A program made the position numbers and the translations under genes. The notes under the pieces are model-generated. The model was not told where the DNA came from, did no database searches, and saw nothing but the letters and a program-made list of their open reading frames with translations. Positions 1-64,000 of a DNA stretch of 64,000 bases are shown piece after piece; position 1 is the first letter of the stretch, and each line of letters opens with the position of its first letter. The stretch is from Nitrospirales bacterium (GTDB taxonomy: Bacteria; Nitrospirota; Nitrospiria; Nitrospirales; UBA8639), in contig JALDRJ010000002.1 in the NCBI GenBank assembly GCA_031315865.1, positions 2,950,001 to 3,014,000 on the forward strand. Direction: 5' to 3'.

Positions 1-3000
1 TTAGCCGATCAAACGCAGATTGTTTATGTCTCCCCACTTAAAGCCTTGAGTCATGATGTGCAGAAGAATCTGCAGGAACCGCTGGCGCAGATGACGCAAT
101 GCGCATTGTCGGCCGGCTATCTCGTTCCGGATTTACGCGTTGAGGTGCGAACCGGCGACACGCCGCCGTCGGTGCGTCAGCGCATGCTCGTGCATTCTCC
201 CCATATTCTGATTACCACTCCGGAAACCTTGTACCTCATGCTGACGGCGCGTAAGAGCCGTGAAATTCTGACGAATGTGCAGACGGTCATCGTGGATGAA
301 ATTCATGCCTTGGCTCCCAATAAACGGGGAACCCATTTGGCATTGTCGCTTGAGCGATTGGCGGCGCTCTGTCCCAAGCCTCCTGTGCGAATCGGTTTGT
401 CCGCGACGCAACGACCTCTGGAACTTATTGCCGATTTCCTCGTTGGCCAAGGCGCTGTCGGCAATGCCGTTGAGCGGAATTTACCGGCGCGATCGTCGTG
501 TCAGATCGTCGATGTCGGACAAAAGCGCGAACTTCATTTAACGGTTGAGGTTCCTCGTGATGAATTGGGAGCCGTCGCAACGAATGCGATGTGGGAGGAG
601 ATTTACGATCGCATTGCCGAGTTGGCCCGTGAACATCACACGACGTTAGTGTTCGTCAATACACGACGGTTAGCGGAACGTATCGCTCATCATTTAACTG
701 AACGTTTGGGTGAAGACAAAGTGATGGCGCACCATGGCAGCCTTTCTCGAAAGATTCGATTGTCCGCCGAAGATCGTCTGAAGACAGGGCAGCTTCAAGT
801 GATGGTAGCCACCGCTTCACTCGAACTGGGTATTGATATCGGCCATGTGGATCTGGTGTGTCAGATAGGTTCGCCTCGCGCGATTGCGACCTGTATGCAG
901 CGAATCGGCCGGGCCGGGCACTGGGTTGGCGCGACGCCCAAAGGCCGCTTGTTTTGCACGACACGGGATGATCTCGTCGAATGTGCTGCCACGGTCTACG
1001 CGATACGGCAAGGCAATTTAGATCCCGCGACGGTTCCACTTGAGTCCGTCGATATTCTGGCTCAACAACTCGTGGCAGAAGTGGCGGCGCAGGAACGCTC
1101 GGTTGATGACCTGTATCGACTATGTTCTCGTGCCTATCCTTATCAAAATCTCACCAGGGACATGTTCGAAAACGTGCTCCAGATGGTGGCAGAGGGGTAT
1201 GTGCCCGGACGCCGCCGTCAGCAAGCGTATGTCTTTCATGATCGTGTGCAGCAGAAGGTTCGCCCGCGCCGTGGCGCGAGACTTGCCGCCATCACTTCTG
1301 GCGGCGCGATACCAGACACCGCCACCTATGCGGTCGTGGCGGAGCCGGAAGGCAAAGTTGTGGGCTCGGTGGATGAGGATTTTGCGGTAGAAAGTTTGGC
1401 CGGAGATATTATTCTCCTAGGAACGTCGTCTTGGAGGATTCGCGGGATTGAGACGGGACGGGTCAGGGTGGAGGATGCGCATGGGGCTCCTCCCAATATT
1501 CCCTTTTGGCGTGGTGAGGCTCCTTCACGTACCAAAGAGCTGTCGAATGAGGTGGCGCGACTTCGGGAGCGGGTCAGCCGGTCCCTCGAAGAATCGAGCA
1601 ATAGTGTGCAGGCCAAAACTATTCTGCAGGCTGAATGTGGAGTCGATGAAGCCGGAGCGGATCAGATCGTGGCCTATGTTCAAGATGGCAAGCAAGTGCT
1701 GGGGGCGGTTCCAACGCAAGAGCGGATTATTGCCGAACGCTTTTTTGATGAAGCCGGTGGCATGCAGCTCGTCATTCACTCCCCCTACGGCGGACGTGTG
1801 AATCGAGCCTGGGGGTTGGCTCTCCGCAAGAGGTTCTGCCTGAATTTCGACTTTGAGTTGCAAGCTGCGGCCACTGATGAAGGGTTGGTTCTCTCGCTGG
1901 GTGAAAAACACAGTTTTCCGCTGGATGCCATCTTTTCGTTCTTGAATTCCCAAACGGTGCGGGATGTTCTCATTCAGGCTGTATTAGCTTCACCGCTGTT
2001 TATCACTCGTTGGCGATGGAACATCTCACGGTCCCTGGCTCTGTTGCGCTTTCAAAAAGGCAAGAAGGTGCCTCTGCATATTCAGCGTATGCGAGCGGAG
2101 GATTTATTGGGTGCGGTATTTCCGATGGCCACGGCATGCCAAGATAACCATGTGGGAGACGTGCCGATTCCCGACCATCCCTTGGTTCAAGAGACTGTGC
2201 GCGATTGTCTCACAGAAGCCATGGATATCGATGGCTTGATTCGCCTGCTGCAGCGCATGGAGTCTGGTGAGGTGCAATGCGTCGCCATAGAGTCTCCGGC
2301 TCCCTCGCCGTTCGCCCATGAAATTTTGAATGCGAATCCCTATGCGTTTTTGGATGATGCCCCACTGGAAGAACGGCGGGCTCGAGCAGTGAATCTGCGG
2401 CAAGTTCTTCCCTCTGATATTGGCGGAACATTGGGCTCTCTTGATCCGAAAGCCATCGCTGCAGTCATCGAAGAGGCATGGCCAATGGTTCGTGATGCTG
2501 ATGAACTTCATGAAGTACTTCATCTTTTGGTGTGGGTGCCTGAAGAGATGAGCGCCTCCTGGAAGCCGTACCTTCATGAATTGCTGGAATCAAAGCGTGC
2601 GTTGATCGTAGGAATCAAGAGTGAGCAGAATGATGAAATCCCCTTACGCAGAGGGTGGGTCACAACCGAACAGTTTTCAGCGGTTCAAGCAGTTTTTCCT
2701 TCTGTCGAAATTCTCGCCCCTGAGCAATTGGAACTTCTTCCGGTTGTTGCCGACGTGCCTACGATCGAGGAAGCGAACGCCGTCCTGCATATTGTGCAAG
2801 GATGGATGGAATCTTGTGGGCCAGTGACCGTGCGAGAGCTGTCAAGCGCGTTGTATCTTCCTCAGTCGGCAGTCAGGCAAGCGTTGCTGCATCTAGAAGG
2901 GCAAGGGCAAGTTTTGCGTGGACAGTACCGTTCGGAAATGTCTTCTTTCCCATTCAACGGAGACTCAAGCATAGCGGGATTTGAAGAAAGTCATGGAAAG

Positions 3001-4212
3001 CTTGAAGAATGGTGTGGCCGGCGGTTGCTTGCCCGAATTCACCGGAAGACAGTCAGCTCGCTCCGAAAGGAGATCGAACCGGTTTCCGCGGCAGACTTCA
3101 TGCGGTTTCTGTTCCGTTGGCAGCATCGTGCGCCTGGTTCACAATTACATGGAGAGCCGGGGTTACAGGAAGTCATCACTCAACTTGCGGGTTTTGAAAC
3201 GGCCGCATCTTCTTGGGAACCTTCAATTTTGAAGGAGCGCGTTTCGAACTACAAACCGGAACTTTTAGATATGTTGTGTCTGCGAGGGACCGTTGCCTGG
3301 GGAAGGCTGACGCCGCCGTACAAGGCACCAAATACTTCACCTGAAAGTCGAAAAAAAGATGAGAACGCGTTGTTTCAGGTTGAGGCTCGACGATCAGTCC
3401 CCCGTCGTATCAGCCCCACAAGTCTTGCGCCGATCAGTTTCTTTCTCCGAGAAGACCTTGCGTGGCACCTCGCGTTGAATCGTCACAGGTTACATAATGC
3501 CAACTCTGGTCTACGGCAGATCTTGAGCTCAGTGGCCCAAGATGTTCTCCAGTGCATGGAATCCCGAGGGGCATCATTTTTTACGGATCTGACGGGGACA
3601 ACCGGACATCTGGCCTCAGAGGTTGAACAAGCACTCTGGGAGCTTGTGGCTGTCGGGTTAGTGACCTCTGACGGTTTTGACAACCTTCGCGCACTGCTCA
3701 ACCCAAAGCGGCGCAATGCCTATGGCAAGGAACGGAAGCAGCGGCCTCGTCACAGCGCGGGGCGGTGGGATCTTTTACTGCCATCGCGTCGTCCTCCAGA
3801 AGAGTCATTCACGACCGATCAGATCCATGAAAAATGGGCTAAGCAGTTGCTCATTCGTTATGGCGTGGTCTTTCGTGATGTGTTGAAACGGGAATCGTCT
3901 GCGATGACTTGGCGTGAGCTTCTTATTCAATTTCGCCGGTTGGAGTGGCGAGGTGAGATCCGGGGAGGGCGATTTGTGAATGGATTTACGGGAGAGCAAT
4001 ATGCGTTGCCCGAAGCCGTTGAATCACTCCGTGCCGTCAGGCGTGACCCGCGGTCCAGTGCACAGGACATTCATATTTCCGCCGCTGATCCCCTCAACCT
4101 CGTTGGGATCATTCTTCCCGGAGAGAAAGTGCCGGCCAATACTTCCAAAGTCATCTGTTTCCGAAATGGTGTGCCTGTGAGTGATGATCGATCGGTCGTG
4201 GCGTTGGGATAA
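1..4212 (+). CDS. lhr: Lhr-type large DEAD/DEAH-box helicase (5' end outside window)
   Basis: The reading frame is open from base 1, so the gene starts upstream; about 1,400 codons are visible and the Walker A motif is missing. The visible part begins in helicase motif Ia (YVSPLKAL), followed by motif II DEIH (about 295-306), motif III LSATQ (about 397) and motif VI QRIGRAGH (about 898-921). The long region after the two RecA-like domains matches the extended architecture of Lhr (large helicase-related), an ATP-dependent 3'-5' DNA/RNA:DNA helicase linked to DNA repair. Family membership is clear from the motifs; the precise repair role is inferred. A TTG at base 46 lies inside a conserved motif and is not the start. 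Downstream genes follow closely on the same strand. Confidence 0.93.
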   Translation, partial: LADQTQIVYVSPLKALSHDVQKNLQEPLAQMTQCALSAGYLVPDLRVEVRTGDTPPSVRQRMLVHSPHILITTPETLYLMLTARKSREILTNVQTVIVDEIHALAPNKRGTHLALSLERLAALCPKPPVRIGLSATQRPLELIADFLVGQGAVGNAVERNLPARSSCQIVDVGQKRELHLTVEVPRDELGAVATNAMWEEIYDRIAELAREHHTTLVFVNTRRLAERIAHHLTERLGEDKVMAHHGSLSRKIRLSAEDRLKTGQLQVMVATASLELGIDIGHVDLVCQIGSPRAIATCMQRIGRAGHWVGATPKGRLFCTTRDDLVECAATVYAIRQGNLDPATVPLESVDILAQQLVAEVAAQERSVDDLYRLCSRAYPYQNLTRDMFENVLQMVAEGYVPGRRRQQAYVFHDRVQQKVRPRRGARLAAITSGGAIPDTATYAVVAEPEGKVVGSVDEDFAVESLAGDIILLGTSSWRIRGIETGRVRVEDAHGAPPNIPFWRGEAPSRTKELSNEVARLRERVSRSLEESSNSVQAKTILQAECGVDEAGADQIVAYVQDGKQVLGAVPTQERIIAERFFDEAGGMQLVIHSPYGGRVNRAWGLALRKRFCLNFDFELQAAATDEGLVLSLGEKHSFPLDAIFSFLNSQTVRDVLIQAVLASPLFITRWRWNISRSLALLRFQKGKKVPLHIQRMRAEDLLGAVFPMATACQDNHVGDVPIPDHPLVQETVRDCLTEAMDIDGLIRLLQRMESGEVQCVAIESPAPSPFAHEILNANPYAFLDDAPLEERRARAVNLRQVLPSDIGGTLGSLDPKAIAAVIEEAWPMVRDADELHEVLHLLVWVPEEMSASWKPYLHELLESKRALIVGIKSEQNDEIPLRRGWVTTEQFSAVQAVFPSVEILAPEQLELLPVVADVPTIEEANAVLHIVQGWMESCGPVTVRELSSALYLPQSAVRQALLHLEGQGQVLRGQYRSEMSSFPFNGDSSIAGFEESHGKLEEWCGRRLLARIHRKTVSSLRKEIEPVSAADFMRFLFRWQHRAPGSQLHGEPGLQEVITQLAGFETAASSWEPSILKERVSNYKPELLDMLCLRGTVAWGRLTPPYKAPNTSPESRKKDENALFQVEARRSVPRRISPTSLAPISFFLREDLAWHLALNRHRLHNANSGLRQILSSVAQDVLQCMESRGASFFTDLTGTTGHLASEVEQALWELVAVGLVTSDGFDNLRALLNPKRRNAYGKERKQRPRHSAGRWDLLLPSRRPPEESFTTDQIHEKWAKQLLIRYGVVFRDVLKRESSAMTWRELLIQFRRLEWRGEIRGGRFVNGFTGEQYALPEAVESLRAVRRDPRSSAQDIHISAADPLNLVGIILPGEKVPANTSKVICFRNGVPVSDDRSVVALG

Positions 4213-4255
4213 ATTGTTTCAGGAAGACAAAGAATCTCGAGAAGGCTTATTGCAT

Positions 4256-4387
4256 ATGGCCGATCAAAGAAAGAAAAAAACAAGTCGGCAAAAAATGATT
4301 GTCGATATTCTCTGGTTTATCCTTGGAGCGATTATTGGACTCTTCTCGTTGATCGGCCTGTATGTGGTTGCGATGAATGTTTTATGA
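4256..4387 (+). CDS. small single-pass membrane protein, 43 aa
   Basis: The start at 4256 (MADQRKKK) was chosen because it follows a purine-rich GAGAAGG and begins a compact protein. The first 13 residues are very basic; one hydrophobic helix (about residues 15-40) follows and runs to the C-terminus. This predicts an inner-membrane protein with a cytoplasmic positively charged N-tail. It lies 43 bp after the helicase gene and may be cotranscribed with it. I do not recognise the family. Confidence 0.5.
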   Translation: MADQRKKKTSRQKMIVDILWFILGAIIGLFSLIGLYVVAMNVL

Positions 4388-4450
4388 AGGCTACCATAGA
4401 ATACGGTCCTATTTCTTGATTCTCGTTTCTCTGTTGGATAATATCTGATT

Positions 4451-4732
4451 ATGTCACGAAGACCATTTCCGGGAGCACCGCCCCCGATCCCACCAGCTTT
4501 GCGGCGACGTCAGCCCATGTCTCCACAGGCCCAACAGGAGCAGTTTAGTGCTCTTCGAGCTTCATTACTCTACTGCCCGAAATGCAAGACGGCTACCCCT
4601 GCGCGGGAGCGACTTCTTTTGGTTTTGCCCTCTGGTAATCTCTATGAATATTTGTGTTCGGAATGTGGGACGAGCACCGGTGAGAAGACGGATCAAGCGC
4701 AGGACCAGGAGGTCAAGTTAATCAAGCCGTAG
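4451..4732 (+). CDS. zinc-ribbon protein of unknown function, 93 aa
   Basis: The protein has a proline- and arginine-rich N-terminus (residues 1-30) and then a probable zinc ribbon with two CxxC knuckles, C42/C45 and C69/C72, about 24 residues apart. The tail is acidic and glutamine-rich. Such a four-cysteine layout normally binds one zinc ion. The partner, nucleic acid or protein, cannot be read from the sequence. It is convergent with the MutS-like gene, whose stop lies only 10 bp away. Confidence 0.6.
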   Translation: MSRRPFPGAPPPIPPALRRRQPMSPQAQQEQFSALRASLLYCPKCKTATPARERLLLVLPSGNLYEYLCSECGTSTGEKTDQAQDQEVKLIKP

Positions 4733-4741
4733 CGGCGAAAC

Positions 4742-6634
4742 TCAAACGATATCTTCCGTCTGTTTGTCCGGCACAGGAAGTCCTTCTTGCGCCATGATGC
4801 GGAGGGCATTGGTCGTAGGGCAGGGGCCAGGTTTTAGCTGATAGTCAAACTGTAGTTTCCCGTTTTCGATCGTTTCCTGGAAGTGCATGTTGTGAATTCG
4901 CGATCCATTGGTTTCCAGTAGCGCTAATTCCAAATCGTGGGTGGAAAGGAGTCCGAGCCCATTCCCCTTCTGAAGCGCTTTGATAAAGGCTTCGCTGCCT
5001 CCCAAACGCTCACGGTTATTGGTCCCCTTGTATATTTCATCGATGAGAAAGAGGACTGGGTGGCCCTCACGCTCATTCACACCGTCTAGGACGACTTTCA
5101 ATCTTTTCACTTCTGCGTAAAAGTAGGACAGTCCCTCCGCCAGTGAATCAGTCACTCGGATACAACATAAGAGTCGCAACCATGTCCACGCAAGATAGTC
5201 GGCACAAACGGGAGCGCCGGCTTGAGCCAGGCAAATATTGATTCCTATTGTTCGTAAAAACGTACTTTTCCCTGACATATTCGACCCGGTTACGAGTAGC
5301 ACATGGCCTAATCCGTGGAGCGCTAAACTGTTTTCCACACGAAAATTTGTTTTAATTAAAGGGTGTCCGATGTTTGTCGCGGTAAAACCGGCTTCAGATT
5401 GGGAAGCGCTGAGCTGTTCTCTTGCCGGCCATGTGTAATCCGGGTTGAGGTAGGCAAAGGTCCCTATGGAGCTGGATGCGTCGAGCGTGGCTAATCGGTC
5501 TATCCAGATGGGAAGCGAGTGTTCTAATCGATGACAGGTTTTCTTGAGCTGGTAGACAAAACTCAGGTCCCAGGGCATGAGGGCATTCACGAATAGATGA
5601 ACTAACGGGTGAGCTTTGATGCTGAGTCCGGCACAGACGCGTGCGAGGTCACGAAGAAGTTTGCTAGGTTTGCGGCGATCGGTGATCAGTGGAGCGCAGA
5701 GTTCCTTGAGTTCTGGTTGATCGAAAAAGCGGTGACGTTCCAGTCGTTGAGTGACGGCCACGAATTTTTCTAATTCATGATGCAAGTCCAGCGCTCGACC
5801 AAATATCGGTGTCATGTGGCCAGCCGTGTAAAAATACAGGGCCACATACAGGCCGAACGAAAGGACCCAATACCCTGGTATGCTGATGCTTACAGACAGT
5901 ATTCCAAGTATGATGGTGCTCACACACAGTATGAGGGCGAGTATGAGCCGTTGTGTGACGTAAGGAATAGACACTCCGTGACGAAGCAGCTCCTCTATTC
6001 GTTGGCCGTCCAAGGGTTGCTCACTCACGAGCGAAGCCTCTAGTGCGATTCGATCCCGCAAGAGCGTAAGGCCTGAAATTTCTTGAATGAGCGATTGCCG
6101 GTGAGTCCATTCCACATCATGTAATGGGTGCTCATTTTGAGCCAAAATCCATTGCCGTAAGCGCTGCTGGCCAGGAAGCGAGAGCGTTGAGTCTAAAAGC
6201 TGGAGTAGCGAATGTGGTCCAACAATATCCAAATCATACGCATATGAATGATGAGCTATGGTGGGAAAAGATCGTGATGGGATCTTCGACCAATCTAACT
6301 GGAGGCGGGCAAGATTCGTGACTTTTTGTTGTTTCCATTTTGTGAGCCGAAGCAGCTTGGTCTTTAAGATCCCGTGAAAGTACGTTACGGTTGCGAATAA
6401 GGCAAGAAAGGCCAGCAATGCCAAATTTCCGGTATGAAACCATGCGGCTTTGTAGAGTGCCAAACACGTGAAAAAGGCTAAAAGAAAGATCGCGAGGCGA
6501 CATCGTGTAAAGGACGTACTGGTCTGTACGCCATGAGTGAGCAGCCGTTCGGCCTTTGCGATGCCGCGCGTAATGGTTCGTTCTCGTTTCTGGCTTAACG
6601 TGTCAGGCATGGTGTGTCCTGACCTTACAGTCAT
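4742..6634 (-). CDS. membrane-anchored MutS-family ATPase
   Basis: The C-terminal third is a MutS-type ABC ATPase: Walker A GSNMSGKST at about residues 450-458, Walker B ending in DE at about 532-533, and an STHD switch at about 564-567. Unlike mismatch-repair MutS (about 850 aa), this 630-residue protein lacks the mismatch-binding and connector domains. It carries two pairs of hydrophobic helices, near residues 46-87 and 228-272. A stretch resembling the MutS lever/core region lies between and after them. Membrane-bound short MutS homologues are known as a family, but their function is not settled. A role in canonical mismatch repair is unlikely because the DNA-reading domain is absent. The gene is divergent from prmA. 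Confidence 0.85.
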   Translation of the reverse strand: MTVRSGHTMPDTLSQKRERTITRGIAKAERLLTHGVQTSTSFTRCRLAIFLLAFFTCLALYKAAWFHTGNLALLAFLALFATVTYFHGILKTKLLRLTKWKQQKVTNLARLQLDWSKIPSRSFPTIAHHSYAYDLDIVGPHSLLQLLDSTLSLPGQQRLRQWILAQNEHPLHDVEWTHRQSLIQEISGLTLLRDRIALEASLVSEQPLDGQRIEELLRHGVSIPYVTQRLILALILCVSTIILGILSVSISIPGYWVLSFGLYVALYFYTAGHMTPIFGRALDLHHELEKFVAVTQRLERHRFFDQPELKELCAPLITDRRKPSKLLRDLARVCAGLSIKAHPLVHLFVNALMPWDLSFVYQLKKTCHRLEHSLPIWIDRLATLDASSSIGTFAYLNPDYTWPAREQLSASQSEAGFTATNIGHPLIKTNFRVENSLALHGLGHVLLVTGSNMSGKSTFLRTIGINICLAQAGAPVCADYLAWTWLRLLCCIRVTDSLAEGLSYFYAEVKRLKVVLDGVNEREGHPVLFLIDEIYKGTNNRERLGGSEAFIKALQKGNGLGLLSTHDLELALLETNGSRIHNMHFQETIENGKLQFDYQLKPGPCPTTNALRIMAQEGLPVPDKQTEDIV

Positions 6635-6655
6635 CTAACCCCTCCGTCAAATTCT

Positions 6656-7522
6656 ATGCAAACGTATATTCATGTTTATCTGACGGGGTTGATTGACGTG
6701 AGTGAACTAGCTGGACGGCTCATGAACATGAGCCTATTGGGTGCCTGGGAAGACGAGGGTGTTGTCCATTTGTATTGGGACCATGCCGATTGGCATGAGT
6801 CCATGCTTGAGGCACTTGGTGAAACCCTCCTGGAACTTGGCTTGAAGGTCGATCATGATGAGATTCGGGTTCAAACGATTCCTTGGCAGGACTGGAACCG
6901 TATCTGGACGGAGTCGGTCCAACCGATCCATATCGGGAAACGCATTGTGGTTCGACCGAGTTGGAGTGAAGTCGAAGTGGCAGAGGATGGGATTGAACTC
7001 ATTCTTGACCCCAAACAAGCATTCGGGACTGGTCATCATGCGACCACACAACTCTTGTGTGAATGGCTGGAAGATACCATTCAAGGTGGGGAGCAGGTGC
7101 TCGATGTTGGAACGGGGAGTGGGCTCTTAGGGATGGTCGCGTTGCGCCTTGGGGCAACGTCTGTGCTCGCGATCGATCATGACGCCGTGGCCCTGGAATG
7201 CGCGAAGGAGTATGCGCGGATGAATCATTTCGGTCCTGAGTTGGAGTTTCAGGTCCTGGACATTCATGACCTTTCTGATGGTCAGTATGATGTCATCCTC
7301 GCCAATATTGACCGGCGAACGTTGTTGTCGGTCGATCAGGCATTTGCCAACGTTGCCGGTTCGCATACGCTATTGCTGATGACAGGAATTCTCGAATCTG
7401 ATTACGAAGAACTGGTTGCCTATTATCGGCAATATGGATGGAGGGACGGAGACGTTCGGAAACGTGCGGAATGGATTGCGATCGAGCTTGTACGAAGAGC
7501 CCCAGACTATCTATCTGGCTAA
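6656..7522 (+). CDS. prmA: ribosomal protein L11 methyltransferase PrmA
   Basis: At 288 residues the length is normal for PrmA, the cytoplasmic SAM-dependent enzyme that methylates ribosomal protein L11. Diagnostic motifs are the substrate-loop sequence DPKQAFGTGHHATT (about 118-131), the SAM motif LDVGTGSG (about 149-156) and the ANI motif in place of NPPY (about 209). The N-terminal region of about 60 residues fits the L11-recognition domain. Its 3' end overlaps the stop of a convergent hypothetical gene by 4 bp. Confidence 0.94.
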   Translation: MQTYIHVYLTGLIDVSELAGRLMNMSLLGAWEDEGVVHLYWDHADWHESMLEALGETLLELGLKVDHDEIRVQTIPWQDWNRIWTESVQPIHIGKRIVVRPSWSEVEVAEDGIELILDPKQAFGTGHHATTQLLCEWLEDTIQGGEQVLDVGTGSGLLGMVALRLGATSVLAIDHDAVALECAKEYARMNHFGPELEFQVLDIHDLSDGQYDVILANIDRRTLLSVDQAFANVAGSHTLLLMTGILESDYEELVAYYRQYGWRDGDVRKRAEWIAIELVRRAPDYLSG

Positions 7523-7875
7523 TGTTCAAGATAGTCTATGAGGGCACGATACGTGAGCTTACGAGTTTGAGCCTTTGATCGTTCTTCTTCAGCCTGATGT
7601 TGTTCAAGCCAAACGGTTTCCGAGACTTGCATACGTGCCTGATCACAGAATGTCCACATTTGATGAAGGAAATCCACATGAAGGCCGACTTGAACGCCTT
7701 CTGATTCAATCCGGTCATCCAGGATTGCCAGAAGGTCTGAAATGGCTTGATCCGTGTCATATGGCGGGGATGTATAGCCGAAGGCCTGGGATGCCGCCTC
7801 TTCTTGTCTGGCTTGTTCCACCAGATCGTGCATGTACTCCTTCAGGAGTCCGATAATACGTCCGGGTAAACGCAT
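7519..7875 (-). CDS. hypothetical helical protein, 118 aa
   Basis: The frame encodes a soluble, charged, probably all-helical protein without signal peptide or recognisable motif. Its stop overlaps the end of prmA by 4 bp in a tail-to-tail arrangement. There is no strong ribosome binding site before the ATG at 7875. I do not recognise a family. The balanced composition and conventional length support a real gene. Confidence 0.55.
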   Translation of the reverse strand: MRLPGRIIGLLKEYMHDLVEQARQEEAASQAFGYTSPPYDTDQAISDLLAILDDRIESEGVQVGLHVDFLHQMWTFCDQARMQVSETVWLEQHQAEEERSKAQTRKLTYRALIDYLEH

Positions 7876-8035
7876 GGAGGTACGAGAGGAAAATCGTTGC
7901 GATGCTTACATGAACTTGTCACGGAAAGAGGTAGCATGAACGTGCAAAATTTTCAAACGATTCAATGGAACTTTTCCAAATGTCCGGTTGTGAGAGATCC
8001 AAAGGTTTCACACGTTGACAGGCCTTGGTTTCGGG

Positions 8036-8065
8036 TTGAAAACAACCGCATTAATTGGGTATAAA
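8036..8065 (+). promoter_or_regulatory. sigma70-like promoter for the TPR protein gene
   Basis: A TTGAAA hexamer at 8036-8041 and a TATAAA hexamer at 8060-8065 are separated by 18 bp, close to consensus housekeeping -35/-10 boxes. They lie about 75 bp before the ATG at 8140 in an otherwise gene-poor gap. Assignment is by sequence only. Confidence 0.5.
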
Positions 8066-8139
8066 ATAAGTACCCTCTGGCGAGATGCCCTGTATTCCTT
8101 TAACAAGCTAGTGAGATGGATAATGAGGAGAGCGTTCTC

Positions 8140-8784
8140 ATGAAGGTGACACATCTCATTTTATTGATGTGCATCATGCTCTTGTCCCCTGATATGGCGC
8201 TCGTTTTCGCTCAGGAAACGTCGGAAGACCTAAGTGCTCAGGCGTTAGAAGAATGTCAAAAAGGACGTATTGCGCAAACTCGTGATAGCCGGATGGAACA
8301 TTTTAAACGCGCCGAAACCATAGCCGAACGAGCTGTGAAAGCAAACGATAAGAATGCGGATGCGCATTTTGCTTTATTCTGTAGCTTGGGAGAGCAAATG
8401 CGAATTGACGGTGAACCGGATTTTCTAGCAATTTTTGGTTATAACCGGATGATGGATGCCTTGAACCGGACGCTTGAACTGAACCCTGACCACATCGACG
8501 CCATGTCCTCCAAGGGCACGTTACTCGTGAAGTTGCCGGCCTTTTTCGGGGGAGACACGGAAAAGGGGGAAGAGCTTCTTCAGGAGGTGATCAAGCGAGA
8601 ACCGACCGCGATCAATGCCCGGTTGGTCATCGCTCAAAATTATGCTGAGCGCGGCCAACATGAAAAAGCCATGGAATTAGCCATGACGGCCCTGAAATTT
8701 GCAAAAGTTCAGAATCGCAAGGATCTCATCCCCGAGGCTGAAGAAGTCCTCTCAAACCTCCGCAACGGGAAATCTTCCGACTAG
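8140..8784 (+). CDS. exported TPR-repeat protein
   Basis: The start at 8140 was chosen over an in-frame ATG 24 bp upstream because GAGGAG sits 9 bp before it and it begins directly with a signal peptide (MKVTHLILLMCIMLL, cleavage near VFAQ). The mature part, about 190 residues, contains tandem helical repeats of TPR type, for example around ALNRTLELNPDHIDAM and the following ATAINARLVIAQNYAERG-like helices. TPR domains are protein-interaction scaffolds, so a periplasmic adaptor role is the most that can be said. A good promoter lies just upstream. Confidence 0.7.
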   Translation: MKVTHLILLMCIMLLSPDMALVFAQETSEDLSAQALEECQKGRIAQTRDSRMEHFKRAETIAERAVKANDKNADAHFALFCSLGEQMRIDGEPDFLAIFGYNRMMDALNRTLELNPDHIDAMSSKGTLLVKLPAFFGGDTEKGEELLQEVIKREPTAINARLVIAQNYAERGQHEKAMELAMTALKFAKVQNRKDLIPEAEEVLSNLRNGKSSD

Positions 8785-8830
8785 GTTATCGTATTCGACC
8801 TAGCCGGAATTTCCATTTTCCTACTTCGTG

Positions 8831-9448
8831 CTAGCCCCATAATTCTTTCAGTCGTTGATCACGTCCACAGCTATATCGATAAAACTTATACCGTAATGGG
8901 TTCTTTTGATAATAGTCTTGGTGGTAGTCTTCCGCCGGATAAAAGGTCGTGGCCGGCACAATTTCCGTCACGATTTCCTGTGGAAACGTTTTTGTCGATT
9001 CAATCTTAGCCTTGGATTGTTCGATCAATTTCCGTTGTTCCTCGTCGTGGTAAAAAATCGCCGGGCGATATTGATTCCCATGATCGCAGAATTGGCGATC
9101 TGCTGTCGTCGGATCAGAATTTCTCCAATAGACGTCCAGGAGTTCTGGATAACTGATCTTGGCCGGGTCGAAGACGACTTGAATAGCTTCGGTGTGGCCG
9201 GTTCCTCCAGCCGAGACTTCTTCATACGTAGGGTCAGACTTTTGGCCCCCCGTATATCCCGAGGTCGTTGAAATAACCCCATCGAGTTTGTCAAAGGGTG
9301 GTTCCAGGCACCAGAAACATCCTCCCGCAAAGGTGGCTGTGGAATACTGTCCCGGTTCACCAACGGCGCTGCTAGATGGGACAGCCCCAATGAACGTCAA
9401 CATTAACCCGATCGCGAGCAAGACAGCGAATCCTGTGAATTTGTTCAT
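8831..9448 (-). CDS. msrA: peptide methionine sulfoxide reductase MsrA, exported
   Basis: The active-site motif GCFWC (residues 43-47, catalytic C44) and the downstream YRPAIFYHDEEQ block identify MsrA, which reduces methionine-S-sulfoxide in proteins. A hydrophobic N-terminal segment (residues 5-28, ending SSSA) precedes the catalytic domain, so this copy is predicted to act in the periplasm. A GGGAG ribosome binding site lies upstream of the ATG. Resolving cysteines would be in the C-terminal part; one is visible in YSCGRDQR. It is monocistronic and convergent with the TPR gene. Confidence 0.95.
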   Translation of the reverse strand: MNKFTGFAVLLAIGLMLTFIGAVPSSSAVGEPGQYSTATFAGGCFWCLEPPFDKLDGVISTTSGYTGGQKSDPTYEEVSAGGTGHTEAIQVVFDPAKISYPELLDVYWRNSDPTTADRQFCDHGNQYRPAIFYHDEEQRKLIEQSKAKIESTKTFPQEIVTEIVPATTFYPAEDYHQDYYQKNPLRYKFYRYSCGRDQRLKELWG

Positions 9449-9572
9449 GATTGTTTCTCCCGTGGAATTGCCATGGTAGAGTTGGAGCCTACCAACGGCA
9501 GATGTGTGTTATTTTTAGCTGATTTGAATACTAATCCTTTGCTCATGGACTATTGTCCCATGAAATCCCGTA

Positions 9573-10214
9573 TTGTTACAAAGGGTCGGTGAGCGGAGTG
9601 TACTCCGGCCTGGGTATGAGGTTTATCGGTTGAGTGGGCATCTGACGCTTCCAGATTATATCAAGTCTGGGTTGGATATCGTATTCGTGGGGATTAACCC
9701 AGGCGTTCGGTCAGCGGTTGTGGGTCACCATTTTGCCGGTCATTCTAATCGTTTCTGGAAATTGCTGAATGACTCTCGTCTTTTGCCATGTCCTGTGACG
9801 TATGAGGATGATTGGCGTTTACCGAGTTGGGGGGTGGGTCTCACGAATATCGTATCGCGCACGACGTCCGGGAGTCGCGACCTTCTTGCCCGTGATTATT
9901 CTGAAGGCCGACAGGTGTTGAAACAGAAGATTCGTCGGTATCGCCCTGCTATTCTCGCGTTACTGGGTGTCACCCTTTATCCAATCGTGTTTCCTCAAGG
10001 CATGCGGTCTTCGCAGCGTTCCCAAAATTCTGACGCGCCACGGAGAGTCGGATTACTCCCCGAACGATTCGAGAATGCCCGTGTCGTCTTGTTGCCGAAC
10101 CCCAGTGGGCGTAATGCCCATTATTCCTACAGTGACATGTTGAAAGGGTTTGATGAGTTGTGCCGACTAAAGTCTGAGCTGCGACGAGTAAACTCGGTGG
10201 GTGGTATGGAGTAG
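9573..10214 (+). CDS. mug: mismatch-specific uracil/thymine-DNA glycosylase (MUG/TDG family)
   Basis: The GINPG motif (about residues 40-44) and the NPSGRNAHYS motif (about 174) are the two signature elements of the MUG/TDG branch of uracil-DNA glycosylases, which remove U or T from G mismatches. The 213-residue length is close to family size. No ATG is available near the N-terminus, so translation would start at TTG 9573 or at a later TTG; the start is uncertain. The serine protease gene follows 20 bp downstream on the same strand. Confidence 0.88.
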   Translation: MLQRVGERSVLRPGYEVYRLSGHLTLPDYIKSGLDIVFVGINPGVRSAVVGHHFAGHSNRFWKLLNDSRLLPCPVTYEDDWRLPSWGVGLTNIVSRTTSGSRDLLARDYSEGRQVLKQKIRRYRPAILALLGVTLYPIVFPQGMRSSQRSQNSDAPRRVGLLPERFENARVVLLPNPSGRNAHYSYSDMLKGFDELCRLKSELRRVNSVGGME

Positions 10215-10234
10215 AATTATACAAGGAGTCAAGC

Positions 10235-11248
10235 GTGAAACTTTGGTCAGCAAATGCTCTAGGCTTAGTCGTGCTCGGCAGTCTTGTCTTAAATCTCTCG
10301 TTGCCCGTGTCGGTTTCGTCGCGTTCTCTACCTGAGGCAGCAGAACAGGCCAAGATGGCTACCGTCGGGATTTTGCGACATGCGGAGGATGACGCCTATA
10401 AAAGTGTGTATTCTGAATTTGCCATTCGAGGATCTGGGGTCCATTTAGGAGATGGTTATATCCTCACGGCACGACATGTGGTCGATCGTCAGGAAGGAGG
10501 TAATACGCACCTTCCCGACACGATACGTGTGCTCAGTACCGGGTTTAGTGAATGGCAAGCCAAGCTGGTCGGGTCCGATCGATTCCTTGATCTGGCCCTC
10601 TATCGTCTGCAGGTGGCGGGGAAAAATGATGAGGTGCTATCAGTTTCTTTTGCTCCTGAAGAACCTCTGCAAGGTGACGAGGTATTCACGGTAGGATATC
10701 CACTCGGTTGGGGCCCTGCGCTGGCCTTTGGCCGATTTGGAAACCCTCGAACGTTTTTGCCAACAGGGCAGTCGCGTCTCATGCAAATAGACCTGTCAGC
10801 CTGTAGTGGAAATTCTGGGGGAGGACTTTTTGATCGGCAGGGGAATCTCGTTGGCCTTATTCATGCCATCATTCAATCGGAAGGGAAGAGTGATGAACGT
10901 CGTTGCAGTCGATTTGCCTTTGCGATTCCTGGCGCGTTGGTGCAGAAAGTAGTTGAGGCATTAAAGAACGGCCACTCTCCGGCGTTTCCTCGGCTCGGGA
11001 TTCGCATGACCGCTGTTAAAGTACAGCAGCAATGGAGGGTTGCGGTCGCCGAAGCAAAGGGGCCGTCTCGTCGAGCTGGTCTTCGAAAACATGACATCGT
11101 TTTGTCGATCGACCAAACCCCAGTGACATCAGCTGCACAATTAAAAAGTTATTTGATCGAGCATACGCAACCAGGACAAACGGTTGAGCTTCACGTTCTG
11201 CGTGGTGAGAAGGTCAAGGTCGTGAAAGTGCTGTTGGGAAAAAGCTGA
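10235..11248 (+). CDS. trypsin-like serine protease with PDZ domain (HtrA/DegP-like), periplasmic
   Basis: A GTG start preceded by AAGGAG opens a 337-residue protein. It has a signal peptide (hydrophobic 8-27), an S1-type protease domain with the triad H81 (TARHVV), D119 (FLDLAL) and S194 (GNSGG), and one PDZ domain (about 255-335). HtrA/DegP relatives degrade or chaperone misfolded envelope proteins. With a single PDZ domain it resembles the DegS-like layout, but the N-terminus looks like a cleavable signal rather than a stable anchor. It ends 3 bp before the convergent pseudouridine synthase gene. Confidence 0.88.
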   Translation: MKLWSANALGLVVLGSLVLNLSLPVSVSSRSLPEAAEQAKMATVGILRHAEDDAYKSVYSEFAIRGSGVHLGDGYILTARHVVDRQEGGNTHLPDTIRVLSTGFSEWQAKLVGSDRFLDLALYRLQVAGKNDEVLSVSFAPEEPLQGDEVFTVGYPLGWGPALAFGRFGNPRTFLPTGQSRLMQIDLSACSGNSGGGLFDRQGNLVGLIHAIIQSEGKSDERRCSRFAFAIPGALVQKVVEALKNGHSPAFPRLGIRMTAVKVQQQWRVAVAEAKGPSRRAGLRKHDIVLSIDQTPVTSAAQLKSYLIEHTQPGQTVELHVLRGEKVKVVKVLLGKS

Positions 11249-11251
11249 TCG

Positions 11252-12178
11252 TTATCGTAACGTTTGTTGTAGGTGTTGTGTGAGAGCTTGCATATCAGGT
11301 GGGCATTCAATCGTGTATTCGTGATAGTCTCCTGAGTTGGGATGCTGAAAGCCAAGACTTCGTGCATGGAGCATCATTCTTGGAATTGCCCTGTCTGCTA
11401 TCTCACCGGTTGTTCCCTTCCCATACCATCGATCCCCCAAGATCGGGAGGCCATGGGAGGCCAGGTGTACGCGCAGTTGATGGGTGCGCCCAGTACGCGG
11501 GACGAGGTTCAAGTAGGCTGCCACGTTTGCCCATCGTTTGATCATATGATATTCCGTGATAGCCGTACGAGGCCTGGTCGTGTCGGGGGAATGCCTGGTG
11601 GAGTCATGCGCATCGCGTCCAATGGCCAAGTGGATCACGCCATCATTAGAAGTCGGAACATTCCAGACCAAGGCTTGGTATTGTCGGGTGATGGAATGTT
11701 GTGCAAATTGTTTCGCGAGAGATCGGTGTGCGTCCAAATTTTTCGCGACCACCACTACTCCAGAGGTATCTTGATCTAATCGATGTACGATGCCGGGTGA
11801 GCACCCCTTTTGTGTCGTCACCTGGAAGTAGTCAAGAACGCCATTCAAAATCGTTCCTGACCACATGCCCGCTGTGGGATGCATCACCACACCCGGTGGC
11901 TTATTGATCACGAGCATCGCCTCATCTTCGTGAAGAATGTCTAGCTGGGTTACTTCTCCCTTAACCAACACAGATCCTGGTTTTGGGGTGTCCAGAGTGA
12001 TGCGATCGCCAGGTTTGACTTGAAAGCTCGGTTTCACCATGAGGTTGTTGACCCGTATCCGGCCGAGTTGAATGAGTCGTTGAAGACGTGAGCGAGAGAC
12101 TTCAGGTTCGCGATGGACTAAAAAGATGTCAAGCCGTTTACGCTGCTCTCCGCGGGTGATGACAAATTCAGTAATCAT
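11252..12178 (-). CDS. rluD: RluA-family rRNA pseudouridine synthase (RluD-like)
   Basis: An N-terminal S4 RNA-binding domain (about residues 13-60, with RLDIFL and RLIQLGRIRVN) is followed by a pseudouridine synthase domain. Its catalytic motif HRLDQDTSG carries the essential aspartate D135. The 308-residue length and domain order match RluD, which modifies helix 69 of 23S rRNA, but RluC/RluA-like specificity cannot be excluded. Confidence 0.88.
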   Translation of the reverse strand: MITEFVITRGEQRKRLDIFLVHREPEVSRSRLQRLIQLGRIRVNNLMVKPSFQVKPGDRITLDTPKPGSVLVKGEVTQLDILHEDEAMLVINKPPGVVMHPTAGMWSGTILNGVLDYFQVTTQKGCSPGIVHRLDQDTSGVVVVAKNLDAHRSLAKQFAQHSITRQYQALVWNVPTSNDGVIHLAIGRDAHDSTRHSPDTTRPRTAITEYHMIKRWANVAAYLNLVPRTGRTHQLRVHLASHGLPILGDRWYGKGTTGEIADRAIPRMMLHARSLGFQHPNSGDYHEYTIECPPDMQALTQHLQQTLR

Positions 12179-12296
12179 GTCCTTTGAGTAGGCGCGGTCA
12201 GAATGCTGCCGGTTACGAAGAACACCTCCAGCTTTGTGGAATGACAGTCGATCTATGATTCTCCTGACGACTGAGCCATCGGAGGTTTGCGCAATC

Positions 12297-12947
12297 CTAT
12301 TTGTCAGGCCCTACTGAATGCGTTGAAAAAACACTTTGCATAGAAGCCGGATTGGATTGAGAGTGAACGGGCGAAATCAGCTCAATATCAGGAAGATTGT
12401 TGGAAACTTCTTCATAAGTTTTCTGGGTTTCTAAGACCGCGACAACTTCGGGAAGAGGGGCAGGCCATATTTCTGGAAGATCACATTCGCCCTCGGATTG
12501 GATGGGGAACGCCAACTGTTCAGTCGGTGGACAAAATGTCGCCTGTATTCCATCCCTATTTCCTCGAGGATCAATTCGATACCAGCCAATGCGATCGAGA
12601 TGCACGGCGTTCAGACCGTGTAAACAATAGGGCGGTCTTTGATGACTGATCGTCAGGCGTTGGTAACACAGGCCTGCGGGAATGCCATTGGCTCTCAGAA
12701 GCGCTGCGAGTAGATGACTTTTTGCGTAACAATAGCCGGTTCGATAGCGCAGAACGTCTGAGGCTCGACAAGTCACAGGATTGAGTGAATAGTCTCCACT
12801 GTGTTGAATCTGATCTCGTACAAACTCAAAGCAAGCGTTGGCGATTTCGTGAGGATTGGCGCATCCATTTGCCAGCATGTGGGCTTGCGTCAGGATGAGA
12901 GGGTGTTGCCAATTAATGTAGTGACTGGCCGAGAGATATTGCTGCAT
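12297..12947 (-). CDS. transglutaminase-like cysteine protease-fold protein
   Basis: The motif TGYCYAKSHLLAALLRANGIPAG carries the nucleophile cysteine typical of the transglutaminase-like superfamily. A histidine (GLNAVHLD) and aspartate (YRIDPRGN) complete the Cys-His-Asp triad. The family's usual N-terminus (YL..SHYINW, then FVRDQIQHS) begins at the ATG at 12947, so I prefer it. The frame also stays open up to a TTG at 13004. No signal peptide is seen, so it is probably cytoplasmic. Bacterial members may be peptidases or amidases; the substrate is unknown. Confidence 0.78.
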   Translation of the reverse strand: MQQYLSASHYINWQHPLILTQAHMLANGCANPHEIANACFEFVRDQIQHSGDYSLNPVTCRASDVLRYRTGYCYAKSHLLAALLRANGIPAGLCYQRLTISHQRPPYCLHGLNAVHLDRIGWYRIDPRGNRDGIQATFCPPTEQLAFPIQSEGECDLPEIWPAPLPEVVAVLETQKTYEEVSNNLPDIELISPVHSQSNPASMQSVFSTHSVGPDK

Positions 12948-13059
12948 GATCACTCTTGGCAGAATGCCTATGACTGCTTCAAGCGTTTTTGAAAAGGTAT
13001 TCAACCGGTTCTAGCATGTCAATGTTTGTCCTGTAAATGTGAGGCTTTCCCTAGCAGAT

Positions 13060-16000
13060 TCATGCACGGGATGATGCGTGTGTTGGGGCGGAATCTAGGA
13101 GTTGTTGTTGCAACGCCTCGCATGCCTGTTCGCATGCTGTCCTCAATTGGCCGAGATCTTCTAAGGTAGTGTCCATCCGCTCTTCTCTTCCTGCTCGTTC
13201 GAGTTCCAGGCATATTTGGGATACGATCGTGGCGCCAACGTTTTGGGCACTTCCTTTTAAGGCATGCGCCGCCAAGGTTAAGTTTTTGGCGTTGTTTTGA
13301 GTCAGGGCGTGCTCAATAGATGTCAGATGCCTGGGGATGTCCCGTGTGAATTGATTCACCAGTTCGTCCAAAAAGGAACTATCACCATCCCCTTGGAGTG
13401 TACGGAGCGCTTGCATTGTTCGGGGGTTCAAAACTTCTTGAGATGGTGAGTCCAGATGATTGCTTGGTAGGGAGTCGGTCTGCGCGCTCTCTGGATGCTC
13501 TCCGGTTTTTATCGGGAGCCATTGTTTAAGAATAGCCGCGAGGTCTTCAAGCTTCACGGGTTTTGAGAGAAAGTCGTTCATGCCGGATTGAATACAGTTG
13601 TCTTTATCCTTTTGCATTACATTGGCGGTCATGGCAATGATGGGGATTGGGTCATTTGAATGTCCGGCATTTGACGCGCCGGTATGCGTTGTTTCCTGGT
13701 TATTCGCGATGGCGGACTCGTGGGCTCTGATTGTTCGCGTTGCTTCGTATCCATCCATTTCCGGCATCTGACAATCCATCAGGATGAGGTCGTAAGGCAC
13801 CTGCTCGATGGCCTCGATGACCTCCTTGCCGTTCGCGACGACATCGACTCGGTATCCGAGTTTTTCCAACATCCGTACCCCTACCTTTTGATTGACGATG
13901 TTATCTTCGGCTAAAAGTATGCGTGCACCGGATTGAGCGATGACTTTTCTTACCGAATGTTGAGTCAAGAGGTCTTTAGGGGAAGATGGTTTGCCTCCGG
14001 TTTCTTGGGATTCCGGTGTCAGGATCATGGCCAGACAACGAAAGAGATAAGATTCTCGAACCGGTTTGGTTAAATAGGCTTCAAAGCCCGCGGCGTGAGC
14101 CGTTTGAGCATCGCCGCGAAGTCCCCAAGAGGTGAGTAATACGAGATGAGTGTTCTGTAACCGAGGATCGGCTTTAATCTGTCTGGCTAATTCTAATCCA
14201 TCCATTTCCGGCATTTGATGGTCCAGTATGGCAATATCGACGGGTTCTCCGCGATCGACGGACTCTCTCAGGACATCAAGTGCTTGCGCACCATTTTCTG
14301 CATTTAACCCCGTCATTCCCCATGAACTGGCATAATGGTTGAGCAAAAGACGATTGGTTTCGTTGTCATCCACAAAACACGCGCGTATGCCTCGTAATGA
14401 CTCTGGAAGAGCCTGGTTCCCGACTGTTGGTGTTGAATATTCAAGGTTTAACGTAAACCAAAACCGGCTGCCTCGGCCTGGTTGACTTTCGACACCGATC
14501 TCTCCACCCATCATTTCAACCAAACGCTTGCAGATCGCGAGTCCCAACCCTGTCCCCCCGTACCGCCGGGTAGTCGAGGCATCGGCTTGACTGAATGATT
14601 GAAAGAGGCGTTGTTGATGCTCCACGGGAATCCCGATGCCGGTATCAATCACCTCAATGCGAATGGTCACAGAGTCAGATGACGATCGATCGAGGGCCGC
14701 AACCTTGATGACGACTTCCCCATGTTCCGTGAATTTAATGGCATTTCCGACGAGGTTCATCAAGACTTGTTTAATACGACCTGGATCTCCGTATAGAGAT
14801 GATGGAGTCGAGGCGTACATGAGGCCCACCAACTCGATGTTTTTTTTCGAAGCTGTAGCGGCAAGAAGTTCTAACGTTTCGTCCATTGAAGAACGAAGAT
14901 CGAAGGTAATGTTCTCCAATTCTAACTTGTCAGCTTCGATTTTTGAAAAGTCCAAAATATCATTGATGATGGTCAAAAGCGTATCCCCGGATGTTCGAAC
15001 TGTTTCGGCTAAATCCCGTTGTTCAGGATTCAGATTCGTGTCCAGGAGAAGGCCTGTCATGCCCATAATGCCATTCATGGGAGTTCGGAGCTCATGGCTC
15101 ATCATGGCCAAAAACTCTGATTTTGCATTGGCTGCCACCAGAGCTTCATCCCTGGCGATACCCAATTCGACGTTTTTTTCTTCGAGTTCGCGTTCGATGT
15201 TCTTTCGTTCTTGGATTTCATCATTCAATGATGCGTTTACGGCATGCAAATCCTTCGTCCGTTCATTGATGCGTTCCTCAAGCGTCGCATTCGAAAGAGA
15301 CAAAGCTTGCGTCGTGGCTCGGAGTCGCCATAATATCCAGCCGATATAACAAACGAGTAAGACACTCAAAAGATAGAACACCATTCGATATTGTTCGATT
15401 TGCTCGAGCACGTGGTTATGATACTGTTGATATCGGCCACTGAGTCGAGCGTGCATGGCCGTCGTCGGAATGGCGAAAATGTCCTCGACGGTCTTTCGTA
15501 GGTCCTCTCGATATTTCAAGATCAATCTCATGTGCGTCAGCAGGTTTTCTATGGAGTGGCTATTGGATGGAGAGAGTGAGGATTGGAGAGAATGTAATTC
15601 GTTAATCGATCGGGTCATGTTCGTACGATAATCAGCGGATGGTTCTTGATTGTACAAGAGCGTTTGGAGAATGGCTTGCTCCATGACATGTCTGAATTCA
15701 GGTATGTGCGGGGAGGCTAAGCTGATTCGTCGAAGTTCAATCCCGGCCAACGGGAAGTATCGCGTCGAATTTCTAAGAATGGCATGATGGGACTTAAAGA
15801 GTTCCACCAAAGATTCTTTCTCCTTGAGGAGTCGGGCATAGTCCACGAGGAGTGGACGGAAGACGGGTTCGTCGAGGGCTATGAGTGATAACGGCCCCCT
15901 GAAGAAGGTGGCCTTCAATCCGTGAAGCTGTTGAGTTGCGATGACGAGGGAGTCATAGTGGAGGAGTAATCCGTTTTCATTCTTGAGAATGTCCTGGTTC

Positions 16001-16152
16001 AGCGTGGTATCCCACCGTTTCAGTTCTTCCAGTGCCATCATCCGCTGGTGATGGGCCGTCCGATGATCTTCTTGAGTTTTGACGAAAAGGCCAGTGACCA
16101 GAGTCAGGAGCGAAAGAAAAAACAGAATATAAAGAGCCACCGATCGCGTCAC
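13060..16152 (-). CDS. hybrid sensor histidine kinase with two receiver domains and HPt (BarA-like)
   Basis: This 1,030-residue phosphorelay protein has TM1 (about 5-23), a roughly 230-residue periplasmic sensor that I cannot name, TM2 (about 257-276) and a coiled-coil linker. The HisKA phosphoacceptor is H353 ([10 protein letters not shown]), and the HATPase has an N-box near N470, DTGIGI 503-508 and GGTGLGL 532-538. Receiver 1 has D644 and K696, receiver 2 has D793 and K864, and the C-terminal HPt has H963 ([10 protein letters not shown]). All key residues are present, so it should run a complete His-Asp-His relay. Output must go to a separate response regulator not found nearby. Its ATG overlaps the stop of the di-haem peroxidase gene (4 bp), so the two are translationally coupled. 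Confidence 0.93.
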
Positions 16153-17237
16153 AGTTGCTTCCCCTTGTATGTGCCCGGGAGTGTGTAGAGGAAGGCCACG
16201 ATGGCATCGATTTGCTCTTGGTTCAGTGATCGCCCCAGTTGATATTGGGCCATGACCCGAACGGCTTGTTCTAATGTTGAGGCAGATCCATCATGAAAGT
16301 ACGGCGGCGTCAAGACTGCCATGCGCAAACTGGGAACCTTATAGAGTCGATTCTGATGTCTATGGGAGTCATGGGTGATTGAAGGCTCCTTAGAGTTTTT
16401 GTCCTTCTGACCGTACCGTTGCTCTTTGTAATAATCCCCGGTCACACCAAATTTTTGAAACATGTTCCCGCCAACGTTGGCGCCTTGGTGGCAAGCCGAA
16501 CAGCCGTACTCCTTAAAGAGGGCGTAGCCCTGCTTTTCCTGTTCAGTGAGAACCGAGTGATTTCCTTGTAAGTATCGATCAAATCGTGAGTTGGGAGTCA
16601 GTAGTGATCGTTCGAAGGTCGCAATGGCATGCTTGATCGTATCCCGGGAAATGCCGTCATGATACAAAGCCTCGAATATCTCGACATACATTGGGTCGGT
16701 TTTTAGTTTGTGAATGATTTCTTGCCATGTGGATCCCATTTCTTTCGAATGCTGGATCGGGCCTTCGATTTGATCTTCCAATGTATGAGCTCGTCCATCC
16801 CAAAATTGTCGGACATTGAGTCCGCTGTTATAGACGGTAGGCGTATTAATATCCCCCAAGGCTCCCCCGATGCCGATGGATCGGAACGCTTGATCTGTTC
16901 CTCCGGCTTCTAAGTTATGGCAACTGGCGCAAGCGACGGTGTTGCTGTGTGATAAGCGAGGGTCAGAGAACAATTTTTCTCCCAATGCGACTTTTCGTGA
17001 ATCCAAGGCCCAGCTTGTCGGGATTGGTTGGATCGGTTCATTCGGGATTTCTGGACTAACCGGTCGAATCAATGATGAGTGAGAAAGCGGATGGCTTGAT
17101 TCGCTCAGATCCGATTCACACGCGCTCATACTACCTATTAAGAGAGCGAATAGCCCCGCGCAGATCCGAGTTATCCAAGCAGAAGAGGGGATTGTGTTGA
17201 ATGTTTGTTTCTCAGGTAGAAGGATGAACTTGCTCAT
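16149..17237 (-). CDS. di-haem cytochrome c peroxidase (CcpA/MauG family), exported
   Basis: Two c-type haem motifs are visible, CASCH (C103, C106, H107 counting from the ATG at 17237) and CSACH (C246, C249, H250). They lie in the order and spacing of bacterial di-haem peroxidases, which reduce hydrogen peroxide in the periplasm using cytochrome electrons; MauG-like oxidases share the fold. The N-terminus has a hydrophobic segment ending GSMSAC, a possible lipobox, so the protein may be lipid-anchored. The frame stays open to a TTG at 17276, but the ATG is preferred. It is the upstream gene of a two-gene operon with the hybrid kinase. Confidence 0.9.
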
Positions 17238-17276
17238 AGGAATATGACGGGTAGTGTAGAGATTTTTGAGAAGCAA

Positions 17277-17601
17277 GCACGAAAGGTACGTAAATTTATC
17301 TCGGAATAAAAACGATAATCTTTATGTCGAGAGAATGCATAACCTGCACTATTTTGTACCATTATGGGCATCCCACCACCCAGTCAGGTTATATGAGATT
17401 TTCTTGGAAGCTTTTGTCAGAGTTTTCTGAAGCAATTGCAGGCGACTCCTGACTCATTTTCGAAAAGCCAGTCGAAAGGCCTTCTAAAACATGGAGGCAA
17501 TGTGTTGAGCGTCGTCTGTCAGATTTCTTTGAGGGGGACCTTGAGTTGTGGGAAAGCGTAAAGACTTGATAATATTTTTTAATATGATAGGAGGGTTGCA
17601 T
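17277..17601. other. divergent intergenic region
   Basis: This 325 bp AT-rich gap separates the peroxidase-kinase operon from a rightward gene and should hold both promoters. A weak candidate for the rightward gene is TTGTGG at 17546 and GATAAT at 17568, 16 bp apart. I see no convincing coding frame, tRNA or strong palindrome. Confidence 0.4.
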
Positions 17602-18057
17602 ATGCGAGTGGCGTTCTTTCTAAAGCTACGAAAAATTCTGCTTATCTTTTCCAGCATAGGCTGTGGGCTGTTACTGTCAGCTTCCCTGGTGAGCGCCGGA
17701 GGTGATTCGATCCCGTGGCAATGTACCTCGTATACCTACACCGGTCCTTCACAAGAGGCCTGTATTCAATCTCTTTCTGATCCGCAAGAGGAAAAAATTG
17801 CGAGTCTTGAAAGGAAGATCAAACGTCAACAATTCGAACTGGAAAAACTCAAAAATAGAATGCGTCGTCAATCTTCGCCTGTCATGAGACAGACACCGTA
17901 TTATCCTTCTAATGCATATGGTCCTCCGCCACTGTTGCCTCCCGGGGGACCTTGGTTCGGTGGCGGTTTTCCTCTAGGGTTTGGGGGTGGTTTTCCCCTG
18001 GGGTTGGGGGTGGGCCAATTTCCTTTCCTGCCTCCCATAGCTATCGTGATTGATTGA
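17602..18057 (+). CDS. exported coiled-coil protein with Gly/Pro-rich repeat tail
   Basis: The ATG at 17602 follows TAGGAGGG and starts a signal peptide (cleavage near LVSAGG); an in-frame ATG at 17548 has no such support. The mature protein has a short region with two cysteines (WQCTSY...EACIQ), a highly charged heptad-like helix (about residues 65-95) and a tail. The tail is rich in Pro, Gly and Phe, with a tandem GGGFPLG-type repeat visible in the DNA at about 17960-18010. No family is recognised. A surface or envelope structural role is possible. Confidence 0.6.
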   Translation: MRVAFFLKLRKILLIFSSIGCGLLLSASLVSAGGDSIPWQCTSYTYTGPSQEACIQSLSDPQEEKIASLERKIKRQQFELEKLKNRMRRQSSPVMRQTPYYPSNAYGPPPLLPPGGPWFGGGFPLGFGGGFPLGLGVGQFPFLPPIAIVID

Positions 18058-18232
18058 TCCCGCGTCACGTTCACCAGCCGTGTGTTTCTCCTGTGCTGAT
18101 TAGCAATACGTGTTTTTCTAAACAAAATTTTCCCCCACATCACCTCAAATCGTCTGAATTAATGGGATACGAAGGAGCCTGGTTCCTCTCGGCATATCCA
18201 TGTGCCAAAGACGCAATTCCTGCTTGGACAAT

Positions 18233-19546
18233 TTAAAAATTTGCGCGTTTAGAAACAGCGGGAGGTATACGATTGATCGGATCGGTGACGAATTGTTGAG
18301 TGGGGAGCAGAGGATGTTCAAGAAACACAGACGGAGGAAATTTTTGGCCTGTTTCCGTATGGCGGAGAGTTCGTTTCAAGACAAAATCAAAAAGTAGGGG
18401 GTTGTAATCGTAAATTTCGTTGAGCCACGTTCGTTCCTCCGACGAAATATAACCGGAGGATTCGAGCGTTCGGGTTTGAATTACGATGTTCACCGCTGGT
18501 AGGGGATAGTCGCTTCCGTTGATCAAGTTGGAATGGATTGAGGTTTTCTCCAGTATCGTGTTGAGATGATCTTTCCGGTTATCTTGTGTCAACGCTGAGA
18601 TATCGGCAAAGAGCAAGGTTTTGTATTGAGGGTCTTCTAACATGCCAATGGCAAGGTCAATGTAGGGTGTTCCAGGAGTGCAAATCCCTGCATCCTCCTC
18701 TTGGCATTCTCCCAGACTCGCGACATGGGCCATGATGACTTTGACTCCCATGTCCAAAGGCTTTTTCAAGAAGAGCGGGTTCCCCAAATGTTGGAAATCC
18801 TCAGCCTCAGTGGCTTTCTCATTTCCGGTATGTGAAATCAACACCATATCGTATTCACGCATGAGGCGGTAATAGGCTTCAAGTTTGTCATTCATGCTTG
18901 GGGACGCGGGATGGATGCCCATGGCATTTGGCAGCCATTTGACGAATCGGACCCCCTGTTTTGCAAAACGGCGTAGTGCATCTTCTGCGTCTTGCCGATA
19001 TGGATGGATTGAGATGATCGGGAAGAACACGTCCGGGTGTTCTTTGACTATTTTCAACATATAGTGATTAGGGGTATGAAATGTACTGAGGGTCTTTTGG
19101 GGAGTGCCATGTTCATCATGGAAATAATCGAACGCCATCAATCCGAACATTCCATGTTGGGGCATGAAGTGAATCAAGTTTTGCAGGCGACCGAGATATT
19201 GCGCATCGGCTTGAGCCGTATCGGTAATTCCAGCCGAACTCTTGTAGACTTCGAATTGAATGTAATGAACGAGCCCGCCGAATGGACTCTGCCATGCTTC
19301 ATTCACGAACGTCCCGTTCAGCTCGGTATTCATCCCGAGTAAATGGGTATGATAGTCCCGGAGCCGGGAAGAGTCGATGTCCTCAAAGGCTCGTTGAATT
19401 AAGGCTCGGGCTTGAGGGCTGATATTCTCGGAAAGCTCTTCTGGCCGGTGTTCGAATGCCCCGCCAATATAGTTGCAGGCGACAACGAGACTGCTCCAGC
19501 CGAGTATCATGAGCATGCGTATGGTGATGTGGAGAAAGGTTCGCAT
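18233..19546 (-). CDS. amidohydrolase-family lipoprotein
   Basis: The protein has a lipoprotein signal with lipobox VVAC near residues 21-24. A COG2159-like amidohydrolase TIM-barrel follows, with the metal-binding YHTHL motif (about residues 64-68), later histidines in SHTGN and MAHVAS, and the catalytic-type aspartate in GSDYP. Enzymes of this superfamily hydrolyse or decarboxylate small organic substrates using a metal ion; the substrate here is unknown. Anchoring to a membrane is unusual for the family. The upstream methyltransferase gene ends 6 bp before it on the same strand, suggesting an operon. Confidence 0.78.
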   Translation of the reverse strand: MRTFLHITIRMLMILGWSSLVVACNYIGGAFEHRPEELSENISPQARALIQRAFEDIDSSRLRDYHTHLLGMNTELNGTFVNEAWQSPFGGLVHYIQFEVYKSSAGITDTAQADAQYLGRLQNLIHFMPQHGMFGLMAFDYFHDEHGTPQKTLSTFHTPNHYMLKIVKEHPDVFFPIISIHPYRQDAEDALRRFAKQGVRFVKWLPNAMGIHPASPSMNDKLEAYYRLMREYDMVLISHTGNEKATEAEDFQHLGNPLFLKKPLDMGVKVIMAHVASLGECQEEDAGICTPGTPYIDLAIGMLEDPQYKTLLFADISALTQDNRKDHLNTILEKTSIHSNLINGSDYPLPAVNIVIQTRTLESSGYISSEERTWLNEIYDYNPLLFDFVLKRTLRHTETGQKFPPSVFLEHPLLPTQQFVTDPINRIPPAVSKRANF

Positions 19547-19552
19547 GCGAGA

Positions 19553-20407
19553 TTAAGCGATGGCAGATGGAAGGGACTTTAGAGGTCTCCACCCTGACAT
19601 CACACAACGTTGCGCAGTTAAAGGCAGAAAACTCTCGACATCATCGGCGATCGCGTTCATGAAATTTTGAGCCAGACTCTGATCTGCGAAACATTCGAAG
19701 ACATCATCCAGAAAGCCTGCGCGCAATAACGGGTGGTGCAAGAATGCTTCGCCAGAACCTGTCGGGACGTCTAATGGCTGTTCTTCGACTTCGACCCGTT
19801 CCAGGCCGATTTCATGGAGCCATTGGCTGGCGTCACTGGCGGACGGTCGCTCGTCTTGATACGCTCTAAAGGCGTGACGTTCCTTCATGAGTCCCTGCTC
19901 TGTCATTGCCTTTTCGACACGTTTCCAGAGTGAATCAAATGTCCCTCGGGAGGGAAATGTTAACACCACCTGACCTCCTCGTTTCAGGAATGAGACGAGT
20001 TGCTGGAGGGCTTTCTTCCTATGTGGACGAAAAAACATAAAGGCCAGGTTTCCTGTGATTCGATCAAATTGGGGAAGATCGGTGGGAAGGGAGCGAACAT
20101 CACCTTGGCGGAACTCAAGCCAGGGGAAGGAGAGCCCTTGATATGCACGTGCTTGCCTGAGCTGGGCTTCGTGAATATCAATTCCGACGATCCGACCAGT
20201 TGGCCCGACACGATCTGCCAGGTAGAAGCTCGGAACGCCACTTCCACAAGCGACGTCCAGGATGGAGATGCCCTGAGAGAGGTCCAACTTTGATAGTAAA
20301 CTTTTTGCAAAAGGGGTTGACCAATAGTCTTTCGAAGGTAGAGTTTTGAGCCAGCTTGGAGAGGGAGTGAGCGGGAAAACTTTCGATGTCAGTATGGAAT
20401 TCGTCAT
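19553..20407 (-). CDS. SAM-dependent class I methyltransferase
   Basis: The SAM-binding motif ILDVACGSG (about residues 49-57) and the following IVGIDIHEAQL acidic-loop motif define a class I methyltransferase of the UbiE/MenG-like group. The substrate cannot be deduced. The ATG at 20407 is used; a GTG at 20446 is an alternative with a weak purine-rich leader. It is the first gene of a probable two-gene unit with the amidohydrolase lipoprotein. Confidence 0.8.
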   Translation of the reverse strand: MTNSILTSKVFPLTPSPSWLKTLPSKDYWSTPFAKSLLSKLDLSQGISILDVACGSGVPSFYLADRVGPTGRIVGIDIHEAQLRQARAYQGLSFPWLEFRQGDVRSLPTDLPQFDRITGNLAFMFFRPHRKKALQQLVSFLKRGGQVVLTFPSRGTFDSLWKRVEKAMTEQGLMKERHAFRAYQDERPSASDASQWLHEIGLERVEVEEQPLDVPTGSGEAFLHHPLLRAGFLDDVFECFADQSLAQNFMNAIADDVESFLPLTAQRCVMSGWRPLKSLPSAIA

Positions 20408-20682
20408 GCTCTGTGGGCCATGATCAAAAGAAAAGCCGTTACACACTGATTCTCTCTATGAGGCACATGTTCTGGTTAGGAGGCTTGGTTCCGACTTAAG
20501 GTGATCAGAGGAATCGAGTAAGGATATGCGAAATGACTGAAATAACGCAATAATCGTGTGTAGTGGCCATTTTGTCTGAGCAAGGGTTAAGTTTCATATT
20601 TTTTCGTCCGAGACAAAAAAAGAACGAAAAGATAGGGCGTGAACACCTTTATGTGTCGAGAGCTGCCCAACATACACGACCC

Positions 20683-21024
20683 ATGGTTATTAAGGAAAAA
20701 TCAGTCAATGGGATGCAGGTGCTTATCCTCATCGGGAAACTCGATATTTTTTCGCGGAATAATTTTCGCGATGTGATCGAGGGTCATAAAAAAGCCGGGA
20801 CGAGGGGACTCATCATAGACTTACATGGTGTAACGTTTATTGATAGTATAGGCATTGGTGCCTTGGTTGTTGCTGGAAAAACTTTTCAAAGCATTAAAGG
20901 AAAAATCATTCTTGCGAATCCACAAGGTACCGTGAAAGCCGCATTAGAAGCCATGAATCTTTCTGCGCTCCTTCCGATTTTCATGACCGATCAGGAATAT
21001 GAGACGTTTTCTCAGCTTGTCTAG
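20683..21024 (+). CDS. STAS-domain anti-sigma factor antagonist-like protein
   Basis: A stand-alone STAS domain of about 110 residues is visible. It has the core motif GLIIDLHGVTFIDSIGIGAL, whose serine in DSIG is the position phosphorylated in SpoIIAA/RsbV proteins. Such proteins relieve anti-sigma factors in partner-switching pathways. No kinase or phosphatase partner lies next to it. The start is uncertain: ATG 20683 lacks a clear Shine-Dalgarno, and the frame is open back to GTG 20563. Confidence 0.78.
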   Translation: MVIKEKSVNGMQVLILIGKLDIFSRNNFRDVIEGHKKAGTRGLIIDLHGVTFIDSIGIGALVVAGKTFQSIKGKIILANPQGTVKAALEAMNLSALLPIFMTDQEYETFSQLV

Positions 21025-21313
21025 TCCTTTCTACCTTCTTGTTCTACCTTCCAATACGGGCGGTATGTTTCCATTGGTCTTCGGTCCGTTGTCCCTCATT
21101 CCTTCTTGACGAACGGTTCTCTTAAAAATTCCCTGCATCTCTGGTTGAGTATGGTAGATGTCGTTTAGGAACCGTCCGCATCTCTCTTCCTAATAAGAGG
21201 CAAACGGATTACAGTCGGTTCGTCTTGGTGGGCGAATCTCAGGTGTGGTAGGCTTCTGGGGGCCAAGTGGACTGTTTTAGCTGTCGTTTTACATCTGTTT
21301 AAGGGGGGGGCGT

Positions 21314-21934
21314 ATGAAAATGGGAAGATGGCTTCGAGTGTTGGGGATTGTCGTGCTGCTGATGGTCTGGAGTAAGGGCGCAGTATGGGCCGAAGGTGAA
21401 TCGCGTGTGGACGAAATATTAGATGTTTTGCAAACAATCGGTCAAAACTTAAAAGATCAGAAATATGGGGCAGCCGCACGAGATTTTGACTATGTGTATG
21501 AAATATTCAAGGAGCAAAAGGGAACCTGGCTGCTCGGGTGTTTTACGGAGAAACACCAAGAATGGGTTCGTCAGGGAGAGGGAAAGAGGGAAGTCGTTGG
21601 TGCAGCGGCATTTGGGGGAGGAACGACGATTCAACAAGAATACGTGAAGGGGAACTCGAAAGTTGAAGCAAAGATCATGATTTCTCCAATGGCTTCAGGC
21701 CTTGGGGCACTTTTGAATAATCCGGCTTTTCGGGGAGGAGGCAAAGGTCAGCAAAAGCGCCTTCGTAATGGCATGACGGTGAATGTGCAACCACGTGAAG
21801 TCTCTGGGGCGACGGGAGGAGCGTTGCTTTCATGGAAGGTACGTACTGGTGAGGTATCCCCAAAGGAGTTGGAAGGTCTTGCTGAAGGGACGATTAATGT
21901 TAATTGCGTGAAGGAAATCACGGGTGGACAGTAG
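21314..21934 (+). CDS. exported protein of unknown function, 206 aa
   Basis: The ATG at 21314 starts a signal peptide (MKMGRWLRVLGIVVLLMVW, cleavage near VWA-EG). The mature protein has one probable helix-rich segment (about 30-65) and then a beta-rich glycine-containing half, with no motif I recognise. It is followed on the same strand by two further exported-protein genes, a TraT homologue and a small protein, and may belong to an envelope cluster. Confidence 0.6.
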   Translation: MKMGRWLRVLGIVVLLMVWSKGAVWAEGESRVDEILDVLQTIGQNLKDQKYGAAARDFDYVYEIFKEQKGTWLLGCFTEKHQEWVRQGEGKREVVGAAAFGGGTTIQQEYVKGNSKVEAKIMISPMASGLGALLNNPAFRGGGKGQQKRLRNGMTVNVQPREVSGATGGALLSWKVRTGEVSPKELEGLAEGTINVNCVKEITGGQ

Positions 21935-22102
21935 CTGTTTTTACTTATTGCGGAAACATCGATTCCCTCATAATGGACTCTTAGGTTGATTTTCAATAAC
22001 ATGAGGAACTATTTATACGGACGAGGTTTAGAAGAAACGATCGACTATCGAGCGTATTTCGTCGAATCAGTCAGATGGCTGGACAAAGGAGGCAATAGTG
22101 TT

Positions 22103-22867
22103 ATGAAGGTTCCACGTAAAGTAGAGGTGAATTTGTTAATGTTTGCAGCTTTTATTTGGGCCATATCTGGATGTAAGGCTCTTCACACGTCCATCGCGAA
22201 AAAGGATTTGGATGTTCAGACCAAAATGAGTGACTCGATTTTCCTTGATCCCGTAGGGCCTGATAAAAAAGTGATCTTTATTCAGGTTAGAAATACTTCG
22301 GATAAGGATAATTTCGATATTGAAACACCCATCAAGGCCGCGATTGCCAAACGAGGATATCGGGTGACCGATGACCCGGAAGAGGCCTATTATCGACTTC
22401 AGGCGAATGTCTTAAGTGTGGCGAAGGCGAGCCCGACCGCCGCTGAAGCAGCCTTGGGCGGTGGTTATGGAGGAGTGCTTGCTGGAGGCGCTGCGGGAGC
22501 AGGGGTCGGGGTTGCGACGGGACACGGGGGGACTGGCGCAGCGGCGGGAGGCCTCCTGGGTTCTGTGGTTGGTGGATTCACGGAGACGGTCGCGGATGCA
22601 TTCGTCAAGGATGTGACGTACATGGCGGTTACGGATGTGCAACTCGTTGAGAAAGCTCCCAAAGGTGTCATCGTGCGATCGGATAGTCAGCAGAATTTGG
22701 CTCAAGGTATGGCAGGGACCCAGCGACAGACGTTTTCTGAGGTCGGGACACTCAAAAAATATCGCACGAGAGTGGTGAGTACCGCGAACCAAGCGAACCT
22801 CGAGTATGAAGAGGCCGCTGATTTATTAACGAAAGGGCTGACACGTTCACTGTCAAATCTTTTTTAG
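22103..22867 (+). CDS. traT: TraT-family outer-membrane lipoprotein
   Basis: The start at 22103 follows AAAGGAGG and opens a lipoprotein signal with lipobox ISGC. The N-terminal half matches TraT: a KKDLDVQTKMSDSIFLDP block, an IQVRNTSDKDNF block and the YRLQANVL segment, followed by a glycine-rich hydrophobic stretch (about 115-160). TraT is known from F-type plasmids, where it mediates surface exclusion and serum resistance, but chromosomal homologues occur. No conjugation genes are nearby, so a general envelope role is more likely. The length (255 aa) fits the family. Confidence 0.85.
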   Translation: MKVPRKVEVNLLMFAAFIWAISGCKALHTSIAKKDLDVQTKMSDSIFLDPVGPDKKVIFIQVRNTSDKDNFDIETPIKAAIAKRGYRVTDDPEEAYYRLQANVLSVAKASPTAAEAALGGGYGGVLAGGAAGAGVGVATGHGGTGAAAGGLLGSVVGGFTETVADAFVKDVTYMAVTDVQLVEKAPKGVIVRSDSQQNLAQGMAGTQRQTFSEVGTLKKYRTRVVSTANQANLEYEEAADLLTKGLTRSLSNLF

Positions 22868-22953
22868 TGATCTCTTTGTTTGGCCGATGGCGAGGAAAGT
22901 CGTTGTCGAAGTCTCTGAGGGGCCGAAGTCGTTGACTGAGAGGAGCATATGTC

Positions 22954-23295
22954 ATGAAACGTTTTACCGTGTCTTTGTGTTTCGTCAGTAGTATGTGGGT
23001 ATTGGCTTTGGGGTTTGTTTTACCACATCCGGCGTTAGCCGATGAGGAGGAAGACTTGGCAGCGATGCAACGGGCGTTGAATAAAGAAGTGTTAGAAAGA
23101 CCTTTCGACCCTGGTGATCAGGCTGAGGTCGATCGATTCGTTGAGGAAGCTCTTAAGAAAAATCAAATTCCACAGGAATACAAAGGCAATGACTGGAAGC
23201 CAGGTTATACCTGTAACAACCTGACATATTCATTGTCGCGATACCAGAATTGTCTTCATTATTATCGCTACTACGGAAGATATTATCCGTATTAG
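22954..23295 (+). CDS. small exported protein with Tyr/Arg-rich C-terminus
   Basis: A signal peptide (cleavage near ALA-DEE) precedes an acidic segment of about 45 residues and a C-terminal tail rich in tyrosine and arginine (SRYQNCLHYYRYYGRYYPY) with two cysteines that may pair. A purine-rich GAGAGGAG precedes the ATG. I do not recognise the family. Confidence 0.58.
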   Translation: MKRFTVSLCFVSSMWVLALGFVLPHPALADEEEDLAAMQRALNKEVLERPFDPGDQAEVDRFVEEALKKNQIPQEYKGNDWKPGYTCNNLTYSLSRYQNCLHYYRYYGRYYPY

Positions 23296-23323
23296 TCACA
23301 GTGTGTGGCGATATTCCGTTTTT

Positions 23324-23362
23324 CCTCCTGCCTTGCCCGGGGAGACGGCGCATGGCGGGAGG
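23324..23362 (+). terminator. possible hairpin terminator
   Basis: CCTCCTGCC at 23324-23332 can pair with GGCGGGAGG at 23354-23362 (one G-T wobble). It is followed by a pyrimidine-rich TCTTCTTCCTT run, 29 bp after the stop of the small exported gene. Confidence 0.4.
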
Positions 23363-23501
23363 TCTTCTTCCTTCGACATCCTCAGTTCCTTTCATTCTGT
23401 CTCAAGATTTCCTTTCTTCTTTGGCGCATTCGTTTGCATGACGACTTGATCGCTTTTGGCTCTTAAGGTGGACGGTGCCTTACTTTCGTGAATAAAAGAG
23501 G

Positions 23502-24254
23502 CTAAGAGCGGGGTTTTAAATACAATCGTTGTTCGTTGGTATCGAGCGTGACCAGAAAGTGCTTCAGGAAGGACATGCCGAGGAGCCCATCAATCCCAGA
23601 AGGAGTATCCGGGAGATCATGGATGGCGACATCAATATCGTGAGCTTTCGCGGTTCCGGCATGGATGGATGAAAGTTTGCTCAAATTCACTTGAATCTGA
23701 CCACCGGCGGTATTGACAGTGGTCAATCGAGTATCCGTACTGGCTATTAACCCCAGGTCAAGTGCGACTTCATTTGAGAGCACGGTCATCGTCGCACCCG
23801 TATCGAGAATCAACTGGACATCTCTGGTTTGATTCAGCCGGACGGAGACGAGCAACGATCCTCCATGTGGAATGACTGGAACGATCACTGTCTCTGTTCG
23901 TGGGGCATTTTGTTTCTTATCCCTGAAGGAATATTCATGCGTCGCGTCTTCTGTTTTAGAGGGAGAGGGTTCCGTCGATCCAGGAAGCGGTTGGTGTTTC
24001 TCAATCGGACGTTCCAGAGGCTGAGAGTGCATCGATGATTCAGTGGATAGAACGACACACTTTTCCAATTGAGCGGGACTGTCAGTATGGATGATCTCAC
24101 CGGCTTGAGTCTCACAGCGATACATGGCTGCGAGGCTTTCAGGGAAATTTCCAGGATGGCAGAAAGCGATCAGGATGAACAAGGACACAAGGAGTGTGCG
24201 CATCTGGCGTTGAGGCGCTGAATCGAAAAGGGGGCGTTTGTCTAATATCATCAT
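23502..24254 (-). CDS. exported retropepsin-like aspartic protease
   Basis: The hydrophobic leader is followed by a DUF4124-like segment (MYRCETQAGEIIHTD), a low-complexity linker (about 70-110) and a C-terminal retropepsin-like domain with the catalytic motif LILDTGATMTVL. A single DTG motif means it must dimerise to form the active site. Its substrate is unknown. It lies 18 bp after the PilP-like gene on the same strand, making it the last gene of the secretion operon. This suggests a role in processing or quality control of exported proteins, which is inference. Confidence 0.8.
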   Translation of the reverse strand: MMILDKRPLFDSAPQRQMRTLLVSLFILIAFCHPGNFPESLAAMYRCETQAGEIIHTDSPAQLEKCVVLSTESSMHSQPLERPIEKHQPLPGSTEPSPSKTEDATHEYSFRDKKQNAPRTETVIVPVIPHGGSLLVSVRLNQTRDVQLILDTGATMTVLSNEVALDLGLIASTDTRLTTVNTAGGQIQVNLSKLSSIHAGTAKAHDIDVAIHDLPDTPSGIDGLLGMSFLKHFLVTLDTNEQRLYLKPRS

Positions 24255-24272
24255 GCCTGGTGAATGAGTCGG

Positions 24273-24875
24273 TTATGAATTTTGAGCATCTTTCGTGAGC
24301 GGAATCTCTACCTTCACGTAATCCCCGGAGTTGAGGATTTTTGTCGATAAGGTGACGATGGTCGGGTCAATACGGTAGACCAGAATATGATTGTCAACCG
24401 TTGTGCCTTGCTTGACGATATAAATGGATTGTCCGTTGCTTAAAAAAGCTTGGCTTTCACCGCCTTTCTTTAAGTACCCGAGAAAGCGAAATTGTTGCAG
24501 CTGTTGTCTGGCCCGTTGCCTAGCTAATTCAACGGGGTCTGGACCGAGTGGCGGCGTGACTGCTCGAGGCGCTTCTTGTTTTGGCGTGATCCTGGCTGGG
24601 GGTGCCTTGGGCTTTTTCGCAGGTTGTGGAGAGGTTGAACGGGGGTGAAAAGTACTAAAGATATTTCGGGGAGTTCCTAATTCGATATGTTGACGGGGAT
24701 TCGCAAAAGATTTTGCGATCGCCAGAGAACCTGCGGTTGCCTGAAGCGTCACGCCCTGGGAGTGGGTATTGAAACTGTCAGATTGCTCGGATTCATCAAG
24801 ATATTGGAACAGGACGGCTCCTCCCCATACCAACAACAAGGCCGCGAGAATCTGTCCTTTCGTTTGATTCGTCAT
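24273..24875 (-). CDS. PilP/GspC-like inner-membrane component
   Basis: The protein has an N-terminal transmembrane helix (about 9-24), a proline-rich linker (about 75-110) and a C-terminal beta domain (FRFLGYLKKGGESQAFLSNG through TILSTKI-like strands). This resembles the PilP/GspC homology region that contacts the secretin. It overlaps the PilO-like gene by 4 bp. By position it should link the inner-membrane platform to the secretin. PilP-like or GspC-like cannot be separated by eye. Confidence 0.68.
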   Translation of the reverse strand: MTNQTKGQILAALLLVWGGAVLFQYLDESEQSDSFNTHSQGVTLQATAGSLAIAKSFANPRQHIELGTPRNIFSTFHPRSTSPQPAKKPKAPPARITPKQEAPRAVTPPLGPDPVELARQRARQQLQQFRFLGYLKKGGESQAFLSNGQSIYIVKQGTTVDNHILVYRIDPTIVTLSTKILNSGDYVKVEIPLTKDAQNS

Positions 24876-25447
24876 AATTGGTGAGGTTCTCGTTGTGAGG
24901 CGCTTTGATGCTGCCGTAAAAATGTGGCGACCTTGATCTGGAATCCGACCTCTTGAGATTTTTGAGACCGTTCAGCCGAAAGCTTTTCAATAAACACATA
25001 CGGCCATTGTGATTCGAGTTCAAAGATAAACTTTCTGATGGCTTGGTACTGTCCCGATGCCTCAAACGTTAAAATGCCCTTGGTCGCGATATCATGTCTG
25101 AGCTTCTGGAGATCATAGCCCATGCCTGGAATACGTACGTGATGTGTTTTGGCCAATGACGCAATGGAGACACTTAAACGTGTAAAGTCCTTTTGCGCAG
25201 GCAGCCCTTCCCATATTTCCTTCAAAGTCTCTTGCGCTTGTTGAGCCGTCTTCAGTTGCGCCTGTATCTGTAACTCATTCGTGTAAGCCAGTGATGCTTG
25301 CTCCAAGTTCGATGTGGCTGGAAAAAAGACGAACAGATACATGCCGAGGGCGATCAAGCATGACAGCCCGGTCAGGAGCGATAACGGGATAAGGTGACGA
25401 GACACCTGAAAGGTCGTTTGGGAACGTTTAATGAAAGCAAACGGCAT
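24872..25447 (-). CDS. pilO: PilO/GspM-like platform protein
   Basis: A single transmembrane helix (about 18-38) is followed by a coiled coil (about 45-75) and a ferredoxin-like periplasmic domain. This includes the phrase GQYQAIRKFIFELESQWPYVFIEKL, typical of PilO/GspM. It forms the periplasmic platform with PilN. Gene order pilM-pilN-pilO-pilP supports the call. Confidence 0.78.
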   Translation of the reverse strand: MPFAFIKRSQTTFQVSRHLIPLSLLTGLSCLIALGMYLFVFFPATSNLEQASLAYTNELQIQAQLKTAQQAQETLKEIWEGLPAQKDFTRLSVSIASLAKTHHVRIPGMGYDLQKLRHDIATKGILTFEASGQYQAIRKFIFELESQWPYVFIEKLSAERSQKSQEVGFQIKVATFLRQHQSASQREPHQL

Positions 25448-25467
25448 AGAGAGTTTGAATTCTAGAG

Positions 25468-26061
25468 TTAACTGTTGACCGTGGTGTTCTGTGTCGGTTC
25501 ATAGAGGACCGTTAATGTAAAAAGAACAAACGGACTCTCTGGCGATTTTTTCTGACGTTTCTGCGCATGTTGAGACAGTACCACGTGATGAAATGACGGA
25601 TGCGATTCCAAGTGATCCACGAGCCCATTGATATCCGCCAGCGTTTTGGCCGAGCCACTTAAGGCGATAGACGCCTCCTTAAAATTCACTTTGACCGAAT
25701 CCATCGCAATCGTCGTCGGTACCGTCGATTCCAAATCGTTCAGGAATTGTGTCCAGGAAAATCCCAGCTGTTTGCGGACTTGGTTAGCAAATTGTATTTC
25801 TTTAGGTAGAGATTCAATTCTCGCTTTTGATAGATCAAAGCCACGAGAGGAGGCTTTCATGATGAGTTCTTGGTTGTGCGCACGCAGTTCATTCGTGAGT
25901 TGCCTGAATTGTGCGCTTTCTTCGTCGATGGTCTGGCTTGCCCACCAGATGCAGCCAGAGATGATAAGAGTTCCTACTGTGACGAGCGTCAGCACCCATT
26001 GCGTCAATGAGAGATTCTTCATTCCAGGGGCAGCGAGAGAAAGGTGTGTTCGAGGTTTCAT
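25468..26061 (-). CDS. pilN: PilN/GspL-like platform protein
   Basis: An N-terminal basic cytoplasmic peptide, one transmembrane helix (about 20-42), a helical segment and a periplasmic domain with WTQFLNDLESTVPTTIAMDS and the GSAKTLADINGLVDHLES motif are characteristic of PilN fimbrial assembly proteins. PilN binds PilM through its N-terminus and pairs with PilO. The start overlaps the pilM stop by 4 bp. Confidence 0.8.
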   Translation of the reverse strand: MKPRTHLSLAAPGMKNLSLTQWVLTLVTVGTLIISGCIWWASQTIDEESAQFRQLTNELRAHNQELIMKASSRGFDLSKARIESLPKEIQFANQVRKQLGFSWTQFLNDLESTVPTTIAMDSVKVNFKEASIALSGSAKTLADINGLVDHLESHPSFHHVVLSQHAQKRQKKSPESPFVLFTLTVLYEPTQNTTVNS

Positions 26062-27191
26062 GACAAAACCGCCGCGCTCGCAAAGGCTGAAAAAGAGGTC
26101 ATCTGAGGCTCAGACCTCAAGATGGTTCGCCTGAGTTTTGGGGACAGCATGTCCGAGACCCTACTGATCCGTACCGGGGGAGCATAGGAGGAACTCGTTG
26201 CCAAAAGAGTCGCAACGGTTTCTTCGGTCGGGAGCAAGCGATCACCATGCCACAGGCCTTCTGCAACATATAGTGGGATCGGAACCTGGTCGTGTGGCGC
26301 ATGAGGCTGCGATTCAAAGTAGTACTGTAATGTTGCGGCGAGTTCATTGGAGACATGATTGACCTGTAAGGGCGAATAGTCATCAAAAACCTGATTCCCG
26401 GTGTCGTGTTGGATGTCTGGGGCCTCTGACAGTGTGGATGCATGGCTGTCTGTTTCTGCCACAAGATGTTCTTGGGAGTGAACACGGGGAAGAGGCAGGG
26501 ATTTCACGCGAATGAATGTAGGATGGTTATCCTGAAAAGCGATGAACCAGAATCCCCAGTTGGCGAAATAGACAAAAAGGTGTTCCTGCGTGAGTTCTCG
26601 CGCTTGATTCTTGATGCGTTGATTGAGACTCTGCATGGTTGGTTGGAAATACTCGCATGCGTCTAATCCCGAGAGGCCGACGGAATTCGGCAACAGACCG
26701 ACTTCGAGGCATGCCTGTTCGTATTGCTCAAGAATATCGTGCTGAACGGCTGTGGCAAGAACCCGTTTGGGGCTTGTTGGCTCTTTAGAATGGGAAAAGA
26801 CTCGGTAGGCAAACCGCGTCTGGTCAGGTACGACGTTCATGTCCTGTTGAAACTTCCAACGAACGAGGGAATCCTGTTCTGTTTGCTTTGCTGGAAGTGA
26901 TGAAAACGTCAAGATCGTCGTTCGTCCGCAGACGTCCGGCAGGGATAGGGCAACGGACTGAGGTCGCGAAAGATGTTCGACGAGACTTTTCAGGCTGTGC
27001 GTGAAGGCATTCATGTCTTCGATGTTTGGCCGGGTTGGTGACAGTCGAACGACATTGGGAGGCAAAAACCGTTCGGCAATCGCACGACAGGTCACCCGAT
27101 TCCAGCTTCGCCGAATTTCGACCAGACACAGCGATTCACGGGTAATCGAAAGTCCCAGAGTCGCCTTGGTCATTGGGAAGAATGTCGTCAT
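26058..27191 (-). CDS. pilM: PilM-like actin-fold assembly protein
   Basis: The protein begins with a beta strand motif (LGLSITRESLCLVEIRR) of the FtsA/PilM actin-like fold. It continues with blocks typical of PilM (SVALSLPD and the later ESQPHAPHDQVPIPLYVAEG region). It should be a cytoplasmic, nucleotide-binding partner of PilN. It overlaps gspE and pilN by 4 bp on both sides, indicating tight translational coupling. Confidence 0.78.
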   Translation of the reverse strand: MTTFFPMTKATLGLSITRESLCLVEIRRSWNRVTCRAIAERFLPPNVVRLSPTRPNIEDMNAFTHSLKSLVEHLSRPQSVALSLPDVCGRTTILTFSSLPAKQTEQDSLVRWKFQQDMNVVPDQTRFAYRVFSHSKEPTSPKRVLATAVQHDILEQYEQACLEVGLLPNSVGLSGLDACEYFQPTMQSLNQRIKNQARELTQEHLFVYFANWGFWFIAFQDNHPTFIRVKSLPLPRVHSQEHLVAETDSHASTLSEAPDIQHDTGNQVFDDYSPLQVNHVSNELAATLQYYFESQPHAPHDQVPIPLYVAEGLWHGDRLLPTEETVATLLATSSSYAPPVRISRVSDMLSPKLRRTILRSEPQMTSFSAFASAAVLS

Positions 27192-28918
27192 GTTTTTTCA
27201 TCAGTCGGTGTGACGCGATTGATCTCTTTTAACGTCGTCTCACCACGAAAGACCTTTTGGACCGCAGCTTGACGCAGTGTGGTTAAGCCTTGGGCCATGG
27301 CGGCAATTCGCACTTCCGAAGAAGATTTTCCCGCGAGAATCATTTCTTTGATCGAGTCGGTCAGGTCTAAGAATTCCGTAATGCCTTTGCGTCCTCGATA
27401 CCCCAGCCCATTGCATTCGTGACAGCCTTTGCCTTCATACAACGTGTTCATCTTGACTGTTTCGTAGTCCAGCCCTGACTCTTCACAGAGCTCTTGGCTC
27501 ACGTCAACCGAGACCTTACAGAACGGACAAATAGCCCGGACCAACCGCTGTGCCAGAATACAACTGAGCGATGCGACGAAGTTATAGGGTTCAATCCCCA
27601 TGTTGACGAACCGACTGATCACATCGAAGGCATTATTCGCGTGGACTGTCGTGAAGACTAAATGCCCCGTCAACGCGGATTGTATGGCAATCTGTGCGGT
27701 TTCGACATCTCGGATTTCTCCGACCATGATCTTGTCTGGATCGTGACGCAAGATGGACCGCAATCCACGCGCGAAGGTAAGTCCTTTTTTTTCATTGACG
27801 GGAATTTGCACGATGCCCTTCAATTGATATTCTACCGGATCTTCAATTGTGATGATTTTGTCCTCGACCGTATGAACTTCATTGAGGGCGCCATAGAGCG
27901 TCGTGGTTTTTCCACTGCCGGTTGGCCCAGTCACCAATACCATTCCGTAAGGGCGAGTGATGGCTCGTCGTAATCGACGCAGGTCTTCCGGGTTAAACCC
28001 CAACACGTCCAGCGTGAGTCCATGCGCCCCTGTGGCGATATTCTGTTTATCGAGGATTCGGATGACCACTGACTCACCGAACACACTCGGAAGAATCGAA
28101 ACCCGAAAATCGACTGTTCGTTTCTCGACTTGCAGTTTGAATCGGCCATCCTGCGGGATACGGCGCTCGGCGATGTCAAGCTCGGACATAATCTTCAATC
28201 TGGAAATCAATGAGGCATGTAACGAGTTCGACAGGGGTTCCATGGAGTTGTAGAGAACTCCGTCGATCCGGAATTTGACCTGAACCGATTGATCATTGGC
28301 CTCGATATGAATGTCACTGACCTGCTTTTGTAATGCGCTGAGGATGATCGTATTCACGAGTTTGACGACTGGACTTTGATCTTTTGTGATCTGCTCGACC
28401 GAAAGGATCTCCTCGCCTTTTTCGTCTTCTTTAATTAGGACCGGATCGAGTTCGGCTTGGATTCTGGACAGGACTTGTTTATTGCCCTCGCTGGCGGCCA
28501 GAGCATCCTTGATGGCTGAGGGGGGCGAGACGACCAGGCGAAGCTCGCAGCCCAGGAACAGCTCTAACTCGTCGAGAACACGCACATCTTGAGGATTGGG
28601 GATGGCTATGGTGAGCACGCCCTGGTCTTTGGAGAGTGGAACGAATGGATAACGATGCATCCACTCGACAGGGATGGTCTCAAAAAACTCGGGATCGACC
28701 CTGAATTCCTGGAGCGGATCGTAGGATAATCCATATTGTTCGGCGAGCGCCTGAACGATATGCTCCTCGGACACGACACCTTCTTCGAGTAGAACGGTTT
28801 TGAGCGGTCGTTGCGACTCAAGCGCCTGATTCACGAGTTGCTCCATCTGGGAGTCAGTGATCAGACCTCGTCTGATAAAAATATCTTCAAGGGACGTGCG
28901 TTTGAGGGGTGTCGGCAT
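27188..28918 (-). CDS. gspE: type II secretion/type IV pilus assembly ATPase GspE/PilB
   Basis: The protein has an N-terminal GspE-N (MshEN) domain, about residues 10-145. The secretion ATPase domain shows Walker A GPTGSGKT (331-338), the Asp box region, Walker B IMVGEIRD (397-404) and the His box around TTVHANNA. A four-cysteine zinc site is formed by C464/C467 and C499/C502. It is a cytoplasmic hexameric motor for pseudopilus or pilus assembly. Length 576 is normal. No retraction ATPase (PilT) gene is present in the window. Confidence 0.94.
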   Translation of the reverse strand: MPTPLKRTSLEDIFIRRGLITDSQMEQLVNQALESQRPLKTVLLEEGVVSEEHIVQALAEQYGLSYDPLQEFRVDPEFFETIPVEWMHRYPFVPLSKDQGVLTIAIPNPQDVRVLDELELFLGCELRLVVSPPSAIKDALAASEGNKQVLSRIQAELDPVLIKEDEKGEEILSVEQITKDQSPVVKLVNTIILSALQKQVSDIHIEANDQSVQVKFRIDGVLYNSMEPLSNSLHASLISRLKIMSELDIAERRIPQDGRFKLQVEKRTVDFRVSILPSVFGESVVIRILDKQNIATGAHGLTLDVLGFNPEDLRRLRRAITRPYGMVLVTGPTGSGKTTTLYGALNEVHTVEDKIITIEDPVEYQLKGIVQIPVNEKKGLTFARGLRSILRHDPDKIMVGEIRDVETAQIAIQSALTGHLVFTTVHANNAFDVISRFVNMGIEPYNFVASLSCILAQRLVRAICPFCKVSVDVSQELCEESGLDYETVKMNTLYEGKGCHECNGLGYRGRKGITEFLDLTDSIKEMILAGKSSSEVRIAAMAQGLTTLRQAAVQKVFRGETTLKEINRVTPTDEKT

Positions 28919-28951
28919 TGGCGTCGATCGTGCCTTCGCTACGCGGAGGCG

Positions 28952-30163
28952 TTAAATGGCTCCGGCCAGGTTAAAAATGGGTAAATACATGATGATCAGG
29001 ATTCCCGCCACCAGTACTCCCATGCCTAACAACAAGACCGGTTCGATCCAGGTTGTTAAACGAGTCAGTTTATAATCTAATTCGCCCTCGTGAAATTCAG
29101 CCACTTCCAAGAGCATAGTCTCCAATGAACCGGTGGTTTCCCCGACTTCTATCATTTCAATCGTCATTCGGGGGAGAAAGGACTCCTGTTTTAGGGATGC
29201 CGAGAGACTCTTCCCATCCCTGACGGACTTGATGGCCGAACTCAGTGCCCGTGTGAAGACCCGATTCGTCATCCCCCGTGTCGTCACTTCCAACGCTGAT
29301 AGCAGGGGAATTCCGCCAGCCAAAATGGTGGCCAGTGTCCTCGTGAAGCGAATCACTTGATTTTTCAGGATCACATCACCAAGCATGGGGAGATGAAGCA
29401 ACCACCGGTCAATTTGCAATTGTCCGGTGGGAGTTTTCCTCCAGATTTGAAAGAATGTCCCACCTACGACGAGCCCCATGACGATCCATGGGAGCCAGAG
29501 GCTTGCCGAGTGAATCATATCGAGCAGCATTTGGGTCGCAAACGGGAGTTCCGTATTACTTTCAGCGTAGACTTCTGAAAAAATCGGCATGACGTACGCG
29601 AGCAGGAATCCGACAACCGCAAAGCCAAAGACGACTAAAAACGTCGGATAGGCCAGAGCGCTTCGGACTTTTTCTTGAACACTAATAAGGAGTTTGAGGT
29701 ACCCGATATATCGTTGGATGACCTCAGGCAGGTTTCCGGCCTGTTCACCTGAGCGAATCGAGGCTTGATACAGCTCTGGAAAGTATGTCGGGTAGTTGGC
29801 CATGGCTTCAGAAATCGAAGATCCTCCACGTATGTCTTCACGAATGCCGAGGAGCGCATGTTGAAACGCTCCTTTTGTCGCACGTTCGGATAACAGGTCG
29901 AAACTGCGAAGCATCGGGAGCCCGGATTTAATCAGGGCCAGAAACTCTTGATTAAAAATGAGGAACTCCCGAAGCGAAAGCGGTTTTCCTTTTCGTGAGT
30001 ATCCGCCTGGCGCTGTTTGGGCCGCCCCTTTCCCGTTGAGTTCGAGGATGAGACAGCCTTGAGATTCCAATCGCGCGCGGACAGCCCGCTCGTTTTCCTC
30101 TTCACAGATATCCTCGAAAATGTTGCCATCGGGTCTCGCCGCTCTGTAACGAAATTGTGGCAC
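28952..30163 (-). CDS. gspF: inner-membrane platform protein GspF/PilC
   Basis: The protein starts with the GspF-typical MPQFRYRAARPDGN strand motif and contains two GspF domains with the signature phrases SEAMANYPTYFPELYQASIRSGE and RFTRTLATILAGGIPLLSALE. Three transmembrane helices are visible, near 170-190, 220-240 and 375-397. It is the membrane platform contacted by GspE. Length 403 aa is typical. Confidence 0.93.
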   Translation of the reverse strand: MPQFRYRAARPDGNIFEDICEEENERAVRARLESQGCLILELNGKGAAQTAPGGYSRKGKPLSLREFLIFNQEFLALIKSGLPMLRSFDLLSERATKGAFQHALLGIREDIRGGSSISEAMANYPTYFPELYQASIRSGEQAGNLPEVIQRYIGYLKLLISVQEKVRSALAYPTFLVVFGFAVVGFLLAYVMPIFSEVYAESNTELPFATQMLLDMIHSASLWLPWIVMGLVVGGTFFQIWRKTPTGQLQIDRWLLHLPMLGDVILKNQVIRFTRTLATILAGGIPLLSALEVTTRGMTNRVFTRALSSAIKSVRDGKSLSASLKQESFLPRMTIEMIEVGETTGSLETMLLEVAEFHEGELDYKLTRLTTWIEPVLLLGMGVLVAGILIIMYLPIFNLAGAI

Positions 30164-30219
30164 GGGTCGGTCACAGACAATCCAGCATGATAGGTAAGAA
30201 CACGAATGCTTCCGGGTCG

Positions 30220-31032
30220 TTATGGCGACTCGGTGTCTTCTGCCAATAAGTCGTGGCTTTCTTCGTCCATGTCGTCTTGTTCGGATCCTTGGCCGGAGAC
30301 GATGACGGGAACTTTCAACGTTTGCCCTTCGACGATGACATCTGACGTGAGATGATTCATGGTAATGAGTGTTTCAACAGTCGTTTGATACTTTTGAGAA
30401 ATACCCCATAACGTATCCCCGATCTCCACAGTCCATGTCCCGATCTCTGAGTGTGAGGTTGATGGTTCCGTCATGGAAAAGGCTGTAAGGCTGGCGGTTC
30501 GACGTTGCGGGTTCTGTTGATGGCGTTTCATATCTTGCTTGATGTGGATGACATCGGCCATCAGGGTTTTCATGTCTGTCACCATTTGTTGTACAGATTG
30601 CTGAATGGTGCCGAGTTCGCCTGTCAGTTCCTGAATGTTGGGGAAGGAGGCCGATTGAGCTCGAAGTTCTGTAACCTCCCGACGCAGCCGGTCGCGTTCA
30701 CCCTCGACGATTAAGAGGCTTTCCCGATTTTTTTCGACGTCTGCCCCCAGGGTTTCTTCGCGTGTTTTGAAGGATTCAAGTTGTCGGCGCGCGGCACGCA
30801 ACTCCGCCTGTTGTTTGGCCGTTGCAATTTTTACTGCCGCTAGTTCGGCGCGGAGTAACTCCGCCTCTTCTCGAGCCTCGTGTATCAAGGCTTCGTGAAC
30901 ATTGGGCGCGGGGGGCGCGGGGTTATGAGCTACCGGCTCACCGGCCGTGGCCTGGTGCTGTGCGCATCCGACGGTCAACAACATATACAGCATCAGTATC
31001 GTTGATGGGCCATATGTTAAGTGTTTCATCAT
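30220..31032 (-). CDS. LysM-domain coiled-coil lipoprotein
   Basis: A lipobox (LTVGC, near residue 23) is followed by a long coiled coil (about 45-160) and a LysM domain near the C-terminus (WTVEIGDTLWGISQKYQTTVETLITMNHL). The tail is acidic. LysM binds peptidoglycan, so the protein likely ties the secretion apparatus to the wall in a FimV- or TsaP-like way. That role is inferred from its place between the pseudopilin and gspF genes. Confidence 0.82.
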   Translation of the reverse strand: MMKHLTYGPSTILMLYMLLTVGCAQHQATAGEPVAHNPAPPAPNVHEALIHEAREEAELLRAELAAVKIATAKQQAELRAARRQLESFKTREETLGADVEKNRESLLIVEGERDRLRREVTELRAQSASFPNIQELTGELGTIQQSVQQMVTDMKTLMADVIHIKQDMKRHQQNPQRRTASLTAFSMTEPSTSHSEIGTWTVEIGDTLWGISQKYQTTVETLITMNHLTSDVIVEGQTLKVPVIVSGQGSEQDDMDEESHDLLAEDTESP

Positions 31033-31035
31033 AAG

Positions 31036-31440
31036 TTACCATTCCTTGTAAGGCGTGCCATCCAAGGCAGTGAGATCACTGCCACTGTGAATATCAAAAA
31101 TCCCGGCGGGCGAGTCATCCTCTTCATCTTTTTCTTCTAAGACCTCTTCCCACGTGTCTGATGACTTGGTGAAGGGGTCAACCGGAATACTTCGAATGTA
31201 GTGTTCCGTGACCAATTCTTCAAGACTTGCCGGGTATTTCCCACGATCCGCATAAAATTGGTCAATGATCGCTCGAACCGTAAACAAGTTCTGTTTGAGC
31301 GCCGCTTCTTTGGCTTTGAGAGAAGACTGCTGGAAGGAGGGAACGGCTAATGTCACGAGAATGGCCGCGATCGCCACCACGATCAATAATTCCAAAAGTG
31401 TAAAGCCACTTTTGCTCCTCATCCAGTTTGGCATAGTCAC
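31036..31440 (-). CDS. gspG: type II secretion pseudopilin, GspG-like
   Basis: The class III prepilin signal KSG-FTLLELLIVVAI is visible at residues 10-24, with cleavage after the glycine and a glutamate at +5. It is followed by the helix region FQQSSLKAKEAALKQNLFTVRAIIDQFYADRGKYPASLEELV and a conserved IPVDPFT motif, which are GspG-like. An acidic loop near residues 100-115 is unusual. It overlaps the preceding pseudopilin gene by 4 bp. Confidence 0.88.
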   Translation of the reverse strand: MTMPNWMRSKSGFTLLELLIVVAIAAILVTLAVPSFQQSSLKAKEAALKQNLFTVRAIIDQFYADRGKYPASLEELVTEHYIRSIPVDPFTKSSDTWEEVLEEKDEEDDSPAGIFDIHSGSDLTALDGTPYKEW

Positions 31441-31973
31441 CAGTCACGATATTTCGTTTTGTCCAATGCGACATGGCTGCTGGTCGTGTAAATATCGAAC
31501 ACGTCTTCTCCGCACCACCGATCCTCATCGGCCTCATCCTGATGACACCGAAGGCCCCATTCATCCTTTCCGGTCATGGGATCGATGGGAATTCGGCGAA
31601 GATACCGTCGGATCGCATGGGTCTCGTCCACCTGGGCTTCGGCACCCGTCAGTTCAACCCTGAGTAATTGTTCTAAGGATTTCGGGTATCCGTTGTATCC
31701 AGTGCTTTCCTTACAGGTCAGTTGATTCTTGACGCAGAGCGGACCAACCAGCGTGTCGCCATCTCTCGCCCAGTCGCGCCGAAACGTATCGATCGCCGTT
31801 CGAACGGTGCGCAATGTTTGCCGAAGCTCCAACTCTTGGGAACGTTTGGTGCTGACTTTGGTGATCGGCAACGCCACAGACGCCAAGATGAAAATAATGA
31901 CGAGTGTGATCAAGAGTTCGAGGAGTGTGACCCCGCGCCTGGATCGTAATCTATTGAACCCAAATCCTCCCAT
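31437..31973 (-). CDS. type II secretion pseudopilin, GspG/PulG-like with Cys-rich insert
   Basis: The prepilin motif RRG-VTLLELLITLVI has valine instead of phenylalanine at +1 but keeps the +5 glutamate. The ATG at 31973 gives a short basic leader; the frame is open further upstream but there overlaps the secretin gene. The C-terminal half holds the GspG-like RIPIDPMTGKDEWGLR and four or more cysteines (LCVKN..LTCKES, LRCHQ, RWCGED), which could form disulfides. Its start overlaps the secretin stop by 23 bp. Confidence 0.84.
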   Translation of the reverse strand: MGGFGFNRLRSRRGVTLLELLITLVIIFILASVALPITKVSTKRSQELELRQTLRTVRTAIDTFRRDWARDGDTLVGPLCVKNQLTCKESTGYNGYPKSLEQLLRVELTGAEAQVDETHAIRRYLRRIPIDPMTGKDEWGLRCHQDEADEDRWCGEDVFDIYTTSSHVALDKTKYRDW

Positions 31974-34305
31974 GTTGCGAAATGACGGGAACCTGTTTCC
32001 CTGTCGAGTCGATGAATGATGAATGTTGAATGTGCAACGAGGCGTTCCCCTGAGCTTTCGCCTTAAAGGCCAAGGTTGCCAGTTGCCCGCTGCCGGCCAC
32101 CGATTGGCCGCTTCCACTCAATTGAATCACGACTTGGCCTTTATTCGGGACATCGGAAACGGTGAGTGTAGGGGTAATGTCGTGTTCCTTCCAAAACGTT
32201 CCTTCGACCGCTTCCTGAAATTCCAGGATCCCAGGGTCATACGTGATCGTCATATGAGTCTGCTCAGTCGCCGGTACATTGTGTCCTGTGAGGTCAATGC
32301 GTACCGTTTTACCCACTTTTGTGGATACAGCAGGGGGAATGAAGGTCAGCCGAGTCGGTGGCGTTTGAGCTGGAGGGGCAGACGTCTGAGGCATTCCAGC
32401 TTGTGAAGCTTGTTGAGTAGGTCCTGAAGCTGGAGCGTGTGGCGATGGGGTTTGGTCTTGACTAAGAGCTTGTTCGTTCTCACTAAGGAGGACTGGGAGA
32501 GCTACATTGGGCTCGGAAAATAGGGGTTTCGTGTCGAAGTTTTTGGCTGTGCCAGACCAGAGTGTCTGTTTGGCGATATCCGAAGGCGCGAGACTATTCA
32601 CGATGTGAGCGGTGATGACGAGAATGACTTCTGTCGTAATCTTGTTTGTTTCGGAGTTACTTAACAGATTGCCCAAGACGGGTACGTCATCGATCCCGGG
32701 TACCGCTTCCCGTGTCTTTCGATCTTCTTCTTGCAGCAGGCCTGCCAGGACCACTGTTTCGCCATCGCGCAAGCTCAGAGCGGTGTCAGCGGTTCGTGTT
32801 CCAAAACGGAATTGTGAGATTTCCGGGTTGGACTGCAGGACGACGCGATCACCCAGTCGTGTCACTTCGACTTGCATGCGTAGAGAAATTTGGTTATTGA
32901 GATGAATGGTCGGTTCAACCGTCAGTTTAATCCCGGTATCTTTGAATTCGATGGAGGTCACGGTGGAGGTCGTTGGCGTGGCTCCGGTGGTACCCTGGCC
33001 AGGTAAGACATTGGTCGTCGAAAGCAGGATGGGTTGTTTGTCTCCGATATTGATCGAGGCCTTTTCGTTATTCAGAACCCGGATCTTCGGCGCCGCCAGC
33101 GTCTTGGCATCAGACTCTTGCTTGAAGAAGTCGAGCAGGATGCTGCCAGGGAATGTAAAGAGATAGGAGTCTGGCCCAAGATTCGTCAATTGCCGATACG
33201 TGAAGGTTTGCAGGATGCTGCTGAAGGCATTGGTTCCTGGCGGAAAAATTCCCGCGCCAGCTTGTTTCGCGAAGTTCAGTCCGATCCGTTTCGTCTTGGT
33301 TCGGTTGACTTCAAGGACTTCCACGTCAAATAAGACTTCGGCATCACCCCGGTCATTCGCTTGAATGATATTCTCGGCAAGCACGAGCTTGGCTGGTTCA
33401 TCACGAATCACCACGGTATTCAGCGGTTCATTGACGTAGACTCGTTTCGTTTCGAGAATGGTCCTGAGCAGGTTCGCCATGTCTTTGGCTTTCGCGTTGG
33501 ACAGGTAAAAGGTTCGAATTTTGAGGTCCTGATATTGTTCTCGCTTTTGTTTCGTGTCGGGGATGATGAGCAAGGTATCGTTGCTGACTCGTTTCGCGAA
33601 CAGCTCATTGGTGTTCAAAATGAGGGTTAAAGCCTCATCAAACGGCGTATCGCGTGTGAAGATGGTGACAAGATCATCCCGGACATCCTTGTCGAATAAG
33701 ATGTCGATATTGGCGGTTCTTGCCAGGATTTCAAAGACCTGTTTTAAGCGAGTATTTTGAAACCGAAGTGTGACGGGTTCGGCTGATCCACTCACGGTCT
33801 TGTGTTCGTTCTGTCGTTGAGAAATGGCCGTGATGCCCTCAAGGGCTTGAGTCAGACTCGGGTCGAGTTGAATGGCCCGTTCATAATGGACCATGGCTTG
33901 ATCGAGTTGTCCGAGGCTCTGAAGTTTTTTCCCGTCCTGCAGGGCTTGCCGCGCTTCCTTGAGCCGTAAGACATCGGTCAAGGCTGCCTGATATTCAGGT
34001 GTTTCGGGAGATAGCCCCAAGGCCATTTGAAAAGCCTGAAGGGCTTCGGGAAGCTGGTGTTCTTGAAGCCATGTTCTCCCTTCCCTGTAATGCATTTCGG
34101 CCGCGCGACCTTTCACCTCTTCCAGTTTGTCCTGAAGTTCTTGGTTGAATGGATCGTGCCGAACCGCCTCGCGATAGGCGGCTACAGCCCCATCCCAATT
34201 CCCGTCCGCCACCATCTGTTCTGCAAGATCGACTTGAGGGACCGAACAACTCGTGAGGAATAGCATGAGTGAACATGCGATGAATTGAGGGCGAAACAAC
34301 ATCAT
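31951..34305 (-). CDS. gspD: secretin GspD/PilQ with N-terminal TPRs and C-terminal cohesin-like domain
   Basis: The lipobox LTSC is near residue 20. TPR-like repeats follow (about 25-165), then an STN domain (TLRFQNTRLKQVFEILARTA and on), an N1-type domain (VYVNEPLNTVVIRDEP) and the secretin pore domain (VLNNEKASINIGDKQPI, LTVEPTIHLNNQISL, VVLAGLLQEEDR). After a proline- and glutamine-rich linker, the last 130 residues resemble a cohesin domain (FIPPAVSTKVGKTVRIDL, MTITYDPGILEF). It should form the outer-membrane channel, with the cohesin-like module as an extra interaction surface. No Shine-Dalgarno precedes the paired ATGs (34305/34302), so translation may be coupled to an upstream small frame. 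Confidence 0.93.
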   Translation of the reverse strand: MMLFRPQFIACSLMLFLTSCSVPQVDLAEQMVADGNWDGAVAAYREAVRHDPFNQELQDKLEEVKGRAAEMHYREGRTWLQEHQLPEALQAFQMALGLSPETPEYQAALTDVLRLKEARQALQDGKKLQSLGQLDQAMVHYERAIQLDPSLTQALEGITAISQRQNEHKTVSGSAEPVTLRFQNTRLKQVFEILARTANIDILFDKDVRDDLVTIFTRDTPFDEALTLILNTNELFAKRVSNDTLLIIPDTKQKREQYQDLKIRTFYLSNAKAKDMANLLRTILETKRVYVNEPLNTVVIRDEPAKLVLAENIIQANDRGDAEVLFDVEVLEVNRTKTKRIGLNFAKQAGAGIFPPGTNAFSSILQTFTYRQLTNLGPDSYLFTFPGSILLDFFKQESDAKTLAAPKIRVLNNEKASINIGDKQPILLSTTNVLPGQGTTGATPTTSTVTSIEFKDTGIKLTVEPTIHLNNQISLRMQVEVTRLGDRVVLQSNPEISQFRFGTRTADTALSLRDGETVVLAGLLQEEDRKTREAVPGIDDVPVLGNLLSNSETNKITTEVILVITAHIVNSLAPSDIAKQTLWSGTAKNFDTKPLFSEPNVALPVLLSENEQALSQDQTPSPHAPASGPTQQASQAGMPQTSAPPAQTPPTRLTFIPPAVSTKVGKTVRIDLTGHNVPATEQTHMTITYDPGILEFQEAVEGTFWKEHDITPTLTVSDVPNKGQVVIQLSGSGQSVAGSGQLATLAFKAKAQGNASLHIQHSSFIDSTGKQVPVISQHGRIWVQ

Positions 34306-34757
34306 TATTATTATGTCAGGAACCATGTATCAAGATTTGGTGACCACTGATCCGCTAACCAATTAGAGATCTTTTCGTTTACTCCAACGACCCCAGCCAG
34401 GTTCCAGCAGGCACGATCATCACTCACACGAACACCCCACTGATACTGAAGAGAGCCGCTGCCGATCGACATACACGGATCATCGAATGCGTGGCTGATC
34501 CAAGGTATGGTTCTCATCTAAGTGCTCAGAAGATTAGTAGCTCAGGTAGGCCGTCGGCTCGTATACCGTTAGAAAGCTCAAAATCCGATAAAATAACCTA
34601 GCACACTTCGAATAATCAGGCTAGATAGCTACTTGATCCTTCTATCGGAAAGCTACCCCATAGAATTAAATTGATTATGTATAACGGCGTCGTCGGAGTT
34701 TTCTGGGCGTTTTGTCGGTCTTGCCTTCGTCGGCGAAGTCGGCTGCCTTCGCAGAGA
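34306..34757. other. intergenic gap inside the secretion operon, with possible small ORF
   Basis: This gap lies between the first pseudopilin gene and the secretin. It is AT-rich around 34600-34680 and includes a possible 68-codon minus-strand frame at 34311-34517. That frame ends just before the secretin ATGs, has no clear ribosome binding site and matches no family I know. Short paired segments on the minus strand (around 34625-34660) could form a hairpin leader. I cannot identify a riboswitch class. Confidence 0.3.
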
Positions 34758-35462
34758 TTATTCAGGGAGTCCTGGCTCAGGACTTTCAGGCGCAGGGGAA
34801 AGATTTTCAAAAGGTTTTCCTGTTTGAGGATTGATTTCGGTTTGCACTGAAGACGATCCGCATCCAGCCGAGTTGAGGACGCTATGTTTCTGGGCGATAT
34901 TGCTCGCGCTGACCCCTTGAGCGCAATTACCGGTTTGCCCCGAGGCTTCAAAGCGAACCGCATGATATGTCTTCGCATCCTTGAAGTTGACGCGATCGTA
35001 GGGTTTTTCCTGGCTTGTGCTGCGTACACCATGAATTTCAGCCCCGATTTTGATCACGTCAAAGTCTTCTCCGGTGATGGGATCTTTATAGACTGTCTGG
35101 AGATAGCGATGAGGCTTCTTCGTCAAATCTATGAGTTTCTGAGGATACCGATTGGGGCGTGTGGCCTTTTGGACCTCGTAGTCCGCGGCATAGCGTTCAA
35201 TCGCCTCTTTGATACGGGTTCCCCTAAAGACCAGTTCAGCCTCGCGATCCCGTTTTATCGTCACAGACCATTCCTGACCGATCACCATGAGCGAGATGCC
35301 CATCATTACGACAAAGAACATGGTCATCAGATAGGTGAACCCGCCCTCAGGACTTATATAGATATGGTTGGGGCGGCTGGAAAAAAAAGAAAGAATGTGA
35401 CGTATGCCTGCGGAGAGAAACCACCGATACTTTCGGGGCCTCGATGAATGGTGGTTGAGCAT
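34758..35462 (-). CDS. prepilin-like protein with a long C-terminal region
   Basis: A membrane segment opens with a pseudopilin-like GG-FTYLMTMFFVVMMGISLMV helix, followed by a basic patch and an extended soluble domain with an AIERYAADYE helix and RYLQTVYKDPITGEDF. These features recall GspG/GspH-type pseudopilins, but the +5 glutamate is replaced by methionine and about 40 residues precede the processing site. The ATG at 35462 is preferred over one at 35513. It is the first gene of the secretion operon and follows a strong hairpin terminator. Confidence 0.68.
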   Translation of the reverse strand: MLNHHSSRPRKYRWFLSAGIRHILSFFSSRPNHIYISPEGGFTYLMTMFFVVMMGISLMVIGQEWSVTIKRDREAELVFRGTRIKEAIERYAADYEVQKATRPNRYPQKLIDLTKKPHRYLQTVYKDPITGEDFDVIKIGAEIHGVRSTSQEKPYDRVNFKDAKTYHAVRFEASGQTGNCAQGVSASNIAQKHSVLNSAGCGSSSVQTEINPQTGKPFENLSPAPESPEPGLPE

Positions 35463-35597
35463 GGCCTTTTCTCGTAAATCGATACCCGCTTTATCGACAG
35501 CATATTTTCCCATCTGAAGGTGAGTTGTGCAAACACCAAAGCCACTGCCTTTCTGTTGAGTCAGGGATTCTTAATCTGGAAGGGGAGGAAGAGGAAA

Positions 35598-35626
35598 GTC
35601 CAGTGCCTAAGGTTTAGGCACTGGAC
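35598..35626 (-). terminator. rho-independent terminator, perfect 13 bp stem
   Basis: GTCCAGTGCCTAA at 35598-35610 and its exact complement at 35614-35626 form a 13 bp stem with a 3-base loop. On the minus strand it is followed by a pyrimidine-rich TTTCCTCTTCCTCCCCTT tract. It lies about 105 bp past the stop of the exported protein gene at 35733 and separates it from the secretion operon. Confidence 0.75.
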
Positions 35627-35732
35627 AAGAGAGTTTGAGTGCCTAGAGGTCTTCAATATCCTTTTCGACTTCTCCGGCAATCATACCATTACATCCTTTG
35701 AATGTGTCGAAAAGTCTTGGCGTTCGTGGTGG

Positions 35733-36104
35733 TTATTTTGCGCTTCCTGCAGCGATCCCTTTCCGCGAATTTTCTAGACGTTTCTGTTCGAGTTCTTCTG
35801 CTGCCATCGCTGCTGCACCACCGTGAGTCTTCTCAACATTTTTTTCAAGGGCGTTAATGTCTTCATTAACGGGGACTTCTTTCCCTAAATCCGTTAGGGC
35901 GCCGCTTCGTTCTCCGGGGCCGCTTTCACCCATGCCAGTACCCTCATCAGATCCGGAAGGAGTGCTGCGTTGAATGGAACTGGGAATATTATCGTCGGGA
36001 TTCATCGACGTTCCCGGCTCACCCCCCTCGATCTCGGCGAAGACTCCAGTGCTGAATAAAAGACTTAATCCTGCGATACCCACGAAAACTCGAAAAACCT
36101 TCAT
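35733..36104 (-). CDS. small exported hydrophilic protein, 123 aa
   Basis: A clear signal peptide (cleavage near VFA-EIE) is followed by a Ser/Gly/Pro-rich, probably disordered stretch (about 25-80) and a charged helix (about 85-115). GGAGG precedes the ATG. No family is recognised. It ends ahead of a strong terminator, so it is a separate transcription unit. Confidence 0.58.
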   Translation of the reverse strand: MKVFRVFVGIAGLSLLFSTGVFAEIEGGEPGTSMNPDDNIPSSIQRSTPSGSDEGTGMGESGPGERSGALTDLGKEVPVNEDINALEKNVEKTHGGAAAMAAEELEQKRLENSRKGIAAGSAK

Positions 36105-36295
36105 GACACACCTCCCTACGATTTGAAACTGTAAATACGTTCCGATAATTACTAATTACCAAGAACCTTTCAGGTCGAAGGGTAATGGATTTGTGCACTT
36201 TTGGCAACATGTGCGAAATTACACACACATCAGACAAGGGCCTTGACGTACACTCAACAAACGGTCTCAAAACATTTTTTAGCAGAGGCTGCTCA

Positions 36296-36913
36296 TCAGT
36301 AATCCAGCGTCCGTTCACGTTCTTTGGCCCATGCCCGTAGCGTATCGATGAGTTCTCCTTCATCGCCAAACGTGGCATCAATGATGATGTTTTGTCCGTT
36401 CAGAAGAAACATCGCTGGGACTCCTACCGGAATGTTCATGACCGTATGTCTCGCCTCCTCGTCCACGGTGTAGGGTTCATCCGTACCCTTTTCTGTTTTA
36501 ATCAGGGCCCACTTCAAATCGCCGATCAGCGGCTGTAAGAGGTGACCTTTGACGATCCAATCCCATCCCTGATAGCCCGCCTTATGAAAGTCGATGAATT
36601 GATCTTGGTCGCTAATGACGAGTTTCAGTTTGTCTCCTCGCTGGATTGACGTGATGCCCTTCTCAGCCGCTGCCTCCAATGAGAGAAAGACTGGTTCAAG
36701 TTGGCCAATGTTGACTTGAATCACGCCTGATTTCACATGTTCGACCGTGCCCAGGACGATGTGTTCACCGGGGAGCAAGAGCTTGAGTTCAGAATCTGCA
36801 GCAGGAGATGTTGCCATAACACAAGGAACGGATAGGAATAGGCCATGAACACTGAACAACAGCGCGGCGAACGCGATAGAACGAAAACGACGGCACAGAT
36901 TTTCACGAGACAT
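36296..36913 (-). CDS. exported protein of unknown function, 205 aa
   Basis: The N-terminal signal peptide (about 12-34, ending VMATS) precedes a small beta-rich domain (about 45-105, with LPGEHIVLGTVEHVKSGVIQV and RGDKLKLVISD). A second half contains a NGQNIIIDATFGDEGELI segment. The first half looks like a beta-barrel of the kind seen in envelope or metal-handling proteins, but I cannot name it. It borders the accessory island. Confidence 0.58.
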   Translation of the reverse strand: MSRENLCRRFRSIAFAALLFSVHGLFLSVPCVMATSPAADSELKLLLPGEHIVLGTVEHVKSGVIQVNIGQLEPVFLSLEAAAEKGITSIQRGDKLKLVISDQDQFIDFHKAGYQGWDWIVKGHLLQPLIGDLKWALIKTEKGTDEPYTVDEEARHTVMNIPVGVPAMFLLNGQNIIIDATFGDEGELIDTLRAWAKERERTLDY

Positions 36914-37105
36914 ACCTGTACGCTCCTTTTCTTCAGTATGATTGATGTTGAATAAACCAGCTGACCTGCCGCTGGTAGCAATGAAAATGAAAACGATGAT
37001 CGGACAGTACCTATTAATTTAAATGGGGTTCATGTTACGGCCGTATCATGCCACGATTCGCCGAACATATCCACGAACCGGTCTATTTTTTGACTTGTTA
37101 ACGAA

Positions 37106-37127
37106 ATAGCCCGTAATTAGGGGCTAT
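37106..37127. promoter_or_regulatory. palindrome upstream of antitoxin remnant (possible old operator)
   Basis: ATAGCCC at 37106-37112 and GGGCTAT at 37121-37127 are perfect inverted repeats around an 8 bp spacer. They lie about 32 bp before the Phd/YefM remnant. Phd/YefM antitoxins repress their own promoter through such palindromes, so this could be a relic operator; a hairpin terminator is an alternative. Confidence 0.35.
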
Positions 37128-37158
37128 CTATCTCTATAGTAGATGCGGAGTATCAACT

Positions 37159-37327
37159 ATACGACGAACGATCTCGTTAGCTGAGGCAAAGCATACACTT
37201 TCGGCAATTGTGCAAGAGGTCAGTGACACCTACGAACGGATCGTCATTACCAAAAACGGGACCGATGCGGCTGTCCTTCTGACTGAGCGCAGAAGAGTAT
37301 GAGAGGCTGCTCGAAATCCTTGATTGA
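37159..37327 (+). pseudogene. degraded Phd/YefM-type antitoxin
   Basis: The frame from 37159 reads RRTISLAEAKHTLSAIVQEV and then ERIVITKNGTDAAVLL, the classic Phd/YefM N-terminal DNA-binding pattern. It begins with ATA where an ATG is expected. After VLL the frame breaks: a tandem CTGA-CTGA at 37279-37286 looks like a 4 bp duplication. Removing one copy restores LSAEEYERLLEILD, the usual antitoxin helix. That frame then meets TGA at 37325; beyond it SDEEEAIRRE suggests the gene once extended to the repeat at 37381. No toxin gene is left. The gene is inactive. Confidence 0.78.
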
Positions 37328-37380
37328 CGCACCTACTCTGATGAAGAAGAAGCCATTCGTCGGGAGTCATGCCGGGAAGA

Positions 37381-37585
37381 GGGTCAAGTCTTTTGTTGAT
37401 ATATTATTGATTGATCGTTTCGTAGGTATTGTCCTCCTCAAGCTTGAACAAGGGCACCGTTCCGAGAACAAGCAGACCTTCGCCTTTGAGCCACATGAAC
37501 TTGTTAACGTATCAGGGCCTCTCATTCCATCAAAGCGGCTGAGCTTCCACGGGTAGGGGAAAATATATCAACAAAAGACTTGATC
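37381..37585. repeat. MITE-like inverted-repeat element, copy 1 (205 bp)
   Basis: The left end GGTCAAGTCTTTTGTTGAT (37382 onward) is matched by an inverted right end ATCAACAAAAGACTTGATC (37567-37585), giving terminal inverted repeats of about 24 bp with one mismatch. The interior carries no transposase. It is nearly identical to the element at 41489-41696. The left end sits in the tail of the degraded antitoxin gene. Confidence 0.75.
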
Positions 37586-37594
37586 TATATCCGT

Positions 37595-37700
37595 GCTCTC
37601 TGTGCCTCCAAGTGGTCCAGGGCGGGAAAGGACAATGGTAGCTGGAACTGTCGAGGGAAAATACACTAACAAAAGATTTGACCCGTATTTCGTATTCGTA
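37595..37700. repeat. second repeat segment ending in the same element end
   Basis: This roughly 100 bp segment runs from CTCTCTGTGCCTCC to the end AACAAAAGATTTGACCC (37668-37684) and a GTATTCGTATTC-like tract. It is clearly homologous to 43156-43257. Its terminal motif is the same as the right end of the 205 bp element, so it appears to be the right half of a related, differently sized element. Confidence 0.6.
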
Positions 37701-37709
37701 TTCAGAACG

Positions 37710-37832
37710 ATGTCGTGGCAACAGGCTAAAGAGGCGGTGGACCATCTTAATAATCGGCCGAGGAAAACACGGGGGTATTGCACCCCCAATCAGCTCTTCC
37801 ACAATCACTTCGTCCCACTCGTGGAAAAATAA
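37710..37832 (+). pseudogene. C-terminal remnant of an IS30-family transposase
   Basis: Forty codons in the plus strand encode the conserved end of IS30-type transposases: WQQAKEAVDHLNNRPRKTRG followed by TPNQLF and a natural stop at 37830. The catalytic DDE core and the element ends are absent. The fragment lies directly next to a repeat end at 37684. Confidence 0.72.
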
Positions 37833-37869
37833 TTACACTTACAACTTGAATTCAAGCCTCACCATATTT

Positions 37870-38466
37870 TCACTGTAAGATTGGGGAAAATCTTGCTCCA
37901 TATGTCTCTTTATTTTTGTAAAAAAACGGAAGTGATCGAAGATGATCAACAACCTCAACAATGATGTTAAGAGACCCGTCAGTATTTTTATAATAAATGT
38001 TCTTAATTATACTTTTCCCAGATACTGCTTCCCCATATGCATCTCGCATTCGAACCTGAACAATCTTTCCCTTTGTGCATCCAATCTTATCTAGTGGGTT
38101 TTCAGGAACAATTAGTGTCTGCTCGATGGAATCTCCCTTAAAAACGGCTTGAATTTTTTCTCCTTGAATTACTTCGACCGTTTTAATGGTTTTTCGATTT
38201 TCAGGCAATTTATTTGGCCACAACAAAAGATCCAATGCCAACGCCATGTTCATTCCTCGCCAATCGCTGGGCATGCCCGACAAAGGAGTACCAATAAACT
38301 TATACGTGCCTGTGATAGTTGGACATGTGTCAATTGGTGATTCAATCTGAAGTAATTTCTCTTTTAATGTAGTCTTTGGAGAACCTGCACAGCTCAGCAG
38401 AATAGACACATACACAATCCCTAAAATTAAATTATTCCTAATCAGAGTAGTGTCTGAAAGCTTCAT
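37870..38466 (-). CDS. lipoprotein, candidate immunity protein of Rhs module C
   Basis: An AAGGA-type ribosome binding site precedes the ATG. The N-terminus carries a lipobox (LLSC, near residue 26), then a soluble domain of about 170 residues with four or five further cysteines and charged beta-rich stretches. No family is recognised, and it is not similar to the other two lipoproteins of the island. The Rhs-tip gene ends 19 bp upstream on the same strand. Immunity is inferred from this toxin-then-lipoprotein order, repeated in the two other modules. Confidence 0.6.
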   Translation of the reverse strand: MKLSDTTLIRNNLILGIVYVSILLSCAGSPKTTLKEKLLQIESPIDTCPTITGTYKFIGTPLSGMPSDWRGMNMALALDLLLWPNKLPENRKTIKTVEVIQGEKIQAVFKGDSIEQTLIVPENPLDKIGCTKGKIVQVRMRDAYGEAVSGKSIIKNIYYKNTDGSLNIIVEVVDHLRSLPFFYKNKETYGARFSPILQ

Positions 38467-38485
38467 TATCCTTAAGATTTAACTA

Positions 38486-39739
38486 TTATCGCCCCAATAG
38501 TGGGATATAAGCAGAACTCGGAATAACTGATGCCGCGACAAAAGGTGTTGCGACAAGAACGTTAGCTGCGCTGTAAACTTCACCAAACCCATCGAGAAAC
38601 TTACCATATAGACTTCCTTGAGCGAGGAAATCTTTTGCATTTCCGAAAGCAGTATACCAATAAGGACTATTTAGAAAATCATGGGGCCCGGCATAGGCTT
38701 CAGCGAACAGATCTGCAAATGAACCAGGTCCATAGGGTATTCCAAATATAGATCCTTTACCCCCTTGGACACCTCCAAGTGGCGAAGGACGCTGTGCCGC
38801 ACAATCCACTGCAACAATGCAACGTCCTCCTGCTAGTTTTCGGCCATCTCCCCTAAACCTCGCACTTGTTCCACTGCTATTGTTGGGATTTACTTCAGAT
38901 TGTGCAAGCATAGTTTCTCGCATTTTAATGGCTGCAACAGATAGGCTTTTTGTCCCAGCAGAAATGGCAAACCCTTTAACAAAACTTCCACCCTGCAATT
39001 CAGCTGACGTGCCTCCTATGACACCATGAGCAGCAATGCCAGATACACTGTCGCCTAGGTAGAGGTCAGCTTGTCCAAATGCATATGCCGTTCCACCGGC
39101 TATGGCTCCTGCTTTGATTACATCTCCGAACGATCCACCATCTAATCGAGTGGTGTACGCGGCAAAACCCGTCGCCGCTACAGGGCCAAAATATGAAGCA
39201 GCTGCCGCCCCTACCATCCGTGCATAGGGTCCGATCGTAGGATTCGTTAAGGCGTAGTCAATCGCAATCGTACTAGGATTCCAATAATGTCGATATTTCC
39301 ATCCTGCCTTTTCAAATTTTTTGAAGGCCTTCTTAATACTTTTAAACTGTTTCTTAAAGAAGTGCCCTGATGGATTGGTAAAAAGAATCGGATTATTTCT
39401 CGCATAGCTATACCGATTAAGAGCTTGGGGGTCGGTGACACTGGGGACAATGGTATCGGCTGAAATGAATCGGCCCAGGTCAGGATCATAATATCGGGCT
39501 TCGTAGAAGTAGAGTCCGGTGGAATCATCCAGCTCTTTCCCCGTGTACTTGTAGGCGACATCGGCTCCGCTCGTACCTCCAGCCGTGTAGCTCCAGGAAA
39601 ACGTTACGGTTGCTCCCGAGAGAACACTAGTGGCAGCGGGGGTGATGCTGGTAGAAGCCGGTCCGCTATGGGAAACCAAACGCACCAGCGGATTCGCTTG
39701 CCTAGGCTCCAGTTGTGGGAGCTCAAAACGCAGACTCAA
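38486..39739 (-). CDS. truncated Rhs-family protein with C-terminal tip (module C)
   Basis: The protein holds the last Rhs core repeat and its hallmark: YTGKELDDSTGLYFYEARYY, then DLGRFISADTI and NRYSYARNNPILFTNPSGH. A roughly 290-residue variable tip follows. The large Rhs cage upstream is missing, and a stop at 39782-39784 and a repeat end at 39833 bound the fragment. The start would be TTG 39739. Rhs cores display polymorphic C-terminal toxins. The tip has two cysteines (GGRCIVAVDC) and a GPHDFLNS motif reminiscent of the HDW motif in the other two tips. It is probably an orphan tip; activity is unknown. Confidence 0.8.
   Translation of the reverse strand: MSLRFELPQLEPRQANPLVRLVSHSGPASTSITPAATSVLSGATVTFSWSYTAGGTSGADVAYKYTGKELDDSTGLYFYEARYYDPDLGRFISADTIVPSVTDPQALNRYSYARNNPILFTNPSGHFFKKQFKSIKKAFKKFEKAGWKYRHYWNPSTIAIDYALTNPTIGPYARMVGAAAASYFGPVAATGFAAYTTRLDGGSFGDVIKAGAIAGGTAYAFGQADLYLGDSVSGIAAHGVIGGTSAELQGGSFVKGFAISAGTKSLSVAAIKMRETMLAQSEVNPNNSSGTSARFRGDGRKLAGGRCIVAVDCAAQRPSPLGGVQGGKGSIFGIPYGPGSFADLFAEAYAGPHDFLNSPYWYTAFGNAKDFLAQGSLYGKFLDGFGEVYSAANVLVATPFVAASVIPSSAYIPLLGR
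38988..39102. repeat. 115 bp Rhs segment duplicated at 41369-41482 (copy 1)
   Basis: By reading, this stretch is identical to 41369-41482 apart from one base missing in the other copy. It encodes the tip-proximal AGGTAYAFGQADLYLGDSVS and GGTSAELQGGSF region, upstream of the variable tip. Such conserved junctions are where Rhs tips are exchanged. Confidence 0.85.
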
Positions 39740-40156
39740 GAGGCCTCCACCGAAACCGTGGGTGAAGGCCCAAGGGGCGAATCATAAGAGCGAATCACAT
39801 CATTGGACCATCTGTCTGAGTAGAAAAAATCTAACAAAAGATTTGACCTGTATTTCCCGTATTCCTGTGTTCATTCAGGAAGCCATTGCATTCCACTGAG
39901 AAGGTCTTCAGGCCGATGGGCAACCAGTCCCCTGTGCGAACAGGCAGGTAGACTATGTGGGAGTGTCAGTCTAATCGTTGCCTGCTTCATTCGTTCCCAA
40001 AGTTCTTAAAAGTATGAAGTCAAGCAATGACCCTCATTGTGACCCCCATTGTATTCTATTCCTAACAAAAGGCTTGATCGGTATTCGTATTTTAGGATTT
40101 CACTAGACAGAACCTGCGAATGGATGACCTCTAATCAAGTTCCAACAGAATCCGCA
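39740..40156. other. non-coding spacer with two solo repeat ends
   Basis: Between modules C and A there is no convincing gene. The spacer holds repeat ends AACAAAAGATTTGACC at 39833-39848 and AACAAAAGGCTTGATC at 40064-40079, both in the same orientation. Each is followed by a GTATT-type tract. They do not form an inverted pair with one another. Confidence 0.5.
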
Positions 40157-40840
40157 CTACAACACCCCATCTGCATGTGATTGAGCAAGAAACTGATGAA
40201 AAGTAGTGGCTAAAGCATCTTCACGGCTATCCGTAAATGCATTCAACCACACAAATGGTAATAGCAGAATCCAGTATGCCCCTATCTGTTTATACTGATA
40301 AGTATACCGTTTTTTAAAAGTACCTTTTATATAGACGGTATATTCTACGTCATGGACGCTTAAAGTTCCGTAACAGGGTATTATTCCACCTGTCATCCAA
40401 GAAACTTCACACCACCCTTGATGACCGTAGGAGCCTGCATAATCGTAGCGAAGTGTAATTTTAACAAGACGCTCAGGAGAACCCAGTAAACCATTGTCAA
40501 TGATTGGAGTATACAAAGGAAGTTTCTCTAGATTTCTTTGAAGTACATCATATTCCCAAGCAGATGGGGAAACATCAAGCTCACTTGAAGGTTGAGTTAC
40601 GTGCTCCTTATCAAGTGAACGTTTGATATGCACAAGTAGAGGCTGCTGAGTTGTTTTTAAAGGATATTCATCCGTAACATCATCCACGACCGGATGGTAA
40701 GTCGTTATCATACAAGAGCTCAAACAAAACGACGATATCAATACGTACCTCAACAGAGATAGCTTCATTTGAAGCCATGGAAATCGGGAAATTGTGTGAA
40801 TGACCGTATGTCTGTTGAATAGCCTAACAATCCACTTCAT
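40157..40840 (-). CDS. lipoprotein, candidate immunity protein of Rhs module A
   Basis: The first ATG (40840) overlaps the stop of the tip gene as ATGA. An internal ATG at 40768 begins directly with a lipoprotein signal (MKLSLLRYVLISSFCLSSC), and either may be used. The mature protein shares a long list of blocks with the lipoprotein at 41786: CMITTYHPV, YDYAGSYGHQGWCEV, IIPCYGTLSVHDVEY, AYWILLLPFVWLNAFTDSR, EDALATTFHQF. The hydrophobic block near the C-terminus may insert in or touch the membrane. Paralogy and the same position behind a paralogous tip support an immunity role. The gene is visibly AT-richer than the core genes. Confidence 0.65.
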   Translation of the reverse strand: MKWIVRLFNRHTVIHTISRFPWLQMKLSLLRYVLISSFCLSSCMITTYHPVVDDVTDEYPLKTTQQPLLVHIKRSLDKEHVTQPSSELDVSPSAWEYDVLQRNLEKLPLYTPIIDNGLLGSPERLVKITLRYDYAGSYGHQGWCEVSWMTGGIIPCYGTLSVHDVEYTVYIKGTFKKRYTYQYKQIGAYWILLLPFVWLNAFTDSREDALATTFHQFLAQSHADGVL

Positions 40841-41379
40841 AGCAATTTCATCATTGTTAGTACTGTTGACCTGCTTTTTAAAAATCGCTTACTGATATCC
40901 ACAGTAACTGTATTTCCACTGAGTGCTGCTCCAGCAGTAACCGCCGCGCTGGGTATCATGGTTGGAAAATTATAGAGCAAATTGAATGCGTCATTACCTA
41001 GCCCACTTCCATATGGCATAAATTTTCCTTGATTATATGTTCCTGCAAGTTTTCCATTCACCCAGTCGTGTACTTGCCCAGTTGCTTCAATAAAATCATC
41101 CACAACAGGAATCCCATTCCACCAATGATCAGCTCGTACGGTAGGATTGCCCGGAACAAATTCTGGATCCATACCTATTTCCGCAAGTCCGGTCGCAGAA
41201 GTCATCGGTGCTGCCAGGGGTCTTGTCCCAGCAATGCAGAGTCCAAACCTGCACGTAGTTCGATTACCTGAATCGTAGGCACTCTTTTGTGTCCAGGCAC
41301 GTGCTGTACTCCAAAGAACTTTCATGCTTTTTGCGCTTGCTGCTGTAATAAATCCATTCTGAAAACTCCCACCCTGCAA
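40837..41379 (-). CDS. Rhs C-terminal tip fragment, module A
   Basis: The frame starts at a TTG in the LQGGSF motif of the Rhs junction and encodes about 150 residues of tip. Upstream, the same junction continues to 41482 but is frameshifted by a single missing base at about 41412, so the fragment has lost its Rhs body. The tip shares with module B the blocks GLCIAGT/GLCTDGT, GLAEIG/GLAELG, NGIPVVDDFIEAT/NGIPVVDNFIQAT, VHDW, and the closing NFPTMIPSAA/NFGTMLPAAA. Catalytic residues are unknown; the conserved HD pair is a candidate. Translation may be coupled to the lipoprotein gene. It is an orphan fragment. Confidence 0.65.
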   Translation of the reverse strand: MQGGSFQNGFITAASAKSMKVLWSTARAWTQKSAYDSGNRTTCRFGLCIAGTRPLAAPMTSATGLAEIGMDPEFVPGNPTVRADHWWNGIPVVDDFIEATGQVHDWVNGKLAGTYNQGKFMPYGSGLGNDAFNLLYNFPTMIPSAAVTAGAALSGNTVTVDISKRFLKSRSTVLTMMKLL

Positions 41380-41482
41380 TTCAGCTGACGTGCCTCCTAT
41401 GACACCATGAGCGCAATGCCAGATACACTGTCGCCTAGGTAGAGGTCAGCTTGTCCAAATGCATATGCCGTTCCACCGGCTA
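41369..41482. repeat. 114 bp Rhs junction duplication (copy 2), cut by repeat element
   Basis: This is the second copy of 38988-39102. One A is missing (GAGCGCAATG versus GAGCAGCAATG), which shifts the frame. Homology stops within about 7 bp of the left end of the inverted-repeat element at 41489, so the element marks the breakpoint. Confidence 0.85.
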
Positions 41483-41488
41483 GGAAGA

Positions 41489-41696
41489 GGGTCAAATCTT
41501 TTGTTGGTATATTCTTGATTGATCGTTTCGTAGGTATTGTCCTCCTCAAGCTTGAACAAGGGCACCGTTCCGAGAACAAGCAGACCTTCGCCTTTGAGCC
41601 ACATGAACTTGTTACCGTATCACAGTTTCCCTCATTCCATTAAAGCGGTCGAGCTTCAACTGTCAAGGGAAAATATAACAACAAAAGACTAGACCC
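41489..41696. repeat. MITE-like inverted-repeat element, copy 2 (208 bp)
   Basis: The left end GGTCAAATCTTTTGTTGG and the right end ACAACAAAAGACTAGACC bound an interior nearly identical to that of copy 1 at 37381-37585, including the tract from GATTGATCGTTTCGTAGG to GAACTTGTTA. It carries no transposase. It separates module A from module B. Confidence 0.75.
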
Positions 41697-41785
41697 CTAT
41701 TTAAAAATTAGAATGTCCCTCACTTAAAAAAAAGGGCTGCCCTAGATAATGGGAGTTATGTTAGGAGAGCCTCAAAAAAATATAA

Positions 41786-42442
41786 TCAAAACAATCTGTC
41801 CTGTTTTGCTTCGTTGAAAAATCGGGATACCGTATCAGCTAGAGCATCTTCCCGACCGTCAGTGAAAAGGTTAATCCATGAGAAAGGGAGCAATCCTATC
41901 CAGTAGGCTCCTTTTCCTGCATAGCGATAATGATACTTTCGCTGAAGGACCCCATCTATGTAGAGACCATATTCTACATGATGGACTGACAGGTCCCCAT
42001 AACAGGGGATAATTGCTAATGTCATAAAAGTCACCTCACACCATCCTTTATGACTGTAAGAGGACTCATAATCATAAGACAAGACAATGTTAATGAAGAT
42101 TTGAGATTGTTGTAATTCGCTTGCTTCAATTAGTGACTTCGCAGGGGAAGAATGATCCAAGGCGTTCCTCAGCGTATGATAATCTTCATCAGTTGGAGGT
42201 AAAATTTTTTCCATATTAACTTTGCCGACTCCGATGACGGCATTTCTTTCTTTTTCATATGAACGTTTTATAACAAAATATAATGACTCTAAGGTTTTCT
42301 CTTGAGGAATGATACTATTTCGATTTTTGTTAACTGGTTGATAACTTACAATCATACAGGAGGAGGAACTCAACAAAATCATCGACACAAGCCATCCACC
42401 AAGTACCGTGCCTAAAGCATAGGATGGCCGTCCAATCTTCAC
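41786..42442 (-). CDS. lipoprotein, candidate immunity protein of Rhs module B
   Basis: The N-terminal signal has the lipobox SSSC near residue 29, followed by MIVSYQPV. It is a clear paralogue of the lipoprotein at 40157: YDYESSYSHKGWCEV, IIPCYGDLSVHHVEY, AYWIGLLPFSWINLFTDGR and EDALADTVSRFF all align. The region between the lipobox and the first shared block differs strongly. It lies 68 bp downstream of the module B tip. The sequence is distinctly AT-rich. Immunity against the cognate tip is inferred from gene order and paired divergence. Confidence 0.65.
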   Translation of the reverse strand: MKIGRPSYALGTVLGGWLVSMILLSSSSCMIVSYQPVNKNRNSIIPQEKTLESLYFVIKRSYEKERNAVIGVGKVNMEKILPPTDEDYHTLRNALDHSSPAKSLIEASELQQSQIFINIVLSYDYESSYSHKGWCEVTFMTLAIIPCYGDLSVHHVEYGLYIDGVLQRKYHYRYAGKGAYWIGLLPFSWINLFTDGREDALADTVSRFFNEAKQDRLF

Positions 42443-42510
42443 AACTTTTCTTCCTACAATAAAAATAAAACCGCAAGAACTAACTTATTACCCTATTGCT
42501 CCTGGCTATA

Positions 42511-42996
42511 TTATTTGATCATCCTCGCTGCATCAACCGCTGCAGCATTACCACTTGCCATCGCCCCGGCCGTATATGCAGCGGCAGGAAGCATCGTGCC
42601 AAAGTTTCCAAAAACATTGAAGGCAGCCTCACCACCCGCTGTCCCGAATGGGATATAGGTTCCTTGAGCGGTGTACCTACCTAATGCTGACCCGATAAAC
42701 CAATCATGGACTTTGGAAGTTGCCTGAATAAAGTTATCTACAACAGGGATGCCATTGTAGATATGATTTCCCCTAATCACAGCACCGCCAATTATTTCAA
42801 ATTGTGGTTCCTGACCCAACTCCGCCAATCCTAGTAGATCTTTTTTTAGGGCACCATCACCGCTCTCAATTGGTATTGTTCCATCGGTGCATAGGCCCAT
42901 TCCACAGTTTGTAGTATTTCCAGGGCCTGCATGTAACAGGGGCAAGTCTTTTGTTAATGTATTCTTAATCGACTGTTTGGTCTTTCTCGCTTGCAT
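42511..42996 (-). CDS. Rhs C-terminal tip fragment, module B
   Basis: About 140 residues align with the tip of module A: GLCTDGT, GLAELGQEPQF, NGIPVVDNFIQAT, KVHDWFIGS, TYIPFG, NFGTMLPAAAYTAGA. No Rhs core is present. The first 20 residues (KQSIKNTLTKDL) are encoded by the end of an inverted repeat at 42939-42966, which supplies an ATG and leads in frame into the tip. This is either fortuitous or a small fusion that keeps the tip translatable. Function is unknown. Confidence 0.62.
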   Translation of the reverse strand: MQARKTKQSIKNTLTKDLPLLHAGPGNTTNCGMGLCTDGTIPIESGDGALKKDLLGLAELGQEPQFEIIGGAVIRGNHIYNGIPVVDNFIQATSKVHDWFIGSALGRYTAQGTYIPFGTAGGEAAFNVFGNFGTMLPAAAYTAGAMASGNAAAVDAARMIK

Positions 42997-43643
<647 letters not shown>

Positions 43644-43705
43644 TACAAAGTGAGGACACGGCTAATTTAATGAATACCGGACGCGATTGTCCGACGGTCT
43701 GCTCG

Positions 43706-43852
43706 ATGCCGCAATATGGGCGACTCCATGTCATCGGTGGATGTTATCACATCATGGGCCGCGCCTTGGAGTGGTGTCGCCGGACTCAGTTTCTAGTCGT
43801 CTATATGAAAACAGAATGTTCAGGACTGTTGAATGACTTTAGTGATGCTTAG
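43706..43852 (+). pseudogene. N-terminal remnant of a REP-associated (Y1/IS200-like) transposase
   Basis: The first 20 residues (MPQYGRLHVIGGCYHIMGRA) match the typical start of RAYT transposases, including the HxxxxxYHIMGR pattern. The next residues lose similarity. The +1 frame reads SSRLYENR, as expected for the same family, so a frameshift is likely. The catalytic HUH and tyrosine regions are absent. It is a candidate source of the palindromic repeats nearby, but that is a guess. Confidence 0.55.
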
Positions 43853-44122
43853 TCAGGGTGAGGGATAGAAAAAGAGATGAAAACATGACTGAATAAAATG
43901 ACAAGAAGAGATTGTGCTTCTCGTCGAAGCCATGACGACATGTTGCATTTTCGGAAGTGTCAAGTTTTCTGAATGCAACATTGACACGCTGCAGCTCCTT
44001 TGTTACTTATTCTCCCTATGCGAATCGTGTCTTTTCCCGAATCTTGGGAGCACGGTGCTTGTCCTGTTCCGCGAAGAAATCCTTTCTTGTCTAATATCCA
44101 TCCAACAAGGAGGTTGGTCGCT

Positions 44123-44821
44123 TTGAAATGTTGGAAGTCTTGCGTCGGCTTTCTCTCGGTTTTTCTCGTTCTGACATTGTTCTCCCACTTGTTTGCGGCG
44201 GTCGGAGATGTCAATTACATTTCCGATGAGTTGAAGGTGCCATTGCGAAGTGGACCGTCGACAGCTCATCGTATTCTTCACCGTGGGCTTCCCAGTGGAA
44301 CCCAACTCACGATTCTTGCGGTCGATGAAGAGGAGGGGTTTACGCAAATACGGACTGACGGTGGAACGGAGGGGTGGTTGCCAAGTCAGTACCTCGTCGT
44401 TGAACCCATCGCCCGGCATAAACTGACCGCGGCCAACCGGCGCATTCAGCAGTTGCAAAGCAAACTGGATGAGGAACGCAAGACACGAGTGAGCATCCAG
44501 ACCGAATACAAAGATGCGGAGACGAACAATCGGACGCTCAGTTCTCAGGCGCAAACGCTGTCCAAAGAACTCGAAGATTTAAAACGCATATCCGGTGATG
44601 CGATGAATGAGCATGCGAGAAATGTTGAGTTGAGCAAGCAGAATGAACGGTTGGTCGAGGAGGTTGGGCAGCTATCCACGACCGTGAGAAACCTGGAAGC
44701 CAATGTCGAGCGTGATTGGTTGTTGTATGGTGGAGGACTTGTTCTGATTGGCCTCATTCTCGGGATCATGCTCAAGGCTCGTCCCCAACGGCCTGGTGGC
44801 GGCTATTCCCGGTATAGTTAA
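44123..44821 (+). CDS. SH3-domain coiled-coil membrane protein (YgiM/TIGR04211-like)
   Basis: AAGGAGG at 44107-44113 points to a TTG start at 44123, which immediately begins a signal peptide (CVGFLSVFLVLTLFSHLFAA). The mature protein has a bacterial SH3 domain (VPLRSGPSTAHRILHRGLPSG, EGWLPSQYLV), a long coiled coil (about 100-195) and one C-terminal transmembrane helix (LLYGGGLVLIGLILGIML). This is the full YgiM layout. SH3b domains often bind the cell wall. The gene is convergent with tenA. Confidence 0.85.
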   Translation: MKCWKSCVGFLSVFLVLTLFSHLFAAVGDVNYISDELKVPLRSGPSTAHRILHRGLPSGTQLTILAVDEEEGFTQIRTDGGTEGWLPSQYLVVEPIARHKLTAANRRIQQLQSKLDEERKTRVSIQTEYKDAETNNRTLSSQAQTLSKELEDLKRISGDAMNEHARNVELSKQNERLVEEVGQLSTTVRNLEANVERDWLLYGGGLVLIGLILGIMLKARPQRPGGGYSRYS

Positions 44822-44852
44822 CAGTATGATATCAGCGTCTTGTTCTGGCTTG

Positions 44853-45521
44853 TTAAACCGGCCATGTCTCTTCCCGCCAGGCCATGTCCCAAAACATCCA
44901 TTCGTAGCGTGAACTGATCACGAACGCTTCCTGCATCCTGGCTTTTTCGGCCGAGCCGGCTGACTTGGCCTGTCGATCGACGAGTGCACGCATCCAAGCC
45001 GCGACTTCTGCAAATTCCGGCGATCCGTACATGTGGAGCCACTCCCGGTAGGGATGAGAAGATGGCGGCGCGCCTTTCTTCAGAAGATGCTTGCCGACTT
45101 CACAATAAATCCATGCGCAGGGAAGGGCAACCGCGGTAATTTCTCCCACAGTTCCTTCTTGCGCCACGCTTCGCATGTGCCGGCAGTAGGCATAATTGGT
45201 CGGAGACAGGGGAGTCGTTCGCATGTGTTTCGCCGAGAGTTTCCAACGTTTGCCATAGCTTTCATGGAGTCCGCGTTCGACGAGAATGGTCTCCTCTATC
45301 AGTTTGGAAAAGTGACGTGCGGTCTCTGCGTCGGTGGCGCGCATGGCTCCCGCCGCGAAGGTTCTGGCCAGTTCTTCAAGATACCGAGCATCTTGCAAGA
45401 TATAGTATTGAAATTTTCGAGCCGAGAGCGTTCCATTGCCAAGTGCAAGCACGAACGGATGCGTGAGTTGCGCCTTCCATACCGCCGTGGCCTGTTTTTT
45501 GAGTTGAGCTGAAAATGACAT
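44853..45521 (-). CDS. tenA: TenA-family thiaminase II/aminopyrimidine aminohydrolase
   Basis: The protein of 222 residues (ATG 45521) is all-helical and contains the TenA active-site cysteine in TAVALPCAWIYCEVG and the HPFVLALGNGTL and ARTFAAGA motifs. TenA hydrolyses aminopyrimidine products of thiamine breakdown for salvage of HMP. The open frame extends upstream to 45845, but that part overlaps the hydrolase gene and has no TenA similarity. The hydrolase gene ends 8 bp upstream, so the two are probably cotranscribed. No other thiamine gene is in the window. Confidence 0.9.
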   Translation of the reverse strand: MSFSAQLKKQATAVWKAQLTHPFVLALGNGTLSARKFQYYILQDARYLEELARTFAAGAMRATDAETARHFSKLIEETILVERGLHESYGKRWKLSAKHMRTTPLSPTNYAYCRHMRSVAQEGTVGEITAVALPCAWIYCEVGKHLLKKGAPPSSHPYREWLHMYGSPEFAEVAAWMRALVDRQAKSAGSAEKARMQEAFVISSRYEWMFWDMAWREETWPV

Positions 45522-45528
45522 GTCGCGT

Positions 45529-46491
45529 TCACGTGGACGAGTGTGGATTAAGCGTCTTGAGGAACGAAATGATCTGGGCATTGACCTCGTCCGGTTTTTC
45601 CCACTGTAACAGGTGTCCGGCCTGGGGAATTCGATGTGACCGGGCGTTTGGTAGTATGCGTGCGAGGTCTTCTGCCATAGTCGGGGAGAAGACGTTGTCT
45701 TCTTCTCCCCAGAGGATAAGCACGGGATGTTGGATCTCTCCGAGTCGAGGGCCATATCGTTCTTCCCATTCATCGAGATGATCGGTGAGGGAGTAGAGAG
45801 GCGGGAGGATATCACGTTGGTGACGATTAACGAAGGACCGTTCAATCACGACAGCGGTAAGTAACGAGTGGTCGTAGAGAATTTCCTCAAGCACCCTCCT
45901 GGTCGCCCATCTTCCTGAGAGCTTGTTCGCGAATTGGGCAAGCCAGAGGGGCGGACGGTGGTGCAAAAACCTGTTGTAGAGCGGGGAGTGGATTGCCCCT
46001 TCCAGGGCTTGAGGAAATCCAGCGATGAGGGTCAAGGCTTTGACGCGATCAGGCGCGGAAAGCGCGACGGCCATCGCCAGGCCGGCACCCATGGAATTTC
46101 CGATTAAGGTTGCATGGTCAATGTCGACCGCATCCATGAAATGCAGGAGAAAGGTCACCAGGTGAGATGTGGTATAGGGAATGTCAGGTTTCGCGGATTG
46201 CCCGGACCCTAAAAGATCAAGCGTCAGAATGCGATAGTGTTGGGCCAATGCCAGTTGTTGATGTTCCCAATTCCAAATGGATCCTCCAAAACCGTGCAGT
46301 AAAATGAGTGGTGCTCCGGAGCCCGTCTCAACATATACAATCCGGTTGCCATCGACGTGAACCGATTTCAGGGGAAGGCGTTGGATCGATTCGATGAGGG
46401 GCGGGGGCATAGTGGATTTCGCGCATCCCAAGCATCCGATGAACACGCATGCGACAAAGGCGGACAGCACACGATGGAGCGTGATCGACAA
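45529..46491 (-). CDS. alpha/beta-hydrolase lipoprotein
   Basis: A lipobox (LGC) at about residue 21-23 is followed by an alpha/beta-hydrolase fold: oxyanion motif LLHGFGGS, nucleophile elbow GNSMG, a lid region and the catalytic histidine near AGHLLQWEKPD. The acid is likely in WGEEDNVF. It would act as an esterase, lipase or C-C hydrolase anchored to a membrane; the substrate is unknown. It ends 8 bp before tenA and starts 4 bp after pycB, so it may be read from the pyc operon. Confidence 0.85.
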   Translation of the reverse strand: MSITLHRVLSAFVACVFIGCLGCAKSTMPPPLIESIQRLPLKSVHVDGNRIVYVETGSGAPLILLHGFGGSIWNWEHQQLALAQHYRILTLDLLGSGQSAKPDIPYTTSHLVTFLLHFMDAVDIDHATLIGNSMGAGLAMAVALSAPDRVKALTLIAGFPQALEGAIHSPLYNRFLHHRPPLWLAQFANKLSGRWATRRVLEEILYDHSLLTAVVIERSFVNRHQRDILPPLYSLTDHLDEWEERYGPRLGEIQHPVLILWGEEDNVFSPTMAEDLARILPNARSHRIPQAGHLLQWEKPDEVNAQIISFLKTLNPHSST

Positions 46492-46495
46492 AGCG

Positions 46496-48430
46496 TTACT
46501 CGAGTTGAATCAGCGTTTCGTCCGGGTTTACCTCATCGCCTTCTTGAACATGAATGGCCGAAACACTTCCGGCAATCGGGGCCTGTATGCGGTTTTCCAT
46601 TTTCATGGCTTCCACGACGAGCAGGGGATCACCCGATTCGACCGTATCGCCTTCACTGACGAAGACTTTGACGACTCTGCCCGGCATGGGGGTCGTGACG
46701 TCGCCAGGTTGGCTGGGCTTGGGGCGCCCTGCAGATTTCGTTTCGTGCGCGACAGCCGTCTCCGGCCCTCCCGCAAGCACTTCCTGTAGCGGTTCCAGGT
46801 ATACTTCTTCCAGTTTGTCATCAACCTTGATGTAGTAGGGTTTAATGCCGTCAACGGTTCGTCCGGCTCCCGACACCCGAATATGATAGGACTCTCCATG
46901 GACCGTGACCTTAAACTCCACCGGAGCCAGATGCAGATCTGTGGCGACGAATGGTCCCCCTTCCCCTCGAGGTTCGAGTAGTTCAGGCTTCAGTTCCCCA
47001 CGCTCGCGTTCATCAAAGAATTGGAGCGCGACCGATGGCAACATCGCGTACGAAATAATATCTTCATCGGAAGTTTCCTTCTCCTTTAACTCCTCCTGCG
47101 CATCGAGAAGCTCGGGATCGAGGCTGTCGGCAGGGCGGCCTTTGACCGGCTGTTCACCTTCAAGGGATTGTTTCCGAATGTCCGAGTTCAGTGACCCTGG
47201 CGGTTTGCCATACAGGCCGCGAAAATAATTCTTCGTTTCATTCGTGATCACTTTGTATCGTTCTCCAGTGAGCACGTTCAACGTGGCCTGCGTACCGACG
47301 ATTTGGCTTGATGGCGTGACTAGGGGAGGGTACCCCATGTCTTTCCGGACTCGCGGGATTTCTGCGAGCACTTCTTTCATTTTATCCAAGGCGTTTTGTT
47401 CGGCTAATTGGGCGGCTAAATTCGACAGCATGCCTCCAGGTACCTGAGAGACCAGAATATCGGTGTCCACGCCGGTAAAGTCACTTTCAAATTGCCGGTA
47501 ACGCTTACGCGCGTTCCGTAAACCTTCCGCTGCGGGGGCGAGTTGCTGAAGATCCAGCCCCGTATCATAGGGAGTATTCCGTAGTGCCGCGATAAACGAT
47601 TCTGTCGGAGGGTGCGAGGTTCCACCCGCGAGTGGAGACATAGCCGTATCCAGAATGTCCAAGCCACCCAGAACCGCCATCAGCGCGGACATGGAAGCCA
47701 TGCCGGACGTGTAGTGGGTATGCAGATGAATGGGCACTCGAACCGTGGATTTGAGGCGAGTTAAGAGTTCGTACGCTTCAAACGGAGGGAGAAGCCCCGC
47801 CATGTCTTTGATGCAAATAGTATCCGTCCCGAGATCCTCGAGTTGTTGAGCCTGTTCGACGAAATGGTTCAAACTGTGAACCGGGCTGACGGTATAGCAA
47901 ATGGTGGCTTCGACATGTTTGCCACAGCTCTTGGCGACTTCCATGGCATATTTCATATTGCGAAGATCGTTCAAGGCGTCGAAAATACGAAAAACATCGA
48001 TGCCGTTTTTCGCGGAAAGTTCGATGAATTTTTCAAGCACATCATCGGCGTAATGTCGATATCCCACTAAATTCTGTCCACGGAGTAGCATTTGCAGCCG
48101 TGTATTGGGGGCGGCTTCTTTGAAGGCACGAAGACGTTCCCAAGGATCCTCTTTCAGGTAACGGAGGCAGGAATCAAAGGTGGCCCCTCCCCAGACTTCA
48201 AGAGACCAAAATCCCACGGTGTCTAATTGCTGAGCGATCGGAAGAAGGTCTTCTGTCCGCATGCGCGTGGCCAACAGTGATTGATGGCCGTCGCGCAGGG
48301 CGACATCCGTTATGTGCAGCCGTCGCTTGGGAGAAGCCTCAATTTCAAACTCCGTCCCAGACTGCGCCTTTTTGTTTGAGGACCGACTCTTCGCCTTTGT
48401 TGTTTTCTCTGAGTGACGTTTAGAAGCCAT
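46496..48430 (-). CDS. pycB: pyruvate carboxylase subunit B (carboxyltransferase plus biotin carrier)
   Basis: The N-terminal HMGL-like carboxyltransferase domain (ITDVALRDGHQSLLATRMRT, about residues 38-57) has a metal-binding HLHTHYTSG. It is followed by the conserved PYC/OADA domain and, after a linker, a C-terminal biotinyl domain with EAMKMEN carrying the biotinylated lysine. This is the 5S-type subunit that transfers CO2 from biotin to pyruvate. Oxaloacetate decarboxylase alpha has the same layout, but no beta or gamma subunit is present and pycA lies next to it, so carboxylase is preferred. AAAGG precedes the ATG. Confidence 0.92.
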   Translation of the reverse strand: MASKRHSEKTTKAKSRSSNKKAQSGTEFEIEASPKRRLHITDVALRDGHQSLLATRMRTEDLLPIAQQLDTVGFWSLEVWGGATFDSCLRYLKEDPWERLRAFKEAAPNTRLQMLLRGQNLVGYRHYADDVLEKFIELSAKNGIDVFRIFDALNDLRNMKYAMEVAKSCGKHVEATICYTVSPVHSLNHFVEQAQQLEDLGTDTICIKDMAGLLPPFEAYELLTRLKSTVRVPIHLHTHYTSGMASMSALMAVLGGLDILDTAMSPLAGGTSHPPTESFIAALRNTPYDTGLDLQQLAPAAEGLRNARKRYRQFESDFTGVDTDILVSQVPGGMLSNLAAQLAEQNALDKMKEVLAEIPRVRKDMGYPPLVTPSSQIVGTQATLNVLTGERYKVITNETKNYFRGLYGKPPGSLNSDIRKQSLEGEQPVKGRPADSLDPELLDAQEELKEKETSDEDIISYAMLPSVALQFFDERERGELKPELLEPRGEGGPFVATDLHLAPVEFKVTVHGESYHIRVSGAGRTVDGIKPYYIKVDDKLEEVYLEPLQEVLAGGPETAVAHETKSAGRPKPSQPGDVTTPMPGRVVKVFVSEGDTVESGDPLLVVEAMKMENRIQAPIAGSVSAIHVQEGDEVNPDETLIQLE

Positions 48431-48512
48431 CTTGCACCTTTCACCATCACTCCATGCGGTGTGATGTGTTAATCGTCATAGGCCTGGCCCATCGATGCGT
48501 AAACCGAGTTGT

Positions 48513-49934
48513 CTAGAGGCCCTCGTAGGCGGCGATTGCAGCAGATAATGCTACAACCAGGTCTTCGGGTTCAACCATTTCTTCATAGGTATACAGATCG
48601 GCATGTCTTTCAAGATAGGAGGTATCAAAGCGACCTGCGCGAAAATCAGGTTCTTCCATGATTTTGGTCAAGAACGGAATGGTCGTTTTGACTCCACGAA
48701 GAACAAATTCTTCGAGTGAACGGTGGGTCCGCCGGACCGCTTCGTCCCATGTTCTGCCATGCACGGTGAGTTTTGCGAGCAACGCATCATAGTAGGGCGG
48801 GACTGTGTAATCTTTATAGACCTGGCCATCAATCCGAACTCCGACTCCACCAGGTGAAAGGTAGGCCGTCACTTTTCCAGATGAGGGGCGAAATCCATTT
48901 TGCGGGTCTTCGGCATTGATCCGACATTGAATGGCGTATCCTTGAAGGTTGACTTCGTGCTGACCAAAAACCAGCGGACGGCCTGCCGCGATCCAAATTT
49001 GCGATTGCACGATGTCAACGGCTGTAATTTGTTCGGTGACCGTATGCTCGACCTGAATGCGAGGGTTCATTTCGAGGAAATAGTACCGGCCGTCCGGATC
49101 CAAGAGAAATTCAATCGTCCCAGCATTATAAAATTGAGCCGCGCGGGCCAGTGAGATAGCCGCTTCGCCCATCTCCGCGCGTAGGCGTGGAGTTAGGATC
49201 AACGAAGGAGCGATCTCAATCAGTTTTTGATGTCGGCGCTGAATCGAACAGTCGCGTTCTCCCAGATGAATGACGTATCCGTTCTTGTCGGCCAGCAACT
49301 GGAACTCGATGTGATGTGGACGTTCGACGTATTTTTCAAGGAACAATTCGCCATTGCCAAAAGCCGCAAGCGCTTCACGCGATCCGGCTTCCATCGCTTC
49401 TTGGAGTTCATCGTCGGAACGCACGACCCGGAGGCCACGTCCTCCTCCGCCAGCACTGGCCTTGACCATGATGGGATAGCCTGTACGCTGGGCAAAGGTC
49501 AGGCCTTCTTCAAAGGACGAAATACTGCCTTCGGTTCCGGGTACGACGGGAACGCCCACCTTCATCGCCAATTCACGCGCTTTGACTTTATCCCCTAATA
49601 ATTCAATGGAATGTGCGGAAGGGCCAATGAAGGTGATGCCGGCTTCCTGGCACAAGTTGGCAAATTCGGCGTTTTCAGCCAGGAATCCGTAGCCGGGATG
49701 GATAGCATCGGCACGAATACGTTTGGCGAGTCCGACAATCTGTTGGGCATCCAAGTAGCCCTGGACCGGTCCGGGGCCGACTAAGTAGGCCTCGTTCGCT
49801 TTCTTGACATAAATGCCGGTCGCGTCACTTTCAGCGTAAATGGCCGCAGTGGCGATGCCCAGTTCACGGCAGGCGCGAATTACGCGCATAGCAATTTCGC
49901 CTCGATTGGCGATTAAGATCTTTCTAAACATCAT
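48513..49934 (-). CDS. pycA: pyruvate carboxylase subunit A (biotin carboxylase)
   Basis: This has biotin carboxylase architecture: N-terminal KILIANRGEIAMRVIRACRE, the glycine-rich ATP-grasp loop KASAGGGGRGLR, catalytic-region EMNPRIQVEHTVTE and the C-terminal domain with NAEDPQNGFRPS. It forms carboxybiotin from bicarbonate and ATP for PycB. AccC of acetyl-CoA carboxylase is very similar, but the location directly upstream of pycB supports pyruvate carboxylase. The two genes are separated by about 80 bp and form one transcription unit. The pathway feeds oxaloacetate to the (possibly reductive) TCA cycle. Confidence 0.9.
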   Translation of the reverse strand: MMFRKILIANRGEIAMRVIRACRELGIATAAIYAESDATGIYVKKANEAYLVGPGPVQGYLDAQQIVGLAKRIRADAIHPGYGFLAENAEFANLCQEAGITFIGPSAHSIELLGDKVKARELAMKVGVPVVPGTEGSISSFEEGLTFAQRTGYPIMVKASAGGGGRGLRVVRSDDELQEAMEAGSREALAAFGNGELFLEKYVERPHHIEFQLLADKNGYVIHLGERDCSIQRRHQKLIEIAPSLILTPRLRAEMGEAAISLARAAQFYNAGTIEFLLDPDGRYYFLEMNPRIQVEHTVTEQITAVDIVQSQIWIAAGRPLVFGQHEVNLQGYAIQCRINAEDPQNGFRPSSGKVTAYLSPGGVGVRIDGQVYKDYTVPPYYDALLAKLTVHGRTWDEAVRRTHRSLEEFVLRGVKTTIPFLTKIMEEPDFRAGRFDTSYLERHADLYTYEEMVEPEDLVVALSAAIAAYEGL

Positions 49935-50043
49935 CGCGATTGTCCGTTTGAAGAAACATCATGTTTGTGTGATGTGAGGAAAACATCTGGATTTTGCCGA
50001 TGGAAAACCATGTTGCCGTGACAACGTATGTTAAAGGTATCCG

Positions 50044-50895
50044 TCATTCAGTCGCTAGTGGGTAGTACTTGTTCATCTTAATGATACGTTGTCCTTCAGG
50101 AGACAAGGTGAATTGTTCAAACGCGAGAGTCAATGGCATTGGGTTCGTGTCCGTATGAAACACGATCGGACGTTGGACCGGATACGTTTTATCCAACACG
50201 GTTTGATACTCAGGTTCAACTTTATCCACAAAAACCAGGTTGATGGCCACTCCATCCTCTTTGGCGCGCAAGGCTGGCGTGATCGATACGAATGCGATGG
50301 CCGCTAAATCCCCCGTCACCGCATTGATGGCATGACGTTCCTGCGCAATCACCTTGGCTGAGCGTGCAATCCGTTTGATTCCCAGGACCTCGAGAAATCC
50401 TTGTCGAATATTCTGATTATCTGATCGATTGATGAGGGTGATTTTCATCTCAGGCGCTTCTTCATACACCTGAGACCAGAATCGGGTATGCCCCGAAAAA
50501 ACGTCGGCCAGCTGCTGAACGCTCATTTCTGAGACAGGGTTAGAAAAATTCGTGACAATGGCAATGCCATCACGGGCGACGACCGTCGATCGAAGGTGGG
50601 GAGATACCTGGCCAGTCACGCCGATATGGGTTTCTTTCAATTCGAGCATGCGAATCGGTTTGGCGTTTTCATGCCAGAACACGTCAACTGAGGCTAACGG
50701 ATGGATCTCTTCAAACGCTTCGCCGAGGCTGGCAATGAGATGTTGTTCAGGGCCATTCCCCGAGATCAGGAGAGTCCCGGCTAATTCCGAATGATCAGGA
50801 GGACCATCTTCTGCCAGAAGGGGGTGGCTCCCAAGTAGAGAAAAAAACAACAAGATGATAAGGATGGAGAGTATCTGTTTCATCGAATCATTCAT
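50044..50895 (-). CDS. PstS-like phosphate-type substrate-binding protein, exported
   Basis: A signal peptide (hydrophobic segment ILSILIILLFFSLLGS) is followed by a PBP-like II domain with GTLLISGNGPEQHLIASLGEAF, FSGHTRFWSQ and KITLINRSDNQ. It resembles the PstS/PBP family for phosphate, which in many bacteria also includes solute sensors without a transporter. No permease or ATPase gene is adjacent, so transport is not established. The first residues of the open frame are uncertain (ATG at 50895 or 50883). Confidence 0.82.
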   Translation of the reverse strand: MNDSMKQILSILIILLFFSLLGSHPLLAEDGPPDHSELAGTLLISGNGPEQHLIASLGEAFEEIHPLASVDVFWHENAKPIRMLELKETHIGVTGQVSPHLRSTVVARDGIAIVTNFSNPVSEMSVQQLADVFSGHTRFWSQVYEEAPEMKITLINRSDNQNIRQGFLEVLGIKRIARSAKVIAQERHAINAVTGDLAAIAFVSITPALRAKEDGVAINLVFVDKVEPEYQTVLDKTYPVQRPIVFHTDTNPMPLTLAFEQFTLSPEGQRIIKMNKYYPLATE

Positions 50896-51116
50896 GCATG
50901 CGAAAAACTTGACTATACGGTTTTCCATGATCTCTGGACATCCGTTCCCTCTAATGTTGCTAAACCCGCGGAATCATTCCTGTTCTCCCAGGCGAAAGTC
51001 AAGCCAAATGTGTTATGCCCACGAGACACATTTCGTGATGTTTATCGTCGGCTGGCCATGGTGTTTGGGGGCCTATGAGTCGATAACTGCCGGAGGGCGT
51101 GATGACACTGAAGATG

Positions 51117-51425
51117 TTACACCGAATCACTGGGACCTGAGCCCGATGGCATGGCATTGTCCGCCGTTGGCGCGGCACGTTGTCCCATGATCGGAGGAAG
51201 CTTGTTAAATTTATTCATACGTTCACCCAGCATGTCGTAGGCCTTCATTTCCTGGAAGCCGGTTTTATGAGTGCCCACGACTTTTGAGGCAAACGCAGAC
51301 ATGATCCGCCGGCTGTTCGTCCCGTTACACTTTGGACAAGCCGTATCTTCTGCCTTGGCGTTGAGTGATTGCATGATTTCGTATTGATTTTCGCATGTAT
51401 CGCAGACATATTCGTATAAAGGCAT
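51117..51425 (-). CDS. FmdB-family zinc-ribbon protein
   Basis: The MPLYEYVCDTC start with the second knuckle CPKC is the FmdB zinc ribbon (C8, C11 and two cysteines near residues 34-37). A flexible Met- and Pro-rich tail follows. AAGGAGGG precedes the ATG. The family is annotated as putative regulatory; its function is not established. Confidence 0.86.
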   Translation of the reverse strand: MPLYEYVCDTCENQYEIMQSLNAKAEDTACPKCNGTNSRRIMSAFASKVVGTHKTGFQEMKAYDMLGERMNKFNKLPPIMGQRAAPTADNAMPSGSGPSDSV

Positions 51426-51697
51426 TGTGACCCTCCTTATTCGTCTATGAAAAAGACGAGCTTGTTTTCCGGTTGTGGGAACCCTTGAAGTCGAAGATTG
51501 TGCTCATCGATTGGTTCATGTGGTTCATGAATCCTCGGCATCATTATACAAAATGTTGGGCAAACGATGCCATGCGGTATCATCTCTAACAGGGACAACA
51601 CTCTGGACGCAAAACTTCTTGACATTTTGAAAGAATCGTTATTAAGTTATCAAGTTTGGATATCAATTAATTTTGCTGTACCTGAAGGAGGCTTACT

Positions 51698-51877
51698 ATG
51701 CCTGTGCTCATCCGTAAGTACAAATTGGCCAGCGGGCTGATGCAAGAAGAACGTATTGATGATGATGATCGCATCGAACGATATTTTGGTCTTCTGCATC
51801 GTGATGACGTCAAAAGATTAAAGGCTGGAGAAAAAGTGATCGTCGAAAAAGATGAATGGCAGTTGATAGATGACTAA
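51698..51877 (+). CDS. small charged protein, 59 aa
   Basis: AAGGAGG at 51685-51691 precedes an ATG by 6 bp and a 59-codon frame. The frame reads MPVLIRKYKLASGLMQEERI, then a run of aspartates and a lysine-rich tail (GEKVIVEKDEWQLIDD). The strong ribosome binding site and regular beta-then-helix pattern support translation. No family is recognised. Confidence 0.62.
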   Translation: MPVLIRKYKLASGLMQEERIDDDDRIERYFGLLHRDDVKRLKAGEKVIVEKDEWQLIDD

Positions 51878-51927
51878 CGAACATTGCCGTCTCAAGATTG
51901 TTTCGTGTTCGTGAACGGGATCATGCG

Positions 51928-52131
51928 ATGAACTATTGGATTCATGTCAAAAACTCTCTTGACCAAGCCATGCTCCATCGTGAGCGATGTTTAGAGATAC
52001 CATCAAAGACCGGACGCGCGGACTTTTGGGAAGGGGGTTGGTTTGAATATTCAGATCGGGAGTCGGCTCTTATCGGACTAGAAAATACCGGTTTGACTCG
52101 GCTTGTCCATTGTCCAATCTGTAAACCCTGA
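51928..52131 (+). CDS. small hypothetical protein with C-terminal Cys motif
   Basis: The frame from ATG 51928 gives 67 residues with a Trp-rich centre (ADFWEGGWFEYSDRESAL) and a terminal HCPICKP that could bind a metal. Upstream in-frame starts exist to 51898. The next gene follows closely. I see no family. Confidence 0.45.
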   Translation: MNYWIHVKNSLDQAMLHRERCLEIPSKTGRADFWEGGWFEYSDRESALIGLENTGLTRLVHCPICKP

Positions 52132-52238
52132 GGTTGGCGGTTTTCCACAACGTTTGTTCGGACGAATTCTGCCTCAACGTCTTTCTCCCGTGTGCTTATA
52201 CCAGGTTCGATATCTTCAATTTTCCTGATCATCAAACC

Positions 52239-52670
52239 ATGGCTCAAAAATTCGGAAATTTTCGCTGGGTCAAAGACGGGTATTTAGACAATCGCACTCA
52301 AGGGGTAGTTGTGGGCCAAATGACCTTTGCGGGTCTTGGACTCGTAGACTTTTGTCTTGCTGGGCAGTTTAGTGGAGAAATCAGCGGGCAAGTGATTCGC
52401 TTTCAGAATTCCAAGTTCTTGGACGATGGGCGCGCGATCGATTCGTTGGCCGATCTCGAGACGCCGCAGATCGGGAAAGTCAGTCTGATTTCTTTTGATC
52501 CTCATCCTTTGTTGTCGCCGCATCCTTACATTGAATGGTTTTCACGACACGATCAGCATTATCGTATTGAACTTGAACCGCACGATGCACATATCGTGTC
52601 CGATGACCAACTACATGAGATTACTCCAACCAGCACATCACTCTTGCAAAGACTCCAGCCCCTTCTTTAA
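52239..52670 (+). CDS. hypothetical protein, about 143 aa
   Basis: A soluble, mixed alpha/beta-type frame without signal peptide. I prefer the ATG at 52239 (MAQKFGNFRWVKDGYLDN), because the preceding 35 residues of the longer open frame look like random translation. There are short conserved-looking phrases (FAGLGLVDFCLAGQFSGEI, ISFDPHPLLSPHPYIEWFS), but no family I know. It precedes hemE by about 100 bp. Confidence 0.5.
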   Translation: MAQKFGNFRWVKDGYLDNRTQGVVVGQMTFAGLGLVDFCLAGQFSGEISGQVIRFQNSKFLDDGRAIDSLADLETPQIGKVSLISFDPHPLLSPHPYIEWFSRHDQHYRIELEPHDAHIVSDDQLHEITPTSTSLLQRLQPLL

Positions 52671-52776
52671 TGACATCGATGACATCTCTAGTTGAGGATG
52701 ATCGCTACAGTTCACTTGTCAAATCCACGATGGCCACGACGGTGTTTCGTTGACAGCCTCAGGAGTCGCTCGTAGA

Positions 52777-53820
52777 ATGCCTGACATGAATGATCGATTT
52801 CTTCGTGCTTGCCGTCGGGAGTCTGTCGACCGGACGCCCGTCTGGTTTATGCGGCAAGCCGGTCGCTACATGAAGGAATATCAAGCGATTCGTAAGCGCT
52901 ATTCCATCCTCGAGGTGTGTAAAACTCCTGAATTAGCGACCGAAGTGACACTCCAGCCGATTGAGCGATTTCCATTGGATGCGGCCATTATTTTCGCCGA
53001 CATCCTGTTACCTCTTGAGGGCATGGGGTTACAACTCGAATTCCTGGAGAACAAAGGACCGGTTTTTCATAACCCCGTCCGTTCTGAGGACGACATTGCC
53101 CTTTTGCGTCGAGTCGACGGAGAGACTTTTGGGTACGCGGGTGAAGCGATCCGCCAGGCCCGCCAGGCATTGGCCGGTCGTGTGCCCTTGATCGGGTTTG
53201 CCGGGGCGCCCTTCACGTTGGCGAGTTACGCCATAGAGGGGGGGAGTTCACGGGATTATCGTCGAACAAAAGAGATGATGTTTGCCCGTCCTGACTTATG
53301 GCATGCGCTGCTCACGAAGTTAGTCGATGGCGTCATTGAATATTTGCGCGTGCAGATTCACGCCGGAGCCCAGGCCATTCAATTGTTTGATAGTTGGGTG
53401 GGGTGTCTGAGTCCTGATGATTATGAAGAGTATGTGCTGCCACATACGAAGAGGATTTTCGATGCTCTGGCGACTGAAGGGATTCCTAAGATCTACTTTG
53501 GGACGGGAACGGCGACGTTGCTCCCACTGATGCGCAAAACCGGTTGCGATGTCATGGGTCTCGACTGGCGTGTCCGATTGGATGAGGCGTGGGCCACGGT
53601 TGGGTACGATCTCGCGGTTCAAGGAAATCTCGACCCACTCGTGCTGGGAGCTCCAGTGGAGGAAATTGAGCGACGAGTTCGGCGAATCCTGCAGCAAGCC
53701 AACGGGCGAAACGGACACATCTTCAATCTCGGGCATGGTATTCTTCCTCATATCCCTGTTGAGTCTGTCGAGGCCGCGATAGACTTTGTCCATCGACTGA
53801 GCGCGCGGGAGGTACAATAA
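52777..53820 (+). CDS. hemE: uroporphyrinogen decarboxylase HemE
   Basis: The motifs NDRFLRACRRESVDRTPVWFMRQAGRYMKEY, here split as RQAGRYMKEY at the start, then AIIFADILLPLEGMG and GFAGAPFTLASYAIEGG, are the HemE signature. The enzyme decarboxylates uroporphyrinogen III to coproporphyrinogen III. AGGAG at 52761-52765 supports the ATG at 52777; an ATG at 52786 is possible. Length, about 347, is normal. It is followed after about 115 bp by hemG in the same direction, so both serve haem synthesis. Confidence 0.95.
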   Translation: MPDMNDRFLRACRRESVDRTPVWFMRQAGRYMKEYQAIRKRYSILEVCKTPELATEVTLQPIERFPLDAAIIFADILLPLEGMGLQLEFLENKGPVFHNPVRSEDDIALLRRVDGETFGYAGEAIRQARQALAGRVPLIGFAGAPFTLASYAIEGGSSRDYRRTKEMMFARPDLWHALLTKLVDGVIEYLRVQIHAGAQAIQLFDSWVGCLSPDDYEEYVLPHTKRIFDALATEGIPKIYFGTGTATLLPLMRKTGCDVMGLDWRVRLDEAWATVGYDLAVQGNLDPLVLGAPVEEIERRVRRILQQANGRNGHIFNLGHGILPHIPVESVEAAIDFVHRLSAREVQ

Positions 53821-53935
53821 CTTCAGGTTCGGTTCCACCGCATAATCCATCGTTCTGCTTGCGGCATGGTTGCGGGTGCGGTGCAAGTGGCCCGGATGGA
53901 TGTCATTCCTCAATGAAGAATAGATTCCGGCATTT

Positions 53936-55378
53936 ATGGTAAGGTCTTCGCCTCACGTCGCCATCATCGGTGGCGGTATTTCAGGTCTTGCGACAGCCTT
54001 TGCCCTTCAAAAAGCCTCTCAACAGCAGAACAAGCCCATCACCTGCACGCTGATTGAGAGTCAGCCGCGATTTGGAGGGAAAATCGTCACCAATCACTTG
54101 GATGGTTTTCTGATCGAAGGCGGTCCTGATTCATTCTTGACTTCAAAGCCCTGGGCCCTGGAACTCTGCGAGGACCTGGGGCTTTCAGGGCAATTGATCA
54201 ACACGAACGCGGGAAATAGTCAAACCTTTTGTTATGCCAAAGGGCGGCTCAGAGAGCTTCCTCAGGGGCTAGTCGCCTTTGTTCCAACTCGGCTGCGTGC
54301 ATTATGTTCCGGTGGCTTGATTTCGCCCATTGGTATGCTTCGCATGGGATGGGAATGGTTTGTTCCCCGGCGCACCGATCCTGACGATGATGAATCCTTA
54401 GCTTCCTTTTTTCGGCGAAGGCTCGGAGCCGAGGCGTTTGATTACTTTATCGAGCCCCTTGTCGCTGGGATATATGCCGGCAATGCCGATGAGTTAAGTT
54501 TGCGCGCCACATTTCCTCGATTTTTAGAGCTGGAGCAACAATATGGGAGTTTGATTAAAGGCATGCGGGTTCAGCAGGCACGTGGACGACCGCCATCACC
54601 GGGGACACAACCTCGGCGAACGATGTTCACGACACTGCGAGGCGGTTTGGGCGATTTAATTGAGTCGCTGGTGAAACGCCTGACGGATGGGGGAACGCGG
54701 CTTCTATCCGGACGTCAGGTGGTTGATATGCGCCAGGGTGGTTCTTCATCGCACTCCGGGTATACGCTTCGGTTAGACAACGCCGATAACATCACGGTGG
54801 ATGATGTCGTGTTGGCCACTCCGGCCTACGTGTCGGCCAAGCTCCTTGAGCCGATCCAGCCGACGGTTGCCGGTCTCTTGCAGCAGATCCCCTATTGTTC
54901 GACGGCCACGATCTCTCTCGCATTTCGTGAGTCTGACGTCGAGGGTAAGATCAAAGGATTCGGGTTCGTGATTCCACGTGTGGAAAGGCACGCGATGATT
55001 GCCGCGACCTGGACGTCGCTCAAATGGTCCGACCGGACCAGAACCGGACAGGCACTCGTTCGTTGTTATGTCGGGGGAAAGGGAAGAGAACATATTCTTC
55101 AAGAAGACGATACTGCACTCATCAGGTATATCCGCGAGCAATTACAGGCGATCGTCGGTCTTTCGGCGGAACCGTTACTGACGGAAGTTCATCGCTGGGA
55201 CCGGGCCATGCCTCAGTATGTCTGCGGTCATCTGGCACGGTTGCAAGATATTCGTGTTTTGATGAAAGATCTTCCAGGCCTTCATCTGACGGGGGCGGCT
55301 TTTGACGGGCTTGGCATCCCTGACTGCATTAGAGAGGGAACACGTCTGGGTACGGCCTTGGTGGAGTCTTACGAATAA
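53936..55378 (+). CDS. hemG: protoporphyrinogen/coproporphyrinogen oxidase, FAD type (HemG/HemY)
   Basis: A dinucleotide-binding GGGISGLA motif at about residues 11-18 and the downstream GGPDSFLTSKPWA and EPLVAGIYAGNADELSLRATFP blocks are typical of the oxygen-dependent FAD family that oxidises protoporphyrinogen IX (or coproporphyrinogen III). The C-terminal LTGAAFDGLGIPDCIREG is also conserved. At 480 aa it is of normal length. The start at 53936 has a weak ribosome binding site. It probably forms a unit with hemE. Confidence 0.93.
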   Translation: MVRSSPHVAIIGGGISGLATAFALQKASQQQNKPITCTLIESQPRFGGKIVTNHLDGFLIEGGPDSFLTSKPWALELCEDLGLSGQLINTNAGNSQTFCYAKGRLRELPQGLVAFVPTRLRALCSGGLISPIGMLRMGWEWFVPRRTDPDDDESLASFFRRRLGAEAFDYFIEPLVAGIYAGNADELSLRATFPRFLELEQQYGSLIKGMRVQQARGRPPSPGTQPRRTMFTTLRGGLGDLIESLVKRLTDGGTRLLSGRQVVDMRQGGSSSHSGYTLRLDNADNITVDDVVLATPAYVSAKLLEPIQPTVAGLLQQIPYCSTATISLAFRESDVEGKIKGFGFVIPRVERHAMIAATWTSLKWSDRTRTGQALVRCYVGGKGREHILQEDDTALIRYIREQLQAIVGLSAEPLLTEVHRWDRAMPQYVCGHLARLQDIRVLMKDLPGLHLTGAAFDGLGIPDCIREGTRLGTALVESYE

Positions 55379-55411
55379 GGAATTTCTCGAATATGATCAT
55401 GAAGAGGGGAC

Positions 55412-55714
55412 ATGAGTGACGAGTTTTCGCAGGCCCCGGACGTCGTGCGTGCGCATGTAGTCGTGCATGGAACCGTCCAGGGCGTGGCATTTCGAGCGTA
55501 TGTCCGACATCATGCCCAGCGATTGAACCTTCATGGTTGGGTGAAAAACCTCCCGTCCGGTCAAGTGGAATTGGAAGTGGAAGGCGGGCCGGATGTCGTG
55601 AATGTGTTTCTCCCTTTTTTACACGATGGACCTTCTCTTGCTCATGTGGAACGGGTTGACGTGAACTGGGTTGCCGTGATGCACGATGTCACGCCGTTTG
55701 AGATTCGACGATAA
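55412..55714 (+). CDS. acyP: acylphosphatase
   Basis: The catalytic motifs VHGTVQGVAFRAYVRHHA and HGWVKNLPSGQVELEVEG, with the active arginine and asparagine, define acylphosphatase, a small cytoplasmic enzyme that hydrolyses acyl phosphates. Length (100 aa) is usual. A GAAGAGGGGAC leader precedes the ATG. It is 33 bp from hemG. Confidence 0.93.
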   Translation: MSDEFSQAPDVVRAHVVVHGTVQGVAFRAYVRHHAQRLNLHGWVKNLPSGQVELEVEGGPDVVNVFLPFLHDGPSLAHVERVDVNWVAVMHDVTPFEIRR

Positions 55715-55822
55715 CGTCTTGCAAGGTTTCATTCCTGGATGGAATTGTCCCCGACATAAAATGTCTAAAAAGAGGGGACGGTGCATAGAATCGCTATGAT
55801 CTTGAACCCCTAGAGGTATTGT

Positions 55823-56338
55823 ATGGATTACAAATCAATGATTCGTGAAGTGCCAGATTTTCCGAAGCCCGGCATTTTATTTTACGATATCACGACACTC
55901 CTGAAAGATGCGAAAGCGTTCGGGCATATTATTGAGACACTCACCGAAAAGTATCAAGCGGCCAACATCTCAAAAGTGGTCGGGATTGAATCTCGTGGTT
56001 TTATCCTTGGAAGTCCTCTGGCCTACCGGTTAGATGCCGGATTTGTTCCCGTACGAAAACCAGGAAAATTGCCCGCAGATGTGTATGAAGTGAAGTATAA
56101 TTTGGAGTATGGATCGAATTCTTTAGCGATTCATCGGGATGCCATCGAACCTGGAGAGCGAGTCTTGGTAGTCGACGATCTGCTAGCCACAGGCGGGACA
56201 GCGAGCGCGACCGTCAATTTAATCCGTCAATTAGGTGGGGCCATCATCGAGGTTGTCTTTCTCGTGGAACTTCTTTTTTTATCCGGGCGTGAGAAACTGA
56301 AGGATGCATCGGTGCATTCCCTGATTACCTATACTTAA
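55823..56338 (+). CDS. apt: adenine phosphoribosyltransferase
   Basis: The PRPP-binding motif VLVVDDLLATGGTASA, the DFPKPGILFYDIT start and the GIESRGFILGSPLA block identify Apt. It makes AMP from adenine and PRPP for purine salvage. It has 171 residues, normal for the family. An AGAGG sequence precedes the ATG. It is downstream of acyP in the same orientation. Confidence 0.95.
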   Translation: MDYKSMIREVPDFPKPGILFYDITTLLKDAKAFGHIIETLTEKYQAANISKVVGIESRGFILGSPLAYRLDAGFVPVRKPGKLPADVYEVKYNLEYGSNSLAIHRDAIEPGERVLVVDDLLATGGTASATVNLIRQLGGAIIEVVFLVELLFLSGREKLKDASVHSLITYT

Positions 56339-56462
56339 TGTGTCCTATTTGCCAGAATGTGTAATTTTGCTAAGATCACATCCTTGTCTCTGTCTATGTG
56401 CATGAAACGGCGTGCCATCAGTCATCACTCTTTGATGGCTCAGCCAGAAAGGGCACCGATGT

Positions 56463-57179
56463 ATGGTTCAAAAAGTTCAGAAAAAAAAGGGTCCTGCATC
56501 CTCGGGAAAGGGCAAGACAAGCCGAGCGGTGAAAAAGGCCAGGATGCCTCAACAGGGCAATACGACCAGCAAGCGCGTATCAGTCACTAAAAAAGATTCT
56601 GAAAAAACACGGGAGTCAACGAAGAAACCCAGCTTGGCTGCTAAGACAACACAGAAGAGGCCGACTGCAAGTCCTGCCCCGAAAATAACTGCTCGATCAT
56701 CGAGTTCTTCGATAAAGAAAAGTACAGGGACGTCTCGAACAACCAAAAGGGAACCAATGAAGAACGAGTCAACAGAGAAAAAGTCTAGTACCCCTAAGGA
56801 TCGAAAAGCTACGTTGAAAAAGATACTTCTTGCCAAACGTGACGCTATTTCCCAAGCCATCAAACAGCAATTGGGACAATCTCTGACGGATGAACAACAA
56901 CGACGCTTAGAATCAGCGATGGATAGCGGCGATCAAGCCCTTGTGGATTTAGATCGTGAAATGGGAATCTCACTCCAAGAAATGCGAAACAAGGAACGGC
57001 AACAAATTGATGATGCCTTGGTCAGCTTAGAAGAAGACACCTATGGTATCTGTGCTGAGTGCGGAGAGGAGATTAGTGAGAAGCGGCTTCAAGCCTTACC
57101 CTTTGCGCGATTATGCGTAGGCTGTCAAACGAACCGTGAACTGATAGAGAAAATTGAACGAGCGGAACATCGTTCGTGA
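56463..57179 (+). CDS. DksA/TraR-type zinc-finger protein with long basic N-terminal tail
   Basis: The C-terminal 110 residues form a DksA-like coiled coil (LLAKRDAISQAIKQQLGQS and the helix following) and zinc finger with CAECGEEISEKRLQALPFARLCVGC. The N-terminal 115 residues are an unusual low-complexity tail of Lys, Ser, Thr and Ala (GPASSGKGKTSRAVKKARM, KPSLAAKTTQKRPTASPAPK). This resembles eukaryotic H1-like or bacterial histone-like tails. A DksA-like protein would act at the RNA polymerase secondary channel; the basic tail may add nucleic-acid binding. The start has a purine-rich AAAGGG upstream. Confidence 0.85.
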   Translation: MVQKVQKKKGPASSGKGKTSRAVKKARMPQQGNTTSKRVSVTKKDSEKTRESTKKPSLAAKTTQKRPTASPAPKITARSSSSSIKKSTGTSRTTKREPMKNESTEKKSSTPKDRKATLKKILLAKRDAISQAIKQQLGQSLTDEQQRRLESAMDSGDQALVDLDREMGISLQEMRNKERQQIDDALVSLEEDTYGICAECGEEISEKRLQALPFARLCVGCQTNRELIEKIERAEHRS

Positions 57180-57273
57180 TGTTTGCTGGGGATGTGAACG
57201 GTCGTCTTTTACTTGAATATCGGACCAGCTATGCAGGGGTGGTGGGTAACCGTTCAAACGTAACATTGATACG

Positions 57274-57972
57274 ATGGCAGAAGGCAAAGCCATTATTCTA
57301 GCGAGTGGTGGGCTGGATTCAACCGTCACGGCTGCAATCGCAAAGTCTCAAGGGTTCAATCTCTATCTGCTGACGATCGCTTATGGTCAACGGCATGGCA
57401 TTGAAATCGATCGGGCAAAACAAATTGCAGCCTGGCTTGAAGCCAAAGAGCATAAAATCATCACACTCGACCTTCGAACATTTGGCGGATCGGCTTTAAC
57501 TGATGACATCGAAGTGCCCCGACCTCACTCCCGTACAGGCGATCCAAGAGAAATTCCGGTGACCTATGTTCCAGCCCGGAACATGATTTTCTTGAGTCTT
57601 GCCGTTGCTTATGCCGAGGTGCTCGAAGCTACCCGCATCTACTTTGGGGCCAATACCTTGGATTATTCAGGGTATCCTGATTGCCGTCAAGAATTCGTAT
57701 CGGCATTTACGACGATGGTCCAGCTTGGCACCAAATTGGGGGTTGAAGGACAATCCATTGAAATCCTGTCTCCATTGATTCGCATGACAAAAGCTGAAAT
57801 TATCAAGAAAGGCCTGGCGCTCAATGTGCCCTTTGCATTGACGCATAGTTGTTATGCGCCATCGGTTGATGGACGCGCCTGCGGCGCGTGCGAGAGTTGT
57901 GTATTTCGTCAAGAGGGATTTCGAGCGGCAGGTGTTGATGATCCTGGGATGAACACGAGCGTATTCGACTAG
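57274..57972 (+). CDS. queC: 7-cyano-7-deazaguanine synthase QueC
   Basis: The PP-loop motif ASGGLDST at residues 10-17, the YVPARNMIFLSLAVAYAE block and a C-terminal zinc site with four cysteines (SCYAPSVDGRACGACESC) define QueC. It converts 7-carboxy-7-deazaguanine to preQ0 in queuosine synthesis. Length 232 is normal. Other queuosine genes are not in the window. Confidence 0.94.
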   Translation: MAEGKAIILASGGLDSTVTAAIAKSQGFNLYLLTIAYGQRHGIEIDRAKQIAAWLEAKEHKIITLDLRTFGGSALTDDIEVPRPHSRTGDPREIPVTYVPARNMIFLSLAVAYAEVLEATRIYFGANTLDYSGYPDCRQEFVSAFTTMVQLGTKLGVEGQSIEILSPLIRMTKAEIIKKGLALNVPFALTHSCYAPSVDGRACGACESCVFRQEGFRAAGVDDPGMNTSVFD

Positions 57973-58014
57973 CAAGTCAGTGCGGACATCATGCCGGAGA
58001 GGTTCTAACATATA

Positions 58015-58467
58015 ATGTCGTGGTCGAGCATGCGAGGTTGTCAGAGAAACGCGATAGGGTTGTGTGTCTTGTCTGGTTGCCTTGCGTTATTCTTCGGTTG
58101 TTCAGAACCTGCGACGGAAGTTAGTCATGAAGATCATGAGGCGACCATGTCTTCTTCTCCTGTGACGGAACATCAGGTGGCGGTCCCTACACAATTTGTC
58201 CCGGGCGAAACGCTCTTTGACACTCATTGTGCACGATGCCATGGAGCGCAGGGCAGTGGAACCAAGCAGGGCCCCCCGCTGGTGCACAAGATCTATGAAC
58301 CCAGTCACCATGCCGATTTTGCCTTTCAACGGGCTGCCGCACAAGGCGTTCGAGCTCATCATTGGAAGTTTGGCGATATGCCCAAGATAGATGCCGTTAC
58401 CCCGGAAGATGTGAGCTTGATCATTCAGTATATCCGTTGGCTCCAACAACAGGCTGGGATTTTTTGA
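58015..58467 (+). CDS. mono-haem cytochrome c lipoprotein
   Basis: A hydrophobic N-terminus with a lipobox-like FFGC (near residue 29) precedes a linker and a single haem motif CARCHG. A methionine in FGDMPKIDAVTPEDV is likely the sixth haem ligand. It belongs to the class I cytochrome c group and should carry one electron at the outer face of the inner membrane. The partner oxidase or dehydrogenase is not evident nearby. Confidence 0.85.
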   Translation: MSWSSMRGCQRNAIGLCVLSGCLALFFGCSEPATEVSHEDHEATMSSSPVTEHQVAVPTQFVPGETLFDTHCARCHGAQGSGTKQGPPLVHKIYEPSHHADFAFQRAAAQGVRAHHWKFGDMPKIDAVTPEDVSLIIQYIRWLQQQAGIF

Positions 58468-58660
58468 TCCTTCCTAACTCATCTTTTCCCTCAATCCCCT
58501 CGGCAAGTGTATCGTATCCCGTGAGTAGTCGGTGCTGAATCTCATGTGACGTTGGACCGGAATGCCCTAAATTTTACAGATACAGGAAGGCAGGAGGGGC
58601 GAAGTCGATTCAAGGCTCGCGCACTGTGCAGGGTGGGAAAGATCGTGACGCGAGGGAATC

Positions 58661-58930
58661 CTATGCGTGAGTCAGACGGTTTCGGAAGATCTGATAGACC
58701 AAGTGGGTATCAGTTTGGGCCACGCCATCAATCGCGTGAATGCGAGTCAACACCAGCTGGGTTAAGGCTTCTTGGTCAGATGTTTCGGTCAAGGCAATGA
58801 TGTCGGGCTTACCCCAGCAAGAGTCAATGGTCTTGATTTCGTCAATTTCGCTGAGGCGATCGATCACCTCGTCTATCAGACCAGGCAGCACATTGATCAG
58901 AACATAGGCGCGATGGATTTGCATAGTCAT
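58661..58930 (-). CDS. stand-alone Lrp/AsnC ligand-binding (RAM) domain protein
   Basis: The 89-residue frame from ATG 58930 consists of a single RAM domain: AYVLINVLPGLIDEVIDRLSEIDEI, then GKPDIIALTETSDQEAL and the final helix. The usual N-terminal helix-turn-helix of Lrp/AsnC regulators is missing. AAAGG precedes the start. Such proteins bind small ligands, often amino acids, and may regulate by protein contacts. Confidence 0.82.
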   Translation of the reverse strand: MTMQIHRAYVLINVLPGLIDEVIDRLSEIDEIKTIDSCWGKPDIIALTETSDQEALTQLVLTRIHAIDGVAQTDTHLVYQIFRNRLTHA

Positions 58931-59053
58931 CCGTGACCTTTCAACATATGGTAAATCGATCTCTTGCGAGCAGGTAAAACAGATTCTCACACGGTAACTC
59001 AGGCCACTCCTTAAGACAAGATGCCTTTTCGCCTCCAAAACGAGACAAGGCGT

Positions 59054-60835
59054 CTATGGCATGATGCGGTCTAATGTCTCCACCAGGTCAGCAATTCGGT
59101 GAAATCCCTCCTGCCAGAATTTTTCAGAACGGATATTCACGTTCAGCGGAGTGAGGAGCGATTCAGGGCTGGCGGAGCCGCCGGCCGAGAGCAGGTTGAG
59201 ATATTTGGGAACAAAGGATTGGCCTTCATTTTTATACCGCTGATAGAGGGCCAGGACCAACAAATTTCCAAAGCTGTAGGCGTAACAATAAAACGGGCTC
59301 GCGAAGATGTGTGGAATGCCCAACCATTCCCATTGAAAGGCTTCAGGAATTGTGATGTTCCGTCCGAATTGTTCACGGAGAAGCTGAAGATAGGTGCTGG
59401 CCAAGGCGTCAATCGTGGCTCCCTCACTGACCATCGCATGAGCCTGGCGCTCAAATTCCACGAAATAGGCTTGTCGTAAGATCGTCGCGTACAGGTCGTC
59501 CAATTGTGTCACCAGCAGGGCACGTCGGGCTTGAACTTTTCGTTCCTGGTTCAAAAAATTCTCAGACAAGAGTTGTTCTCCAAAGATGGAAGCTGTTTCA
59601 GCGAGCGGCAACGATGAATGAAACGTCAAGACAGAATGTTCATGGGCCAACATGCCATGGACGGCATGGCCGAGTTCATGAGCCAACGTGGAGACATCGC
59701 GCGCTTGACCGTTAAAACTCATGAGGACGTACGGGGTCTGCTGGGGCGTGACGCTATAACAGAACGCTCCGCCCATCTTGCCCTGTCGTGGTTGCGCGTC
59801 AAGATGCCGTTCTTGAATGACCCGTTTCGCCAACTGAGCGAGGCGTGGAGAAAACTGCCGGTAGGAGTCTTCCACCATCTTCCAGGCTTGAGGGAACGAA
59901 TAGGTCGTAGTGGTTGCTTGAAGAGGAGCGTACAGGTCATAGCGTGTAAACTTTGGCCGCTTGAGTAATCGCGCCTTGAGAACAAAGTAATGTTGGAAGA
60001 GTTTCGCATGCTTACGACATGCGGACAGCAGCGCGGTCACCGCTTGGTCCGGTATGTCGTTGGCCACATTCCGAACGCTGATCGGAGCATGATAATGCCG
60101 GAGGCCCATGCCTTCATTCTTCCAGTCCATAACGAGGGATTTATACATTTCTCCGATGACGTCACGTTGCGCCGAATAGACGCGAAAGAGCTCTTGATAG
60201 GCCGCTTGACGACGCCTCGCCGATGGATGCCGGACGTGAGTCGTCAATTCTTCCCGTGTGAGTGAATGGTGTTTGCCGTCAATCGTGAGGGAAAATTTCA
60301 GTCCAGACGTCAAGACCCCATACAGCATCTCGACCGCTCGCCGCCCAGTACTGTTCTTCACGCTGATAACCTGTTCCTCTGCTTCGCTGAGCGTATGTGG
60401 TTTCAGTCGTGTGAGGGTTTCAAGATAATATCGAAGACTACCTGATCGTCGAAGGAGAGGGTTGGTCTGTTGCGGGTCGAGGGATTGCCACCAGAGGTCT
60501 AAAAAAAGAATCCGGTTTTCGAAGGTGGTAAGTCGTTCACGAACGGTGCTTTCAAATGCGCGTGCCGCCTGTCCTTGTGTATTTTCGGCAAACCAGAGAA
60601 ACGCAAAGGCGTGCAGCTTGGCCGAAATCACGGTGATCGATTCTTTGAGCTGAAAGGCTTGATCAAAAAGTGTTGCTGAGCCTCGTTTCGTCAAGTTGGG
60701 TCGTAACCGTTCCAATTGACTGACGAGTTGTTCCAGTTTTTTCGACAGTGTCTTGAAATCGTGTTCCGGGTTGGCCAACAGGTCGGATAATTTCCAGTGG
60801 GGACCTGTTTGGGATTTAGAAGCAGCTTTCGCCAT
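59054..60835 (-). CDS. pepF: oligoendopeptidase F (M3 metallopeptidase)
   Basis: The zinc-binding motif HELGHAVHGMLA (HExxH at about residues 386-390) and the C-terminal glutamate region (ETASIFGEQLL) place this in family M3B. It cleaves short peptides in the cytoplasm. The ATG at 60835 follows GAGGAG, so I prefer it to one 45 bp upstream. Length (593 aa) is typical. It is transcribed away from the tRNA gene end. Confidence 0.93.
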   Translation of the reverse strand: MAKAASKSQTGPHWKLSDLLANPEHDFKTLSKKLEQLVSQLERLRPNLTKRGSATLFDQAFQLKESITVISAKLHAFAFLWFAENTQGQAARAFESTVRERLTTFENRILFLDLWWQSLDPQQTNPLLRRSGSLRYYLETLTRLKPHTLSEAEEQVISVKNSTGRRAVEMLYGVLTSGLKFSLTIDGKHHSLTREELTTHVRHPSARRRQAAYQELFRVYSAQRDVIGEMYKSLVMDWKNEGMGLRHYHAPISVRNVANDIPDQAVTALLSACRKHAKLFQHYFVLKARLLKRPKFTRYDLYAPLQATTTTYSFPQAWKMVEDSYRQFSPRLAQLAKRVIQERHLDAQPRQGKMGGAFCYSVTPQQTPYVLMSFNGQARDVSTLAHELGHAVHGMLAHEHSVLTFHSSLPLAETASIFGEQLLSENFLNQERKVQARRALLVTQLDDLYATILRQAYFVEFERQAHAMVSEGATIDALASTYLQLLREQFGRNITIPEAFQWEWLGIPHIFASPFYCYAYSFGNLLVLALYQRYKNEGQSFVPKYLNLLSAGGSASPESLLTPLNVNIRSEKFWQEGFHRIADLVETLDRIMP

Positions 60836-60951
60836 ACGTTCGTCTCCTCGATATAGAGCTAAGGGTTTACGGTTCGTCACACAAATTGAAAGGAAGAGAA
60901 ACCGGAAGGTGTGTTCGATGATGGACGGACAATGACTATACGTATGAATAA

Positions 60952-61027
60952 TGGAGCTGGCGAGAGGAATCGAACCTCCGACCGGCGGTTTACAAAACCG
61001 CTGCTCTACCGACTGAGCTACGCCAGC
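60952..61027 (-). tRNA. tRNA-Thr (anticodon TGT)
   Basis: Read on the minus strand from 61027, the sequence folds as a cloverleaf with the acceptor arm GCTGGCG/CGCCAGC, D-arm with AGCTCAGTCGGTAGAGC, anticodon stem GCGGT/ACCGC around loop TTTGTAA and a T-arm GGAGGTTCGATTCCTCT. The anticodon TGT decodes threonine (ACA). A CCA end is encoded at 60952-60954. The gene is 76 bases with CCA. Confidence 0.96.
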
Positions 61028-61455
61028 TCACAGGCGTTTATAGGTTGCGCGTACAAAAGCGTCCATCAAATGTCCACGACGTGGAGGTATCGCGAGTCGG
61101 TGTCTTTATACCAGGATTGTAAGCTTCCTCGTCAAGCGGACAGTTGCCGCATGGAGTCTTCCGGGAACGTATCGTTCGAAAGTGGCCACGGGTGATGAGG
61201 ATAGATTAGCACACGATCGGCTTTTCCCCAACCTTATTGGGCCTGCGCGAGAATGCCGTTGACGACGGTTTTCAATAGCCCCATTCAGTGATTTGGAAGC
61301 AAGGATAAAGGTGCTAGGAGCGCACACAACTTCTTCGGCGCGCCAGTGAGCGTCTTCGGCACCTTGCGCATCAAGTTTGACCCAGATCTGGAATGGACCC
61401 CGCCCTGGGGGGATTGAGAGAAGATGGGTGAGATGGCTTACTCTTCTTACATTTC
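61028..61455. other. gene-free region beside the tRNA gene
   Basis: This stretch of about 430 bp between the tRNA gene and the cytochrome c gene has a long open frame on the minus strand (61106-61525). That frame lacks a ribosome binding site, overlaps the cytochrome gene and shows no family resemblance, so I do not annotate it. No attachment site or repeat next to the tRNA was recognised. Confidence 0.4.
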
Positions 61456-61836
61456 TCAGCGGCTCAATGTTCGAATATACGCCAGCACATCGTGAATCTG
61501 TTGCATGGTGAGAACCTTTTCCCACGGGGGCATTCCTGACCCGGCTTTCCCTTCGCGAATAATTGTCACGAGTTCCGAGTCCGGATCGGTTCGTACGTCC
61601 TCACTGGTTAAGTCAGCTGGCGAAGGATCAAGATACATGCCGTCAGGGCCATCACCTTTTCCTTGTTCACCATGACACCCTGTACATTTTTCCTGAAAGA
61701 TTGCCGCGCCTGCTGTCGGATCTCCAGAGTGTTCGCCTGATTTTCCGGCTTCTTGTGCCTTCGCACTGGCCGGGCTCAGGAATCCCGATACCATGAGAAT
61801 GACAACTAGAAGACACATACGTTGTGAAAAATTCAT
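61456..61836 (-). CDS. mono-haem cytochrome c, exported
   Basis: A signal peptide (MNFSQRMCLLVVILMVSG, cleavage near AKAQE) is followed by a single haem motif CTGCHG and a downstream methionine (KAGSGMPPWEKVLTMQQIHDV) that can be the axial ligand. AAAGGAG precedes the ATG at 61836. Resemblance is to cytochrome c class I domains such as c553 or cbb3-type CcoP modules. The upstream open frame adds residues without support. Confidence 0.88.
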   Translation of the reverse strand: MNFSQRMCLLVVILMVSGFLSPASAKAQEAGKSGEHSGDPTAGAAIFQEKCTGCHGEQGKGDGPDGMYLDPSPADLTSEDVRTDPDSELVTIIREGKAGSGMPPWEKVLTMQQIHDVLAYIRTLSR

Positions 61837-61915
61837 CCGGCTTTCTCCTTTACTACTAATAGGTTTTCCAGTGAGTGTCTCGGCACCTTGCATGTCCACT
61901 TCTCAGCGCGAGAGT

Positions 61916-63130
61916 CTACTCGGAGCTCTGGCTGTGACGAAACCTCGCGGACATCGGTTTTGCTGTCACACCATGGAGCACGATACTTAGAGTCACCGTC
62001 AGGACGACACATGCGAGGAGTTCTTCCATTCCTGGGACAAAAAAACGTTTGACAACTAGCAGTGCGAACAAGATTGAAGCCAATCCTCGCGGACCGAACC
62101 AGCCGAGGAAGAGTTTTTCATACGCAGTCAGCTTCACTCCGCTCAGGGACAGAAAGACGGGCAGTATTCGGACCACTGACAAGAATCCGATTGCCAAAAC
62201 AAGAGTCTTCCAGTTTGCATGGGCAAGACCGATCGGCACGATGACGGCGCCGAAGATGATGAACGTGAAAATCGTGAGGAGTTGCCCTTCGCTTTCCATG
62301 AATTCGGTGATGAACGTGCTTGAATTTTTCAAGGTATTTCCGAACATCAGTCCGCCGACGAACGCCGCGATGAATCCATTCCCGTTGATCAGTTCTGCCA
62401 GCGTAAACGTCAGGAAGGCGACGCTGAGGAAATACAATCCTTGAAACGTGGTGGTGATCAGCCTGGCTTCGATGACCACATCCATGATTCTGGCGAAGAC
62501 ATACCCGCTCACGATACCTGCCAGTGGCCCAAGCGTCACTTGCATCAACGAGAACAAGAACAGATTATCCGGTACGTCCTCCACCTCGATGCCAAATTGT
62601 TGAGTCGCTAACAGACCCGCGATAATGACGAACGGAAGAGCCAGGCCATCGTTGAGCCCGCTTTCCACGTTGATCCCCTGTCGCAAGGGTGACGGTACGG
62701 ATTGATTCGTCACGACTGTCTGGCCCAGTGCCGCATCGGTTGGTGTGAGAATGGCCGCCACCAGGAACGCAAAGACCCAAGGCTCATCCGGAGATACCCA
62801 GTGGGCGAGCAGTGTCCCGAGCAGAATCGTCAGCGGCATTCCCACGAGCAACATGCGCGTTGGGATCGCATAGCTTTTGGCGAGTTCTCGAAACCGAATG
62901 CGGGAAGCATCTGAAAACAAAACCAGGATCAGGGTGATTTCCGCGATCGCATGGATCGTCTCGTGCTCTATCTTCATGGGCACATGTTCGGCTTCGTCGC
63001 GGACGAGCAGCCAGCCAAAGGCCGTGAAAAACATCGGCAAGGTAATGATCGAATCTTCGATCCAACGCGAAAAAATCGCGAAGCTCACGATTCCCAGGAG
63101 AATGATGGCGATCAGATAGAGCTCAGGCAT
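61916..63130 (-). CDS. cation:proton antiporter, CPA1/NhaP type
   Basis: The protein is very hydrophobic with about 11-12 predicted transmembrane helices. It carries the conserved TPTDAALGQTVVTN and NVESGLNDGLALPF motifs, the ND pair typical of Na+/H+ exchangers of the NhaP type. It would extrude sodium or potassium in exchange for protons across the inner membrane. The ATG at 63130 (MPELYLIAI) is chosen because a transmembrane helix begins there; the frame continues open to 63235. Confidence 0.9.
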   Translation of the reverse strand: MPELYLIAIILLGIVSFAIFSRWIEDSIITLPMFFTAFGWLLVRDEAEHVPMKIEHETIHAIAEITLILVLFSDASRIRFRELAKSYAIPTRMLLVGMPLTILLGTLLAHWVSPDEPWVFAFLVAAILTPTDAALGQTVVTNQSVPSPLRQGINVESGLNDGLALPFVIIAGLLATQQFGIEVEDVPDNLFLFSLMQVTLGPLAGIVSGYVFARIMDVVIEARLITTTFQGLYFLSVAFLTFTLAELINGNGFIAAFVGGLMFGNTLKNSSTFITEFMESEGQLLTIFTFIIFGAVIVPIGLAHANWKTLVLAIGFLSVVRILPVFLSLSGVKLTAYEKLFLGWFGPRGLASILFALLVVKRFFVPGMEELLACVVLTVTLSIVLHGVTAKPMSARFRHSQSSE

Positions 63131-63318
63131 GTCTCGCGGCGTGGTTGCCAGAAGGTTCCAGCGTAAAGGCTGGGCCGATCGTTTGAGTGGAGTGACTGCG
63201 GGCGACGCCCAAGCGATCGGTTGACTGTACCGCAAATCGTCCTTGAAATTCCAAAATGTGCGTGCCTGTCATCGCTACCCAAACGTGACATGATGGAAAT
63301 TAATAGCGAATGCCCCCT

Positions 63319-64000
63319 TTATTCATGGCCGGCATGGCCGATCAATCTTTCCAGATTAGTCAGCGCAATAGAAAGGTCATATTTCGCATGGGTATATTCC
63401 AATTCGGTCTCTCTCATGACCCGTTGTGCGTCCAGTACCTCGAGCAGACTTGTTTCTCCATACTGAAAACTCACTTGAGCGATTCGCAAGGCTTCGCGTG
63501 CTTGCGCGAGAAGGCCATGCTCATACGTCGAGATTTGCGCCGAAGCCATGTGGATCTCCTGCAGATGCTGTGACATGTCTTTGCGAAGCTGCGTTCGTGT
63601 TGCCAGCAGCGTGGCTTCCTCCTGTCGCATCACCCCTTTGGCCTGTGCGATCTCTCCCTGGCGCTGATGCCACAAGGGAAGCGGAATTGAAAGGCTTCCC
63701 ACAAAGGCTTCTCGTCCGATATCTCGTTGATAGCTTCCGTTCAGGGTCACGTTGGGTACTCTGGCCTGGAGTTCTTTTTGATGCCGTTCCTGGGCTTCTT
63801 CTACCCGTTTTTGACCCATGATGATCGCTGGGTGAGACGATAAAGTGTCCTCTGAAAAATGTGAGCTGTTCCAATCATCAGGCAATGATTTGAAGGTTCC
63901 ACGTATACTGAAATCAGTGCCCAACTTGCCAGCTGTCAGGCTATTCAGGGTTGCTTGAGCCGTGCGAGAGGCCCCTGTTGTGCGAATCCGTTCTTTTTGC
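63319..64000 (-). CDS. TolC/CzcC-family outer-membrane efflux protein (5' end outside window)
   Basis: The frame is open to the window edge, and about 227 residues of the C-terminal half are visible. Features are the OEP-type helix pairs (LPLWHQRQGEIAQAKGVMRQ, ISTYEHGLLAQAREALRIAQ) and the closing YGETSLLEVLDAQRVMRETE. It is the outer-membrane channel of a tripartite efflux or RND pump, perhaps for metals given the CzcC/CusC-like phrasing. The partner genes would lie beyond the window edge. Confidence 0.88.
   Translation of the reverse strand, partial: QKERIRTTGASRTAQATLNSLTAGKLGTDFSIRGTFKSLPDDWNSSHFSEDTLSSHPAIIMGQKRVEEAQERHQKELQARVPNVTLNGSYQRDIGREAFVGSLSIPLPLWHQRQGEIAQAKGVMRQEEATLLATRTQLRKDMSQHLQEIHMASAQISTYEHGLLAQAREALRIAQVSFQYGETSLLEVLDAQRVMRETELEYTHAKYDLSIALTNLERLIGHAGHE

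Follow-up and report, generated by a model that had tools for sequence, protein, structure and literature searches.

Tip and lipoprotein gene pairs without Rhs bodies in a Nitrospirales genome: a probable array of orphan toxin/immunity modules

What do three successive tip genes, each followed by a lipoprotein gene and all of them stripped of the Rhs body that would carry a tip, represent in the genome of a Nitrospirales bacterium? We addressed this question in a window of 64,000 nucleotides (GCA_031315865.1, contig JALDRJ010000002.1, positions 2,950,001 to 3,014,000; coordinates below are those of the window). The three units are probably toxin/immunity modules orphaned from the C-termini of Rhs polymorphic-toxin proteins whose bodies have been lost, with tips that would act on the cell envelope and lipoproteins that would serve as immunity proteins. 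From sequence, the best reading appears to be that parts of a polymorphic-toxin family acting on the envelope remain here, with their immunity lipoproteins intact. The six open reading frames (ORFs) on which the initial annotation was built are all present at the positions and on the strand it gave, and the array comprises the following features.

42511–42996, minus strand: orphan tip B, an ORF with 50% identity to tip A
41786–42442, minus strand: lipoprotein B, probable immunity protein, an ORF with 43% identity to lipoprotein A; LIC12231-like below the cut-off
41362–41482, minus strand: displaced copy of the Rhs linker of C before tip A, 120 of 121 bases identical apart from a deletion
40837–41379, minus strand: orphan tip A, an ORF with 50% identity to tip B
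40157–40840, minus strand: lipoprotein A, probable immunity protein, lipobox LSSC; LIC12231-like below the cut-off
38486–39739, minus strand: Rhs tail C, with core at about 39362–39571, linker, and tip C at 38495–38923 (TIGR03696 and tip profile)
37870–38466, minus strand: lipoprotein C, probable immunity protein, lipobox LLSC; 50% identity to the gene behind a full-length Rhs of G204/L060

In the order of transcription, tip B, lipoprotein B, tip A and lipoprotein A precede the Rhs-core tail with tip C and lipoprotein C, which places modules A and B upstream of the core-bearing tail. A small gene lies directly downstream of the tip in all three modules, the start of lipoprotein A overlaps the stop of tip A, and the three lipoprotein ORFs are open and of full length. 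The proposed paralogy of tips A and B, and of lipoproteins A and B, is confirmed by the identities listed above. All three putative lipoproteins have a cysteine after a hydrophobic N-terminus; the lipobox is canonical in A and C and borderline in B (SSSC). G+C content is 38–40% in the lipoprotein genes and 45–49% in the tips and core, and third-position G+C of the array genes is lower than that of neighbouring genes. Low third-position G+C is common among acquired genes.

The initial annotation held that only C keeps the end of the Rhs core. This is true of the core itself, as the RHS repeat-associated core TIGR03696 (E 2.4e-21) is found in C, a truncated tail with an open frame of 431 aa, and is absent from A and B, but module A retains Rhs linker sequence. 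In the alignment, bases 41482–41362 match the post-core linker of C (39102–38981), differing by one mismatch and by a deletion of 1 nt, which shifts the frame; tip A therefore has in front of it the Rhs linker that also precedes tip C. Tip C is related to the C-terminus of full-length Rhs proteins (see below) and tip A is connected to one by its attached linker; no such link was seen for tip B. The carrier body is absent. All three modules are decayed and have lost the Rhs body.

The resemblance to known orphan rhs-CT/immunity arrays holds, since arrays of this kind, with the carrier absent and a small gene behind each tip, were described in 2011. In the sections of Poole et al. (2011; PMC3150448) on which we draw, orphan rhs-CT/rhsI and cdiA-CT/cdiI modules are tip fragments without their carrier, often lacking start signals and showing varying carrier remnants, with a small immunity-like gene behind and homologues on full-length carriers, and toxicity and specific immunity were shown for several of them. 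Compared with the modules in those sections, our array has a different tip family and different lipoprotein partners, its genome lacks a full-length carrier, and its modules lie upstream of a core-bearing tail, with repeat ends at their borders. The kind of array itself is known; its novelty lies in the tip family, in the lipoprotein partners of that family and in the carrier having apparently been lost.

Tip C has relatives on full-length Rhs proteins. In the sister-species genome G204, an Rhs frame of 2505 aa ends in a tip 61% identical to tip C, and the next gene is 50% identical to lipoprotein C; this locus and that of a Nitrospirales MAG (L060) count as one place, not two. The same pair occurs in another family of the order (L112), with a partner 28% identical to lipoprotein C. 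In a scan of 84,980 species we found 21 loci of the tip C family, a lower bound because the scan requires an exact match to a short peptide pattern, and a count that includes two near-duplicates (L071 and L072). The hosts were Nitrospirales, Desulfospira, alpha-, beta- and gammaproteobacteria, Mariprofundus, Omnitrophota, Sulfurovum and Arcobacteraceae, and the family was also present on plasmids of Enterobacter and Campylobacter concisus. No relative of the tip was found on viral contigs, nor in the E. coli genomes searched with the Enterobacter plasmid tip DNA. According to Pfam, the carrier was an Rhs protein (PF05593) in eight cases and a CdiA/FHA protein (PF13332) in six, and across six or more phyla or proteobacterial classes tips of this family cap such proteins, nearly always with a small gene for a lipoprotein or a secreted protein right after them. 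The search for tip homologues on intact secreted proteins, which had been proposed as a check, thus succeeded for tip C on both carrier types, with a lipoprotein behind.

The partner gene begins −11 to +36 nt from the tip end in 20 loci; behind the tips of L063 and L066 no partner gene of this type was seen, and the partner in L075 is without a lipobox. Under one strict rule, a lipobox-like signal was present in 17 partners out of 23, a set that takes in the three window genes, versus 7 of 111 control ORFs; a hydrophobic N-terminus was among the grounds for choosing partner starts, which somewhat inflates the contrast. BLAST separates the partners into at least three families with no relation to one another, and some singletons besides; eight that were tested had no convincing Pfam or NCBIfam match.

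Tip C itself belongs to the family profile (alignment A6, AGPHD region included) with an E-value of 1.4e-52. No Pfam match at E 10 was obtained for 18 members and no NCBIfam model matched the tip, and a PDB search with the tip family alone gave no sequence match; a PDB search with A1 did match Rhs/Tc shells, through the core. When the six array proteins were compared with Pfam, NCBIfam, PHROGs and PADLOC, only the Rhs core and LIC12231-like matches emerged, so that the suggested profile searches identified these two and left the tips without a Pfam or NCBIfam family. One PADLOC match, between Cas10b and tip B (E 0.003 over 39 residues), was taken as chance. The literature searched gave no description of the tip C family, whose motifs are hardly searchable in text and which may already have a name. 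The initial annotation's suggestion of a new polymorphic toxin family fits C, with no Pfam, NCBIfam or PDB match and with intact Rhs and CdiA/FHA carriers, and is not supported as worded for A and B.

In the alignment of 18 members, the invariant residues (tip C numbering) are M1, R2, G18, S20, K29, G32, R34, G50, Y64, D71, E75, A76, A78, G79, P80, H81, D82, Y90 and G94, some of which lie within the locus-finding pattern EA[YF]AGPHD and are invariant partly by construction. A conserved stretch, D..xEA.AGPHD (D71, E75, H81 and D82 in tip C), is followed by a hydrophobic helix. The AlphaFold model of tip C is of moderate quality (pLDDT 80, pTM 0.71), with a long helix at 105–133 that covers the most hydrophobic stretch, and Foldseek found no resemblance to PDB structures. 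Taken together, the conserved stretch and the helix suggest that the tips are enzymes directed at the envelope and not nucleases.

Tips A and B are harder to place. Pairwise, neither has obvious paralogy with tip C; the tip C family profile aligns with both, weakly (11.3 and 10.1 bits, around HD, versus 8.4 for the best of about 4000 composition shuffles), and hhalign relates them to the tip C family with P 4.7e-4 and a probability of 32%. We consider them probable distant members of the tip C family from these alignments. Apart from this weak link, no homologue of either tip was found outside the genome, and the search for copies on intact secreted proteins, fruitful for C, found none for A and B. 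A genome scan with the A/B tip alignment gave no hit; weak tip matches at L009–L011 proved to be unrelated genes, and Paracoccus plasmid matches to tip A were short as well as weak. For lipoproteins A and B there is a match to LIC12231 (NF047816), a family of unknown function, with E-values of 1e-15 to 1e-17, at 64.7 and 57.7 bits, below the curated cut-off of 180 bits. The A/B lipoprotein profile detected relatives in 26 genomes (this one and 25 others) among the 392 of the phylum sample, and no tip stood beside them among the neighbourhoods read. To judge from these matches and neighbourhoods, lipoproteins A and B belong to a broad LIC12231-like family that mostly occurs elsewhere without tips. 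The structural model of lipoprotein B (pLDDT 37) was excluded from interpretation.

The borders of modules A and B coincide with repeat sequences, listed here with a neighbouring gene fragment.

42943–43254, minus strand: repeat element with a GGGCAAGTCTTTTGTT end, recognised by its motif and a similar 317-nt copy
41489–41695, no strand assigned: MITE-like element at the 5' border of module A; its ends are inverted and of the GGTCAARTCTTTTGTT type
37381–37586, no strand assigned: second copy of the MITE-like element, with a 140-nt stretch 97% identical to the copy at 41483
43610–43849, plus strand: fragment resembling the N-terminus of a RAYT (Y1) transposase, by motif match only (GGCYHIMG at 43736; compare the intact gene at L116:3643-4209)

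The border of the first element cuts the 5' end of tip B, so that the tip B ORF has its first ~18 codons inside the element, and its 317-nt copy adjoins another Rhs tail (L013:2188-2502, at 3.756 Mb). Before tip A, the linker match ends at 41482, where the MITE-like element begins. The 16-nt repeat end occurs 31 times in the genome at no more than one mismatch, versus once for a reversed control pattern, and eight of the 31 occurrences lie within 5.6 kb at the array; it is nearly absent from sister genomes. Modules A and B start at the ends of this species-specific repeat. Clusters of the 16-nt repeat elsewhere were considered as further toxin arrays and dismissed, as the genes there were ordinary or toxin-antitoxin-like and without an Rhs core.

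The genome is near-closed, 98% complete and in two contigs, one of them 3.77 Mb. The Rhs core profile marked four places at which every open frame is at most 431 aa. Searches with the core and RHS repeat profiles found no full-length Rhs, the repeat profile matching one short ORF only, and the remaining Rhs tails are likewise fragments. VipB/TssC (PF05943), the type VI sheath protein and the one marker of that secretion system searched, was not found either, leaving a Type VI-delivered Rhs effector without this component. By contrast, sister genome G204 has four Rhs frames of 2170–2755 aa and VipB. From this difference we infer that the Rhs carrier has been lost or broken in the species of the window.

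This decay raises the question of whether the cluster, toxins and lipoproteins alike, is debris without present function. Lost Rhs bodies, a frame shift in A, repeat ends at the borders, and a genome whose other Rhs tails are fragments and in which neither full-length Rhs nor VipB was found would all agree with such a fate; against it, the three lipoprotein ORFs have stayed open at full length, and E. coli EC93 produces an orphan CdiI though the orphan toxin is apparently not made, according to the sections of PMC3150448 drawn on above. We hold this reading to be rather unlikely. Another account accepts tip C as part of a true toxin/immunity module and takes lipoproteins A and B for common envelope proteins of the LIC12231-like kind, moved to a place behind Rhs fragments by rearrangement, with no role in immunity. 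The wide distribution of that family, mostly without tips, and the lack of close relatives of tips A and B elsewhere speak for it, and these same observations agree with half of what had been named as refuting the A/B pairing, namely tips never found on secreted proteins or lipoproteins equally often without a tip. It has more difficulty with two paralogous pairs in the same order, similarly diverged in tip and lipoprotein, with the overlap between tip A and lipoprotein A, and with the lipoprotein or secreted partner that the other tip families seen have at this place. The similarly diverged pairs and the Rhs linker still attached to A favour a genuine pairing, and we think the ordinary-lipoprotein account quite improbable.

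A further rival concerns how the tips would kill. They might enter the membrane and collapse its potential, with no envelope substrate being cut, and in nearly all family members a hydrophobic stretch, modelled as a long helix, does follow the HD motif. Its most hydrophobic 19-residue windows score 1.0–1.9, below or around usual transmembrane values, and the conserved polar D, E, H and D look catalytic. CDI ionophore toxins exist, described as an entry domain plus a five-helix bundle and with polymorphic immunity proteins (PMC11630599); they act at the membrane and share with the tip C family a position as C-terminal CdiA tips. The model of tip C is not a five-helix bundle, and the partners in its family are lipoproteins. 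Membrane insertion seems to us unlikely, and an enzyme using the D, E, H, D stretch would be our first choice, with a membrane-inserting toxin second.

Cytoplasmic action is known for many of the CdiA and Rhs tips characterised so far, and most of those of CDI systems are nucleases. A nuclease reading was set aside here on account of the lipoprotein partners: because the partners are lipoproteins, the target of the tips would lie in the periplasm or at the membrane of the cell attacked. The tips would then be contact-delivered antibacterial toxins and the lipoproteins their immunity proteins. Lipocone toxins offer a parallel, as all their immunity proteins are membrane proteins or lipoproteins and action in the periplasm or membrane has been argued for them (PMC12419801). 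The array tips resemble Lipocone polymorphic toxins in having lipoprotein partners, and differ in that E, H and D lie close together in tip C, as far as its moderate-confidence model shows, and not on three separate core helices; no sequence or fold match to Lipocone was found with Pfam (E 10, 18 members), PDB sequence search or Foldseek. In the species of the window delivery of the toxins would have ceased, and the lipoproteins, still intact, may go on protecting it from relatives with complete versions. If the association of this tip family with lipoprotein partners on both carriers and in many lineages holds, it would represent a sizeable unexplored set of envelope-targeting antibacterial toxins, and this genome may show immunity genes outliving the weapon, which makes retained orphan immunity a testable idea.

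Finally, some observations bear on how tips might be exchanged. The RAYT-like N-terminal fragment adjoins module B, the 16-nt end at 2120470 precedes a Y1/RAYT transposase gene, and in three loci (L060, L061 and L070) RAYT-like genes lie 0.7–0.95 kb behind the tip on the same strand. Within 3 kb of tips, the RAYT motif occurred four times downstream and never upstream (54 and 51 kb scanned), a post hoc tally of few loci made by motif. The literature searched contained no mention of RAYT together with rhs. The repeat ends that flank the modules, together with the RAYT genes that follow such modules in three organisms, hint at how tips might be exchanged, and we offer this as a lead only. A broader proposal would join tips A, B and C with their homologues in one undescribed and widespread toxin class that acts on the envelope, is carried by Rhs and CdiA, is neutralised by several unrelated lipoproteins and has its modules moved by RAYT-type (Y1) transposition at GGTCAARTCTTTTGTT-like ends; taken as a whole, it is distinctly unlikely. 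A fourth RAYT-like gene follows a different Rhs tip in genome G398, and G204 has two RAYT genes only.

RAYT-like (Y1) transposase genes were found directly behind the rhs-CT/immunity modules of three unrelated organisms with tips of the tip C family (L060, a Nitrospirales MAG, L061, and L070), and likewise behind one further Rhs tail with a different tip (L116). In the window, a RAYT-like fragment lies beside module B:

L060:7125-8075, RAYT-like gene behind the module
L061:6796-7662, RAYT-like gene behind the module
L070:7038-7901, RAYT-like gene behind the module
L116:3643-4209, RAYT-like gene behind the further Rhs tail
window 43610-43849, fragment resembling a RAYT N-terminus

A 93-aa ORF (window 43362-43643) looked GIY-YIG-like by eye, and a Pfam search with it returned no match.

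The window also carries two copies of a species-specific MITE-like element with inverted GGTCAARTCTTTTGTT ends:

window 37381-37586, one copy
window 41489-41695, the other copy

This genome has 31 sites of the GGTCAARTCTTTTGTT end, which cluster at Rhs tails and also lie close to toxin-antitoxin-like genes. The open frame at window 37593-37832, which contains NNRPRKTRGYCTPNQLF, resembles by eye the C-terminus of an IS30-type transposase.

Tip/lipoprotein pairs also occurred outside the window:

L012:15959-17894 (window's own genome, ∼3.751 Mb), another Rhs tail with a metallopeptidase-like, HEQAH-containing tip, then a small lipoprotein
L114:2530-3985 (Enterobacter asburiae plasmid p152_2), tip C family member encoded by a free-standing CdiA-CT-like gene, then a lipoprotein gene

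The HEQAH pair is interrupted in L012 and also present in sister genome G398 (L118:2557-4886). The L114 genes, downstream of a hemagglutinin-repeat gene, represent a CDI counterpart of the window's orphan Rhs tip/lipoprotein array. Many genomes from this order and class encode LIC12231-like lipoproteins (L082-L109), some of which are arranged as tandem pairs (L105/L108 and L106/L109).
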